64,000 nt of DNA, from contig NW_025407838.1 in assembly GCF_003324165.1 (NCBI RefSeq), positions 10,752-74,751 of the forward strand. The letters are read 5' to 3'. The notes beneath the pieces are model-generated. The model had not been told where the DNA came from. It searched no databases and saw only the letters and a program-made list of their open reading frames with translations. The position numbers and the translations under genes are program-made. Position 1 is the stretch's first letter. The number at the start of each line of letters is the position of its first letter. This DNA is from Naegleria lovaniensis (Eukaryota; Heterolobosea; Eutetramitea; Acrasida; Naegleriidae). This document shows, in pieces, positions 1 to 64,000 of the stretch.

Positions 1-107
1 AGAGTGAAATCGAACCATGTTTTTGCTTGTAATCTCTTTGTATTCACACTCGCTTTTAGCGAAGGGCCTCTTTCACACAATAGAAATACAGAACTATTCG
101 CGAGAGG

Positions 108-2450
108 TTATTTAATCAAAATTTTCACACCCTTCATGATATCATGAACCTTAATCCACAAATGTTGTTGTTTGAGCCTCAACACCTTTCCATCGGCTTT
201 TCTATGCATGTAATAACTCACATCTTTTTCATGATAAAAGCATCCAAATTTGGTGGTTGATAATCCATCAAATTCGGCTCTATGTTCAAATTTTGAGAGT
301 GGAACAAGTTTTTGTTCATCTCCAAAATCAAGCATTTGATACACATCGAATCCTTCAGGTTGTGAAGCCAATAGCCCTCGAATGTCCAATAAATATTTTA
401 ATTTTTCTGAATCTGCTCTAAATCCATTAGGTGCTGAAATGGTGATAGACATGGAATTGTCTTTAGAATTTCGGAAATATTTCACTTGAATTCCATGAGA
501 GGATATCATTTGGCTCTGTTCTTCATTCATGATTGGATAATGAATTGCAAGTGTTAAATAACCAGAATGTGATTTGGAATTTCCAAATACATTGACATAA
601 TCGCTTGTAATGTTCAAAGGTAAAATACTACCAGCTCTGTAAAATGCAGGAAATTCCTCATATGTCATTGAGTAATCAAATGTGACATTGGAAACACCTG
701 CAAAAGTGACGGTATGATCGAAATAGTCAACCCAAGTACCTTCAGGGAATAACACATAGGTGTAATTTGAATAATCAAAAATAGGAGTCACAATCATATC
801 CTTTCCAAGTTTGAATGTCCAAAAAGATGGATCAAACATGGTCCAATCTGACAATGGTGTGATCAAACTAGCTTGATTTTGGAAAGCATTAATTCCGCTG
901 GTGTACAAGTAAGGCACAATTTCATAATGAGCATGAGTGAATTTTCTGTATAGTTTTGTTATGGTTGAATTATACATCCATGCTGTGTGGACATCAAAAA
1001 TAAGAAAAATTGCATTTCATCAAAGATAACCACAAAAAGAGATGAATAATAATACATATTCACACAATATTCAGATCAAAACGAATACCTACGTTCATGA
1101 GTTCCATATCCTCCATTATGCATGGCACTTGTAAAGGCAGCAAATTGGAACCATCTCACATACAAATCGGCGTCATAGCTTCGAATTCCTTCATATCCTC
1201 CAATTGGTGTGGTAAATCCTAAATACTTGTTCCAAGCTGAATGAAGCATATTTTTCACAGTTTCTCTAAAACCAAAGTAATTGGCATACTTGTTTCCAAC
1301 CCATCCATTAAAGACGATATCTTTTGGAGCAAATTCAAAGTAGGCCATTCCAAAGATGGAATCTACAGGAATGTTAACAATCAAAGAATCTTGACCTCTG
1401 ACTTGTCTGGTATAATTTAAAAAATCATGATAATACATGTACGAGTAAGCCTTCTCTGAAATGTGTCCATTCTTACCATAGGCATAGATCAATTCATAAA
1501 AATATGGATCTGAGCCGTCACATTTCTTTTAAGGTTCAATAATATCCAAAATTCATAAGCATGCTAGAAACTTATTTCAAATATGAACATCACGTACCCA
1601 ACCATCAATTCCTTCTTTTGGATCTGTCTGATTCAAAATCAACACATTATTCATTTGTGAATGCCACCATTGAACTGCCTCTGGATTGGTGTAATCAATA
1701 AAGCTTCCTCTTCCTTTCCACCATTCAATCGATCTTCCATCATTCACAAAATATCCTTTCGAATAAGCTGTGTTGTAATTTGGAGAATCGACATTAATGA
1801 GAGGTGTGGTCCAACAAATGACTTTGACATTCATGGAATGGAGTTGTTTCACAAATTGATAAAGATTTGGAAATTTACTCCTAAATGATCATTCCACATG
1901 ATTCAGTGAACAGAGCCACGAAACGAAAATGAATGACATATAGGAACACATGTCATTATGGTTTTGATCATTTGACATTCTTGAACTTACTGGTTAGGTA
2001 CAAAATTGTTCATTCCAGTCGACCATCCTGCTTCCAAATCCACAGCTCCTACTGGAATGTCATTTTGCGCATAGGTGGCCACTAATTTCAACAAGTCTTG
2101 TTGGTTTTGACTTTCTCCATTCATCCTATTTTGTTGTTGAGATGATGATGTGAATATTATTCCACCAATGATTAAATACAATTCATAAATTAAATAAATC
2201 TTTCATTATTGAATACTTACCATACCAAATGATGATGAGCCCACTCAGCATACGGTGCATTAATTTTCATAACGGGAGGAACGATATATTTCTTCAATTG
2301 TTTTCCAGACTCCGATGCAAGACCTGTAATGGAGATGGATGTGGGTACGGCATGGGACACACTGCAGTACAGCATCATCCATGCCATGAGAATAGAGGCC
2401 ACCCAAAGGTTGTTGTTGTTGTGAAGAACATGTTGTTGTGCGAATGACAT
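108..2450 (-). CDS. Secreted or lysosomal glycoside hydrolase family 31 (alpha-glucosidase/xylosidase-like)
   Basis: Five exons read on the minus strand: 2450-2221, 2125-1991, 1880-1598, 1525-1093 and 982-108. Introns are 95, 110, 72 and 110 nt, all GT-AG, and the join gives 651 residues in frame. The N terminus has a hydrophobic stretch (LWVASILMAWMMLYCSV) after a short polar lead, so it should enter the secretory pathway. The third and fourth exons join to GIDGWKCDGSDP, the GH31 nucleophile motif (the first Asp after KC). Further on, RSYDADLYVRW carries the likely acid/base Asp, and TPIGGYEG is a typical substrate-loop motif. The family hydrolyses alpha-linked sugars with retention of configuration; the exact sugar cannot be read from sequence. 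ATG 2450 was chosen because it starts the signal peptide. Sure of family, unsure of substrate. Confidence 0.88.
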
Positions 2451-3209
2451 TTTTTTGAGTGTGAAACAGAACTAACGACCCTTTCCTAAAATGGATTATT
2501 CAAATGGTTCAAGGAGAGATATCATTGGCCATCTTTTTGATTATTAATTTCAATGAAGGAAGGATTTGAGTGAGGTTGTATTTTTGCATGAAAGTAAGGC
2601 ACAAATTGTCAACCACCCAACTTGGAAGCGAGAAATTCGTAAACAGATGAACTTCGTACATTACTTTGAAGATCAATTCTGATTTAATATAGAATCTTGA
2701 TTTAAAGGTGTTCTGTGTGTCGCAAGGGTAGCTCTAGTCAGTAAAGCACTTGCCCAAAAAAGAAGAACTCCAGCACCTAAAATCAATACAACCACACTTT
2801 TGCGAGCCAGCTCGTGTGGTTATATTGGAAAAGAGAATGTCTTTTTCGTTTTGTTGAATATTTTGAGAAATCATTATTAATGATTTGATCGACTGATGTC
2901 AAAATAAGAACCCGTGAAATATCGATCTTGTCAGTTTTCTTGTGAATGTATATACATATTCTCTTTGAAAACAAAACGTGAACAAGAACGTGAGAGAAAA
3001 AGAACCGATTACAATCCCTCAACCAATCAATCTCGTTGTAAACTTATCCACAGGCTTTAAAAAATCGTTCTCTCACGCGTCTCGCTTTAACTCACGCTAA
3101 AAAAACAACCAATAACACTCCTTACCATCATGGAATCTCCCAATTCAACAGACTCCATTCTGGATTTAGACCATCTTACTCCGGCAGATTCATCTGCTAT
3201 TTGACGTCA
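2451..3209. other. Intergenic region between divergent genes
   Basis: This 0.76-kb stretch separates the GH31 gene (-) from the unknown gene starting at 3210 (+), so it must hold both promoters. A minus-strand ORF of 79 codons (3022-2783) lies here, but it has no recognisable motif and I do not call it. The only coding-like sequence I see is the short upstream ORF at 3130-3204. Confidence 0.5.
3130..3204 (+). CDS. Upstream ORF, or displaced N terminus of the following gene
   Basis: ATG at 3130 opens 24 codons ending at TGA 3202-3204, six bases before the ATG at 3210. The peptide (MESPNSTDSILDLDH...) has the Ser/Asp-rich look of the downstream protein, not of random DNA. One extra T in the TTT run at 3200-3202 would fuse it to the next frame, as ...SSAILTSMREDF. 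It is therefore either a true uORF or the real N terminus cut off by a one-base error. Confidence 0.4.
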   Translation: MESPNSTDSILDLDHLTPADSSAI

Positions 3210-4565
3210 ATGAGAGAAGACTTCGACGAATTAGTTCGTCAAGTTTGTTCACCAAACTCATCTTCATCCATTGACGAGACTTCCAACACACACATGCATG
3301 AAGAAGACTCTCAATATTCCTTGGACAACAATTTCATTTCTTCTCCAGCATCCACCAGCAACGAATCGCATTCGTCAACCATTCAGGATACACATGTGAA
3401 TCAACATCATCAGACATGCATGAATGAACATTCATCATTGGTTGGTGAACAGATCATGCCAGCAATGGAACAGGTACCTATGAATTCCATTCCTGCATGC
3501 AAGCATTCAAAGAATTCGAGCAATGAAATTCCGCCCTTGTTATGGTATATGAGAACGGAGTGTGATCAAAATCTTTACATCGTCCATACCTATCCACCGT
3601 GGTTATTACAACCCTTTCCGTACCATTCGAGTGCTTCTTGTCATTGTGATGCCAATATGGAACAGTCTCCATTGTCGTTTGGACTTGTGAAACTCTCCTA
3701 TTATCCTCCATCTCATGTTAATGTCAATGATGTCAATGCCACAGCTGTTGTCAATAATCATTCAATGATTGATGGATTACATTCCTCAAATCAAACGCAA
3801 ACCATGGTCCCACCAGAGCTTTCTCCATTTTATTCACCAATTCCATTGATGACGAACACCTGTATTCCATCAGAAACGGATCGACCAAACAGAAAGGTAC
3901 ACACCTTGGTAGTTTCAAAACAAAAACGACATGGAAAGAGAACTGCCGCACACAACACAGGACCAGTCGTTGAATCAAACATTAGTCATTATGACGTCTC
4001 GAAATTAGATGACCAATCTGGCTTTGCACTCACTGGAAGAAAACGAAAACAAAATCATGGCAGAATGCATTTAATTCTCCCATCCATGCAAAACTGTTGT
4101 CAAAATCGAAAAGTTATATTCGATTACAGCTCTGGAAGAAAAGAACATGAATATCAATATTGCTTCGTCTTTAAACATTTACAATTAGCGAACAATTTGG
4201 CGATGAATCAGCGACATTTAGAATCTGACAAGAAGATTCGAATGATTCTTGAATGCACCACTAAATGCAGAGACGATTCCCAATACGCCTCTTGGTTTGA
4301 GGTTACAGTAATTCCAATTCCAGGGATGACCAGTGGGTTAGACGTCACGAACGGCATATTTTCATGTTGTTTCAAAATTGTAAAAAAAAGACAAGAAGGG
4401 ACATTGCCTAATACCGAGTCATTTACTTTGACCATGATGTACGAAAACGAACAGGTATTCACTTCAGATCTCTTCCAATTATGTTCAACTGACAAAACAA
4501 AGACCAGTCAATGTGAAGGTTGTCCAAATTGTTTCCGCAACAAGCTTGCTATTCAGCAGCAGTAG
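3210..4565 (+). CDS. Hypothetical Ser/Asn-rich protein with ordered C-terminal half
   Basis: Single open frame of 451 residues from ATG 3210. The first ~260 residues are low in complexity (Ser, Thr, Asn, His) with basic patches (KQKRHGKR, then GRKRKQNHGR) that could act as nuclear localisation signals. From about residue 285 the sequence looks folded: alternating hydrophobic strands (VIFDYSSG, YQYCFVFKHL, IRMILECTTK, SWFEVTVIPIPG, FSCCFKIVKK, FTLTMMYENE) suggest a beta-sandwich. It ends with a Cys-rich tail (CEGCPNC). The beta pattern recalls Ig-like transcription-factor domains, but I cannot name a family. The ORF extends upstream of 3210 without an ATG; see the 3130 feature for a likely displaced N terminus. 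Confidence 0.75.
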   Translation: MREDFDELVRQVCSPNSSSSIDETSNTHMHEEDSQYSLDNNFISSPASTSNESHSSTIQDTHVNQHHQTCMNEHSSLVGEQIMPAMEQVPMNSIPACKHSKNSSNEIPPLLWYMRTECDQNLYIVHTYPPWLLQPFPYHSSASCHCDANMEQSPLSFGLVKLSYYPPSHVNVNDVNATAVVNNHSMIDGLHSSNQTQTMVPPELSPFYSPIPLMTNTCIPSETDRPNRKVHTLVVSKQKRHGKRTAAHNTGPVVESNISHYDVSKLDDQSGFALTGRKRKQNHGRMHLILPSMQNCCQNRKVIFDYSSGRKEHEYQYCFVFKHLQLANNLAMNQRHLESDKKIRMILECTTKCRDDSQYASWFEVTVIPIPGMTSGLDVTNGIFSCCFKIVKKRQEGTLPNTESFTLTMMYENEQVFTSDLFQLCSTDKTKTSQCEGCPNCFRNKLAIQQQ

Positions 4566-4591
4566 GAATCATCGATGATTGTGTTGTACAT

Positions 4592-4597
4592 AATAAA
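4592..4597 (+). terminator. Candidate polyadenylation signal AATAAA
   Basis: AATAAA 27 bases after the stop at 4565, in an A-rich stretch. Assigned by motif and position only. Confidence 0.4.
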
Positions 4598-4745
4598 AAA
4601 CAATTAACCATGGAACATGTCTTTCGTGATTGAACGTGACAATTCTACCAGATTGTTGTCGTCATCACCAGTCAACACTCCTCCAATGGAAATGAATGAT
4701 TCGATCATTCGATCGTGTTATTATCAATGGATCAGCAACACATTC

Positions 4746-4751
4746 TTTATT
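4746..4751 (-). terminator. AATAAA overlapping the stop codon of the coiled-coil gene
   Basis: On the minus strand the final codons read GAG GAA TAA AG, so the stop TAA lies inside AATAAA. Either the 3' UTR is extremely short or the match is chance. Confidence 0.3.
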
Positions 4752-7053
4752 CCTCCATATGCTGATAATGATGTTGGTCTGTCACAATGACATGTCGGTA
4801 AATATGTTGAATCATGTACTGTAAAATGGATTGATACTGTCGTGGGGTAATATGGTTCGTCAATGATGTTGTAGCGGTCGAAACATTCTCTTGCGTCGTT
4901 TCAGCACAATCCCCACACTTGTAAATCACCTCTAGATAGGGCAACATGTTGTATTGAATAAATTCTTGAAGGAATGTTCTCTCAGTTTTGCATTGGGAAA
5001 GCAATTCATCATATCGTAAGAGAGTTTGTTTTGACTCTGTCATCAATGTTTCATATTCTTGTTTTAACATGTGGTACGATTTAAGACTTTCTGTTAATTT
5101 CAGTTTAAGATTTACAAGGGAGGTTTCAAGATCTTGAGTACTAGTGTCATCGTGACATGCATGGCTCGTCGTAGAATTGGAATCACTATTCATCGACTGT
5201 GTGACCCATAAATCCAATCTCAGGGTCAAATGTCTGTTCATATTATACAGTGTCCACTTCTCGATTTGCAGTTTTTCTGTTGTAATCTTGAACTTTCGAA
5301 TTTCTTCTTCCAAATTCAAAACTGTGTGTTTCAGTTTCTTCACTTGTTCAACATGGTCTTGCCTGGTTTGTTTCAATCTTCTTAACTGGTCAATCGACTC
5401 CAATTGAATTTGTTCGTACTTGCATCTCATATTTGCCATGTTTTGATCTTGTTGATGAATTAATTGTTGATATTGAGAAATGTTGTGGTTCAGATTGTCA
5501 ATTTGGGATAAATATTGCTTGCATTCAGATTGATGTTGTTCTTCAAGAGAGTGATACTGATTCTGAATGGAGTTCGTATTTTCAGACCATGTTTGTTTCA
5601 ACTCTGTCACTTCTCTCGAGTGTTGCAGTTCAAGTTGTTGAATTTGAGATTTCAAGACATCCAATTCGAGTTGATGAAATTCAACTAATTGATTGTACTG
5701 AGTTGATATTGAATCTAATTGATCCTTATAATGTTGAATTGTCTGTTGATACATTGGAATGTCGATTTCAATCATGGGATTAACATGATTGACAAATTGC
5801 TCAAATTTCTCCTCTTCAACTTTGTGAATGACATTTCCAATGCATTGTTTGACAAAGAGTGAAATATAATCTCTATTGTTTTGTTGAATATTTTGATCCA
5901 TATCATGCAAAGTTGAAATAGTTTGTTTCAATAATGCATTCACTTTCTGAGAAGTTGTTTCAATGTGACTCTGATACGAGAGATTTTGTAAAGCTAATTG
6001 TGAATTCACATCAATGGTGACTTGAACTGAGGAAGGAGGAGATGTAGGAGTATTGCTTGTTGCAGCAGAGGTCATGTTGTTACTTGTCGAATTACTATTC
6101 GCAGATGATTCATTCATCAACTTTTTCAGTTGCTTCTCCAAGAATTGATTTCTATTCTTCAAACTCTCACATTTGGCTTCATTCTCCTTAATGAGCTTTT
6201 TACTTTGTTCATACAATGTCTTGTACTCATTGACATCCATCGAAGAGTTGTCCAAATCAATTTTCAACTTTTGAACCTGATCTTCTAATTGTTGGGACTT
6301 CTCTGTCAATTGTTGATATTCTTGAATGGGAAGTGAAATCAAATGTTGTGCCGACGAATTGTTATTCATCGATTGATTAAGTAAGTGTTTATGTCCACTC
6401 AGAGTTGTTGAATTTAAATTAGTACTAGAGGTATTTAAACTACTGATATCAAGAGCAGAATTCATGTTGAGAAGAGATGCAACGCTATTATTGGCATCTC
6501 TTGAAGTTACAATTTTCTTTCGCTTATTGGATTTGATCGGATCCGAGTTGTTGCTTGGAAAAAGTATACCATTATTGGAGGAGGAAGAGGTGGAAACACT
6601 GCTTGGCAATGCAACAGTATTTGTAATAGTCGAGAGAGGAGTTCTGGTTTTACTTAGATTTGAAGCCATCATAGATAATGAAGATGATGCAAATTGTTTT
6701 CCGCTACTACTAGCTTGATTGGATAAGAGAGAGGCTTTGGTTGCCAAAAGAGAGGACGTCGTAGTGGAAGGGAGGCTCGAAGTCGTATTGGTGTGGTTGT
6801 ACTTGTTTTGATCCGTGGTGGTAAGAATGGTTCCTCCTCCAGTTCCGGCTGAAGATAATAATGAATTCACACTATTGGCACCATTCCCGCTACTCAAATA
6901 CATGGAAAAGAGAGAAGATTGAGAGAGACTGGGTCGGGTGAGAAGGCTTGGATTGGTGCTGGTTGTGGATAATGGAGTGTAAGCTTGAGAGTTGTGGGAA
7001 AGAGGATGAAACGAGGAGGATGAGAGGCTTCTGGAGTGTGGGTGTTGACTCAT
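4747..7053 (-). CDS. Long coiled-coil protein, unknown role
   Basis: Single open frame of 768 residues from ATG 7053. Residues 1 to ~240 are Ser/Thr/Asn-rich and probably disordered, with a basic patch (KSNKRKK). From about residue 240 to 690 there is near-continuous coiled coil, broken by a Ser/Asn/Thr linker near 320-345 and a less regular part around 370-420. The C-terminal ~80 residues (ending in a His/Gln-rich tail) lack heptads. The layout fits a cytoskeletal, centrosomal/basal-body or vesicle-tether scaffold, but no diagnostic motif lets me choose. No intron is needed. Confidence 0.85.
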   Translation of the reverse strand: MSQHPHSRSLSSSSFHPLSHNSQAYTPLSTTSTNPSLLTRPSLSQSSLFSMYLSSGNGANSVNSLLSSAGTGGGTILTTTDQNKYNHTNTTSSLPSTTTSSLLATKASLLSNQASSSGKQFASSSLSMMASNLSKTRTPLSTITNTVALPSSVSTSSSSNNGILFPSNNSDPIKSNKRKKIVTSRDANNSVASLLNMNSALDISSLNTSSTNLNSTTLSGHKHLLNQSMNNNSSAQHLISLPIQEYQQLTEKSQQLEDQVQKLKIDLDNSSMDVNEYKTLYEQSKKLIKENEAKCESLKNRNQFLEKQLKKLMNESSANSNSTSNNMTSAATSNTPTSPPSSVQVTIDVNSQLALQNLSYQSHIETTSQKVNALLKQTISTLHDMDQNIQQNNRDYISLFVKQCIGNVIHKVEEEKFEQFVNHVNPMIEIDIPMYQQTIQHYKDQLDSISTQYNQLVEFHQLELDVLKSQIQQLELQHSREVTELKQTWSENTNSIQNQYHSLEEQHQSECKQYLSQIDNLNHNISQYQQLIHQQDQNMANMRCKYEQIQLESIDQLRRLKQTRQDHVEQVKKLKHTVLNLEEEIRKFKITTEKLQIEKWTLYNMNRHLTLRLDLWVTQSMNSDSNSTTSHACHDDTSTQDLETSLVNLKLKLTESLKSYHMLKQEYETLMTESKQTLLRYDELLSQCKTERTFLQEFIQYNMLPYLEVIYKCGDCAETTQENVSTATTSLTNHITPRQYQSILQYMIQHIYRHVIVTDQHHYQHMEE

Positions 7054-7138
7054 TTTTTATTGAAATATAACGGTTGAATTTTTGAAATTGGCGGGAATAA
7101 ATGAAATCTTTATTTTGGGAAAGAGGAAGATCAAATTT

Positions 7139-8675
7139 TTAAAGCTTGAGAGGGAATTTACATCGCTCCACTGTGAAGAAAGAGCCACGGTATGGATGTG
7201 GGAATCGATAGGCAGCATGTTCAGCACTTTCTTTGAAATACTTTTCTGGGTAAGCATCAGGATAACTGGTTTTTGAAACGTCAGCAATCGAGCAGGTTGG
7301 TTTTCCTAAGAATTTTCGAATCATGAAAATGTGTGACAAGAATTGACTTTCACACGTCGTAGCGATAAAGTAATCAGATTCGATGGCAAACCAAAATGCA
7401 TACAAGGAATTGTGCAATTGATGATTGGCAGTTGTTCTCATAATATCAAATTGAGGATAGACATGAACTTTGTGCACTGAGGAAAGTTCGGTCAATCTCA
7501 AACTTTCAACGGTGAGAGCTTCGAATCCGGCACCAACCATTAATACTCTGTAATCCTTATCTTTGAAAAGAAAATCTCCTAAAAATACAGAAATAAAGTC
7601 AGTATTCATGGTACGTTGACATCCTGGATAACTATTGGGGTTTTGATTGGGAGTGTGAATTTGATTATGAATGACAATTAAGGGTCCTTTTGAGTCGAGT
7701 TCAGTTTTCCATTTCCAATCTTCCATAACTCTTCTCGAAATAGCAGATGGTGTGAACAAGTCAAAGAATAACACATAGAGCATATCTTCCTCAATATCTA
7801 ATCCTCTCCATCTTCCCCATACATAACCAAGATTAATCACTGCATGATTTAAATAACCTGGTTTCTCCATTGCTTTTTGGTGAATAATATCTACTGCTTC
7901 AGTGAGTGTTTTTTGACCCAAGGTTTGATCTTGAAGAGCGAACAATTCTTCAGAAGAGTTTTTTAACAATTCAGAACTCTCCTCGTATTCCATCATGGAA
8001 ATACCAAATCGTTCTTGTGCTAACTTTTTAGTTCGTTCCAAATCAAAGAATTTAGAAAATCGATCATTTCCTTGACAGTAACATAATCTAGTCATGGGTA
8101 TGTTGCATGTGATTGCATTCATAAATAATGTTACAATTTTGTGAGTTGTTACTACTTTAAGGTTGTAAACTCGAAATTGAGACTTACCCCCAATTACCAT
8201 CTGTACACATGGATGGAATGATAAACTTCTTGGCACCAACTTTGGCAGTAATGGCCATACAAGTAATCAACTCAAATAACTGATTGGTCAATCCACAAGT
8301 CAGAGAATGTTGTTGTTTTGTGAAACATGTCATGACTTTGTCTCCATACACTTGCTCATATTTGGGATCAGGTTTCAATTTACTCATAAATTCAGCAATT
8401 CTTGCTTTCGAAAATTGTTTATCAATTCCTGTCCAATACGTGAGTGGCTTTGCAACTTGTTTTGAAGTTGCTTCAGTATTTGAAGTAACACCCGACTCGG
8501 AGTTATGGAATGCTCCAGATGATGAAGCTAACAATGTGGATGACGGGTTCGTTCGATTATACATCACTCCGATGAACATTGAGATCATGCAAACGAATAC
8601 GAGTAATACAACGGCGATTTTTGCGACCCGAGGAACTTTATGAAGTGAAACAATGGTTGAATTAGCCAGTGACAT
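7139..8675 (-). CDS. Type II membrane glycosyltransferase-like protein (O-fucosyltransferase-like)
   Basis: Two exons, 8675-8188 and 8087-7139, with a 100-nt intron (gtaagt...ctag) joining ...DGNWGLCYCQGN; 478 residues. The first ATG in frame is 8675; the open frame continues upstream without an ATG. Residues ~18-40 form one membrane anchor (IAVVLLVFVCMISMFIGV) after a short basic N terminus, as in Golgi type II enzymes, followed by a Ser/Thr-rich stem. CGLTNQLFELITCMAITAK resembles the first donor-binding block of GT-B O-fucosyltransferase-like enzymes, and AIESDYFIATTCESQ with FMIRKFLGKP resembles their C-terminal block. The class call is moderate; the donor sugar is inferred. Confidence 0.65.
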
Positions 8676-9205
8676 TTTGTATGGAGTGTATGGATTGAGG
8701 TGGATGACAGCTGGCTTGGAAGGATGGAAATGGTGGAGACGTGAATGTATTTTTTTCTTGACTTTTTTAAACGTAGCAAGAAGAGCGGCAAAACTGTGGC
8801 ACTTGACACTTCTTGTTGTATTCAAGTTTTCCAACGTTCATCAAACCATTGTTTTCATAGAATATTCGTTTCGTTCGTCACAAGTGTTAAATCAAAGAGA
8901 TAATGAAATTCCATCTCTCTCTCGCTTTTACTGTTTTCAAAAACGATCCCATCATCTCTGTTTCTGCTTCGTCCTTTGCATTCATTCAAAGCGACAATTA
9001 ACATTGTTGCCTAATTGACCGCACCATTTATGTTGCAAAAGCCCACCATGCAAGTCACTTGTCAAGGATCCGTTCGTCATGAGATGTGTGCACTTTCTTC
9101 CGTCTCAACAACTGAAAAAAAAACAAACTAGTGAGCTCCTCCTTTTCATCCCTTCCTCATCACAGTCCATCTCTCATCGCTCAAACCTAAGTAACAACTC
9201 CATCA
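8676..9205. other. Intergenic region between divergent genes
   Basis: About 0.53 kb between the glycosyltransferase-like gene (-) and the binding-protein-like gene (+). The minus-strand frame stays open to 8834 without an ATG, so this is probably 5' UTR. Pyrimidine-rich tracts lie just before 9206. I see no RNA gene or repeat. Confidence 0.4.
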
Positions 9206-10222
9206 ATGACTTGTCGAAAACAATTATTACTTCTTCTTCTACTTCTATTCACTCATTGGACCATAGTTCATGCCTTTTCATGTCTCAACCAACAATCTCT
9301 CCCGTCCGAACGTGTGGCCTCTCAAACCAACCAATCATTCCAAAAAATCACTCGAAATTCATTCAATTCAACATCTTCGATCGTTACTTTGAATTTTGTT
9401 CAGGCCATCGATGCTGCCGTTCGAGATCTTGTTGCGACTTCACAATTTCGAGACAAATTTTTCGATCATTTGAAATTTCAAGTCCCAACTTGTGTGAAAG
9501 GAAATTTAATTCGATATCCGTCGGAAAATCCATTTCAATCTCGATCGAATCTCAAGTTTTGTTATCAAATGGAAAATGCAGAGCCTTACACAAGTGTGTA
9601 TGAAATGGTGGCTCAGGGAATTTTGGATCAAGTCAATTCACACTATTCCATGTCGTTGAAAAAGGAAATTGTGTTGGTGAATACAACAGATGGATTTTTC
9701 GTTTCATTGAAGCGAGCGGTGGATGAAGGAATTTGTGACGTCGTGGTTGCTGATGTCTCGTTGGTTGCTGAGCGCTTGCCACTTGTCAATTTCATGTCAT
9801 GCGCCTATGGAGCTACTTCAATGGCCTACCTCACCACCTCAAGCTCCTTAGGTGTTGCTTCTGTGACCGACCTCAACAAGAGCGGGTTAAAAGTTGCTGC
9901 CTATTCTGGAACCATTTTCGAAGATTACATTAAACAAAATTTACCGCTCGCTACTAAATTGTCCGTCGGATTCGATGAACAATTTGAAATGGCCACTATG
10001 AAAACAGTCGATGCCATTGTTGCAGACGCTGTCGATTTAATGGTGTGGATGAATAAGAATACGACACGTTGTCCAGATTGTACGGTCAAGATTTTTGGAG
10101 ATCCAAGTTATTTTGGAACATTTACGGCAAAGGTCAATGCAAGTTCGAGATTAAGGGAATTGACAAATGTGTGGTTATTCATGGTTTTAATCAGTGTTTG
10201 GATGGTGTGGAATCTAATGTGA
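9206..10222 (+). CDS. Secreted periplasmic-binding-protein-like (SBP type 2) protein, possibly GPI-anchored; intronless
   Basis: Open frame of 338 residues with no intron. Residues 1-24 form a signal peptide (a run of eight Leu, then FTHWTIVHAFS). The body matches the pattern of bacterial family 3 solute-binding proteins: LKRAVDEGICDVVVADVSL then ERLPLVNFMSCAYG (like L..G..D......T.ER...V.FS.PY), and LKVAAYSGTIFEDYI (like K.V.V..GT). Cys residues recur in pairs (RCPDC). The end is hydrophobic (NVWLFMVLISVWMVWNLM) without a basic tail, as for a GPI signal. The paralogue at 20550-21989 shares the layout and Cys positions but has five introns. Ligand unknown. The lack of introns suggests a retrocopy or intron loss. 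Confidence 0.8.
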   Translation: MTCRKQLLLLLLLLFTHWTIVHAFSCLNQQSLPSERVASQTNQSFQKITRNSFNSTSSIVTLNFVQAIDAAVRDLVATSQFRDKFFDHLKFQVPTCVKGNLIRYPSENPFQSRSNLKFCYQMENAEPYTSVYEMVAQGILDQVNSHYSMSLKKEIVLVNTTDGFFVSLKRAVDEGICDVVVADVSLVAERLPLVNFMSCAYGATSMAYLTTSSSLGVASVTDLNKSGLKVAAYSGTIFEDYIKQNLPLATKLSVGFDEQFEMATMKTVDAIVADAVDLMVWMNKNTTRCPDCTVKIFGDPSYFGTFTAKVNASSRLRELTNVWLFMVLISVWMVWNLM

Positions 10223-10244
10223 ACAAGAGTCAATATTTAACCTC

Positions 10245-10250
10245 AATAAA
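10245..10250 (+). terminator. Candidate polyadenylation signal AATAAA
   Basis: AATAAA 23 bases after the stop at 10222, followed by an A/T-rich run. Confidence 0.45.
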
Positions 10251-10483
10251 AATTTTTTAACAATAATATTGTAAAGTGTGAAATTATTCATTACGGTGTA
10301 CCAATGAGGTAATGCAATGCTGAATCAAAAAATGGTGAATATGATTTTGATGTCATCTCTTGATCCATGCTTTCCATTTTTTAACCAAACATTCTGCCTG
10401 TTAAATTGCTTTCTCAAAAGACCATATGCTCGCAGTTTGAAGATGTCTTGATGGTCAGGTAGTATTATTGTTTAAACAAAAAA

Positions 10484-13258
10484 ATGTCAGTTGCCAAGCT
10501 GTCAATTCTGCTTGCATTGTTAGCTCTTGGTTTGCAAGTAGTGTGCCTTCTTGCTCATCCTCTCGATGATGTAAATTTATTATCTCGTTCCTCTTCAAAC
10601 CTGTTCTCTAATCAAAAGGATGAAAAACTTTATGTGTACATTCATGTCAAGGACCAAGTTAAATTGAGTGATTCGAAAATTGAAGAATTATGTCAAGCAA
10701 TGGGTGTTAAAAGAACACAACTTGATATTTCTTCTCGTTATCAAAAGACATTCACTACTTGGTTGAGTTTCTCACACATTGAAAAGCTTCACCAGTCAAA
10801 TGTCATCTCATCCATGGTCGACAAAGTTGTGAGAGTACCTGCACAAGATAGAATCACATTTTCTGCATTGGATTTAGATTCTCTTCAATATGCGAACGTG
10901 AGGGTTGTGTTTCATCAAGAAGTGGATTCTAGAATTAGAAAGACTCGTGTTGCACATCCAAATTTAGAAATTCAACAATGGTTTGAAAAAGAATTCAATC
11001 AAAAGTTGAATAATGTGCTTTCGTCCACCTCCAGTAACAAGAGAATGACCACTGGTTCTTCCCAATGGTTGCGCGAGGAACTGTCAAATGTCTTTCAGTT
11101 GAATTTTCAAAATGAAGAATATGAAGACTCAACCAACGTCATGACCATTTCATTGACCAACTTTGACGTCAATGCTTGGCCTCTCTTACAACAAGAACCA
11201 TCTACCACTTCAAGAAATCGTCATTCCATGCCTCAAGAAACTGACCAAGCTCTCAATTTTCTTCAAAGAAGAAGAACTCTTCAACAACAAGACAACATTC
11301 AAGCATACCAAGAGGTGTCGCAATCGATGGGACAAGCTCTCCTTTCTCAACTCCTCTCCCAAGAAGATGCTATTTCCATTTCGAGAGAATTTCCTCAAAG
11401 TTTGTTAAATTTGGGAAGTAATCAAGTCGTGCAACAAGGAGGAGACGCGCCTTCTCTTTCATCCAATTCTAAAAATCATTTCATTTGGAGTCAGAATGTA
11501 ACAGGAACGGATCAAATTGTCCAAATTATTGATTCAGGTGTTGATGTCAATCATTGTTATTTTTCAAAGGCAGGTGAAAATTATTTCTCAACTCCCAATT
11601 ACAACAATCGAAAAATTGTCTTTTATCAACCAGTGACTTTCTGGGGCGACAAAATTGATAATAATGGACATGGATCTCATGTGGCTTCAACCATTGCTGG
11701 ATCCTTAGAAGCTGGTTCCTTAAACGTCAGCATGTCCAATGATATTGGTATTGCACCAAATGCCAAACTTTACGTGACAGATGTCATGAAAGGAATCTTT
11801 TTCTATGTTTCTTCCTTAAGCTCCTATCTCACCACGGCATTTAATAGAAAGGCCAGAGTTTCGTCCAACAGTTGGGGGTGTGCCAATCCTTACGACTGTG
11901 TCTACGATTGTCGTTGTTATGAATATGGAACTTTGAATCTTGTCAATGATTCGTATTGTTTGTACAATTATGGTGTTCGATGCTGTGAAGTGTGTAATCA
12001 ATATGACAACAATGCTCTAGTTGTTGATTCCTTTACAAGAGACAATGACGAAATGTTGATTGTCATGGCTGCTGGTAATAATGGATACTTTTCGAGCAAA
12101 GGCACTGTCCTGTCACCTGCCACTTCTAAAAATTCCTTAACAGTCGGAGCTCAATATGCCACTTTGGAAGAATACATTCGTTTCAACAAGACTGAAATCA
12201 ATGGAACACTCTATAACCATCAAAATATGGGCTACTTCTCTGCTCGTGGCCCCACTTTCGATCAACGTTCCAAACCTGATGTGGTCGCTCCTGGAGTTTC
12301 CATTTATGGAGCATTGAGAAATCCAACTTCTTGTTCGCCAGAAGGAGGTTTGACTGCAAAATCTGGAACTTCTATGGCTACTCCAGCAGTGGCAGGAGCT
12401 GCTGCTCTCGTACGTGACTATCTCTCTCAAAATAATAATTCTCGACTTGTGAACTATGAACTCTTCAATAAGAATTCCACACAAACCATTTCTGGAAGTT
12501 TGGTGAAGGCCATGATTATTCACAGTGCTCAGAAAATGACTGGTTTTGTGAAACTCACCAACGACACCTCTCCATTTGGAATTTCTCAAAGTTTGGCTCG
12601 TTTGCCTTACCCAAATATTTACAATGGCTTTGGAAGCGTGAATTTGAAAAATGTCTTGTTATTTGAAAATGTCAAGGAATCGGTCAACACGATTGGAAAG
12701 TTATTTTTATTGAATCGATATTCATTGGCTCCTGGAGATGAATTAGTTCTTCCTTTCCATGTTCCTGAAGATAAAAAGAAGAATGGTCGTCATCACGATA
12801 AGAAGAAGAAAAACAAGAAACCAAAAATTCCAATTAAGGTCACCTTGACTTGGTACGATTACAAGGGAGCCATCACCAATAATGCTACAGCCACCAACAA
12901 GCAACTCATCAATGATATGGATCTTTCGTTGAAAAATGGTCATCGTCGTGTGTTTTATGGAAATCCATCCACATTGAGAAATGGAACTTGTCCCTATGAC
13001 TTTTTAAATACGGTCGAGAGAATTGAAATTCCAGTGAAATACATCAAGTCAGTGTCGACATCCACTAACCATGAACGTGCAAGTTTGAATCGTGATCATG
13101 AAAGTAGACATCGTCGTGTCAAGTCATTCCAAGTTATTATTAAGGCCAAAGACACAAATATTGGAAACCAAACATTTAGTTTAGTGGTCACTGGTCCAAT
13201 TCAATCTGGTTCTCCAAAGCCAAGGCAAGAAAGACCAAACCGAAGAATTCGTGGTTAA
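10484..13258 (+). CDS. Secreted subtilisin-like serine peptidase (family S8)
   Basis: Open frame of 924 residues from ATG 10484. A signal peptide is clear (LSILLALLALGLQVVCLLAHP). About 310 residues of propeptide-like sequence precede the catalytic domain. The triad is complete: Asp in QIIDSGVDVNHCYF (~349), His in NNGHGSHVAS (~395) and Ser in KSGTSMATPAVAGAA (~628). The oxyanion Asn is in MAAGNNGYF. FSARGPTFDQRSKPDVVAPG is also standard for the family. A Cys-rich insert (CANPYDCVYDCRC...CCEVC) sits between His and Asn. The C-terminal part has a beta-domain (KVTLTWYDYKG, NDMDLSL) as in amoebozoan and fungal S8A enzymes, plus very basic stretches. It probably acts in lysosomes or outside the cell. 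Its 3' end converges on myosin. Confidence 0.93.
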   Translation: MSVAKLSILLALLALGLQVVCLLAHPLDDVNLLSRSSSNLFSNQKDEKLYVYIHVKDQVKLSDSKIEELCQAMGVKRTQLDISSRYQKTFTTWLSFSHIEKLHQSNVISSMVDKVVRVPAQDRITFSALDLDSLQYANVRVVFHQEVDSRIRKTRVAHPNLEIQQWFEKEFNQKLNNVLSSTSSNKRMTTGSSQWLREELSNVFQLNFQNEEYEDSTNVMTISLTNFDVNAWPLLQQEPSTTSRNRHSMPQETDQALNFLQRRRTLQQQDNIQAYQEVSQSMGQALLSQLLSQEDAISISREFPQSLLNLGSNQVVQQGGDAPSLSSNSKNHFIWSQNVTGTDQIVQIIDSGVDVNHCYFSKAGENYFSTPNYNNRKIVFYQPVTFWGDKIDNNGHGSHVASTIAGSLEAGSLNVSMSNDIGIAPNAKLYVTDVMKGIFFYVSSLSSYLTTAFNRKARVSSNSWGCANPYDCVYDCRCYEYGTLNLVNDSYCLYNYGVRCCEVCNQYDNNALVVDSFTRDNDEMLIVMAAGNNGYFSSKGTVLSPATSKNSLTVGAQYATLEEYIRFNKTEINGTLYNHQNMGYFSARGPTFDQRSKPDVVAPGVSIYGALRNPTSCSPEGGLTAKSGTSMATPAVAGAAALVRDYLSQNNNSRLVNYELFNKNSTQTISGSLVKAMIIHSAQKMTGFVKLTNDTSPFGISQSLARLPYPNIYNGFGSVNLKNVLLFENVKESVNTIGKLFLLNRYSLAPGDELVLPFHVPEDKKKNGRHHDKKKKNKKPKIPIKVTLTWYDYKGAITNNATATNKQLINDMDLSLKNGHRRVFYGNPSTLRNGTCPYDFLNTVERIEIPVKYIKSVSTSTNHERASLNRDHESRHRRVKSFQVIIKAKDTNIGNQTFSLVVTGPIQSGSPKPRQERPNRRIRG

Positions 13259-13263
13259 GGTAA

Positions 13264-13269
13264 AATAAA
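13264..13269 (+). terminator. Candidate polyadenylation signal AATAAA
   Basis: AATAAA starts only six bases after the subtilisin stop (13258), implying a very short 3' UTR in the 104-bp gap before the convergent myosin stop. Confidence 0.4.
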
Positions 13270-13347
13270 CTCAACAATTGGGACGACATTTTTACAGCGT
13301 GGCTTTCAAAATTTTGTCATGTCATTTCAATGAATCATTTTAAACAA

Positions 13348-13353
13348 TTTATT
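13348..13353 (-). terminator. Candidate polyadenylation signal of myosin
   Basis: TTTATT on the plus strand reads as AATAAA on the minus strand, about 9 bases past the myosin stop (13365-13363). Confidence 0.4.
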
Positions 13354-13362
13354 ACACAAGAC

Positions 13363-16300
13363 TTATTCTTGAGTACTTTCAGCTGGAACTACTGTATGGT
13401 TCGATCCACCAACTCCATCTTGTTCAGCAGTAGCAACTTCATCCATGACACTACCTCGATGTTGTTGTTCATTCATCAAGTCATCTTCCAAATCAGCAAG
13501 AACCTTTCTCACTTGATTCTTTCTCTTCTTTTGCTCACTCTTTGTTGCATTCTTAATCTTTTCTTGTTTCAATTGATTTCTCACATTTTCGAGCTCATTC
13601 TCAAGTTGTTTAATTTGTTCTCTATTCATGGAATCTTCCAATTCTAAACGTTTCTTTTCAGATTCCACTCTTCGATATCTAGTTTCAGTTTCTTGCAAAT
13701 TCAATGTAGCAATTCTAGCTTCCCGTTCAGCCTTTGAAGCCTTCTTCTCATATTCTTGCTTGTGTGAAAGTTCTTCTTGAAGATCACGTTTCAAATCGGC
13801 CAACTTTTGAGCAGTCTTCTTTTCTTGTTTGACCAAATCGACCTTATCCTTTCTCAATTCTTGAATCAATTGATTCAAATTGGCAATTTCCATTTCGTAA
13901 TGTTGTTTTCCAGCCACATTGTTTTGATCCAACTTTTTACGTTCACTCATGAGATCGAGTTTCACTTGATCAAGCTCTTTACGAGTTTGTTGGAGAGTCT
14001 TATCCAAAGAGTTGTATCTTTCCTTTTCATCGTTGAGACCACTTTGTAATTTGCTAATGGTTAATTGATATTCAGATCGAAGTCTCACCAATTCATCTCG
14101 TAAATCTTCCGATTCCTCAGCCAAACTTCTCAATTCTTCAATTTCCTTATCAGCGTGTTGCTTTTGTGCTTGATATTTCTTCTTGAGTTTTTCCTCAGTT
14201 TCCAATCGAGATTTGAGTAACAAGTTTTCTTGTTCGATCGTAATGTTCTTATTCTCCAAATTGTGTTTGAGAAGACTCAATTGATCGATTTGAGATTTCA
14301 AATTGGCAATGTCAATTTCGTACTTTCTTCTGAGAGCTTCAACAATTTGAGAGTCGACAGCTCCAGTGTTAGATTCTTGTTGATCTCGCTTGGCATTCTT
14401 CAAATCCTTCTTGAGCTTCAAATTCTCTTGTTTGAGTTTGTTGAGTTGATCAGACAATTCACGTCCGAATTGTTCACTTTGTTGAGTCAATGTGGACATT
14501 TGTTGTTTCAATTGTCTATTGTCGTTTTCAACATCTTCACGAGATCGAGAAGCGTCACGACGAATATTTTCAATCTCATCTTCGAGTTGTTTACAATTGC
14601 GCATCTCTTGTTCAGTCTTTCTCTCAGCATCTTGGAGTTTCAAACTCAATTCATTGATTTGAGAATTGAGAGAGGAAATTTCATCTTCCAAGTCGTCTCT
14701 CTCAGCATTGGATTCCTTGGTCTTATTCTCAGAATTCTTCAATTCGTTTCTCAAACGTTGATTCTTATTGACCTCTTCTTGGAGTTTCGAGTTGGCAATT
14801 TCAAGTTCGCTTTGAACCGATTGCAACTTGATCTTTAACGATTTAATTTCCTCAGTAGTTTCAGCCAATGAAGATTGCTTGAGTTTGAGAGTGGTCTCCA
14901 CTTCTTCCTTGTTGCTTTGCTCCAATTTCAATTGAGCCTCCAACTCGTTAATTCTTTGCTCGAGCTTGTCCAATTCCTTTCCGAGAGAAGAAACCTTCTT
15001 TTGAGCTTGAGTCTTCTCAGAGCTTTCGTGTTCCTTTTCCTTGAGAGCTTGCTCAACACGAGCACTGAGTTGAGAGATTTCATTCTTGAGATCGTCCTTA
15101 TCTTTTGAAAGTGTTCCTCTCTCGAGTTTGATATTTTCGAGATCGGTGCTCAACTTTTGTTGTTCTCCCTTCAATTTGAGAGTGAGAGCCTTCTCGTTCT
15201 CAAGCTCTGACTTGTTCTTGTTGAGTTGATCTGTGAGAGACTTCTTTTCTCTCTCCAAATCTTCCAAATCATTCTCGAGTTTGGAGTTTCTATTCTTTTC
15301 AGCGTTTAATTCATTGGTGACCTTCTCGAGTTGAGCGCTGGTGGTGGCAAACTTTTCATTGGCAGTTTGTAAATCAAATTCCAAAACCTTCTTCTCGTTG
15401 GAAAGTTGTCGCTGAGTATTCTCATAGTCTTGGAGTAATTTAGCGAGACGTTCCTTCTCGTCACCAGCTTGGTTCAAGGATTGATCCAATTTGGAGACCT
15501 TCTGGAGAGTGTCATTCTTCTCAAGATTGGTAATCTCAATGGTCTTGTTCAATTTCTTGATTTCCTTTTCGAGATTCTTGACAGTGTCGGAGAGATCCTT
15601 CTTTTCTTGAGCCAATTTAGATTGCAATTGTTCGGCATCTTGACGATCTTGATCGGATTGTTTCTTCAATCTCATGAACTCTTGAATCTTGATGTTCACC
15701 TCGTTCTCATATCTTGCCTTTTGTTCTTGCAAGGTATTTTCCAAATCCTTGATACGTGTGTCACGATTTCTAATTTCAACTTCTTCCAAATTAGAAATCT
15801 TGGTAGTGAGGTTTTGAATTTGAGACTTTTGAGAAGCAATAGTTTCCTCGAGAGTATGAATCTCTTCAGTCAATGCTTGAATTCTGGCATTGGCCGTCTC
15901 CAAATCACTGGAGAGCATTTTACCCTTAGTTTCTGAGGATTTGAGTGTTTGTTGTTCATTCTCCAATTTGGCTTGAATTTCACGAGCATTTTGTTGAGCA
16001 CTGTCGAGCTTTCTAGTGAGATCTTCGACTTGTCTTTGCTTCTTCTCACTTTCTTCCTCGACATTCTTCTTCTCGAGTTTGAGTTTGTTGAGCTCCAAAC
16101 TGAGATCATCCTTCTCCTTTTGAACTTGTTCAATTTCTTGTCTCAGTTTCTTATTGGTTTGCTCTGATTTTCTAAGATCTTCTTCCTTTTGGGATCTGTT
16201 CTTGTTTTCAGAGTTGTATCGAGACTTTTCATCTTCCAATTCACTCTCCAACAATAGAATTCGTTGATCTCTGGATGAAACTTCGTTACCACTAATGATC

Positions 16301-19300
16301 AAACGATTTTCCAAGTCTGAGATTTTACCTCCAATTCCTTTTGTTTCTTTCTCAAGAATTCAATATCAGCCTCACGATTCTCAATATCTTGTTGTTTTTG
16401 CTTCAATTGAATGTCCTTAGAACGGATGGATTCTTCCAAATTGTGAATCTTCTCATTGAGAGTCTTTACCACTTCATACAAGTCATTCAATTTCTTGTCT
16501 TGATCGGTGAGATTACTTGTCTTGTACTCGATATCATCTCGCAAATTCTTAATGTTTTGCTCCTTATCCAAAATGGTTTGTTCAAGAGTTCGATTCTGAG
16601 AGGCTAACTTTTCAATTTCATTGTGAGCGGCTTTGAGTGCTTCCTTAGCAACATCACGTTCTTGAACCATCTTTTGTTTCTCCAAATCAAGTTTCTTCTT
16701 CTCTTCTTGTTCCTTTTGGAGACTTTCCTTGAGTTGATCCAAATCTTGCTTCAACTTTTCAGTTTGCTTTTCAGAAGCAAATTCCTTGAGGAGAGGTTTC
16801 ACGAGTCCAATCAATCTCCACCAATCCCAATCACGTAACTTACTGTAACCTCTAAAGTTTCGTTGAATGGTCTTGATACTGAGTAATCTTCTTTGCAACT
16901 TTCTATAGGTTGCTCTTTCAAAAGCAGCCAATGCAGCAGCTTGTGCCACATTAATGTATTTGGAAATTTGTACCTCACGAAGAGATTCCAATTCAGCTTC
17001 TTGAGAGGCTTTCAAGAAGACCTTGGTGAGACCGAGCTTGTATTGAGTAGTTTCCTCAAATTCAATATAATTGAGAATGGCCTTAGCCTTATCCTTATCC
17101 GATGCATTCTTATCGGCCAATTTGGTCTTATCTTCAACTAATAATTCGTAACGACGAACAAAGTCCTTATACAAGATACGACCTGGATAACCCTTTCTGC
17201 TAATTCTGATACCTTCCAAGACACCGTTACATCTCAATTGATGAAGCACATTGTAATCTTCAATGATACCTGGCTTTTGCAAATTATTAGGTTTGATGCA
17301 ACGAATAAAGTGAGGCTCAGTACTGGCCAACAATTCCATCAATTCACTCAATTGTTGTTTGTATTGGGCAGCAACGGTCTTGAATCGGGTACCACCTCCT
17401 CCTTGCTTCTTGGAGCTACTACTACCACCACTGCTGGAAGCATCATCACGATCCGATGGTCTATCGAAGAGAGCCTTCACGAAAGGATTTTGAGATTTCA
17501 ACATGGTCTTTTTACAATCATCGTTGAGAGGATCCACATTACGTTTGAACCAATCGTTGGTATCGTACACAACCTTTCCAGCATAGTGTTTGAGTGTAAA
17601 TTCAAGTTCATTGAATTTGCTTGTCTCAAAGATGGGTTTGTTGCCATGATTCTTGGTAATTTCTCTCACCAAACCAGCCTCGTTCTTTTGAGCCATGAAG
17701 GTTTGTTGATCCAATACGGACAAGATACCGAGAGGTTTCTCAATTAAATCAATGGTTGGTTGTAAATCCAAACCAAAGTCAATAAAGGTCCATTCAATCT
17801 TTTCCTTCAAGTATTCTTCTTGTTCTTTCTTGAACATGTGATGATTGAAGAATTGTTGGAGTTTTTCATTGGTATAGTTGATGCACAATTGTTCAAAGCT
17901 GTTATGTTCGAAAATTTCAAAACCAGCAATATCCAACAATCCAATAAAGTTTTTGATGACTTCTTTGGAGATTAAGTTTTCATTGATACGTGAAACGAGC
18001 CAATCAAAGAGACGATTATAGGTTGATTTGACGAGAGCATTTCTATTGTAGGTAGCTTGGAGAGCTGTTACGTGAGTTTCAATACGATCGGTTGGTGTGA
18101 CAATATCTGGTTTCATAAAGCCCTTTGCCAAACCATCAGGATTGACCTTCAGTAATTCAGAAGCAACTTCCAATGGGCCACGATTGCTTGCAGGTAAAGT
18201 TGACAATTCATCTTCATCCACAAAAGCAACGTTACCCAAATGAAGAATGGCAGCAATGACTCGACAACATGAATCAATTTCATCTTCGGAAATACCAATC
18301 ACACGCATACTATTCAAAGTATCCTCAAATTCCTTCTTGTCATCAATTCCAGCAACATTTGTACATCCTGAATGATTCACGTAATTGAATGAATTGACAC
18401 CACCAGTCAATTTGTACTTGTTTCGGGCCTCTGGATCCGATAAGATTTGATAAAAGAAGTGGAAATTTCTCTCACCATTGGCCTGATTCAACACACGTGT
18501 GGTTTCAAGTAAGTAGTGAGTAATTTTAGTTCCGACAATGATTCCTTGAAGACCAAAATCGATGGAAATGAATTTACCAAAACGTGAAGAGTTATTGTTT
18601 CTCAACGTTTTGGCGTTACCAAAAGCTTCGAGAAGAGGATTGGTTTGCAAGAGTTTTTGCTCCAAATTACCTCCTTGATGATGATGAGAAGCACCAGCCA
18701 CTGTGGCAAGGTATTGAATGATCTTTTTGACTGTAAATTTGTGTTTTCGGTTTTGGTCGTTCATTATCATTACAAACAAAAATGAAACACATGATTGGTA
18801 GGGAATGAGATTTTCGAAAAATCAATGAAAGAGTCAATTTCCATCATTGAATGGGCACGATGATCATATGATCAGCTCATGAACCAAAGGAAATTAAAAA
18901 AACAACATACCACTTTCAGTTTTACCAGCTCCTGATTCACCTGTAACCAACATACTCTGATTCTTCTCATTCAACAACATTTGTCTATATGAAACATCAG
19001 CGACAGAGAAAATATGAGGCTCAACATCATCTCGTCTCTTTCCAGCATGTTTTTTTATGACCTCATTACTGTAAATTGGTAAATTCTTGTATGGATTTAC
19101 AGCCAACAAGAACAAACCAGAATAGGTATAAATGTCATCTCGTTGATATCTCAGTTTGAGATTGTGAAGTACAGAAGGTTCATTGAGATGAGACAAGGAG
19201 GCCATATCTACCGAGTAATCTAATTTGAGAGGATTGGCAGGACAAACTGTATTCAACTTGAGAGTTTCTTGTTGTTTGGTCAATGAATTTTCACACAAAC

Positions 19301-19508
19301 ATGTTTGTTTTGACTCATCAATTGAAATCACTGTTCCCAAATGGAAAGAAGGTTCTCCTGTTGGTGTAGAGGGAGTTTGACTTCCTTCCTCTGCAGATGT
19401 TGAAGCTGTGTATGTTGGCATCCAGATGTCGTCTCCAACTTTGAGTTTGTAATTGGAATCATCTTCATGGATTTCCAAATCTACATTATTCTTCTTTCTT
19501 GGTGGCAT
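13363..19508 (-). CDS. Class II (conventional) myosin heavy chain, frame broken once
   Basis: ATG 19508 (MPPRKKN...), exon 1 19508-18911, a 180-nt intron, then exon 2 from 18730. The join gives the P-loop GESGAGKTES followed by VKKIIQYLA. The motor has NPLLEAFGNAKT, SSRFGKF, LDIAGFEIFEHNSFEQLCINYTNEKLQ (split here for length: LDIAGFEIF / NSFEQLCINY) and HFIRCIKPN. One IQ motif (KTIQRNFRGYSKLR) precedes LRDWDWWRLIGLVKPLL, diagnostic of class II. About 1150 residues of heptad tail follow. Near 16323-16326 the frame changes by one base: the upstream frame runs into a stop at 16299, and the downstream frame opens at once. One more base in the A-run (minus strand) gives ELEVKISDLENRL and 1988 residues in all. 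It forms the actin-based contractile motor. Confidence 0.95.
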
Positions 19509-20549
19509 TTTATGTGATGACAAATCAGACACTGTGGTTGTCAAATACTAATAGTGGATGGTGATACTATTTGAAAATAATGATGGAGATGATGATATCT
19601 CTCAATCAAAAAGTTATAATGATGAATGTGAAGAATATAATGAAAAATTTGTCGAGTTTTGATGACGACTCAAGTGTTCCTATCAATTTTCGATGGGGAT
19701 TGTGTATTATTTTACGGAGGATTCAACACACCACAATATTGTAGTAGATGAGTGGTTGACGATCAAGTCAAAAGTGTGTGAATTTTTTTGATGATGTTGA
19801 TGAAAAAAGACGAGATTTGTTTTTGACGAGTGTATTCATTAAAGGAATGTGTGACGGATGACAGACATTAGCTAGAATACAAATTATGAAAAATAAACCA
19901 TCACTTGCTAAAGTGTTATAATTGGTTCATCATCAACGAAAATCATCGTGTTATTCTTTGAATGACGTTGTTATTTTGACAAGAATTCTCTCTTGTTTGC
20001 CCTATCGTCACTCATTGGCTGGTAACGAATGTTAAACTTTGTTGTATTCAACAACAATTCCGAAAGACCATACTCTTCGACACACATTGTTGAATTTGTG
20101 TCTCTTCCTGATTTGCATGCAATACTGTTGGATGTTTAACTTCTTATGCGATGATTTAAAATTCAACATGAAATTGTGATGTATATTTACATTTGATATT
20201 CACGTCGCATCACAACAGATTCAATGCCACGAAACGGTGTCTATCTCATTAAACAACCATGTGAACGCCGCCTATTCCGTTTTGCATTTTGAAAATTTCA
20301 CAAATACACGTTAAGATTGGACATTGTTTCTCGTTTTATGAATTTATGGCAATGCATTTCATCATGCATCAAGGTAAGGAAAATTGAAAAAGAAAGTTTA
20401 CTGGCCATGAATGGAAATGGTAATTCTGAAAGAGATTTTACCTTAGAGCAGCAAACTCAAATCCAGATTCAATATCTGTCGACTCACAAGCCCTATTTAA
20501 CCCAAAGTGGCCACTTGGAAGGTCAAGTGCGATCTTTCGAGTGAAAAAA
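19509..20549. other. Intergenic region between divergent myosin and binding-protein-like genes
   Basis: About 1.04 kb, the largest gap in the window. Both neighbouring genes start here, so it carries their promoters and leaders. The plus-strand frame 20338-20544 (ATG, then 68 codons to a TGA) ends six bases before the start of the next gene; it shows no motif, and I leave it as a possible leader ORF. I see no tRNA, repeat or other gene. Confidence 0.4.
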
Positions 20550-21989
20550 ATGTCTCGTCATCCAAGAACTCTTTCACAACAAGGCTCAACAACTCGAACC
20601 ATCATCTTGTTGTTGTTGATAGCCATGGTATTGGCACTAAGTACTGCATCGTATGGAGTTCATGCCATCAACATTACTAGAAACTTTGGTAAGTGAATTC
20701 AAACTTGGTTGACTGTCAAATGCCAATCATGATGATAACATAAACCTCTTGAAAATTATATTGAATTCTTGTATTCAGCTGATGTGATTGATGCTGCCAC
20801 AGCTGCCTATATCGCCACTTCTGAATGGAAAACTGCCTTGTCCAATTTTGGAGTTCCCTACACAGTGCCAACCTGTACTTCCTCACCTCAGTATCCAAAA
20901 AGTTTTGATTTCACATCTGACAAGATGACTTTGTGTTATGAATTAGAAACGAATCCTGTAAGTCATCTTGTTATTTTTGACCTGACACTAGAACGGTGCA
21001 ACCAATGAATGTGACAACCGTAATGATGTTGTTGTTGTCCCAATATAATAATTTTAATGTAAGCCATGGGACAAGATTCACGAGAAAGCTGGTAACATGT
21101 TGTTGGCTGAAATCAACAAGCAATATAACAGAGCCATCACTCCAGTGTTTTTAAAGCTCAACACTTCTGTAAGTAACTCTGTTTCCGAATATGGGTATGA
21201 GCAATGATAATGTGTAATTGTGTGTCCATTTGGGAAAATGTCACTTTCAATGACCATGTTGTATTTGTTCCTTAATGAATAACAACATGAACAGAAATAT
21301 GGATATTGGGATACGTTACGATTTGCAGCCAACGATGGAACCTGTAATGTCATTATTGCATCAAATAATTGGGATGCGAAAAGAGCCACTCAAGCACATT
21401 TTCAATGTAAGTGAATTCGCTCAATATTGCAATATTGATATTTTGTACATGTAAATTGTAATTACATTGACACTCCATTTTAGGCATGTATGGATCCTCT
21501 GGTTATGGATTTTTGAGATCTGAACTGGATTTCGACACTCTTTCCTTACAGCAAGATTCACAACTCAACGATTCTCGAGTCATTATCGGAACCTTTGGAG
21601 GTACCATTTAGTAAGTTTTCAAAGAGTTTCATTGTTTTAATAACCTTGTTTTCACAATATCTAGTGACACTCTCGTGACAAAAAGTTATCAAGCAGCCAA
21701 AGTCATTCGTGTGAATAGTGGTTGGGTCGACGTTTTCCAAATGATCAAGGACAAGCAAATTCACGTCATGATTGCAGAAGCGACTGATTTACGAAATTGG
21801 CTCAACTCCAACTCTGGTTCATGTGCCAGATGTTATACCAAATTATTTGGAACTCCATTTTCGTATTCATCGTTTGTTTCTGTGAATATTGAGAATACGA
21901 GTTCTGCGATGTTTTCGAGTGTGAACACTTGGAAGAGTGTTTGCCTTTCATTGGTCGTGTTGATAATGATGAAAATGATTGTTTTTTAA
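20550..21989 (+). CDS. Secreted periplasmic-binding-protein-like (SBP type 2) protein, possibly GPI-anchored; six exons
   Basis: Exons 20550-20688, 20779-20957, 21064-21168, 21295-21406, 21484-21610 and 21665-21989. The introns (90, 106, 126, 77 and 54 nt) are all GT-AG and join in frame to 328 residues. The signal peptide is TIILLLLIAMVLALSTASYG. Segments line up with the intronless paralogue at 9206: VPTC in both; LCYELE / FCYQME; CMYGSSGYGFL / CAYGATSMAYL; GTFGGTIYDTLV / AAYSGTIFEDYI; DLRNWLNSNSGSCARC / DLMVWMNKNTTRCPDC; then KLFG / KIFG. The C terminus is hydrophobic (SVCLSLVVLIMMKMIVF). A GT in nearly every 100 bases of this coding region is a used splice donor, unlike its paralogue. Ligand unknown; probably a surface or lysosomal protein. 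Confidence 0.8.
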
Positions 21990-22373
21990 GGATCGCATGC
22001 ATTCTTTCACACGATCAAATAAATAAACATTGGTTCGAAAACAATGTTTTTTTGAAATACCATTTACAATAGTTCGAGTTTGCTATCGAACAAAGTTTTA
22101 GGGCAAACTCCATTCATTACTTTCGCCTTTGTGAGATTAAAATCGAACATACTCTGTGCGCATAAACAATAGACCTTACGCAAATTCACCACTTTCATCG
22201 AACGCGCTCGCGTTCAAACAAAACACACCTTCAAAAAAAATAACATTATTCCTATTGCTTGCCATTAAACATCATCACGACCACTCACTACTTGGCAAAT
22301 CAAAATTTAATAATAATCATCGTGTATTGAAAGAAGAAGAAACGGCTTCAACATCATTCTTGATTTAAAAAGT
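21990..22373. other. Intergenic region before the ABC transporter
   Basis: About 0.38 kb. Overlapping AATAAA motifs at 22018-22027 probably end the preceding gene. The rest should be promoter and leader of the ABC transporter. An ORF here without a recognisable product is ignored. Confidence 0.4.
22018..22023 (+). terminator. Candidate polyadenylation signal AATAAA
   Basis: AATAAA, overlapped by a second copy at 22022-22027, 29 bases after the stop at 21989. Confidence 0.45.
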
Positions 22374-25300
22374 ATGCCTCGACCCGAAGAAGACCATACT
22401 CCCTCCTCATCGTCATCGGCACAAGCTTCACGGGAAGAAGGAGTGATTTTTTCAAATGTTGTAACGAAAGGCTCTACTCAACAGCCCATTATTAATACAC
22501 AAATTGCTTTTAAAGATAATGAAACAGCTGTGGAAGCTGAGCCTAAAAAGATTACTCAAAATGTTGATCAATATTTCAGAGAAGTGCAAGAGAAGGACGA
22601 ATTTGAAATTGCGGAAGAGCATCAGTATGTATTTTAATGTTTTCTTTGATGATTTCATTTAAATTTACTATTCAATCATGATTGACCAAATATTTCATGT
22701 GACGTTTTTTCCTGACGTTTCACATGATGACACACTATTTCACACAATCATTGTTCAGACAAGCATGCCCGGAAGAGACAGCAAACATTTTCTCTCGGAT
22801 ATCATTTTGGTGGTTTAATGGTTTAATGAAAACTGGATACTCAAAGGTACTTCAAATGTCTGACCTTCACAAATTGAGAAAGGAAGAAGAAGCTGGTAAT
22901 CTTTCTGCAGAGTTTCATAAGAATTGGGAAAGAGAAGCTGATAAGGTTCGTGACAGATCCAATCTTGAGGGTCATGAATTAGGCGAACAAGCCAAAACGA
23001 AAAAACAATCCAAACCAAGTTTATTATATGCCATTCACAAAACGTACGGCCCACGATTCTATATGGCAGGTTTATTGAAAATTGTTTATGACATTTCACA
23101 ATTGGTAAGCCCTTTGGTGGTTAAGTCTATCATTGGTTCCATTCGTGATGCTGGTGAGGTCCCTTGGTTTCAGCCTTATTTACTAGTGTTGGCACTATTT
23201 TTGTTGCAGACACTTGGTACATTATTTATCCAACAATATTTCCATATTGTCATGACACAAGGAATGCGTCTAAAGACTGGTTTGAGTGCAGCTATTTATA
23301 AGAAGAGTTTGAAATTGAGTAACGCTGCCAAACTAAAATTGAACTCGGGTGATGTCATTAACTTTATGGCCATTGACTCTAACAAATTGTGTGGACTTGT
23401 GACTTATCTTCACATGGTGTGGAGTGGAGTTTTCCAAATTGCAGTTTGCTTAATCATGCTATTTTCTCTGATTGGATGGTCTACTATTGCCGGTTTTGCT
23501 ATCATTATTGTTGTGATTCCATTGAACGGACTCATTGCAAGAGTAGTAGCACGTATCCGTAAAGTGTTACTCAAATTTACAGGAGAACGTATCAAGATGG
23601 TCAACGAAGTCATTCAAGGCATTAGAATTATTAAATTCTATGCTTGGGAGTTATCATTTATCAAGAAGATTATGGAAATCAGAAATAAGGAAATTTGGAA
23701 AGTGACTCAAACAGCTCTCATTGGTATTGCGACTTCCATGCTCATGTCAATGGCACCACTTTTTGTCGGTATTGTCACATTTGCGATTTATGCCGCAACA
23801 GGAAATATTTTGGACGCAGAAGTTATCTTCCCATCTCTCTCGTACTTCAATTTGATTCGATTCCCAACTACTTTCCTTCCAAGCATTTTGGCACTTTTGG
23901 CAGAAGCAAGAGTTTCTTTGGACAGAATTCAAAACTATCTTCTCGCTGAAGAGACTGAAGAGACGCCTGTTGGAACCGATTCTGAATATCCTGTTATTGT
24001 TGAAAATGGTAATTTTGTTTGGAAGGGAGCTCAAGCAGCAGCTGCCGCAAAAGCAGGAGCAAATCAAGGAGCCAAAAAACCAGCTGAGAGCAAGACTGCA
24101 AAATTGTTGTCACTCTTTAAGAAGAAGAAATCCTCAACTCCACAATTGACAGATACTGCACCAGCAACAACAGGTTCCAAAACTGTCAAAGAAGAAAAGA
24201 AGAAATATAACAAGTTAGAGGATGAAGGAGATGATCAAGTTCGTATTGAGCTCTCCATGGAGGACAATGAAGAAGAGGAAAAAGAAGCAGAAGCAAATCA
24301 GCAAGGTGGTCTTCAATTCGTTGATGACGACAAGAAAGAAGAAACCAAATCTACTGCTGTTGCTGTTCAAGAAAATAATTCTCAAAAGAAGGATGAAATT
24401 AAGCCTGACTTTAGACTCAAAGATATTAACATTACAGTGAAGCGTGGTGACTTGGTCGTCATTGTAGGTCTAGTGGGCTCCGGAAAGTCCTCACTATTAT
24501 CAGCTCTTATTGGAGAAATGTTCAAAGAGAATGGAAATTTGCAAGTTTCAGGCCAAGTTGCCTATGTTCCTCAACAAGCTTGGATTAGAAATGCCACTGT
24601 TAGAGACAACATTCTATTTGGAAAACCATTTAATTCTGAACGATATCAACAAACAATTGAAGCATGCAGTCTAGAACATGATTTGGAAGTGTTGACTGCA
24701 GGAGATTTGACTGAAATTGGTGAAAAAGGAATCAACATTTCAGGTGGTCAAAAACAACGTGTCAACTTGGCTAGAGCCGTCTATGCCGACGCAGATGTGT
24801 ACTTGTTTGATGACGTACTCTCTGCACTGGATCAACATGTTGGACGATCTGTATTCCAGAATTGCATTTGTGGACTCTTACAAAACAAGACACGTGTGTT
24901 AGTGACCCACCAATGGCAATACCTCAAAGATGCTGATCATATTATCATCATCCAGGATGGTAAAATTATGGCTCAAGGAACTCACCAAGAATTGGGTAGA
25001 AGTGACTCTCCATTTTCCTCCATGCTAAAAAGTTATTTCAAAATGGAACACGAAGAAGAAAAGGAAGAAGAAAAAGGAGAAGAAAAGGAAAAAGATGGAA
25101 AAGCAGCAAAGAAGAATAACGGTAAGCTCATGAGTACAGAGGATCGTGCCGAAGGAAGTGTGAAATTCAGTGTCTACAAATCCTATGTTCAGTACGCAGG
25201 AGGATATTTCGTCTTTGGTATCATTTTACTGTTATACAGCTTGACTCAAGCTTCGAATATGATTACCAATTGGTTCTTAGCTGAGTGGTCCAATGTTGCC

Positions 25301-27088
25301 ACCACTTCATTACAACCAGACGATGGTCGAGATAGACCCACACAATTCTTTGTCAATCAATGGTTATCAAGTACTAGTGTCTTGCAAAGCAATGGCGGTG
25401 GAAACAATAATCACGATCTTGGATACAATTTACCCATGTACATTGGAATTTATATTGGCTTGGGTGTTGGTGCTGCAATTCTCACCTTTTTCCAAGAGTT
25501 GACTTTTGGTCTTTCAGGACTAAAAGCATCGAAGCGATTGCACAACAAGGCTCTCGAACGGATCATGAATGCACCCACTGTGTTCTTTGATACCAATCCA
25601 GCAGGTCGTATCATTAACAGATTTTCTAAAGATACTGAGAGTATTGACTCATCTCTCATTGGAACTTTGAAAATGCTCATGTCATGTTTGTTCCAAGTGA
25701 TTGGTACTCTTCTCCTCATTGGATCTGTGAATTACTTGTTCTTGATTCCAATATTCCCAATTCTTTTCATTTACTATTATGTTCAGAAATATTATAGAAG
25801 TACGAGTCGAGAATTGAAGCGTTTGGATTCCATTAGTAGAAGTCCTCTTTTTGCTCATTTTGGAGAGACATTGACTGGTGTGGCCACTATTCGAGCTTAT
25901 CGTAGACAAGAAGATTTCATGCGTGAGAATGAAAAGCTTTTGGATCGAAACAATAGAGCTTACTTTGCTCAATTGGTTTCTCAGAGATGGCTTGCATTCC
26001 GATTGGAATTAGTTGGAGCTATGATTGTTTTATTTGCTGCCTTGTCAGGTGTCATTGGAGGTTCTTCATCGGCCATGGCTGGTCTTACATTGACCTATGC
26101 CCTCAGTTTAACAAGTACTGCCTCATGGTTGGTCCGATGTGCCGTGGAAGCTGAGGCCGCTATGAACTCTGTCGAAAGAGTCTTGTATTATTGTGAAGAA
26201 ATTCCTCAAGAAGCTCCAAAATCCATTGAGAGTACTAAACCTCCAGAAGATTGGCCACAAAAGGGAGAAATTGAGCTCAGAAATGTCTATCTTAAATATA
26301 GAGAAGAGCTAGATTTTGTGTTGAGAGATTTGAGTTTGCACATTAATCCAAGAGACAAGGTTGGAATTATTGGGCGTACAGGTTGTGGTAAATCAACACT
26401 CATGTTAGCCTTGTTCAGAATTACAGAAATTAGTCAAGGGCAAATTATCATTGATGGAGTGGATGTTGGCCAAATTGGTTTACATGATTTACGTAAAAAA
26501 TTGGCCATCATTCCGCAAGATCCAGTTATGTTTAGTGGAACTTTACGATTCAACTTGGACCCATTCAATGAATTTGAAGACTATCAAATTTGGCAAGCAT
26601 TGGAACGTGCTCATATCAAAGAGAAGGTTTTGAATCTGGAAGGCCAACTCGACGCCAAAGTTGCCGAGTATGGAGAAAACTTTTCATTGGGAGAACGACA
26701 ATTATTCTGTGTTGCAAGAGCAATTTTAAGAAAGACCAAAATTTTAATTATGGATGAAGCCACTGCCAGTGTCGATATTCACACAGATGCTCTCCTTCAA
26801 CAAACTGTTCGTACAGAATTTAGCGACCGAACTGTTCTAACAGTGGCTCACAGATTGAACACCATTATTGACTCGGATCGTATTCTTGGCCTCAAAGCAG
26901 GAGAAGTGGCTGAATTTGATTCTCCAAAGAATTTACTCACCCGACAAGAACCTTCCATATTTGCTTCATTGATTGAAGAAACTGGTAAAGCCAATGCTTC
27001 TTATCTCAAGTCCATTGTCTTGGAGGGAAAGGATTATTTGGGTGAATTGAAAAAGGCTGAGCAACAAGCTTCAGAGCATGGACATTGA
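22374..27088 (+). CDS. ABC transporter, ABCC/MRP type, full-length
   Basis: Exon 1 22374-22624, a 134-nt intron, and exon 2 22759-27088; 1526 residues joined through ...AEEHQQACPEE. The order is TMD1-NBD1-TMD2-NBD2 without an N-terminal TMD0. NBD1 has Walker A GLVGSGKSSLL, signature ISGGQKQR and Walker B VYLFDDVLSALD, where the catalytic Glu is Asp as in MRPs. NBD2 has GRTGCGKSTLM, a signature changed to FSLGERQ, and ILIMDEATASVD with the Glu present, so the sites are asymmetric. NIFSRISFWWFNGLMKTGY is the usual ABCC lead into TMD1. A ~125-residue Lys/Glu-rich insert (near 24040-24400) sits before NBD1. It should export organic anions or conjugates from the cytosol across the plasma or vacuolar membrane; substrate unknown. 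Confidence 0.95.
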
Positions 27089-27093
27089 GCTAG

Positions 27094-27099
27094 AATAAA
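27094..27099 (+). terminator. Candidate polyadenylation signal AATAAA
   Basis: AATAAA six bases past the ABC transporter stop (27088). Confidence 0.4.
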
Positions 27100-27326
27100 T
27101 ATTTGAAACTTTTGAAATTTCAAAATCAGTTCTTTGTTGGCTCTGTGACTTTTGAAGCAAATTCCAATTCATTTCTGCCGTCATGTCATGTTGTGGATGA
27201 ATCGATTTGACAAAAACTTGAACCAAATGGTGCTGGTGTTGCACAATTTTCGTCATGTGCAATTTAGCAAAATCCAATTGGTTAAGCTACTTTCTTGGAT
27301 AAAAGTCAATATTTAACATTTTCCAA

Positions 27327-28076
27327 TTACTTCTCTTGTTTGGTGAAAAATTGTAAAATTTTCGCTTGTTTTGTGCGTTTTCTATTTTTTTCATAGTCTT
27401 CGTTGATATCTAAATCAGAAGTGACAATAATTGTAGATTTCTTTTTTCTTTTTCGTGAGCTGATAGTCATTTCAACGTTGTCACTTTCAGACAATTCTGA
27501 ATCCTCATTTACTAAAAAATCATTTTGCCCATTCATGCTCTTTCTTCTTGATTTTCGAGAAGTCTTTTTCGTCATTTGCGTTGAAAAATCATTCTCTGCT
27601 GAAACGCTCATTTCATTTTCAACAGGTTTAGTATCCTCATTTACATGATAATTATTTCTTTCTGCTTCTTCAATAATTTCCATCCATGCTGGTTTTTTCT
27701 TTTTCTTCTTCACTCTAGAGATACGGTCCTTCTCACGATCATCATGTTCATCATTATGAGCATTTTGTTTTACACTAGTTTTTTCAGAGAATTCTGTCTG
27801 ATCTGATGTTGATAATTCAAAATGTTTTTTCAATTTTTCAAGCACGACCGTTGCAATAAAATTCTGTACTTGTCTCGGAGTGCTTAATGATGGCGATTTT
27901 CGTTTTTTCTGTTTTAATGATGATGGCGGTGTTTTTGGAGAAGACATTGCACTACTCGTTGCACTAAATTTTTTACTTGTAGATTCCAATGAAAATTGCG
28001 TCATCACGGATATCGTTTCGGAATTAATTTCTTCATCATGATGCCTTTCATTCTTCCTCACGCTCAATGATTTCAT
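27327..28076 (-). CDS. Basic, disordered, probably nuclear protein with C-terminal PIP-box-like motif
   Basis: Open frame of 249 residues from ATG 28076. Lys/Ser/Glu-rich throughout with several nuclear-localisation-like clusters (KQKKRKSP, KKKKKKPAW, SRKSRRKS, SRKRKKKS). A short conserved-looking helix (QVQNFIATVVLEKLKKHFEL) lies near residues 69-88. The last residues read QAKILQFF followed by TKQEK, an exact match to the PCNA-interacting consensus Q-x-x-(I/L/M)-x-x-(F/Y)-(F/Y) with basic flanks. C-terminal PIP boxes are known in proteins such as POLD3 and FEN1-like factors, but nothing else identifies this protein. PCNA binding in replication or repair is an inference from the motif. Confidence 0.75.
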   Translation of the reverse strand: MKSLSVRKNERHHDEEINSETISVMTQFSLESTSKKFSATSSAMSSPKTPPSSLKQKKRKSPSLSTPRQVQNFIATVVLEKLKKHFELSTSDQTEFSEKTSVKQNAHNDEHDDREKDRISRVKKKKKKPAWMEIIEEAERNNYHVNEDTKPVENEMSVSAENDFSTQMTKKTSRKSRRKSMNGQNDFLVNEDSELSESDNVEMTISSRKRKKKSTIIVTSDLDINEDYEKNRKRTKQAKILQFFTKQEK

Positions 28077-28387
28077 TTTTTTTGCTTCTTTGTTGTAATA
28101 TTTAAATAATCCCCAAATTCACCTGATTCAAAAAACATATTCACCCCAAATTGTTCACATTTATTGATTGATTCTGTTCTTGATATTGTCGTGTTTGAAT
28201 CAAAAAGAATCTCCTTATTTTAGATTTCAAACAAATCAAAAAAAATTCCATTTCATCTTACATTCCGATCGCTCATCATCTTTTAAATCCATCATTCATT
28301 CTCCTTTAGCACTCTACGAGTGTACAGACCATCATCTTTTACACCCATTACTTGCAACTTTTTAAATTATTGATTTTAAATTATTCA
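28077..28387. other. Intergenic region between divergent genes
   Basis: About 0.31 kb of AT-rich sequence between the PIP-box protein (-) and the RCC1-like gene (+). I see no feature beyond presumed promoters. Confidence 0.4.
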
Positions 28388-30596
28388 ATGTCAAGGCTTT
28401 TACGGAGATTCTTTTCATCGTATCATACACGATTATTTGGATGTGGATTTAATGGACATTATCAACTTTTTCTGAATGATAATATTAATAGGAATGTATT
28501 TACTGCCTCTGATGCAATATTATTTTCCGATAAGGAAGAACGGATCCGAATGATTGATGCCGGAGAGAAACATGCGTTTGTTTTGACAAACAAGGGAAGG
28601 CTTTTTGGTATTGGTAGGTTTCATCTTAGTCTCTTTGGATCAACAACAATATTCAATATTTCTGAAATGATGTGAAACACGGATTAATGAATTTTCTTAC
28701 AATTCTTTCAATGGATGAAAATCTCTTTTGAAATATTAAAATTATTCATGTGAAAATAGGTTGTAACGATGTTGGACAGGTTGGAGTTGGAAATGTTACC
28801 TCTTTCTTGGTGAATATTCCAGAAGGAGCAACGAGTAAGCAAATGATGGAGAAAGTGACCTCCAGTACTCACATTGACATTGACCATATTTTGAATCCTC
28901 CTGGAACAATCGAAAGAGGTTTGTTTTATCGTGTTGTGTTTTTATGTGTCACATTCTTGTGTATATTTCTAATATTGAATTCAATTTTTTATTATTACCA
29001 AAAAAGATTATATCACTGTCGTCGCTTGTGGACGAGATTTTAGCTTTATAGCAACCAAGCAAGGGAGGTTGTATAGTTGTGGATCCAATTTATATGGACA
29101 ATTAGGTCTAGATCTTCGAACAAAAAATAAGAATTACTTTACAAGAATTAATTTTCCAAAACATGAAAAAATTGTAAACATTTCATGTGGAGCTTATCAC
29201 ACGATTATTCTCACTGAGAATCACCATATTTATGGAATGGTAGGTAGTACACTAATCATTCAACGCCATTAGACCTTGAATTTTAACAACATCATGATGT
29301 TACTAGGGTCTTAACATTTTCGGGCAATTAGGTAGGTATAATACAAAATTTTTCATTTGCAAAAATTCTTTAACACAATTGCAATGTGGTTATCGTGTGC
29401 CAATTTCACAAATCATTCGGGCAATTAGGTAGGTATAATACAAAATTTTTCATTTGTAAAAATTCTTTAACACAATTGCAATGTGGTTATCGTGTGCCAA
29501 TTTCACAAATCATGGAATACTTGTCAATTTTTCATCTTTTAATACTTTCATTAGGTTTCAATCCCAAAGAAATGGAAAGACGAATTCAACAAGAAAATTA
29601 TTTTCAACACAAAGGAGAGCAAATCGATTTTAGTTACGTGTCAAAACCTATTCGACTGGACTGCTTTGATCATTTAGCCTATGAAGGTGATTACATTGAG
29701 CAGGTCGCTACCGGTGCTTGTCACACTGTTTTTTTGACAAAAAGAGGAAAAGTCTTTGTTTGTGGATTAAATATACATGGAGAAATTGGACTTGGAAAAG
29801 ATGTTCGTTGCTCGTACACTCCAGTGACTCCAATTTTTTTACATCCCATGCCATACATGGATGATGTGCCAACAGTGAAATGGATCTCTGCTGGTCTGGA
29901 TCATACAATTCTTGTGACTGAATCTGGAGAGGCCTATGCATGTGGGTAAGTTACTATTGTGAAGATTTATACATGCAATATGACCTTCTTGTTACATTTT
30001 TGTTGTATCGATTGATGACAACCTTAATGTTATTTAAATATCATACCCTTCAATAGTAAAAACGAAGATGGACAACTAGGACTTGGAGATTACAAGAATC
30101 GATTTGAATTTAACATGATTGAAAAATTTGAACAAAAGAATATTCGAGTTTTACAGGCCACTTGTGGCATGTCTCATACGTATTTCACGACCACGTCGTT
30201 GGATAGCTCGTCGAAACAGGATTTCTATGCAACAGGTAAGAAGAAATATTTTGTATTATACCTATTTATTAATTCGAACATTTACTTGATTGGTATCTGT
30301 CTGTTTGCTAACTCTATGAATCTTTGTGTTATAATATTTTACATTTTCTTTGGCTATCTTTGAATATTTATGTTTGATTCACACCACTCATAGGATGCAA
30401 CACATTTGGAAATTTGGGTTTAGGTCATTTCTACACGGTCAATGAGCCAAAGAATTTGAGTGGTGTCGCAAAGGCTAAGGAAGGTATTCGATGGCAAGTC
30501 TTCTGTAGTTCTCATAGCAACAATACATATCTCGTTCAAATCAAGGAGAAGAGTTTGCTGAAGCGAATAAGGGACAGCTTATTTATGGGAGCTTAA
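28388..30596 (+). CDS. RCC1-repeat protein with probable mitochondrial presequence
   Basis: Exons 28388-28613, 28760-28918, 29007-29239, 29307-29331, 29429-29945, 30057-30235 and 30394-30596; introns of 146, 88, 67, 97, 111 and 158 nt. All joins keep frame and give 513 residues. The start MSRLLRRFFSSYHTRL is Arg/Ser-rich with no acid, as in a mitochondrial targeting peptide. Repeats follow the RCC1 pattern: GCNDVGQVGVG, ACGRDFSFIAT then YSCGSNLYGQLG, CGAYHTIILTEN, FGQLGRYN, TGACHTVFLTKRGKVFVCG, AGLDHTILVTESGEAYACG, KNEDGQLGLGD, GCNTFGNLGLG. A seven-bladed propeller is expected; mitochondrial members of this family assist ribosome assembly or fusion. The 97-nt intron is one copy of a tandem duplication. 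Without splicing it, the frame stops. Confidence 0.82.
29319..29513 (+). repeat. 97-bp direct tandem duplication inside the RCC1-like gene
   Basis: Bases 29319-29416 recur at 29416-29513 (period 97). The only difference I see is C at 29360 versus T at 29457. The unit contains TTAGGTAGGT near its left end. 97 is not a multiple of three, and reading through copy 1 meets TAG just inside copy 2. Splicing from GT at 29332 to AG at 29427-29428 removes exactly one unit and restores the frame. Confidence 0.95.
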
Positions 30597-30974
30597 ACTC
30601 AATAGTAACATTTGTTCAAGTTGTGTGGTCATGTGTTTTTATTTCAGAATTTTATAGAAACTACCTACACCTTATTTAAAAACCCTCTTTGATTCATCCA
30701 ATGTTGGTACTTTGGTGTATGTACCGAAAGAGAAAACAGTAAAGCACATGTCACTTGGTATGAGCTCATATGATCCACAATACTACAAAGTTCATTTACA
30801 TATTTAGAAAATACACATTCTAAGAAAGCATCACCAAAATGGTAATAAACATCATTGATGCCAACAACAACACTCAGCCCTCATCTTATCTTTTCAAACA
30901 AAAAATCCCTTCATCTTCATTCCCTTCTTTTCAATAACTTCATCAACTTTTGATCACAATAACTTCAACACAAC
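30597..30974. other. Intergenic region
   Basis: About 0.38 kb after the RCC1-like gene. AT-rich, with pyrimidine-rich tracts toward 30900-30960. I see no gene or repeat. Confidence 0.35.
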
Positions 30975-31220
30975 ATGAGAGACTTTCCTAAAACCAATCC
31001 ACAAGAACAATCGACAAACTCAGAAAAGCCAACAAACTTTCTTGGTGTTCAACCCGAGAAAACGCTTCCTGGCATTACCAATACGTATAATAATGTAAAT
31101 AGTACGAGCAATCCGAATACTCCAATTATGAACATGCCTACTCCTTCCATTGTTCAAAGCAAGAAGAAAGCATTTAAGAGAAAATATGATCCAAAAGACG
31201 AGGATTGGGTCATGATGTAA
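30975..31220 (+). CDS. Small hypothetical protein
   Basis: ATG 30975 opens 81 codons. The product is Asn/Pro/Ser/Thr-rich and probably disordered, and it ends in a basic then acidic patch (SKKKAFKRKYDPKDEDWVMM) that looks like a short binding motif. The composition resembles disordered regions of neighbouring genes, which supports real coding. No family recognised. It could also be the end of a longer spliced gene, or spurious. Confidence 0.45.
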   Translation: MRDFPKTNPQEQSTNSEKPTNFLGVQPEKTLPGITNTYNNVNSTSNPNTPIMNMPTPSIVQSKKKAFKRKYDPKDEDWVMM

Positions 31221-31892
31221 ATAATTCATAATCGACAGCATTATCATGTAGCGGCGGACATTCAGGTTGATCAATTGTGTACACATAATTTAATAAAACG
31301 CAATCTGTCTGGAAATCTTGATTAGACCTGTGTTAGGCAAGATGATCATGACTTATTTGACCTAAGAAACACAAGTTTTTTGCACGTTGAAGTTGCTTCA
31401 AACCAATAACTTAAAACATTATTGGCGATGCTTGAACCTTCTTCTGTCCATTACTCTCTTCGTTTTTGATTGATTTAAAACAAAGAAAAATCTGGCAACA
31501 AAAATTAGATATCTTTAAGGCAGAAATCTCTTGATTTTAAAAAACCTTTCATTGAACTCTCACAACCTATCCCTTTCACTGTAGTGAGTGAGAGAATCGT
31601 CATCAGTATTCACTGATCCAAAATTTTTCAGAATTTTTTTAAGACATTTTTGGACTTGATGAACCCAAAAAGTTCTTGAGAGCTCTTGTTTTGAACTCGT
31701 GGCAAAAAAGTCAAAATTTAAAAGTGCAGCAGCAGTAGATTTTTGCATCATCAAATCTCGTAGTGCAATCACTGGAGCTGGCTAACGCCTATTGTAAAAC
31801 CAACCTTGTATTAAACTCAACCTGACAGAGCAGCTTGTAGATTTCTTCAGCCAAAAAAAAGCACCCAAACCAACAACCCTTAAACTCTCACC
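31221..31892. other. Intergenic region
   Basis: About 0.67 kb before the CBS gene. A minus-strand ORF (31772-31560) lacks an ATG and any motif, so I do not call it. The rest is AT-rich and featureless to me; it should hold the CBS gene promoter. Confidence 0.35.
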
Positions 31893-32870
31893 ATGCACAA
31901 GAATAGTATTCAAGAATTCTTTCATCATATCGCATTGAAGGATATGATTCCATCGGGACAAAAGCTCGTCTTGTTGAAGGAAGATGAAACTCTCCAAGAA
32001 GTAGTGAACCAACTCTCTCAACATCATCTTTTGGCTGCTCCAGTCTTGGATAAGCACAACAAGTTGATTGGTATGCTCTCCATGCTTGATATCGTTCAAT
32101 ATATTGTTGCTGCAGCTCCAGAGATGGATCAATTGAGAAACTTGTCCGATGTGGCCATTGCTGGTAGATGCATTACTTTGCAAACTGCCAAGCACGTGAT
32201 GGGCTTTAGTACTCGTGATCAATACATGCCATTGAAGAGCAACATTCCATCCACAATGGCTATTGAGCTCTTCTCGAGAGGTGTCCACAGATGTATTGTT
32301 GAGGAGGACGTTACCACTGACTTGTACATTGGAACTCTCTCACAAACTGATATTGTCAAGAAGCTTTCCGAGCACTTGCATATGGGCAAGATGAAGAATT
32401 TGGGTGAGAAGCTTGTTAAGGATTTGGGACTTGGTTTGGCAACTCCTGTTTCCGTTAATCAAAATGATGTTGTTTTGAATGGTATGAAGACTTTGGCAAA
32501 GACTGGTGTGAGTGCTTTACCAGTTGTGGACCACTCTGGAAAATTGGTTGGTAATTTGAGTGCCTCAGATTTGAGAGGATTCTACTTGGATAGACTTCCT
32601 CACTTTGAATTGACTACACGTTCCTTCTTGGAGCAATACTCTCCAAAATCTCTTGTGCCATTCTTTGTTGAATTGGAAGGATTGAAGTTTGTTGATTTGG
32701 TACGAAAATTGGTGCACCCAGAAATTCATGACGTGTTGCACGGACAAACTGTTAAACTCGATCATTCCATGCACAGAGTTTGGGTTGTTGATGACGAGAG
32801 AAAGGTCACTGGTGTCATTACATTGACCGACATTATGAAAGTCATTATGGATCACAATGAGGAATTTTAA
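31893..32870 (+). CDS. Four-CBS-domain protein (AMPK gamma/SNF4-like)
   Basis: Open frame of 325 residues from ATG 31893, no intron. Four CBS motifs follow in order: HHLLAAPVLDKHNKLIGMLS then DIVQYI (~45-75); RGVHRCIVEEDVTTDLYIGT then TDIVKKL (~130-165); TGVSALPVVDHSGKLVGNLS then SDLRGF (~207-240); MHRVWVVDDERKVTGVIT then TDIMKVI (~290-320). Two Bateman pairs in a protein of this size match the gamma subunit of AMP-activated kinase or related adenylate sensors. CBS pairs bind AMP, ADP or ATP. There is no extra catalytic domain. Partner kinase subunits are not in the window, so the SNF4 role is inferred. Confidence 0.82.
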   Translation: MHKNSIQEFFHHIALKDMIPSGQKLVLLKEDETLQEVVNQLSQHHLLAAPVLDKHNKLIGMLSMLDIVQYIVAAAPEMDQLRNLSDVAIAGRCITLQTAKHVMGFSTRDQYMPLKSNIPSTMAIELFSRGVHRCIVEEDVTTDLYIGTLSQTDIVKKLSEHLHMGKMKNLGEKLVKDLGLGLATPVSVNQNDVVLNGMKTLAKTGVSALPVVDHSGKLVGNLSASDLRGFYLDRLPHFELTTRSFLEQYSPKSLVPFFVELEGLKFVDLVRKLVHPEIHDVLHGQTVKLDHSMHRVWVVDDERKVTGVITLTDIMKVIMDHNEEF

Positions 32871-32925
32871 ACAATTTTGAGTGTGCTTACAATTTGTCTA
32901 ATTTTGCCTAACTCCAATATCGTTG

Positions 32926-32931
32926 AATAAA
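32926..32931 (+). terminator. Candidate polyadenylation signal AATAAA
   Basis: AATAAA 56 bases past the CBS gene stop (32870), followed by an A-run. Confidence 0.4.
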
Positions 32932-33132
32932 AAAGTTCGAATCTTCGAATCTTGAAATATTTTGTCTGACTAGGTGTTGGATTCTTGAGAATATCATTAA
33001 GGTTTCCTCACTTGGAAAATGGCACAACCTATTAAATTGAAATCACAGAGGGTTTAATAAATACAAGTCTCACACACATACACTCACCAAATTGAATCAT
33101 TGTTGATTTTGTCCTACAATTACATTAAAGTC

Positions 33133-34737
33133 TTATTCATTAGATCTACGCTTGGACATTGGAGAAATGAATGACTTGAGTGCTGTGGCATTCTTAGTTT
33201 GGGCAGGCTTTCTATGATTCACAGGAATGTATTTTCGATGCTCGATTCCAGTATAGACTTGTTTTGGTCTGAAAATCTTAACATCAGGATCTTCCAAACT
33301 TTCAATCCAGTGAGCCAACCATCCAGCCACACGAGGAATCAAGAACAACACTGGATAATAATCAGTTGGGAATCCCAGAGCCTTATAGACAAGTCCTGAA
33401 TAAAAGTCAACGTTTGGATACAATTTTCGTTCCTTAAAGTATGGATCGTTGAGGGCAATCTTTTCCAATTCAATAGCAATTTCAATCATTGGTTCCTTGC
33501 CGAGAATTTCGAAAACTTCATCAGCCACTTGCTTGACAATCTTGGCACGAGGATCATAGGAACGATAAATTCTGTGACCGAATCCCATGAGTTTCTTCTT
33601 TCTATTCTTGACATCTTCAATAAACTTGGGAATATTTTCCTTAGTTCCAATTTCTTCCAACATGTGCAACACTGCTTCACAAGCACCTCCATGCAATGGT
33701 CCGTACAGTGCACCTCCAGCACCTGCAATGGCTGTATATGGATCTACTCGACTCGAGCTCAAGTGACGCATGGCTGCAGTCGAACAATTCATTTCATGTT
33801 CTGCATGGATAATCCACAACTTTTCAAGAGCACGTGCCAACACTGGATTTGGATGATAGTTCGTCTCACTCAATCGGTCCAACATGTACAAGAAATTTCC
33901 AGTATATGTTAAATTATTCACTGGATTATTGTAAGGTTTACCAATTCTGTGACGATAGGCACATGAAGCAATGGTTGGCAATTTACCCAAAAGACGATAA
34001 ATTTGTTTAAATCGTAATTGATCGATCTTGATAGGATCCTTTCCTTCTCCCTTCAAATACAAATCAGCTCCTTGCAAGGCAGGATTTGCATCTTCATAAA
34101 AAGTTCCCAAAGCAGCCACTGATGAAATGACCATTCCCATTGGGTGTGCATCATATCTAAATTGTTTCAACAAGGTTACCATGTTTTCATGAAGATAGGA
34201 ATGTTTGGTCACCCGATCTTCCCACAAACTCAATTGATTTCTATCGGGAAGTTCTCCATTGATCAATAGGAAAGCAACTTCAAGGAATGATGATTTTTCA
34301 GCCAATTCTTCAATATCATAACCACGATAACGTAAAATTCCCTTCTCTCCATCAATGTATGAGATACTGGAGCGAGCAATGGCTGTATTCATAAAACCAG
34401 GATCCAAACAAACCAAATTTAATTGTTCAAAAGCAACGGATTTGATGGCATCTCCTTCCTCAACGTTGATCTTGATGATTTTTCCAGACTTGGAGTCTTT
34501 GACTTCTATATAACGTTTTTCGGATGATGATGATGGATTGGAGGAAGATGAAACGAGTGTTGGAGAATTCATCACGCTCGAGGAGGATGGTACAGTATTA
34601 GAGGCAGCCGTTTCATTAAGTTCAATCAATAATGGTTGAGAGAATGAAGAAGAACCATGGATCGGATGATGGTCTGGTATTAAATGTTGTTTAATATTCA
34701 TCATACGACGAATAGAATTGTTGAATTCCGACGACAT
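33133..34737 (-). CDS. Citrate synthase, probably peroxisomal/glyoxysomal
   Basis: From ATG 34737, 534 residues, no intron. It condenses oxaloacetate and acetyl-CoA to citrate. Catalytic residues are visible: His in LYGPLHGGACE, His in MGFGHRIYRSYDPRAK and Asp in LYPNVDFYSG. HLSSSRVDPYTAIAGAGGAL is typical. The region from ~90 (VKDSKSGKIIKINVEEG) and the overall form match the type II/plant glyoxysomal group, not the mitochondrial enzyme. Residues ~10-18 read RMMNIKQHL, close to the PTS2 signal R-(L/V/I/Q)-x5-(H/Q)-(L/A); only Met at position 2 departs. A Ser-rich linker follows. ATG 34737 puts the signal at the extreme N terminus; another in-frame ATG exists upstream near 34914. Confidence 0.93.
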   Translation of the reverse strand: MSSEFNNSIRRMMNIKQHLIPDHHPIHGSSSFSQPLLIELNETAASNTVPSSSSVMNSPTLVSSSSNPSSSSEKRYIEVKDSKSGKIIKINVEEGDAIKSVAFEQLNLVCLDPGFMNTAIARSSISYIDGEKGILRYRGYDIEELAEKSSFLEVAFLLINGELPDRNQLSLWEDRVTKHSYLHENMVTLLKQFRYDAHPMGMVISSVAALGTFYEDANPALQGADLYLKGEGKDPIKIDQLRFKQIYRLLGKLPTIASCAYRHRIGKPYNNPVNNLTYTGNFLYMLDRLSETNYHPNPVLARALEKLWIIHAEHEMNCSTAAMRHLSSSRVDPYTAIAGAGGALYGPLHGGACEAVLHMLEEIGTKENIPKFIEDVKNRKKKLMGFGHRIYRSYDPRAKIVKQVADEVFEILGKEPMIEIAIELEKIALNDPYFKERKLYPNVDFYSGLVYKALGFPTDYYPVLFLIPRVAGWLAHWIESLEDPDVKIFRPKQVYTGIEHRKYIPVNHRKPAQTKNATALKSFISPMSKRRSNE

Positions 34738-35093
34738 TTTACAAGTATTAATAAATAGGAATGAAATGGTGGTTGATTGTATGAGTGAGATTTTCTTCTT
34801 CTTCCGACGACTAATCTCTTTGTTGTTGAAATCAATATGCTTCAAGGTTTTCCTATCGCGTTGTTTTTTTGTGTTGTGTGTCCCGAAAAGTTTTTTCGTC
34901 AATTCTTTGTTCATGCAAAATCCTCCTAAAATTTTCCGGTCCTCCACAAATACTGCGAAAACATGGTCGGAATAAAATCTCGAAATGTTGTAAACATCGT
35001 GCCTGATCCGCCATCACCCCTGGTGGATTAAGGAATGCACATTATGGAATTTGTTTTTTAACAATCGTCAAGTTTCAAAATTTCCAAATTTAC
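34738..35093. other. Upstream region of citrate synthase
   Basis: About 0.36 kb. The minus-strand frame remains open to 34947, but the stretch is Lys/Ile-rich and reads as 5' UTR. I see no other gene. Confidence 0.35.
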
Positions 35094-37617
35094 TTAAATC
35101 AACCTTAATGCTTCATTATTGGCCATTCGATTTCTATAATTTTTCACGAACAAGAATATCGTTGAGGCCAACAATACACATGCAAAGAGAAGGAACAAGA
35201 CACATAACGTGACAATAAATCCAAACAATACCTTTCCAATGGTCAAATTTTGAGATTCCACACAAACATTCTTCACAGAATCTAAAACAAATCCTTCCAC
35301 ACATTCGAATGGACAGTTATTGCTCGTCGATGCGTTGGTGTATTGGGCATTATCGGAGGATGGCTTGTTGGTACAGGCGAGACATGTCGTTCCACCAATG
35401 CCCTTATAGTGTCCAACTGGACATGGCTTACATTCGGATGAGTCCACTCCATAGCCTGGAGCACATTCAACGAGTTGACATTGAGCCGAGTATTTTCCTC
35501 CAACACACGATTGTTGACCACTTCCATTTGGAATTTCACACGATTTGGTTTGCCATGGAGCACAAACATCGAAAAATTGGAGGGTATCAATCCAAACTTT
35601 GGATCGATCCACAGCACTCTCTTTGGAATAGTCCAATCGGAAATCAGAACCTTCGAAGAAGAATTCGAGAGGTTTCAAATCTGGTTCAGACCAAGCATAT
35701 GCTTCACGAATGGCAAATCTGAATCGAGATTTCACAGGAAGTGGAGTTGGAGCCAAATCACTATTAATCTTTAAAGATTGAATATCAGCCAATAAATCTT
35801 CAAATTCATAGACTTGTCCTCCAGGTACTTGAGCTATTTGTTGAGATTGACCACGTAATCCTCCCACAACAACTGTCTTGGCCTTCTTGGATTCTTGCAA
35901 GTGTCGTGTGAAAAGTGCACAAGTACTTGCACATCTTCCATTCGACAGCAAGATGATATTATCTGGTGAATAGTTCAATAAATCCTCTCCAGTGAAATAA
36001 TAATTATCAAATGATGATTGACAATAATTTTCTTTCAAAATTGAAGTATAGGCATGTGATGGAACATTGGTACCACGTGTATAATTTTGTTGCTCCGTAT
36101 ACCATGAAGCATCTGTAAAACTCATACCATCTATATCTCTCCATGTAGCTGGATTCCAAATCGAGTCGTCATTTGGTCCCAATTGACTTGCTCCCTTGAG
36201 AGCTAATTCTTTACCCAAATCTGTAGCAATCATATCGGTTCGAGCAAAAAGTGTCACAAAATTTTGTGAAAATGCCGATGAATACAAGTACTTGATTAAG
36301 GCATAACCTAAACATTCTTCACCTCCGCCATTATTCGTCACGTCAATGATGAGTTTTGGAATTTTGTTGAGCTTTGCCATATACATGCTCATTTGAAAAT
36401 CTTTAGCGAAAGCAACTTCAGACTGTGGAACAAAGGAATCAATAGTAATGACACCCACTTGTCCATCAATTTCAAAATAGCTCACTTGATCACCTTTGAG
36501 AAGATTCACAACCTTATGCTCGACTTGAGTCGACAATGAAAGAAGTGGACTTGTTCTCTCCTCTTGTAATGGATGTAATAATTTTTGACGTTTCAATTGA
36601 GTACGTTGTTGTTGAGTGAGTGTTCTTTTTGAGGCGTGTTCCGAAGAAGAGGGAGAGGACAAACACGATTGATAAAAATCTGTAGAATTATTGTAACTCA
36701 TCAATGATGAACCAACCCAAGGAAGTTCCAAAGTAACATCCGCTGCTCCATCTCGTGACAACACATAGGTGACAGTTGACTTGGATGGAATGGGCAAACG
36801 ATTCAATGAACGAGTCATAAACAAGTTACTAATTGCAACATTGAATCGAGCTCCAGGATCCTTGTAACCGCCAGAATATTCATTGGCCCACTTTGAAATA
36901 AAGTCTAATGCAGGTTGACCATCAATTTCCTTAATTTCACTTCCAACATGTGAATTCAAATCAAAACCAAGTTGTTGATAATAATTCACAATTCCCGAAG
37001 CATTATTGAGAGAAGCAATTCCAATTTTTTGAACGGCGCTTCCCAATGATGAATCCACATACGAAATAATTGAAAATGGTTGTCTGTAAACTAAATTTCC
37101 ATAACATTGTGGTCCAAAATATAAAGTATGTCCATCGTTCAATTTTCTAAACAAGGCGACGAGATCTTGATGAAAATCAAAATCTCTCTCATAGTGCTGT
37201 TGAGAAATCTTTTCCAATTCGGCCAACAAATCGACTTGAATGTTGAAATGAGGATCCGAAGCATCCTTGACATATTCTAAAAAGACGTACATGGGAATGG
37301 TTTTTCGGATACTGGAGAGAGTTTGAGAAAAGATGGTGGGATCCAGAGTGGTGTTGAGTGCACAGTTTTTGATTTCATCAAATGGAATGGGAGTGTCTGT
37401 TGTGTTGATGGGTCATCATGGAACGATGATGAAAATAATTGAAACGTTCCCCGATAACAACATGGAATGATGTTAGAGTTGGGATATATCAAATGGAAAA
37501 ATGGTACTTACTGGCTTCAAAGTTGCAAACTCCTTCGGATGATGATACCAACAAGAGAGTGTTCAGCAAGAGGGCCAACGTCAAGGCCACTAACGACGAT
37601 GATGCAAGTGGTGTCAT
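35094..37617 (-). CDS. Membrane-anchored S41-type (tail-specific/CPAF-like) peptidase
   Basis: Exon 1 37617-37512 encodes a signal peptide (LVALTLALLLNTLLLVSSSEG); a 115-nt intron follows; exon 2 is 37396-35094. The join ...CNFEANTPIPFDEIKNC is in frame and gives 802 residues. S41 features: KLIIDVTNNGGGEECLGYAL, and IILLSNGRCASTCALFTRHL, in which the Ser of AST is the expected nucleophile. A PDZ-like or cap region precedes them (LGFDLNSHVGSEIKEIDGQ). The C-terminal third is Cys-rich (ECAPGYGVDSSECKPC, CLACTNKP) like growth-factor-receptor repeats. Then comes one membrane segment (VTLCVLFLLFACVLLASTIFLF) and a short cytosolic tail. It is therefore a type I surface or lysosomal membrane protein. 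Substrate unknown. Confidence 0.82.
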
Positions 37618-37788
37618 TTTTGTTGTTGAAGAAAATCTTGACAGAGATTCAAATTTCACTGTCAGCAAAAAAACGGAGTTGACAGGAGTTGCTCCTGGAG
37701 CACCGAATGGACTTGGAATAATTAAGATTTATTTCTTTCTGGAGAAATGTTAAAATTTGTCTTCACAATCCTAGTGTTCTACATACAT

Positions 37789-39749
37789 TTACCTTCTCTT
37801 CTTTCTTGGATCCTCTTGTTCATGCTCATTGATACGAATCATGTCATCAATACGAAGAATGGTAATAGCAGCTTCAGTGGCAAATTGAATATATTTCACC
37901 TTTAACATGGCTGGTTCCAAAACACCTGCTTCCAAATTATCTCTAACGTTATCTGCCATGAGATCCAAACCATATCTTAAATATTCCTTCTTCTTCAATT
38001 CATGAACATCATTGTGATAGGCTCGCAATTTAGCGACCAATTCTGTTGCATCAAGAGCAGCATTAACAGAAAGAGTTTTAGGGATCACCAAAAGAGCATT
38101 GGCAAAGGCAGCAATAGCCAATTGTTCTCTGGTTTCAATGGTCATTGCAAATCGATCCAAATATACAGAGAGAGCAGTTTCAACACATCCACCTCCTGGA
38201 ACAACATTCTTTGATTCCAAAACTCGTTTCAATGCACACATGGCGTCATGAATGGTACGGCTCATTTCGTCCAACAAGAAGCTGTTGGCACCACGTAAAA
38301 CGATGGATTGAGATGAAGTAAGCTTTGTTCCACGGATATAAATTAAAGAATCACCAGCAAGCTCTTCTTCAGCAACTTCGTCCGCATGTCCCAAATTGTC
38401 AGGAGAGAATGACTCTTCTCCCTCCAAATCAGCAAAAGAGGTAACCAAAGTACCTCCAGTCAATTTAGCAATACGTTTCAAATCATCCTTATCACATCTT
38501 CTGACAGCAATGGCGTTTGCTTCAACAAAGTATTTCAAACACATATCATCAATACCCTTTGTTGTTAAAATAACATTTGCGCCTGCGTTCAAAAGCATTT
38601 GAATACGATCACGAATTAAGGTTTGTTCACGTTCTTGAACGCCTTCCAATTCCTTTGGATCTGTGATTTGGAATTTAATTCCCAACTTCATTCTTTGTCT
38701 GTTGAGAGCAATATCTAAAAGAGCAATTTTGGCACCCTTGATGACTTTTGGCATTTGTTGTGAAGAACGAGTATTGTTCAAGGCAAAACCATTGACCAAA
38801 GTACTTTCCTTCATTGACTTTCCGTGTTGTTTAAGAATGTTAATAGCCTTGATTGGATATCTCTCCTTTCCTGTGCCTGTAATCACTTTTACTGCCAACA
38901 ATGCATCAACGCATAATTTGGCAAACAAGTCGGATTCTGGACCCAAAACCTTTGAAGCCATAGATGTCTTGGCAACATTAATCAATGATTCACGATCGAG
39001 TGTTTGTGTGGAAATTTGTAATTCGTTCTTGATATAGTCAGTAGCCTTTTTAGCAGCTAATTTGTATCCGGAAATGATATTGGTTGGATGAATCTTTTCC
39101 TTGATTAATTCTTGACCTTGTTTCAGCAACTCAGCTGCTAACAATACTACAGATGTGGTACCATCACCAACAGCTTCGTCTTGTGTACGTGCAAGCTCCA
39201 CAAGAGTCTTTGCTGCTGGATGGTTGACTTCGATGAGATTGAGGATGGTAGCTCCGTCGTTTGTTACGGTAACATCACCTACTTCATCGACAAGCATCTT
39301 GTCAAGACCTTGAGGACCGAAGGATGTCTTCATGATATTTTGAATGGTTTGACATGCTTGCACTGTTGTTGTTGTTGTTGTTGTTTAGAGGGAGAATAAT
39401 TTCCAAGAGAGATTGTTGTTGTTGTTTCAGAATGAGTGTATTAAAAGACGGTGGTGATGAGAGTGAATGATGATTTCAGAGGTACGTAATAAATACCAAA
39501 GCCGACAATTTCCGTGTGTTCCGTTTTGATGATACAACATTGCCAACATGGTGAAGATATATGTTATCCATTTATCATTATCATCAATCAAGACGACAAC
39601 AATAATCATTTGATACACCGGAATTAGGTTTATATAAATTTTCAACATTTCTCTGTATCATAAAACTTACCATTCTCTACTCTAACCTCATTTCCTGTAG
39701 TTCTCTCTCCATCAATGTAGAGAGGGTTGATACTTGGTGCCATCATCAT
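37789..39749 (-). CDS. CCT1: T-complex protein 1 subunit alpha (CCT1)
   Basis: Exon 1 39749-39671 ([20 protein letters not shown]...), a 308-nt intron, exon 2 39362-37789; 550 residues, close to the ~556 of animal CCT1. The join reads [20 protein letters not shown]. Group II chaperonin ATP-site motifs are present: [31 protein letters not shown]-type [15 protein letters not shown], and GGGCVE near 38190. DGERTTG at the start and [14 protein letters not shown] favour the alpha subunit over the other seven. The ring folds actin and tubulin in the cytosol. The intron ends in a CAA microsatellite (see the repeat at 39364). Confidence 0.95.
39364..39385 (-). repeat. CAA microsatellite at the 3' end of the CCT1 intron
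   Basis: A (GTT)n run on the plus strand reads (CAA)n on the minus strand. Its last unit is CAG, the splice acceptor. A shorter run of the same repeat lies at 39414-39425 inside the intron. Confidence 0.9.
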
Positions 39750-39891
39750 TTTGTATGAATTTTTGTATTGGACGGAAAGGCTATCAAAGCGTTTTCAAAT
39801 GTGAGGGCAAAATACAACAGCCAATTTTTTTTATTATTTCTCGCAATACAAACTCTCTTCCGTTTGGCTTCCGGCACTGTCGAAAAGATGA

Positions 39892-42800
39892 TTACATGAT
39901 ACAGCATTTCCACCTCTTTCGACTACTGCCTTTCTTTTCATTGGTGGAATGCACTGTTTTCTTGTGTGTACTGGTGACATCATTGGTGGCATTGACCAGA
40001 TATTTGTTGCGTTTGCTGTTTGAGGATTTTGTGGAAGATTTTGAAGAGGATTTGCTTTTTGAAGAATGAACATCGTTGTGAGGATGGGCAGGTACAAAGA
40101 CCTTTTCTTTGGTTTCTTCCAAGAATTTCTCATCACTGACTAATGGTATTTGCTTCTTGCTGATTTCTTCTTCAATGAAATAGGGAGTTTCTTCATGCTT
40201 GAGAGAGTGTTGTACTTTTCCAAGATTTTCACTGTGTTTGTTCGTTGTTGTTCTGTTCTGATGGGAATTCTCAGAAAGAGTGTCAACCAGCTGAGTTTGT
40301 GAAATACCTCTAAGGGGAAAGGCAATTTTTTTAGAGCTACTGTAGATTTGTTTTGGTGTTCGTCCAGATGAAGGAGGGTCATAAAAGTTTTCCATCTCAG
40401 TGTTAGGAGTTACTGATGTTGCAAGAGGTGTCACCGTTGACGACGCCAAGATGGCTAAAGCATTTGCAACGCTTGAGAGAGTACCTGCTGGCTGTTGCTG
40501 GGTTGATTGAGCTTTGTTGACACCATCTTGATTCGAGGTGACTGCATTTGAGGGAGGATGGCACATTTCAGACAATGTTGACGCTGTCTCAATGACAACA
40601 GACGACGAGGAGTTAATGGTGGAGCACAGACTGTCCATATGAAGAGCTGTGCCTTCAAGAGAAGGATGTGCACTGTTGTTGTTACTATTCGTTGTTGACG
40701 AAACGATGGTGCTAATAGTCGACGCTACAGCCATAGGTGTGTTAGGGTGTACACCACTACGATTGCTACTACTCGTCTCGCTACTGCAACTGCCACCTAC
40801 TTTTCTTGCAGAGATTGGAGGAGCTGTGGCACGGTCAGTCGAGGGTGAAATCATGGGAGGAACAAAGTAGTCCTTCTCATGAAGTGTTCCTCTGTCGAAC
40901 TTTAGGAAGATGTGCCTGTAAACTTTTAAAAAAGTTTCCAAGTCGAGCCATTCCAAATCCTGATAATTATATCTCACAAGAGTTTTTGTGAACTGAATAT
41001 CATCAATACCACACATGAATGCCAATTTTCTTGCCTCATGAATACTTGTCATCTTTGGTTGAGTTGATGAGCGTTTCAAGCTACGACTAGAGGACACAAT
41101 TGAGGAAGAACGACACAGCTCAAAAATCGTTTCTCCAAATATTTCAAGAAAAAGGCATAATTTTCGTTTGCATTGAGCTGATATCAGACATAAAATCATA
41201 AAAACAGACTCTTTTGAAGTACTTCCTATCCGCTTAATATCTAAGTAATCAAAAAACTCGAGAGAAATGTACTCGGACCACTCTAAAAGCAAATCGACTG
41301 TTGATGAGGTCGACACTGAGGATTGGTCATGCCGTGATACAATAATATTCACGAAATAGTCTACAATTAGAACAAATGCTTCTTCATAGATGATGGATGA
41401 TGCTTTTTTCAGTTTGCTTAACTCGTCACGTACATAGGTTTGAAATTGTGGTGGATCATAACTTTCCGTCGATTGAACATCACACTCATGATATTGGAGC
41501 TTGTAGAGATCCTTAATTTCATCTTCTTGTTCCTCTTGTATCCACCTCGAAAACAGTGTGTACATCTTTTCACTGTCGCTCAGTAGCGAAAAATGATCTC
41601 TTTCAACTTGAGCCCAAAAATTATTCTCTGTTTTTTCATCATCAATATTTGCATGAACTACATGGTTGCTTCCTGAGTGTTTGGATAAGCTTTGCTGAAG
41701 CATTCGTAGTTCCTTCTCACTAAAGGTTCGTATGTCTTCTTCATTGTCATGGGAGCTTGTATTGCTATGTTTTGACCTCGATGAAGAAGTGGAACCATAC
41801 AATGAGCTCTGAGAGCCTTGCTTTCCGAGTCTAGGAGTCTGAGAATTACTGTGGGTTTTATAAAACATGTCTTCAACTGCAGAACGAACTGTGAGTACTT
41901 CAATGGATGAGTCATCTGGTGATCCATCATCGTCGTCATGAATGATATGATCAATTTCATTGGGCTGAATGTTTGGATAATAATCTGTTTCAAAACCGAA
42001 ATCATGTGAAAATAGAACAACATTTGTACCAAGTGGTGATTTTTTCTGTTGTGAGCTATTTCCTTGCATTTTTCTTGAACTGTTCGGTAAAGAAGAGCTT
42101 TTGGTTGCTTTTGAAAGTTCTTTTCGAGATGAAGTTGTTGGATTATCAATGCATTTTTGTACGCTATGATTGACATCTATTTTGCTCATATCAGATATTG
42201 GTTTGATGGTTTTTTGTGATGTATCAAAGGATTGCAATGCAGAACGTTCATGAGACGTTACTGTTTTCTGTGATAAATTGTTAAAATTTAGGGAGCTATT
42301 TAATTCCTTACTGTTCGTCTCGGAATTGTTGCTGCAGAAATAAAGGGCTGAGGTAGAGTTATTACTCCATTCAGTCTTGACATTGTTACTCGTTGATAAA
42401 TTAGAAGAGGTAGCATGGGTTAAGGGAGGGATGGGGGATTTTACAAGCTGTCCTAAATTATTAGTACTGCTGGAACTGGAATTAATGGAAGAAGAGGTGC
42501 GGGAAGATCTTGGAGTGGTAGTGTTGAGATTGGAGGATTTGGAAGAGTCCTTGACAACTTTAGAGGATGTCAATCGCTTGATGGAATTTTCTTGATGATT
42601 AATTTTGGAGTTGTTGATGACATGAGGTAAATTATTTTGAGTTTGATTTGTTGACTTTCCCAATTGCTGAGAATTTGTACTTGTTCTGGAGGAACGTGGT
42701 GTGCTGTTGGGTTTGTCTTGGAGAGGCTTATTTGGAAGAGAGGATTCTAATTGTCGGAGCGAAGATACTGATTGTTTTCGTGAGTTAGCTAATTTTGTTG

Positions 42801-43170
42801 GTGTTGAAGTTACATCTTTTACGTTGTTATTGTCAACGGCAACTTGACTCGATTGGGTGTTCAGTAAACGCGATGACGAATTTTTGTTTGACGAGGATTG
42901 TGTTTGCTTGGAGGGTGTAGTATTTTTCGAGTACCTATCCCTCGATGAAGATTTAGGAGTGGTGATGGTGTCATTATTTCTTCGTGATGATGATTGCCTG
43001 AGCGATAGATCTTGTTGAGAGGATGATTTGGGAAATTTCAGAGGAGGTATTGTTTTTGCAATTTTTGTCGTTGCATGAGGAAACTTGCTGTTTTCAAAAG
43101 CTGAAAGAAAATCCGAAGAAGAATCATCATCCGAAGTATATTGATGAGACGAAAGCACAGTTTCTACCAT
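39892..43170 (-). CDS. Large Ser-rich protein with C-terminal CaaX box, unknown
   Basis: Open frame of 1092 residues from ATG 43170. Residues 1-~500 are Ser/Thr/Asn/Gln-rich and disordered. Between ~520 and ~790 there is ordered, helical-looking sequence (FWAQVERDHFSLLSDSEKMYTLF..., EEAFVLIVDYFVNIIVS, YISLEFFDYLDIKRIG, KLAFMCGIDDIQFTK). Another disordered region follows. The last residues are Lys/Arg/Ser-rich and end SSRKRWKCCIM. CCIM is a CaaX box, and Met in the last position favours farnesylation; with the basic run before it, membrane attachment is likely. I do not recognise the central domain. The start lies 247 bp from the neighbouring kinase stop. Confidence 0.8.
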   Translation of the reverse strand: MVETVLSSHQYTSDDDSSSDFLSAFENSKFPHATTKIAKTIPPLKFPKSSSQQDLSLRQSSSRRNNDTITTPKSSSRDRYSKNTTPSKQTQSSSNKNSSSRLLNTQSSQVAVDNNNVKDVTSTPTKLANSRKQSVSSLRQLESSLPNKPLQDKPNSTPRSSRTSTNSQQLGKSTNQTQNNLPHVINNSKINHQENSIKRLTSSKVVKDSSKSSNLNTTTPRSSRTSSSINSSSSSTNNLGQLVKSPIPPLTHATSSNLSTSNNVKTEWSNNSTSALYFCSNNSETNSKELNSSLNFNNLSQKTVTSHERSALQSFDTSQKTIKPISDMSKIDVNHSVQKCIDNPTTSSRKELSKATKSSSLPNSSRKMQGNSSQQKKSPLGTNVVLFSHDFGFETDYYPNIQPNEIDHIIHDDDDGSPDDSSIEVLTVRSAVEDMFYKTHSNSQTPRLGKQGSQSSLYGSTSSSRSKHSNTSSHDNEEDIRTFSEKELRMLQQSLSKHSGSNHVVHANIDDEKTENNFWAQVERDHFSLLSDSEKMYTLFSRWIQEEQEDEIKDLYKLQYHECDVQSTESYDPPQFQTYVRDELSKLKKASSIIYEEAFVLIVDYFVNIIVSRHDQSSVSTSSTVDLLLEWSEYISLEFFDYLDIKRIGSTSKESVFMILCLISAQCKRKLCLFLEIFGETIFELCRSSSIVSSSRSLKRSSTQPKMTSIHEARKLAFMCGIDDIQFTKTLVRYNYQDLEWLDLETFLKVYRHIFLKFDRGTLHEKDYFVPPMISPSTDRATAPPISARKVGGSCSSETSSSNRSGVHPNTPMAVASTISTIVSSTTNSNNNSAHPSLEGTALHMDSLCSTINSSSSVVIETASTLSEMCHPPSNAVTSNQDGVNKAQSTQQQPAGTLSSVANALAILASSTVTPLATSVTPNTEMENFYDPPSSGRTPKQIYSSSKKIAFPLRGISQTQLVDTLSENSHQNRTTTNKHSENLGKVQHSLKHEETPYFIEEEISKKQIPLVSDEKFLEETKEKVFVPAHPHNDVHSSKSKSSSKSSTKSSNSKRNKYLVNATNDVTSTHKKTVHSTNEKKGSSRKRWKCCIM

Positions 43171-43417
43171 TATTGGTTCATTTCTTAGTATTGTGATATC
43201 AAAAGAGAAAAACGAAGGCTAGAAGTCGCGAATTTTTTTTTAAACTGTAACCGGAATTGGCGGGGTAGTGAACTGAGCCATTTGTTGGTGATTGTTTTCC
43301 AAGTCTCTGTTTCCAATTCTGATCGAAGGGTCAATGGTATTGGATCAGGAGGTGGATCTGATGCAATGGTCTGCATTAGTGGAGTGGATATGACGCAAAT
43401 GTTAGAAAATAGAGAAA

Positions 43418-45589
43418 TCAATGTTTCCTTTTCTTGGTGTCCATGACGTCCAAAACAGGGTGGTTTCGTTTCTTGTTTTCTGTCGATTCCAAGCCGCTTG
43501 TAACTTCTAACAGTTGTTCCATCTCGGTATTATCAATTCCAGTGTCCAATGGTTGACTGTCCACATCCATTTCTAAGGTGCCGTGTGTTGTCCAGAAATC
43601 GTAAGTCAATGGTGTTCGCGCTTTCTTCCATGCTTCTTGTGCCAATTGCGTATCCCATCCCTTCTCACGAGTGAGAGTTTCTATAATTGTGCTTGCCATG
43701 GGGCGTTTTGCTTTTTCTGGATCAATCATACTTGAAATTAGTTCTTGCAAATGAGCAAAATCATTGTCGTTCGAGAGTGTTGTTAATGCTGTTTGAATTT
43801 CCTGCGATTCGCTTATATATCTTCCAGTAAGAAGTTCCAAAAACACAATGCCCAATGAATAAATGTCGGATTTGGGTGTTAAAGAACTGCAAAGATCCAA
43901 ATTATTTGGGTTGTTAATGATGGCAAGTTTTTCTGGAGGATGATATCCAGGAGTACCTGACCCAGAAAACAACGTATCTTCATTATTTCTATAACACACC
44001 TCATCCTTCATATTGTACTTGACAAACATTTTACAGCACTCAAAATCAATAAGTTTTGAATATTGAACTTGGTTTGTGTCTGTATAAATCACAATGTTAT
44101 CCAATTTGATATCATTATGGATCATATTCTTAGAATGAATGTATTTCATTTCACAAAGTAGGTCCATAAGTACACGTTTCTTGCTCTCCACAGGAAGGAA
44201 CGTAAGTAGTTGGGACAAGCATGTACCACTTAAAGAGACTTCAAAATCGTTTGGTGCTACGTGGAATGTCTTGTTACGGTATACCGTACATGATTTGGCA
44301 TCAGTGAGGTACAGAGAAAAAGATGGTTTACAATCGTAGTAGTTGAGTGAGGGACTAAAAATTTTCAAGAAGAACGATGTTGTTTTCGATTTCACCAAAA
44401 CCACTTGTTTGTCATTGGATGAATCCACACAAGACTCTACAATGCCCGTAATTTCGTAACCAAAACCATTACTAAGGACAATCTCATCATTACGCACAAG
44501 TTGAAAGGAGCGACTTGCTACACTTTTACGTGCTGATTTCAATTTGCTCGATTTCTTATTCTTTCGTTGTTGCAAATGTTCTTCAATTTGTTTTTGTTCG
44601 TCAGCACACGTTTTAAATATTGCCAACAACAATGCACACAATTCCAAGCGTGATCTTTGGGAGCCTTCTAGTGCACCTTCAAATGAACCAATGTGATGAA
44701 GATTATAATACATGCGGTCTTGATTGTTATCTTTTTCTAGATCTACTGTGATTGCAATCACATCCACACAGGTTTTAGTCACAAGTAGTCCATAGGTTGC
44801 GAATGTTTCATGAAAGCTTTGTTTTTGGTCCAAAAAAATAGCCCTCACATTGTAGCTATGTAAAACTCGTAGCTCTGTAACCAATTTTATAAAATCTTCA
44901 TGACCTTCTGAGCTATCCATTGTTTTATCCTCTTCCACCACTCGTATCATTATCAATGGGGCAGAAATTCTTTGGTTTGAAAAAGGGTTCAATTGAAACT
45001 GTACAAATCGATCAGGTTTCATTTTAGAAATCACCTGTTTCAAGTTCTCTTCAAATTGCTCAGAAATGTTTGCTAGCGTGTTTGTTTGCACGTTCCTAGA
45101 CCACAAAGTAATCTCGATTTTCATAAATGTAGAAAGAACATACCCATCTGTTTTAAATTTTGATGGAAATAATGATACAAGGTCAAGCAATGGACTGTAC
45201 CAAGTCCTGGATAATTCCAATTCACTTGCATCCAAAGTAGAGTGAGCACAACAAATTCCTGGCCTCAACACTCGGATCAGTCTGGAGCGAGCCACAAGAA
45301 CCTCTTCCTTATTACTTGAAGGAAAACCACATTGGTCTAATATTTTCATGGCTGTGTGTTTGGAATATTGATGTTCCTCATGTTCGTGAAGTAACTCTTT
45401 AAATTTAGAGAAATTGATTTGTAAGGAGCCCGAAATCGGAATTTCATCATGTTTTAAGGAAATGGATAATTGGGCGAGTTGTTGCTTGACATCATCGTTA
45501 TGGATTCCGAATTTTGAAGACTTCCACTGTCCTAGAATTTCCGAAACTGTTGTGTGATTGGAGGCGTGTTCCAGCTTGCAAATCGACAT
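43418..45589 (-). CDS. Divergent protein kinase with large N-terminal region
   Basis: ATG 45589, 723 residues, no intron. The kinase domain covers roughly 380-660. The likely ATP Lys is in TTSFFLKIFSP; the catalytic loop is MIHNDIKLDNIVI (HND instead of HRD, with Asp and Asn kept); the metal loop is KLIDFECC (DFE instead of DFG); and GTPGYHPPEK corresponds to the APE region. KSDIYSLGIVFLELLTGRY is normal subdomain IX. No good glycine-rich loop is seen. The ~375 N-terminal residues do not match a domain I can name; KFKTDGYVLSTFMKIEITLW and DVIAITVDLEKD could be strands of an alpha/beta fold. The C terminus has a basic KKRKH end. Activity is plausible but unproven. Confidence 0.8.
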   Translation of the reverse strand: MSICKLEHASNHTTVSEILGQWKSSKFGIHNDDVKQQLAQLSISLKHDEIPISGSLQINFSKFKELLHEHEEHQYSKHTAMKILDQCGFPSSNKEEVLVARSRLIRVLRPGICCAHSTLDASELELSRTWYSPLLDLVSLFPSKFKTDGYVLSTFMKIEITLWSRNVQTNTLANISEQFEENLKQVISKMKPDRFVQFQLNPFSNQRISAPLIMIRVVEEDKTMDSSEGHEDFIKLVTELRVLHSYNVRAIFLDQKQSFHETFATYGLLVTKTCVDVIAITVDLEKDNNQDRMYYNLHHIGSFEGALEGSQRSRLELCALLLAIFKTCADEQKQIEEHLQQRKNKKSSKLKSARKSVASRSFQLVRNDEIVLSNGFGYEITGIVESCVDSSNDKQVVLVKSKTTSFFLKIFSPSLNYYDCKPSFSLYLTDAKSCTVYRNKTFHVAPNDFEVSLSGTCLSQLLTFLPVESKKRVLMDLLCEMKYIHSKNMIHNDIKLDNIVIYTDTNQVQYSKLIDFECCKMFVKYNMKDEVCYRNNEDTLFSGSGTPGYHPPEKLAIINNPNNLDLCSSLTPKSDIYSLGIVFLELLTGRYISESQEIQTALTTLSNDNDFAHLQELISSMIDPEKAKRPMASTIIETLTREKGWDTQLAQEAWKKARTPLTYDFWTTHGTLEMDVDSQPLDTGIDNTEMEQLLEVTSGLESTENKKRNHPVLDVMDTKKRKH

Positions 45590-45962
45590 GAACAATTTTT
45601 TCTTTGAGGAAAAACGGGATGGAAAGGATGAATTGCTATTCTGAAAAACCCCTCAATGAAACTATTTGATGATGAGAACGCACAAAACATGCTGTGGACA
45701 TGCGACTCCTTCATCAGTCATAGATGAAACGAGATCTGTTGGTTCTGAAATGGCAACAACCCTTGATCTTTTAAATGCCACACAACCTCAAAAAAACAAT
45801 TGGATCCAATCCACGTATTGATGAAAAGAGTTCGCAAAGGCTTACAAGACGCAACCGTTGTTGCATGCCTGATGATGGTATATGTAGCAGTAACACCAGT
45901 TGTCGCATGTGACTTACATTTACTTGCGACTGAAGTTTACGAACAATGATGAAAAGAACACA
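45590..45962. other. Upstream region of the kinase gene
   Basis: About 0.37 kb between the kinase start (-) and the tRNA. Presumed promoter. ORFs overlapping this stretch on the minus strand have no motif or arise from the tRNA antisense strand. Confidence 0.35.
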
Positions 45963-46035
45963 TCCCCCATAGCTCAGTCGGTAGAGCGTCAGACTGTTAA
46001 TCTGCAGGTCAGTGGTTCGAGCCCACTTGGGGGAG
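45963..46035 (+). tRNA. tRNA-Asn (anticodon GTT)
   Basis: A 73-base cloverleaf. The acceptor stem TCCCCCA pairs with TGGGGGA (46028-46034), with discriminator G. The D arm is GCTC...GAGC, the anticodon loop CTGTTAA carries GTT, and the T arm AGTGG/CCACT encloses TTCGAGC. The outermost anticodon-stem pair (27-43) is T against C, a mismatch; the other four pair. No intron and no encoded CCA, as usual in eukaryotes. Confidence 0.95.
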
Positions 46036-46411
46036 TAGAATTTTTTGGCAACGTTTTTCCTTAATTTGTTGTTTTTCAAACATTTTATGAAGATAGAACT
46101 TGGCATAGTAACATCAAGCTTTGCCAACACCTTTTTTTTCCATTCCCTCAAATCATGTCAAATCCTTTCGAATGACTTTTCCAAAAAAAAAGTAAATCCA
46201 TTTTACACTTTCCAAATCGGTACAAAGAACCCGTATGGATGGCCCAATTTCACTTCATATTAATAATAACATTGAACACAGTTCACAACAAGAAAAATAG
46301 TTGTGTTTCCAGCTCAACCTCTGATTTTGATCTTTGCTTGCAAAACGCAACAGCATCCTTTTCAACAGCTCTTCGGCTTTTCGTAGTGCCGAAACCAAGT
46401 ACACAAAATCC
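46036..46411. other. Region between tRNA-Asn and the large unknown gene
   Basis: About 0.38 kb. A T-run soon after the tRNA (46039-46044) may end Pol III transcription. The remainder is presumed promoter and leader of the gene starting at 46412; its frame is open from 46334 without an ATG. Confidence 0.4.
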
Positions 46412-49400
46412 ATGCTTCCCACTTCTCAGCAACAGCATCCTCAACCACCTCTTCACTCGGGCAAGCACTTGTTATTGGAGAGATTAAAACTCGATCTTCA
46501 TCCAAAACGAACTCTTAATAGTAACAACAATGGTTCCATGACAAAGAGTGAGGGAGCAAGCGCACTCTCTGTTGCAAGATCCTCCAATCTCAAGCAAAAA
46601 CAGTTACTAAGAAACAATTCTTCGAATTTAGGAATGGATTCATCTGCAGCCGTATTGAATCGTTTGGAAACTCCTACTTCGGCTGTATCGACCATGAGCG
46701 CGTTTTATGAATCGGAAAGATATATGTATTCTTCTAACAACAATGCAATACAGCTGGATTCTGAAAGAAAGATACTCATTGATGCTTCTGGATCTGAAGG
46801 TCTACACGAAACGTAAGTATTTGTATTCATTTCTCTATGATTGATTGCAGATTTTCGTAATTGGGAATTCTCACATAGTGGCTTCAATGGACAAGATGTT
46901 TTAGTAGTCATAGAAGAAGATGAAGAGAATGGATCAAAGAATCAATTACTCATAAAAGTGTATAAATCACAGCCAGTTTCAAACGGCTCATTGAATGGCT
47001 CTGTTGCTGAAAGTGTTCATACCATACCAGAGTATCAAGAAAAACCCTTTCATATTCAAGTGTATGCAAAGGGTGGAAGGTAAGTTGTTGTCCATTACGT
47101 GGATTATTTAACGATAACTGTCTGTTCATGATCGAAACGTCTGTTTGTCAACTGTCCGAACAATTTTGACACAATGTCCAAATTACTCTATTCTCTAATT
47201 TTTTTCTAAAACTTACATTTTCCAAAAATGAACAATAATACAGAGGAGGAAAAGCTCCAAATCTCAATCCAAACTCACTCGGTTCAAAATCCAAATTCTC
47301 TGCTCCTTACCTGTTTGGAGACATTTCACCGACTTCAAATCTGTTCAACGAGCATTTTTCTTCGACCTCGTTCGCTTCCTCGTCCAACGCTTCCACCTCA
47401 TTGTCACAGCTGAACGGTTTCGACGGTGGAGATGGAGGTAATATCACCATTGTGACTTCTCAACGGTTGAAACATGTCTTGTTTAACATTGAGGTAAATT
47501 GCAGTGGAGGGGAAGGAGGAGAAGCAGGAACTACTCAATTCGAAAGTAAGCGAGGCATGCCTCTAAGAGACTCGTTCCAGTTTCCTGCTGAAGTGCCATT
47601 GTCCACTTCGGTCACTTCGAGTGAAGTCTTGACGTTCTCTCAATTGAGTTTCTACAATCCAACCAAAGAAGCTGCTAAAATTCGTGACTCGCATGACTCG
47701 TTCATCGATCAGGGAATGGTTGGAGCAAATTCCATGACTGGAAATGTAGTTCGAGGACTCGATGGTCGAAAAGGAAGAGATGGATCTGTGAAGTTTGTGG
47801 TTGTCTCTGATCAGGATCCAGACATAATTGTGGAACAGTCAGTTTCCATGTTCGCATTGGAATTAACCAATTTTAGAATTCAAAGAAGAATTCCAAAGCG
47901 TACTAGTGGTTTGCAACAGAACAAGCAATGCCAAGAATTACAACCACCTCCACCAACTCAAGAGCAGCAGCAACCTCCTGTTTCTAATACACCACAAACT
48001 CATGGAAGAAGGCAAAAAGTATTTGGTAATCTCATTATTGAGGACGATGACGATGAGTTCATTGAACGCCAGCCATCACCTGAGGAAACCAATGTTGGGA
48101 AAAGTGATGTTGAGAGCACTACTTCTCAACAACCTGCAATCAGTAGCGCGGAAGAAGTGATACAAACTTCAAAAGCCCTTGCCCATAACATTGAATATGA
48201 TTTGGTAGACCTCGATGAATTTGCAGAACCTGGATCGGAAATTGTCATCTCAGAAATTGAGGTCAAAAACTTGGGAGGGTTATCCACACCGGAAAGTTGT
48301 TTGTTCACCTTCAAAGGAAATGCACTTTTTGAATCCTTAGGGTTTGATAAGATCTCCCTCACTCCCTTACTAAGAAATAAGGCAAGAAATAGTACTTCGA
48401 CGATGAACGACGATCATTCTGACAGCAGCAATCGCTTTTCCATTTCCTCGTCGAATGACTATGTGAAAATTCCGTCACTCAGATATGGAGAGACATTTTC
48501 CGTTTCGACTCCTTTCATTGCTCGCATTCGTCGGATTGATAAAGAATCAACTCACGAATCAATGATTTCAGAAGGAATTACGTCACCGAAACTCACTTCT
48601 ATCCACCAAGAATGTATGATTAGTAGTGAAATTTCACACATTCCCACTCAATCATTGAATTGGCAGAATGCAACTTCAAATGCATACTCCTTGCAACGAG
48701 TCATTGCCAATATTCCCATTCAATACCCAATTGTGGTGAGCGAGATTTCAACTCCAAAAACACTAGCCATTGGTACTCATTCTCGTTCACAACCAACTGA
48801 AAAAGGTTCTGGTGCGATGATTGAAGTGAAACTGAGAAATACTTCCTCTGTTGGTATTCACAATCAAGTTCAGATTCGAATTCAAATTCGGATGGATGAA
48901 GAAGCAGGTGAGCCAGCTACCGTGACTAGTTCTCGTCAAACACCTCAACAACAAGATGTGCGTCATGAACGAAGAGACAGTTCACAACTGTCTCGACAAG
49001 ACCCTTCTTCCTCCACACCACAGCAGCAACCAGAAAGTTCAGCACCTTCATCATCTGGGTCGTCACAATTACCTGATAAGAGTTACTTCTTTGTGGTTGA
49101 GAAGGTCTCTTCGTTGAGTTTACCTCCCACTCTCGAAGATGTCTCCAAAACCAACACTACAGGCGGTAATTGTCAGCCAGTTCGTTCTGTTCTCTCATCT
49201 TCCTCTCGAATGCCGAATAATGCAAGAGGAGCTGGCAAGAATGATCGATCGCTCCTCTTCAATGATCAATTATCAGTCATTGAGTCCGTAGTCATGACCT
49301 CAACGACTCATCTCGAAGAAGAATCCCAAATGGTCAACACAATGACGACGGAAGGTCATGCAAAAAAGGGTCATGACGATGACTTGTTTTCCATCTATCA

Positions 49401-51737
49401 GCAACAGAAAGAACGGAATGAAGTCTTCTCTCAACACTTGGAGATTTTACAGCCTTACTCGGAATCCTCATGGGTCTATCAATTGAAACTCTTCGACTTG
49501 CACAAGATCCTGATGAAGAGAAGCAAAAAAAGATCGCCACAAGAACACCAGACGTCTGGTGAAGGTAGTAGTAGTGGATCATCATCTCTTCCGTTGGACG
49601 AATTATTAGGTTTTTGCCAAGGCTCCATCATCATTTCCATCTATTACAAAGATTGTCTTTTAGAACGACGAGTCAATACTTTCAAATGTATTCCGAAAAC
49701 CGTGCAACAAGTCGTTGCCAAAGGTTCGTTCTTGAACGCGTCCTCATTAGGCAAACGTAGGGCTCATCATAACCGATTGCATCATCATCATCAGGAATTA
49801 TTTGTTTCATCATCGACGTCCAAGCCACTTTATGAACGCTATGCAGTCCTACTCACGAGCAGTGAAAAACTTCAGAACAAGTCCTATGTCTTTTACAAAC
49901 GATTACTGAGAGAATTGAATTTGGAATTAATTGTTTGGGATATGGATGAGCCCAATAATGCAAGCTCGGGAGATGGTTCTCATCATCCGAAAGGTGGTTC
50001 CATCAGCAGCACTACCATTGAAAATCATCAATTATTGACTCTCTTCAAAGATAATTTATTTCTCGTGACTCTCTTCAAAGCCCCTCAACACGACTCTACC
50101 AATTCACAATTCAATTCACTGATCGGACAACTCTTACAGAAACAACAAGAATTTGAGAAGGACCGTTTACTCACACATGACGATGAGGATGAATTTAATG
50201 ACTCACAAGCTCCAACTTTGTTTTTTGATGGTGGAATTTTGTACATTTCAAGCTCTCCAAGTAATTCTTCATCATCCTCCACTCATTCGAATCCCTTTTC
50301 CAATTGCACCACACCGAATGATTATTTGAGAAATCAAGTTTTGAACAAATGTCGTCCTCCAGTTCAAATGATTGAACCAAAAAGTCTGTCCATCATTTAT
50401 CCATTTGAGAAACCAAGTAAGAAGCTTTTCCATGAAAAGGTTGAAAAGTATTTGAGAAAGAAACAGGAAGAAAATCCTTCCAACGTGATTCAGGTGCATC
50501 GAAAGGAATGTTTTGAAATTTCCAAATCTAGAATGCCAAGAAGGATTTTGTTGGGGTCGTGTCAATATTCCATTTTACCAGTGAAGGCATTCAATAGAAT
50601 TTACAGGTATGTTGTTTATGGTTGACAAGTCATTTTCACAATCGTTGTTCATCCTGTTCCAATTTATGAAAAATTTAACATAGAGTTTCACTTCTCACAA
50701 ATCCTTCATCATCATCTACCAATTCCAATAAGGAAGAAATTGAGTTCACTCCTGACATTTTAGAGTCCTATCACAAATTCTCTGTCAATAGCAAAACCTT
50801 TGCCTTAGCTTTTGGAATCATCATGTCCATGAATATTGAAGCCAAAGTCAATCTATTACATTCTACAAGAAGATCCACCAACCCAAGTACGACCAGTAAC
50901 AACCACAAAGGATCCTCGTCCGAGAACAAGGAATGGATATTTTGTGATCAAGGTGTCCTCGATGTGTTGACTCTCAAAGACATTTCATTGTTTGCATTGT
51001 GTCATGACATTATACAGGAATTAGCTCTTCGTGACTGCTCGTTTGAAAGATTTGAACGACTCATACAGGCCGTTCTGAAATGTTTCTACACATCTTCGAC
51101 AAGTACCAGCAGTAGTAGCAATCATCAGACGGATCGAAGAGGAGCCTCTGGCAGCAACTCTCGTTCCAAACAAAAATCCAATACTGCAACAGAGTCGAGC
51201 TCCACTGGAATCTCGAAAGAAACATCACTCCTAGAAGAATTCTTGCAACATGTTAAACTCTTTTTGGATGTCTTGAAAGGAGAAGTTCAAACAAGACTCA
51301 AAAAGACAGACAAAATCATGACACAGAGAAAACGAGAGTTTTTAAAACTCCATACTCAACTTCGAAAGCATCTCATTGAAAAGTGCCGTTCCATGGTAGA
51401 TTCGAGTCGCAACAAGGGATCTTCCAAGAGATTATATCGAATGCTTGGTGGAGAAGCTCTCTACATGAAACGAAAACAATTTGGAACGATTTGTAAATAT
51501 TTGAATGGATTCTTGAGTGGCTCTGGCAATGGTGTTGGAACATCATCCAATAGTCATAGTCATTGGAATATGTTTGCTACTGGAAATTCTTCGAGAATGG
51601 AAATTCCATTGTTGTACAAGTGGAATTTGGAAAAGGTCTTTGCAGGAGGAAGCACAAATTCAAGTAACCCATTGAACACTAGCAGCAGCAGTACTAAAAA
51701 TCCACAGAAGAGTACTCAGGAAGAGGAAGATCAATAA
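46412..51737 (+). CDS. Very large unknown protein with Gly-rich repeats and disordered inserts
   Basis: Exons 46412-46812, 46879-47079, 47244-50606 and 50684-51737; introns 66, 164 and 77 nt; 1672 residues in frame. The second exon starts at the TAG at 46876-46878; an earlier CAG (46850) would give a stop. The N terminus is Ser/Gln-rich. Residues ~190-370 have Gly repeats (AKGGRGGKAP, GFDGGDGGNITIV, CSGGEGGEAG, GLDGRKGRDGSVKFVV) alternating with beta-strand-like sequence. Middle parts are broken by Gln/Pro/Ser tracts. Near 1140-1230 LYERYAVLLTSSEKL, KRLLRELNLELIVWDMDEP and LFLVTLFKAPQ look like an alpha/beta domain. The last exon has a helical region (LLEEFLQHVKLFLDVLKGEVQ). No family recognised. 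Confidence 0.75.
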
Positions 51738-51754
51738 ATACACCTAATGACATG

Positions 51755-51760
51755 AATAAA
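51755..51760 (+). terminator. Candidate polyadenylation signal AATAAA
   Basis: AATAAA 18 bases past the stop (51737). Another AATAAA (51733-51738) overlaps the stop itself. Confidence 0.4.
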
Positions 51761-51893
51761 AAGTGAAACTGATTATTGTTTAACAATTAAATACCTTATT
51801 CTCGCATCGGATTGAGAAAAGTTGCTTCAGCGCAGTTAAGGCAATCACAAAAAAAAAATACCGAACCCGCTCTCTTGTTCATCATCAGGGAGA

Positions 51894-53612
51894 ATGAAAC
51901 GTTCGCAACATCAAAATTCCGTTCTTCATCGTGCAACCCCAGCAATACCCTCAGAGGGAATGAAAAAACAACGACCAGCTAGTGCCTCATGCATCGGAAA
52001 GAGAACAGTCCAAACCGATGAAGTACCAAAAGCATATCCTCTTGGAAGCATCACTCAAAAAACTCGTCCTCAAAGCTCCCATAGCAGAAGGAGAAACACT
52101 CCAATGAAAGAAGGGCCCATTACATGTACGGCATACGAGACTGGGAGTGAAGTAAGGGAGGAAATTAAGGAAAAATCAAGACTCAACATTCGGAACCAAA
52201 GGTTGTCGTCCAGGTATTTCCTTACCTCGATGCAGCTTATTGGAAAGATTAACGGAGGAGCCGATGTTCAAAATAAGGAAAGAAGACTAGCGTTGGAGCG
52301 CCTTAAATTGTTGGAGGAACTTCATCTCAAATCCGTTGCGGCGAGCAACGATTTGATAAATAGCAAAAAGGAAGAAAAATCAAAATATTCCAATGTTCCA
52401 TCTCGAGTTTTTCAATCACCAAGCAAGATGAACCAAGTCTCTCGCAGAGAAGAGCATAAAATGCAACCAAAGGACTCGGAATCAAAAAATCTTGACAGAC
52501 GAACTCAAAACAACCACCGATCTCATCTATCTAAAACTTCAAATAATTCTGCATTTTTGGAAAATCAATCTGCTCCTAGCTTGCAACCAAATACTGACCA
52601 TCAACGTATCGACAACACAGAGAAGATCGAAACGAAAAGAAGAGTATTAAGAGGTAAAAGCAGCACGAACCTTTCCTCATTTGTCAGCGCCGCAGAATCA
52701 GCATCCGATCAGGGGCAACCGGAATGTCATCCCAATGAGCCAAACAACGCCACCAACACCACAACTTCACAAGAGGATTTTAAGAAAATTTTGCAATATT
52801 CTAGCCACATTGGAACCACGAGAGTTGCAGGAAAACATAACAATCAACTAAATGGCCCATACGATGTAAAGATTCATCCAACCCATCAATTAATCATAAT
52901 CTCAGATTCGAATAACTCTCGAATCCAATTTTTTAACATGCACTCTCACGATTTTCAGTTCAGCATTTCGACTCCTTCCACCCCCCATTGCGTCGCCGTG
53001 AGTTCATTTGATAATTCTATTGTGGTGTCCTGCCAAAATAATTTTGTTTATAAGTACAACTTGGAGACAAAAAAGCTAATATGGAAAGCTGGAGGAGAAG
53101 GTAGCGGCAAGTCTCAGTTCCATTTTCCTCTTGGAATTGTTGTGGATGAAAGTGACAGCAATAAGATATATGTATGTGATAGTAGAAACCATCGAGTGCA
53201 ATGTTTGTCTTCTGATGGAGCGTTTTTGAACGATTTTTCATTAGGCCCTTCGTTTTCACCCTTTTCGATTGACATTTCCCAGCATGGATACTTGGTTGTG
53301 TGCGACAATAGAAATTCGTGTGTGCATGTCTTTCAAAAAGATGGTTCCTTGGTGAGAACGACAGATCATGGATTCAAGCAACCTTTGTGTGTTTCGGTAG
53401 ACCATAAGAGTGGAAACGCTTACATTTGTGATTCGAATAATTTGAGAATTGTTGTTTTGGACTCTGAATGCAAACATGTTATTGAATCCGTTGGATCATA
53501 CAGCACGTACATGCTTCATCCAGCCAAACCATTAGGAATATCAGTGCATGAATCAACTCTTGTTGTAGCAGACTATGAAAACCACCGTGTCTTGCAAGCG
53601 CATTTGGAATAA
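51894..53612 (+). CDS. NHL-repeat beta-propeller protein
   Basis: Open frame of 572 residues from ATG 51894. Residues 1-~300 are basic, polar and probably disordered, with one possible helix (RRLALERLKLLEELHLKSV). From ~305 on there are NHL-type repeats: LNGPYDVKIHPTHQLIIISD then SNNSRIQFF; FHFPLGIVVDESDSNKIYVC then DSRNHRVQCLSSDG; FSIDISQHGYLVVCDNRNSC then VHVFQKDGSLV; QPLCVSVDHKSGNAYICDSN then NLRIVVLD; KPLGISVHESTLVVADYENH then RVLQAHLE. Five or six blades suggest a propeller that binds protein or RNA. No RING or B-box is present, so it is not a standard TRIM-NHL. Specific role unknown. Confidence 0.8.
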   Translation: MKRSQHQNSVLHRATPAIPSEGMKKQRPASASCIGKRTVQTDEVPKAYPLGSITQKTRPQSSHSRRRNTPMKEGPITCTAYETGSEVREEIKEKSRLNIRNQRLSSRYFLTSMQLIGKINGGADVQNKERRLALERLKLLEELHLKSVAASNDLINSKKEEKSKYSNVPSRVFQSPSKMNQVSRREEHKMQPKDSESKNLDRRTQNNHRSHLSKTSNNSAFLENQSAPSLQPNTDHQRIDNTEKIETKRRVLRGKSSTNLSSFVSAAESASDQGQPECHPNEPNNATNTTTSQEDFKKILQYSSHIGTTRVAGKHNNQLNGPYDVKIHPTHQLIIISDSNNSRIQFFNMHSHDFQFSISTPSTPHCVAVSSFDNSIVVSCQNNFVYKYNLETKKLIWKAGGEGSGKSQFHFPLGIVVDESDSNKIYVCDSRNHRVQCLSSDGAFLNDFSLGPSFSPFSIDISQHGYLVVCDNRNSCVHVFQKDGSLVRTTDHGFKQPLCVSVDHKSGNAYICDSNNLRIVVLDSECKHVIESVGSYSTYMLHPAKPLGISVHESTLVVADYENHRVLQAHLE

Positions 53613-53631
53613 ATGACGAAAATACTGAAGG

Positions 53632-56372
53632 CTATTCATGTGGATAAAACTTTTCTAGTAGCTCTTTAAGAGTTGCTTTTTGACAGGGTTTGAAAAGCAC
53701 TGCATCGAAAATAGTGGACGGTAGCTCAGCTAAAACATCAGCGGTTAATGCAAAAATTTTCACGTTACGACTTCTACCTTTCAAAATCTTAGCAGCCTCA
53801 TATCCATTCAATTTGGGCATGTTCTAATAACATTATGATAGTCACCATGATGAAGCAGTTACCAAAAATCAATAATCCAACACAATAGCTTACCAAGTCA
53901 GTAATCACAATATTGTGACGATCCTTATTAAAATTCTCAATTAATTGTTGTCCATCATTGACACAATCGACTGCATAACCTATACTTTCAATTAATTTAG
54001 ATATGATTTTTCGATTGATAGAATTGTCGTCAGCAATGATAATATGAGCGTTTGGTGTGATAGGACGATCATGCTGTTCCGATTGGGAAATGTGTCGTAA
54101 ATATTCCTCTTGAATGGAGAGCTGCCTTTGAATTAGAGTGTCTACTTGAGCCTCGTCAGTGTGCTCCGCTGTGACAACTTCGAGAGGAAGAGTGATCGTA
54201 AATGTAGAACCTACGATCAGGGAATTAGAAGGATTACATTACAAGGAAATACTGTTCTCCAACCTCTATTCACTTACCTTTTCCAATCTCTGAGTTCAAT
54301 AAAATGGTTCCACCCATGGATCGAACATGATGTAACACAATGCTCAGTCCAAGTCCAGAACCAGGATAAACACTTTCATTGACATTGTGCAATTGAGAGA
54401 ATGGCTCAAATATTATTCGTTGCTTTTCTTTTGGAATGCCGCATCCATGATCCATCTTGTTTGAAATAACCACATGTAAGGAGCAAAATAATTGGATCAG
54501 ATACTTACGACTTGAAATGTGACGTCTTGTTGCAACAGGTTCCCATTACTCGTTTTCGATTGTCCACTAAGACAACAAGTAAGCTCGACTGTGTCATCTG
54601 GCTTTGATGCCTTATTATGAAAATGAGTTCAGATAGTTCAACGTCATCATATGAAAAGTGAATGAAATTGTGAAATACTAACTTTTACAGCATTTGTGAG
54701 CAAATTAGTAATAATTTGATGAATTCGTTGTTGATTTCCTCGAACGACTGTTGATTTTGTTTGTTCATCAATTTGAACTTTAAAATTGACACGAAAATGT
54801 TTCGCGTAGCTTTTGATGATATTTTCCAATATTTTGGTGCTCTGTCCAAGTGAAAACGTTTTGATGTCTCTAAATGGATTCGATGATCCCATAGATGAGA
54901 AATCATTCTTTTCCGATTTTTGCTCATACTCAAGCTTTACAAGAGTTAAAATATCCTCAATAAGAGTCAATAAAATTCCGTCAGCGGAGGCTGTGTCATT
55001 TGAAAATGTGTAAATCTAACTGTATTAACATAAATTCCTTACCAATTGTATCTACCAACTCTTGTTGAATGGGTGTGAGCGCAGTTTCCCGCAACAACTC
55101 GACACTTCCCAGGCTTTACATGTATGTTAGGCTTTCGTACATTATTTACTACTATAAACAACGTACCTGCTTAAACATGGAGATCTGTATGTCCACCAGA
55201 TTTTTCATGAACGGTAAAACATGATTTCAAAAATGTTTTCAAATATTATTATATAAATAATCATTCTCCAAATATACGTCAACTACGTACCTAAATTCAT
55301 GAGAAATATGTCTTAAGAAAGTTTGCTTTGCTGAAAGAGCTTTCTCTAATTGGTCACCAGTTTTTTCTAAAGTTTTAACCTTACTTTTCAAATTAATGGA
55401 TATCGTGACAATATAAAAGCTGTACAACAATATGCATAACATTATAGATATACTTTGAGAGACTGTCAAGAGAGAATGTTGTGACAGTCCTTGTTCCAGA
55501 ATAACCTGTACACAATTGAAGCATGCACTTGTAAAATAATGCGCAGCAATGTAGTAGGGAGGGAGGAAAGCCCAAATAGCATACGTTCCCCTCAATGCAT
55601 TGGCAGAAGTTATGACCATCAAATAAATAGGAACTAAAATGATACGATTCGCAGGTTCAAGTAAAAAATATCGTACTGAAAAAAGTACCATGTTAAACAA
55701 CATTCTATTTCGTTCCCTATAATTAGATGTTTCATCATCAACAACAGAATCGACAGCTGCCCATAACGACGCTGCAATATACTTGGAATTGCTAAGCAAT
55801 GCAGCAACGCAAGTCAGTAGCATGATGAAAAGTGTTGTAGTGCCTTGCGAGAGATAGGTATGTAAAAGTAGAAAGGAATATTGAACAATCAAGACAATGG
55901 TCACCAGTTTTGGGCTGATAATTAATTTCGTGAGAACATTCTCCACTAGACTCGTCGGCTTTTGGTCGGTAATAAAGTTTTTTGGATCAAAACCTTCTGA
56001 CAGTTGTTGGAGCACCGTTTTTTTGTCTTTTGGTTTGTTCTCCAAAGACAATGATGTAATAATTTCATTTGGAGATGGTGTTGGCGCGGTACATGCACTC
56101 TCTTGGTTCGTTTCTGTGCAATTGTTGGTCATGTCTGTTGTACTAATAGATTCTTTAGAGATGATGCTTAAAGTTGACCTGTTCTTGGAGGTTTCCATTC
56201 CGAGAGATGAAGGCAAATTGGTTTCTCGTTCTACTTTTTTCAAACAACTGTCCTTGTTCCCATCCAACCCGAGCTCGAGTGGAGAGCCTTCTACTTTTCT
56301 GCTCGGGCATTCGTTGTTGTTGTTGTTGTTATAGACTCGATGTTCTTGACGTAATGAAGATGACGCGTACAT
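53632..56372 (-). CDS. Membrane hybrid sensor histidine kinase with receiver domain
   Basis: Eight exons: 56372-55291, 55184-55167, 55113-55043, 54990-54683, 54610-54509, 54455-54278, 54210-53894 and 53823-53632. Introns of 106, 53, 52, 72, 53, 67 and 70 nt; all joins keep frame (755 residues). The N-terminal ~155 residues are polar, with a poly-Asn run. Residues ~155-325 hold about six membrane segments. The H-box is FLRHISHEFRSP, the N-box ITNLLTNAVK, the G1 region MDHGCGIPKEK, and the G2 region GSGLGLSIV. The receiver has IIIADDNSINRK, phospho-acceptor Asp in VITDLNMPKLNGYE and Lys in LFKP. It should autophosphorylate His and pass phosphate to its own Asp. The sensed signal is unknown. The second exon is only 18 nt. 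Confidence 0.9.
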
Positions 56373-56819
56373 TCGAGTGACCTAAAAAAACCGTAGACGA
56401 ATTTTTTTTGGAGTTTTACAAAACAGGTGCTTAGCGCTTCCATCTATGGTCAAATTATATATATTACATTTTGATTTGAGTAGAGTTCTCTTTTGGAAAA
56501 AGATGTTCGGGATTTGGACAGTTCGAATTATTGAGTCAAATTATTCAAGTGATGATATGATATCGTACTGTTTCATTATTAATCGATGTTTTCAAAAAAG
56601 AGTATGGTTCAATTCGAAAAATAGAATTGAAATTAGATTTCGATTAGAGAAACATCATCTGGTTAAATTGAAGATTTTACTTTCCCTGTCATAGATGACA
56701 TAGTCAATTTTAAAATTGTAATTGTTTTAAAAGAAACATGGGTCGCGTGAGTTGGTTACTTGCTTTCATTTTTTTGTTGTTGTCACGCTGCTGGCAGGTG
56801 TCAGAACAACCCACTAAAA
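56373..56819. other. Intergenic region upstream of the histidine kinase
   Basis: About 0.45 kb between the histidine kinase start and the stop of the next minus-strand gene. A plus-strand ORF (56446-56694) is Phe/Ile/Lys-rich with no motif, consistent with AT-rich non-coding DNA. Nothing else is seen. Confidence 0.4.
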
Positions 56820-58154
56820 TTACTTGCAAATTCTTGTGGCCACAAATTCCTGATACTTTTTTGGAAGGTCAGCCACATCAAATTTTGAGGCATTGAAATC
56901 AAATTCATGGCGTAAGTTATGAAATAGTTGAGCAGGAACACTATTGAAAAAAAAGGATTGGGCACAGGTTGCCTTGGAGAGTTTTGGGTTATACACTGAA
57001 GCAATTTCATCCTGCTTAAGCTTCTCTAAGGTACAAAGTTTCGATTCAAATAAATGTGATCCTTGAATGTCTGGTCGTTTTGTTTTTGAACTGAATCCAA
57101 AATATCTAAAAGATTTTAAATTCTTTTTGTGTTCAATGTAGTAAGATGCCGTATCATAGTTGACATTTCCTCCAGCTTGTGGACAGTTTGGTATGCAAAT
57201 AGTTAATGTTTCAACGGAATCAGGAATGCCATCAAGAGTATCCAGAGAACCTTGACACATTGGATAACCGTAAACGATTTGAACAGCATTGGGTGGCCGT
57301 GAATGGGGAATCTTCTTGTAGGCAATGTAACAATACTTTTTCACATTGACAAATTCATCCAAAGATAAGCTCGATGCCTTGCTATGACTACCATAACAAA
57401 TCAATGTATCAATTTTGTCAAGGATACTAGTTGAGAATGAAGTCAGTGTGGTCTTGTCCAAGTCTTCTCTAATGATTAGTTGAGTTAAATTGGGATTCGT
57501 TTTCAATAAAGCGTCTGTTGCAGCATTACAAATGGAACTTGCAACAATTTCAACACCAGTCAACGCTTGAAACGGAGGAGGTGTTGTATTCTTGGCTAGT
57601 TTGGTTATTTTACACAAGCCCAAAATACAGGAACTATATTGATGAATCGCATCCCTAATGTTGGTAGAAAGTTCAGTCAAACTCTTAATGACACTCCATT
57701 CAACCACTTCTTGATGAAACATGAAATTGAAAATCAACCCCAAACAATCGGCAGCCAATTTGTGAAACTTGGTGTTTTGCAAACCTTCTTTTGTCTTCTC
57801 GAATCGATTAATGGTCGAATAAGTCACTCGGGTGGATGGATGTATTTTCAATACTTTCAATATGGATTGGCGTTCCGCCTCTAATTCCAAGATTTGTTGA
57901 TCGAGATGATGGAATCGCTCTTCATACTCTCCGATATTCTCAAGTTTGCAAATACGTTCCAACTCTTCTTCCGATATGCCATACAATGAAGATGCTGAGG
58001 GATGATGATTAGGAGAGGGTTTATTGGGATTGTCTACAATGGCTGCATCCTCTTTGGAAGCCTTTGTTGATGCTTTGGTCTTTTTACGTGAACTCCTTGT
58101 TTTCGCTTCCGTCTGCTCTTCATCTACTGAAATCACTTTCCGTCCTCGTTTCAT
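56820..58154 (-). CDS. F-box-like protein, unknown
   Basis: From ATG 58154 (MKRGRKVIS...), 444 residues; the frame continues 34 codons upstream without an ATG. The N terminus is very basic (KKTKASTKASKED), with a short coiled coil at ~78-105 (EEERF-type: YEERFHHLDQQILELEAERQ). FHKLAADCLGLIFNFMFHQE then VVEWSVIKSLTELS resembles a degenerate F-box (LP...L..I...L....L......V). The C-terminal part has spaced leucines (LTQLIIREDL, KIDTLICYGSH, VETLTICIPN, LKSFRYFGFS) like irregular leucine-rich repeats. It could be a substrate adaptor of an SCF ubiquitin ligase, by family inference. It belongs to a local run of three such genes. Confidence 0.65.
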   Translation of the reverse strand: MKRGRKVISVDEEQTEAKTRSSRKKTKASTKASKEDAAIVDNPNKPSPNHHPSASSLYGISEEELERICKLENIGEYEERFHHLDQQILELEAERQSILKVLKIHPSTRVTYSTINRFEKTKEGLQNTKFHKLAADCLGLIFNFMFHQEVVEWSVIKSLTELSTNIRDAIHQYSSCILGLCKITKLAKNTTPPPFQALTGVEIVASSICNAATDALLKTNPNLTQLIIREDLDKTTLTSFSTSILDKIDTLICYGSHSKASSLSLDEFVNVKKYCYIAYKKIPHSRPPNAVQIVYGYPMCQGSLDTLDGIPDSVETLTICIPNCPQAGGNVNYDTASYYIEHKKNLKSFRYFGFSSKTKRPDIQGSHLFESKLCTLEKLKQDEIASVYNPKLSKATCAQSFFFNSVPAQLFHNLRHEFDFNASKFDVADLPKKYQEFVATRICK

Positions 58155-58290
58155 TTTTTTGTTCCTACTGGATTTTGTAATTGATGTGAGAAGGAATGTT
58201 TTGGCAAAATTCTCACGGGCGATCAGACTGAGGCGACATGGAGTCACGTGCCTCAATCCAATGACATTTGTGAGAAGAAAAATGTTCTAT

Positions 58291-60039
58291 TTAATTTGCA
58301 CTAAACTCGAGAGAAATGTCTGTAAAATGTTTGGCATTCAGTAAGGGCACAAGTCTGTGTTGGAATTGCCTTTCTATGGTTCCAGTGTCTGAAAAATTCA
58401 TTGTAAAGATCGAGAGCTTGTTTCTAGATTGAGCCGAATACGATCCCAAGAAGTAAAAGCTGGATGATTGTGGAACCCATGTCACATTGGTATAGGTTGA
58501 GCTGACTCGCTCCACAATGAGAATTTTCGTAATGTATACATCCAAGAGATAACTTGACGATGAATTCAATGCAGTTGGGTTCTTATGTTGTCCATGTGGA
58601 ATAAATGAGAAAATGTAAAGGTGTGGATCGTGAGTCGCATCGTCATCGTATTCTGTGCTCTTACAACCACCATAAACGCCCATTTGATAACAATTTTCGA
58701 GTCCACTTGCAAATTTGTAATTGGCATTAAAATAATGTTTTTCATAGCCGTAAACACGAGTGGAATGACATACGTGAGCACGTGGTAAAGTGGATGTGGA
58801 GATAGACGGATTCAGAATGTTCTCAGATTGAATAATTTGAAATTCGTTTCTCTTAAAGTGATAAATTAAAATCTCATTCAGCATGGGGGCATCAGGACCC
58901 TTTCTGACTTTTCCAGCATAGCTGACCATAACGTCATACTTTGGCAAATATTCAGCAGTATGATATGCTCGATTGGTCACAATATTGTGATTGGTAGCCG
59001 TAATTTGTCGTGCCTTTGGTGTTGGCATGACAAGATCATCGGTACCAAGCCCTTGCTCATCTCTGCGTCTCAATTCTAAACAATACTCTTCAAATTCTGA
59101 AATATCAATCTCAAACAAATCATTCAAGAACAATGAACCTGTGGTGTTTCCTCCAAATACATAGAGCTTGTCACCTCTCTTAACCATGCTATGGCCTTCC
59201 AGAGGAACAATATCATCAATTTCAGCTGTTTCAATAATGCATAATCTTTCCAAATCGATGGCAACAAACAGTTTGGAAACTTTTCGTGGAAACGAATGAA
59301 TGGCTCCTCCAAACATGTAAGCCAATCCAGTTTGTTCATCGACGCATATAGCTTGGAATAAAACATATGTCTCTTGCAAGCTCAAGTTGGTAGAATTGAA
59401 CGATGCCATATTGCAAGAAATTCTTTCGCTCATCACATGTGGTGTGATCATACTATTTAACAATTCATCGTCGTACATTTCGTCGTTGTTATTGTTGCTG
59501 GCTGGTAACGGCTTTGGTTTTCTCGAAGAAAACCGACTTTCCATATAGGTTTGCCATTTCAATTTTGCAATCTCTTTATAATCTTCAGAGTCAACGTCGA
59601 TGGTTCTTCCCGTAGGACCCGAATACTTTTCAGGATCTATCAACGCAACATTTAAAGCGTCCAAAAGAGTATGAACGGCAATATCTTGCATAGAAATTCT
59701 CACTTCAAACAATCGGTTCTTGTACAGGATGGTCAGGGCATGTGATTCTTCAGGATATGGCACACTATGATACCAATATGTGTAGGGTTCGCTTGCAACT
59801 TGATTGGAACTGATGATTGATTGTTGTTGTTGTTGATGAGGTGCGGGAGGTGCCAATTGATCTTGCTGATCATCATCAAACAAGCCATTACCATCATCAA
59901 AATAATCATCATCTTCTTCAAATTGTTTACACGCCTGCTCTGAATTTTGCAAGACCGTTCCGCCATGTTGTAACAATTCAATGTGCTTGCACGATTTGCG
60001 AGAAATTTCAAGCAACTGGTTGCCTTGCTTGCTGTGCAT
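58291..60039 (-). CDS. Kelch-repeat-like protein
   Basis: ATG 60039, 582 residues, no intron. Residues ~35-65 are Asp/Glu-rich, then a poly-Gln run (TTG repeat at 59821-59835 on the plus strand). Kelch motifs: GLAYMFGGAIHSFPRKVSKL then FVAIDLE; GHSMVKRGDKLYVFGGNTTG then SLFLNDLFEIDI; AYHTAEYLPKYDVMVSYAGK; YQMGVYGGCKSTEYDDD. This fits a beta-propeller, probably a protein-binding adaptor. The end LLNAKHFTDISLEFSAN recalls the first strand of a BTB domain, but the stop follows at once and no BTB continues in any frame I read. The gene lies 136 bp upstream of the F-box-like gene. Confidence 0.72.
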   Translation of the reverse strand: MHSKQGNQLLEISRKSCKHIELLQHGGTVLQNSEQACKQFEEDDDYFDDGNGLFDDDQQDQLAPPAPHQQQQQSIISSNQVASEPYTYWYHSVPYPEESHALTILYKNRLFEVRISMQDIAVHTLLDALNVALIDPEKYSGPTGRTIDVDSEDYKEIAKLKWQTYMESRFSSRKPKPLPASNNNNDEMYDDELLNSMITPHVMSERISCNMASFNSTNLSLQETYVLFQAICVDEQTGLAYMFGGAIHSFPRKVSKLFVAIDLERLCIIETAEIDDIVPLEGHSMVKRGDKLYVFGGNTTGSLFLNDLFEIDISEFEEYCLELRRRDEQGLGTDDLVMPTPKARQITATNHNIVTNRAYHTAEYLPKYDVMVSYAGKVRKGPDAPMLNEILIYHFKRNEFQIIQSENILNPSISTSTLPRAHVCHSTRVYGYEKHYFNANYKFASGLENCYQMGVYGGCKSTEYDDDATHDPHLYIFSFIPHGQHKNPTALNSSSSYLLDVYITKILIVERVSSTYTNVTWVPQSSSFYFLGSYSAQSRNKLSIFTMNFSDTGTIERQFQHRLVPLLNAKHFTDISLEFSAN

Positions 60040-60381
60040 TTTTTTGTTCTGAACCCAGAGTATTAAACATCACGACAAAATTCTCGAGTTAAATTGAAGT
60101 TGAACGGCATGAGCAAAACAAAAGAAGGCGTGAGTAACGTGATAGGGCCAGTCTTACTATAATACCTTGGCGACAAATATTAAGTTCAAACCTGCATGCT
60201 CAAGTTCAAGCGTATTAAATAGCTAGGAATAGTTTCAATCGGAAAAATATGCTGCACGTCAAAACCCTACCAGAAGAAGTACTTGAATTTCATGTATGTG
60301 CCTTCCTTGATCTTGGTTCAATCCAAAAGATAATAGCAGGAGCTGAACAGTAAAAGTTCCAATCTAATAAAATTAGAACAC
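60040..60381. other. Intergenic region with a short F-box-like ORF
   Basis: About 0.34 kb between two minus-strand genes. The only coding-like piece is the plus-strand ORF at 60249-60353, listed separately. The remainder presumably includes the kelch gene promoter. Confidence 0.4.
60249..60353 (+). pseudogene. Short orphan ORF resembling the first half of an F-box
   Basis: ATG 60249 opens 34 codons. LPEEVLEFHVCAFLDLGSIQ resembles the F-box consensus LP.E.L..I...L.L..L. It stops at TAA 60351-60353, just before the stop of the minus-strand F-box gene. GTATGT inside it (60294-60299) could act as a splice donor, so it might be a first exon, but there is no room for a downstream exon before the opposite-strand gene. 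More likely it is a relic of an F-box gene. Confidence 0.35.
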
Positions 60382-63021
60382 TCATTGTATTCTTTCAAAG
60401 CTGAACAAACACTCATCGCTGTCACTCAGCGAAAATGTACCGAAATTTTCATCGTAAAACAGATAGAGCTTGTCGCGAGTGGCAGGGTTCACAATTTTGG
60501 GTGAAATGAACTCGATGGGAGCTGGCATGTGTTCAGCAATTTGGTCTTCATGCAGTCTCCAATATTGATTCTCAGTTTTTAAATAGTAATCAAGACCAAT
60601 TTCTGCTTGCTTGAGGTCAATCGTTGTGGTGTTCTTCACATGAATGGCCTTTTTGAGAAATGGAAAAGTTAATGACCATGCTGAAAGATGATCCACCACA
60701 GGCACCAATTGCATGACATAATTATTTCCACTCGTATTGGTTTCGTATGAATGATCCAACACTCTCATCTGAAGAGTTTTGTCACTTGCATGGGCTTGCA
60801 TGACATGTGTCACATTATTACTTTTGGGAATATGAATGAACATCTTGTAATAGTTGAGAAAATTGAAATTATGAGATTTCACCATTTTGGCCAGTCGAAA
60901 ACTATCTTGAACAAAATGATGTGGATGCAACAAGTGAAAATGCAACAACAGGTCCACACTTTTGGTTGGAGAAAGTCGTTCCAGGACATGTAGTTGCGAT
61001 GTGTACTCTTCCAATGAAGTATGTAACCAATGTTCAAAGCATTTCTTTTCGTACTGATAACCTGTCACTGGACAAGCTTCACTCATGTCAACAATGTGCT
61101 CCTGAAGAAAGTCGATAGCGTTAAAGGCGTTCTTAAAAGGTGACAGCAGTTCTTGGTTCATGTCGATAAAATTTCCTCCATTATTTCCATCAATCATTTC
61201 TTGAAGCCAATCCAATTTCATCCATTCTGGAAACAATTCCAAAGTTTGAGCAAAATAAACTGTTTCTGTTGTGTTCAAAATTCCATGTTGTCGATTTTGT
61301 GAAATGATCTTCCTTGTCGCAAGTAATTGAGTGAAATTAATGAGCGGAAGATTCAACAACTTGTCGTATCCATAGAAATCATTCAACAGCAAAAGATGAA
61401 GCCCAATTAATACATCATCTCCAACTGCATAATTCTGAAGTGGATGATTGGCAAGTATAACGTATGCAAAATGCCTTGCTTTCATCAACATGTTCAATAA
61501 ACATTGCCGTATGTTTTGCACTTGATTCAAGGGTTTGAAATCTAAAATGTGTTTAAAGTTCTTTTGACTGCAGAGCGAGTGTGAAATGTCTTCCAAAAAT
61601 TCAAGGTAGAGAGGAATGCCATTCTTAAAGTCAATACTGAAAGTGTTCGATGGTAAAATTTCTGTGGCTCGTATTGGTGACAACAATGGTTGCCGAATGA
61701 TCATGTTTTCCACAATCTTGAGACTGTTCAAAGGCGAATCATTTTCGAAATGGACAATGTTCGTGATCATACCGTTTCCAGAGGAAAGAAATGATTGGTG
61801 ATAATTCGGTGGCAACTTTTCACTGGTCACCACAACCACCTTTTTCCTTGATTTTGAAAATTTTCTGACCAGAATATGATTTTCATGCAACTGGGGAAAA
61901 AATTGAAGAATGTCAAATTTAAACAAAGCATAGTAATACTTCTTACTTAAATCACTTGTGTTAGTATCATTTGTGTGAGTGAGGTGATTCAATTTTTGTA
62001 AAATATATTCTTCGGTGACTTCTAAATGAAACATTCCACTCAGTAAGTAAATATCCAGCCAATTCCTGTGATTGTATATCTCTTTGATTCGTGACAGTTT
62101 TATATCCAAATGTTCATCATTAAAAAAAAACAAAGCATTTGAATTTTCAAATTGGAGCTCTTGTTCCATTGCATTGAAACAATTTCGTTCAATTCTCAAA
62201 AAAACGTGTGCAATTCTTTTGCCGAATATTTGATAGTGGCAAACATTGTGATTGTCATACAATATCATGGAATGCCAACTCGAACAAACATTGCTGCATG
62301 TTTGAATAAGAGTATATGTATCAATAAATTCGAATACGCTTATTACCACATGATTTGTCACAAAATAGGAATAATCGTGAGAGCGTTCGTGATTTGAAAT
62401 TCCTATTACGTCGGTGACAAGCGCTCGGTCTTGATTTCCTTCATTCGTCACAAGGCTTTCATAGATATCCACCAATTTGGTTGTGCAAAATTTCTTAAAT
62501 TCTTGTTGTGGCTCTTCCATGAGTTTTTTGCGTTCATTTGGAGACAGCAAATGGCTCGGAAATACAGACTGTTCATAAATTCCAAACTTGATGCAATCAA
62601 TACTCATTTCCTTCAGATAAGCATTGCAAGTTTCAAAAGTGAGATTTATCGGTTTTGTGGTAATTCCTTTAAGAAGGTTCTTGTTATTATCATCCTTTCT
62701 CTTACTCACAAATACCATTCGAATGGAATCTAGTTGTTTTTGAACAGATGCTCCCCAAAACAAATCAATAAGTGTCATTGTTTTACCCTCGACCATCACG
62801 CAGAATAGATCATCATAGGGAAATCGTTTTGAAGACCTATTTGCAGATGTGTGGTACTTGAGATTCCTTTTTGAATTAAAAGCGTCGTTGAAATAATCAT
62901 GATTGGGAGCATCATTCATATCCAATAACCATCTCCGAATGACAGTATCTTCAAGACGAACACTCTTCTCCGCGCTCACAACCTCATCACACGGCGGAGG
63001 AGGCTCAGTATAACAAGGCAT
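60382..63021 (-). CDS. F-box-like protein, large, unknown target
   Basis: ATG 63021 (MPCYTEPPPPCDE...), 879 residues, no intron; the ORF extends a few codons upstream without an ATG. ISVFEFIDTYTLIQTCSNVC then SSWHSMILYD (around 230-260) matches the F-box pattern (I..F......L.....VC..W). The rest is helical, with many aromatic residues and no recognised repeat; it may bind a substrate. The C terminus has beta-like segments (NPATRDKLYLFYDENFGTFS, LFSFERIQ). Role as an SCF adaptor is inferred from the F-box alone. Confidence 0.7.
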   Translation of the reverse strand: MPCYTEPPPPCDEVVSAEKSVRLEDTVIRRWLLDMNDAPNHDYFNDAFNSKRNLKYHTSANRSSKRFPYDDLFCVMVEGKTMTLIDLFWGASVQKQLDSIRMVFVSKRKDDNNKNLLKGITTKPINLTFETCNAYLKEMSIDCIKFGIYEQSVFPSHLLSPNERKKLMEEPQQEFKKFCTTKLVDIYESLVTNEGNQDRALVTDVIGISNHERSHDYSYFVTNHVVISVFEFIDTYTLIQTCSNVCSSWHSMILYDNHNVCHYQIFGKRIAHVFLRIERNCFNAMEQELQFENSNALFFFNDEHLDIKLSRIKEIYNHRNWLDIYLLSGMFHLEVTEEYILQKLNHLTHTNDTNTSDLSKKYYYALFKFDILQFFPQLHENHILVRKFSKSRKKVVVVTSEKLPPNYHQSFLSSGNGMITNIVHFENDSPLNSLKIVENMIIRQPLLSPIRATEILPSNTFSIDFKNGIPLYLEFLEDISHSLCSQKNFKHILDFKPLNQVQNIRQCLLNMLMKARHFAYVILANHPLQNYAVGDDVLIGLHLLLLNDFYGYDKLLNLPLINFTQLLATRKIISQNRQHGILNTTETVYFAQTLELFPEWMKLDWLQEMIDGNNGGNFIDMNQELLSPFKNAFNAIDFLQEHIVDMSEACPVTGYQYEKKCFEHWLHTSLEEYTSQLHVLERLSPTKSVDLLLHFHLLHPHHFVQDSFRLAKMVKSHNFNFLNYYKMFIHIPKSNNVTHVMQAHASDKTLQMRVLDHSYETNTSGNNYVMQLVPVVDHLSAWSLTFPFLKKAIHVKNTTTIDLKQAEIGLDYYLKTENQYWRLHEDQIAEHMPAPIEFISPKIVNPATRDKLYLFYDENFGTFSLSDSDECLFSFERIQ

Positions 63022-63306
63022 TTTTTTTGTAAACACTTCCTTTATTGAATCAAAGTCCTCCCTTCCTCCTTAATATCTTCCAATTTTCTTTCAAACCTAG
63101 TTTGATGACAACCTGTATCTTCAACCATTATTCTTTGAAGATGAGGTAATTCAAAAACTGAAAAGAGTGATTCGAACAAAACTAAAGAACCCTGATGGCC
63201 AATTCGTTGAAAATCTGATTTGTTCCAACTAAAGTGCAACATATAAGTAATGATAGAAAATATATTCCTCTCAATAAGGAATTATTAATATAAAAACACA
63301 AAAAAA

Positions 63307-63843
63307 ATGTCCAACCACCCACCCGATGTTTTAAAACAACAAATTCAACAACAACTCTCCCGATTATTGAAACAATTACAAGACGTGGAGAATGATAAAG
63401 AAATGCTGGACTCGGAAGAGGAATATTTGGAAATAAAGAGGGAAACGTTGCAACAGTTGGAAGAATTTCAACAAACGTTAAATCAAATTGGGCAAAATGA
63501 TGAAATACTTCGGGATGATATTCGATCGTTTAGAATGGCTGTTCGTGCCGCCTGTGTAGAGACTTTTAAGACATTGGAAATTATTCAAATGTTTGCACAG
63601 CAAAATACTAATCAAATCAAGGAAAAACTATCATCACTGGAAACTTCGTTCCGATTGCACAAAATTCCAGAATCCGAATTCATTTCTCAGAAAACAGAAA
63701 TATTAGGAGCACTTCAAAAATTGAATTCACCTCTCACCCAAGAGCAAGAACAATTCCTTAAAAAACATATGAACTCGAAATTGAAAGAATTTATTGAAAA
63801 TGATTCATTTGAACAAACTGTATTATCCAACATTAAAAATTGA
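63307..63843 (+). CDS. LZIC: LZIC-like protein (leucine zipper and ICAT-homologous domain)
   Basis: ATG 63307, 178 residues, no intron. N-terminal coiled coil (LKQQIQQQLSRLLKQLQDVE), then KRETLQQLEEFQQTLNQI. The middle reads RMAVRAACVETFKTLEIIQM then FAQQNTNQIKEKL. The C-terminal ICAT-like part is EILGALQKLNSPLTQEQEQF then LKKH. Length (~190 in animals), order and motifs match LZIC, a conserved eukaryotic protein related to the beta-catenin inhibitor ICAT. In vertebrates its function is unclear and a DNA-damage response link has been proposed. An amoeba need not have the same partner. Divergent from the F-box gene across a 285-bp gap. Confidence 0.85.
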   Translation: MSNHPPDVLKQQIQQQLSRLLKQLQDVENDKEMLDSEEEYLEIKRETLQQLEEFQQTLNQIGQNDEILRDDIRSFRMAVRAACVETFKTLEIIQMFAQQNTNQIKEKLSSLETSFRLHKIPESEFISQKTEILGALQKLNSPLTQEQEQFLKKHMNSKLKEFIENDSFEQTVLSNIKN

Positions 63844-63925
63844 ACTTTTGATCTCCGTAACATTATCTAATGATTGTAATTCCATTGTACTCAAAAAGTA
63901 GACAAAATATCTTAAATCAATTTTG

Positions 63926-63931
63926 TTTATT
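63926..63931 (-). terminator. Candidate polyadenylation signal of the right-edge gene
   Basis: TTTATT on the plus strand reads AATAAA on the minus strand, 8 bases past the TAA at 63942-63940. Confidence 0.35.
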
Positions 63932-63939
63932 TACATTTG

Positions 63940-64000
63940 TTAAGGCAAAGTGGAAGCACCTCCGCAAGTGTTTCTCAAAATAATGGACTCAGTTGCAACT
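63940..64000 (-). CDS. 3' end of a further gene, cut by the window edge
   Basis: On the minus strand an open frame enters from the right edge and reads VATESIILRNTCGGASTLP, then TAA (63942-63940), with AATAAA shortly after. The spacing to the polyadenylation motif matches other genes here. Only about 20 codons are visible, too few to identify the protein. Confidence 0.4.
   Translation of the reverse strand, partial: VATESIILRNTCGGASTLP

Follow-up and report, generated by a model that had tools for sequence, protein, structure and literature searches.

Recursive splicing at zero-length exons, or ratchet points, is best known from very long introns. The beginnings of recursively spliced introns, and of complex introns in general, are unsettled. 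For the complex intron of a Lipomyces reticulon gene, the work outlined in PMC7138796 proposes “stwintronisation”, i.e., small duplications of the donor (4-7 nt) with the internal acceptor gained separately; the L. starkeyi sequence is described there as removable in one reaction or in two. Tandem duplication is also a route to introns, and its general mechanism can be considered well known, given the 188 gains of this type tabulated in a review (PMC3443670). One form is the Rogers-type duplication of an exonic AGGT, with ATP2A1 as a case (Hellsten et al. 2011, as presented in PMC4974935 and PMC3443670). For the potato RdRp gene, PMC4974935 describes a duplication that crosses the acceptor side of an intron, where the use of a cryptic exonic donor gave a new intron position.

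The locus considered here belongs to an RCC1-like gene in a window of 64,000 nt (the whole stretch of DNA that was analysed; C17:10752-74751, GC 37.8%) from Naegleria lovaniensis. The published assembly of this species, as summarised in PMC6125883, comprises 30.8 Mb in 111 contigs, with a GC content of 37% and a median intron length of 80 bp. The S-adenosylhomocysteine hydrolase encoded in the genome agrees at 429 of 440 residues with PDB 5v96, the Naegleria fowleri enzyme, as would suit a Naegleria close to N. fowleri. Our gene finder combines a third-order three-periodic coding model, splice-site weight matrices and intron length. Its iterative training used the window together with 25 loci of the RCC1 family, positions 29310-29560 being left out, and the last round contained 89 predicted introns; the splice and intron models are self-trained, and the training introns are predictions and are not RNA-verified. 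The coordinates are collected in Table 1.

Table 1. Predicted features of the RCC1-like gene and of its duplicated donor region (positions in the window).
Feature	Position	Strand	Remarks
RCC1-like gene	28388..30596	+	7 exons, 471 aa; gene-finder path; after splicing, one open frame whose only stop is the last codon
Exons of the RCC1-like gene	28388-28613, 28760-28918, 29007-29239, 29307-29331, 29555-29945, 30057-30235, 30394-30596	+	
Present predicted intron	29332..29554	+	223 nt, phase 1, between FGQL-G and FNPKE; gene finder, open spliced frame
Copy 1	29319..29415	+	exon end, 13 nt (29319-29331), and intron start, 84 nt (29332-29415)
Copy 2	29416..29512	+	96/97 the same as copy 1; inside the predicted intron
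Donor 1, GTAGGT	29332..29337	+	score 6.33, higher than 56% of the 89 predicted donors
Exon-derived AG, candidate acceptor of a 97-nt internal intron	29427..29428	+	score 3.99, close to the median for the 89 predicted acceptors; tail pyrimidine fraction 0.50
Donor 2, GTAGGT	29429..29434	+	score and sequence context as donor 1; abuts AG 29428; candidate zero-length exon or recursive splice site
Acceptor AG, CTTTCATTAG/GTTTC	29553..29554	+	score 3.51, higher than 29% of the 89 predicted acceptors; tail pyrimidine fraction 0.75
Equivalent of the inferred ancestral intron	29429..29554	+	126 nt; GC 0.262; coding score among the lowest when set against held-out coding windows

The predicted introns of the gene have phases 1, 1, 0, 1, 2 and 1. 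The product matches the Pfam RCC1-like domain PF25390 with 233.9 bits (cut-off 150), and its RCC1 repeats match PF00415 with 163.5 bits (cut-off 21.7) and PF13540 with 146 (cut-off 22); by sequence, the nearest solved relatives are UVR8, RPGR and HERC1, with RCC1 close behind. The N-terminus (28388-28432) reads MSRLLRRFFSSYHTR and by eye resembles a mitochondrial targeting sequence; RCC1L is a mitochondrial RCC1-like factor. The donor GTAGGT occurs in three of the six introns of the gene (28614, 29240 and 29332) versus 3/70 well-scored training introns, a count that includes 28614 itself and leaves out 29240 and 29332.

The two 97-nt units directly adjoin and share 96 of their 97 bases. The initial annotation reported this duplication together with its lone difference (29360 C, 29457 T), and we confirm both; the units had been given as 29319-29416 and 29416-29513, i.e., with one base in excess each, owing to a 1-nt slide of the match at the edges (29416 and 29513 are both T). 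With a slide of one base only, microhomology at the duplication edges is almost absent; the 97-bp duplication may plausibly have arisen when a staggered break was repaired by end-joining. AGGT is present in both copies. The initial reading of the locus as a recent tandem duplication of this kind within an RCC1-like gene is supported, together with a possible 97-nt splice that preserves the frame.

The repeat is far beyond chance: the runner-up exact direct repeat in the window at a distance of 20-500 nt is 15 nt long, and the three other tandem arrays found there by TRF (four in total) have periods of 12, 18 and 29 nt. Adjacent near-identical copies can arise in assembly, in which case the cell would hold one copy. 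We consider such an assembly or polishing artefact very unlikely: the copies differ at one base; 97 bp is far below the length of long reads, if these were used, as in the published assembly of N. lovaniensis (PMC6125883); and in the 161,542 bases scanned (some loci overlapping), among three arrays with a period of at least 25 nt, this one is the only near-perfect array.

When both strands of the window and of 25 other loci of the genome are searched, AGGTAGGT occurs at the two duplication sites only. The search of the genome with the 97-nt unit (30.7 Mb; 30,690,286 bases in 97 contigs) returned just its own two copies among the best candidates scored, and on this basis an introner or another mobile intron family was rejected. 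A scan of viral contigs for relatives found none.

The RCC1 repeat family itself is large in this genome, with at least 124 matches (E <=0.001; matching stretches rather than genes were counted) among the best 150 of 224 candidates scored. Two of the RCC1-family loci, L004 (C22:49-3624) and L005 (C37:425969-429544), were compared over 3.6 kb and show 98.5% identity in about 2.7 kb of it; L004 sits at the very start of contig C22. Three weak matches of equal length on different contigs (C37:479263-479496, C56:140507-140740 and C66:61402-61635) share an identity of 32% and an open frame of 122 aa, which suggests that they are recent copies.

With positions 29310-29560 withheld from training, the gene finder placed a single intron at 29332-29554, and did so under all eight prior settings; when one repeat copy was deleted in silico, it called an intron of 126 nt in the same place. 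The junction TTTCATTAG/GTTTCAATCCC at 29554 carries the protein on in frame (GLNIFGQLG-FNPKEMERR). From this continuation and the calls of the gene finder we infer that the intron most likely predates the duplication. The copied unit would then consist of an exonic part of 13 nt, TTCGGGCAATTAG, followed by 84 nt of intron start.

The initial annotation had read the locus in another way: the ancestral sequence was all exon, and the duplication produced a new intron from GT 29332 to AG 29428. A number of its particulars hold. Read straight on, the frame after FGQLG indeed runs into a TAG within copy 2; GT 29332 and AG 29428 delimit exactly 97 nt; and without these bases the gene stays open to its last codon, at 514 codons with the stop counted. 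A length of 97 nt is usual here, considering that the 70 well-scored introns have a median of 86, a 75th centile of 111 and a 90th centile of 148 nt. Both copies carry AGGT, and acceptor 29428 scores close to the median of the predicted acceptors; this score says little, because 312/3955 AGs in long ORFs reach it (as do 2 of the 32 AGs inside the other plus-strand introns of the window). An alternative splice pair four bases on (29336/29432), proposed as equivalent, was rejected: its donor scores 1.68, its acceptor -0.86 (below all 89 predicted acceptors), and the whole model -14.1.

A new intron within former exon requires, however, that a donor as good as GTAGGT was present in the exon by chance. 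A donor score of at least 6.33 is found in 40 of the 89 predicted introns versus 13/3342 GTs in long ORFs, some of the 13 being predicted introns themselves. In addition, positions 29429-29554, which would have to be exon, are bounded by a donor-acceptor pair of ordinary score in the correct frame, and they score as intron. Acceptor 29554 was not considered in that reading, and the residues that it places after FGQLG (RYNTKFF...) appear to be translated intron rather than the resumed RCC1 repeat.

The coding score of 29429-29554 also looks intronic. Using models trained on long ORFs only, with fivefold holding out, we compared this stretch with 1045 held-out coding windows: at Markov orders 1, 2 and 3, an in-frame score as low or lower was obtained for 0, 1 and 6 of them, respectively. 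For the same orders, 15, 12 and 8 of 19 stop-free intron frames scored at least as high as this stretch; among all 153 intron frames, with or without stops, the counts were 107, 16 and 15. Among predicted coding windows, 1/2431 scored as low, a biased figure as these windows were picked by the same model. The GC content of the stretch (Table 1) is to be compared with 0.388 for long ORFs and 0.306 for predicted introns; within the gene, two exons have 0.394 and 0.326 (29007-29239) and five introns 0.227-0.343, so that the second of these exons falls in the intron range and GC alone separates exon from intron poorly.

Several other measures are less informative. The 42 codons of 29429-29554 are free of stops in the frame of the initial annotation, which is compatible with coding; 9.8% of 5000 simulated noncoding stretches of equal length were free of stops too. 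For the RCC1-like domain, the score is 135.2 bits when the 42 residues are included and 141.8 when they are omitted, a modest gap of 6.6 bits. The residue after the GQLG motif in the 25 other RCC1 loci (F in 1/39, R in 0/39) decides nothing. The whole-model scores are -1.4 nats for two introns (a sum made by hand, as exons of zero length are beyond the gene finder), -2.8 for one intron of 223 nt and -4.6 for the model of the initial annotation, the margins of 2-3 nats being small. The search for a branch-point motif in the predicted introns gave no clear motif.

Taken together, composition, coding score and splice calls make 29429-29554 look intronic, and 84 of the 97 nt lie within it. We find it highly improbable that the whole ancestral sequence was exon; the production of a new intron from duplicated exon is mostly unsupported, and the initial interpretation is overall partly supported. 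A general caution follows: an AGGT duplication with a splice that keeps the frame is not, by itself, evidence of intron gain.

We believe that the locus probably represents a donor-side duplication of 97 bp in an existing 126-nt intron of the RCC1-like gene, which now has 223 nt (29332-29554). A single recent tandem duplication across the donor boundary would have copied the end of the exon with the start of the intron, lengthened the intron from 126 to 223 nt and doubled the donor. Because AG closes the copied piece of exon and GT (as GTAGGT) opens the intron, the duplication would leave an abutting AG/GT in the middle of the intron; such a pair is present (29428/29429), and both of its sites are of ordinary score (3.99 and 6.33).

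If the locus is spliced as modelled, three complete routes (223 nt at once; 97 and then 126 nt; 126 and then 97 nt) would lead to the same mRNA with FGQLG-FNPKEMERR. Incomplete removal has other predicted outcomes: if copy 1 is retained, translation would end at codon 273 of 504; if the whole region is retained, at codon 248 of 546; retention of the 126 nt alone leaves the frame open. Since the complete routes converge, we presume that the duplication was nearly neutral, and this may be the reason why it has been tolerated.

Which of the routes prevails is a separate matter. Mainly stepwise removal, with donor 1 joined to AG 29428 and donor 2 to AG 29554 by a spliceosome that works best on introns of about 100 nt, is a special case of the donor-side duplication, and its probability is contained in that of the latter. 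The lengths agree with it, as 97 and 126 nt are in the usual range and 223 nt is outside it (2 of the 70 well-scored introns are as long), and the hand-added score of two introns exceeds that of the single intron by 1.4 nats. However, the tail before AG 29428, which ends in former exon, is poor in pyrimidines (0.50 versus 0.75 for AG 29554), and an acceptor score of this size is matched by the long-ORF AGs counted above. Judging from these sites, we regard mainly stepwise removal as rather unlikely.

The fullest form of the donor-side duplication is that 97 bp copied over the AG/GT boundary gave, in one step, a two-part intron that can be removed recursively and whose every complete route yields the same mRNA. 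We put this forward tentatively, as a possibility to which we would assign somewhat less than even chances. If true, it would offer a simple and nearly neutral way for complex introns and recursive splice sites to originate, with no acceptor having to be gained separately, seen here while the copies are still 99% identical. A duplication of a donor boundary where the exon ends in AG would give donor and acceptor together and is expected to be nearly neutral; other genomes should then contain young tandem duplications of donor boundaries. At the level of titles and abstract openings, a donor-side duplication that makes an abutting AG/GT was not found in the literature searched, and its novelty, judged at that level, is our guess. 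The survey of internal duplications by Gao and Lynch (2009) would be the likeliest place for such a case.

Compared with the Rogers-type gain and the ATP2A1 case, as these are presented in PMC4974935 and PMC3443670, the present duplication is alike in that each copy carries AGGT and the removal of one unit restores the message. It is unlike them in that most of the copied segment (84/97 nt) appears to be intron; as far as its sequence tells, the segment was not exonic before the duplication, and no new intron position would have been created. With the potato RdRp gene, as described in PMC4974935, it shares a recent tandem duplication over an exon-intron boundary and the reuse of the parental splice signals; it differs in that the donor side was copied (a mirror case) and in that there is no exonic sequence between the two possible introns.

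The Lipomyces intron outlined in PMC7138796 is similar in having a donor duplicated within an existing intron; here, a single 97-bp duplication would supply both donor and acceptor, and the splicing is predicted. In a [D] stwintron, the donor of an external intron is interrupted by an internal one, and the two have to be spliced consecutively. At the present locus, both donors are intact at a distance of 97 nt, and the sequence allows the 223 nt to be removed in one step. The abutting AG/GT inside the intron recalls the ratchet points of recursive splicing, whereas the length of 223 nt and the origin in a recent duplication differ from the classical introns of this kind. In relation to all these systems, the case is a modest variant of the known evolution of introns by tandem duplication.
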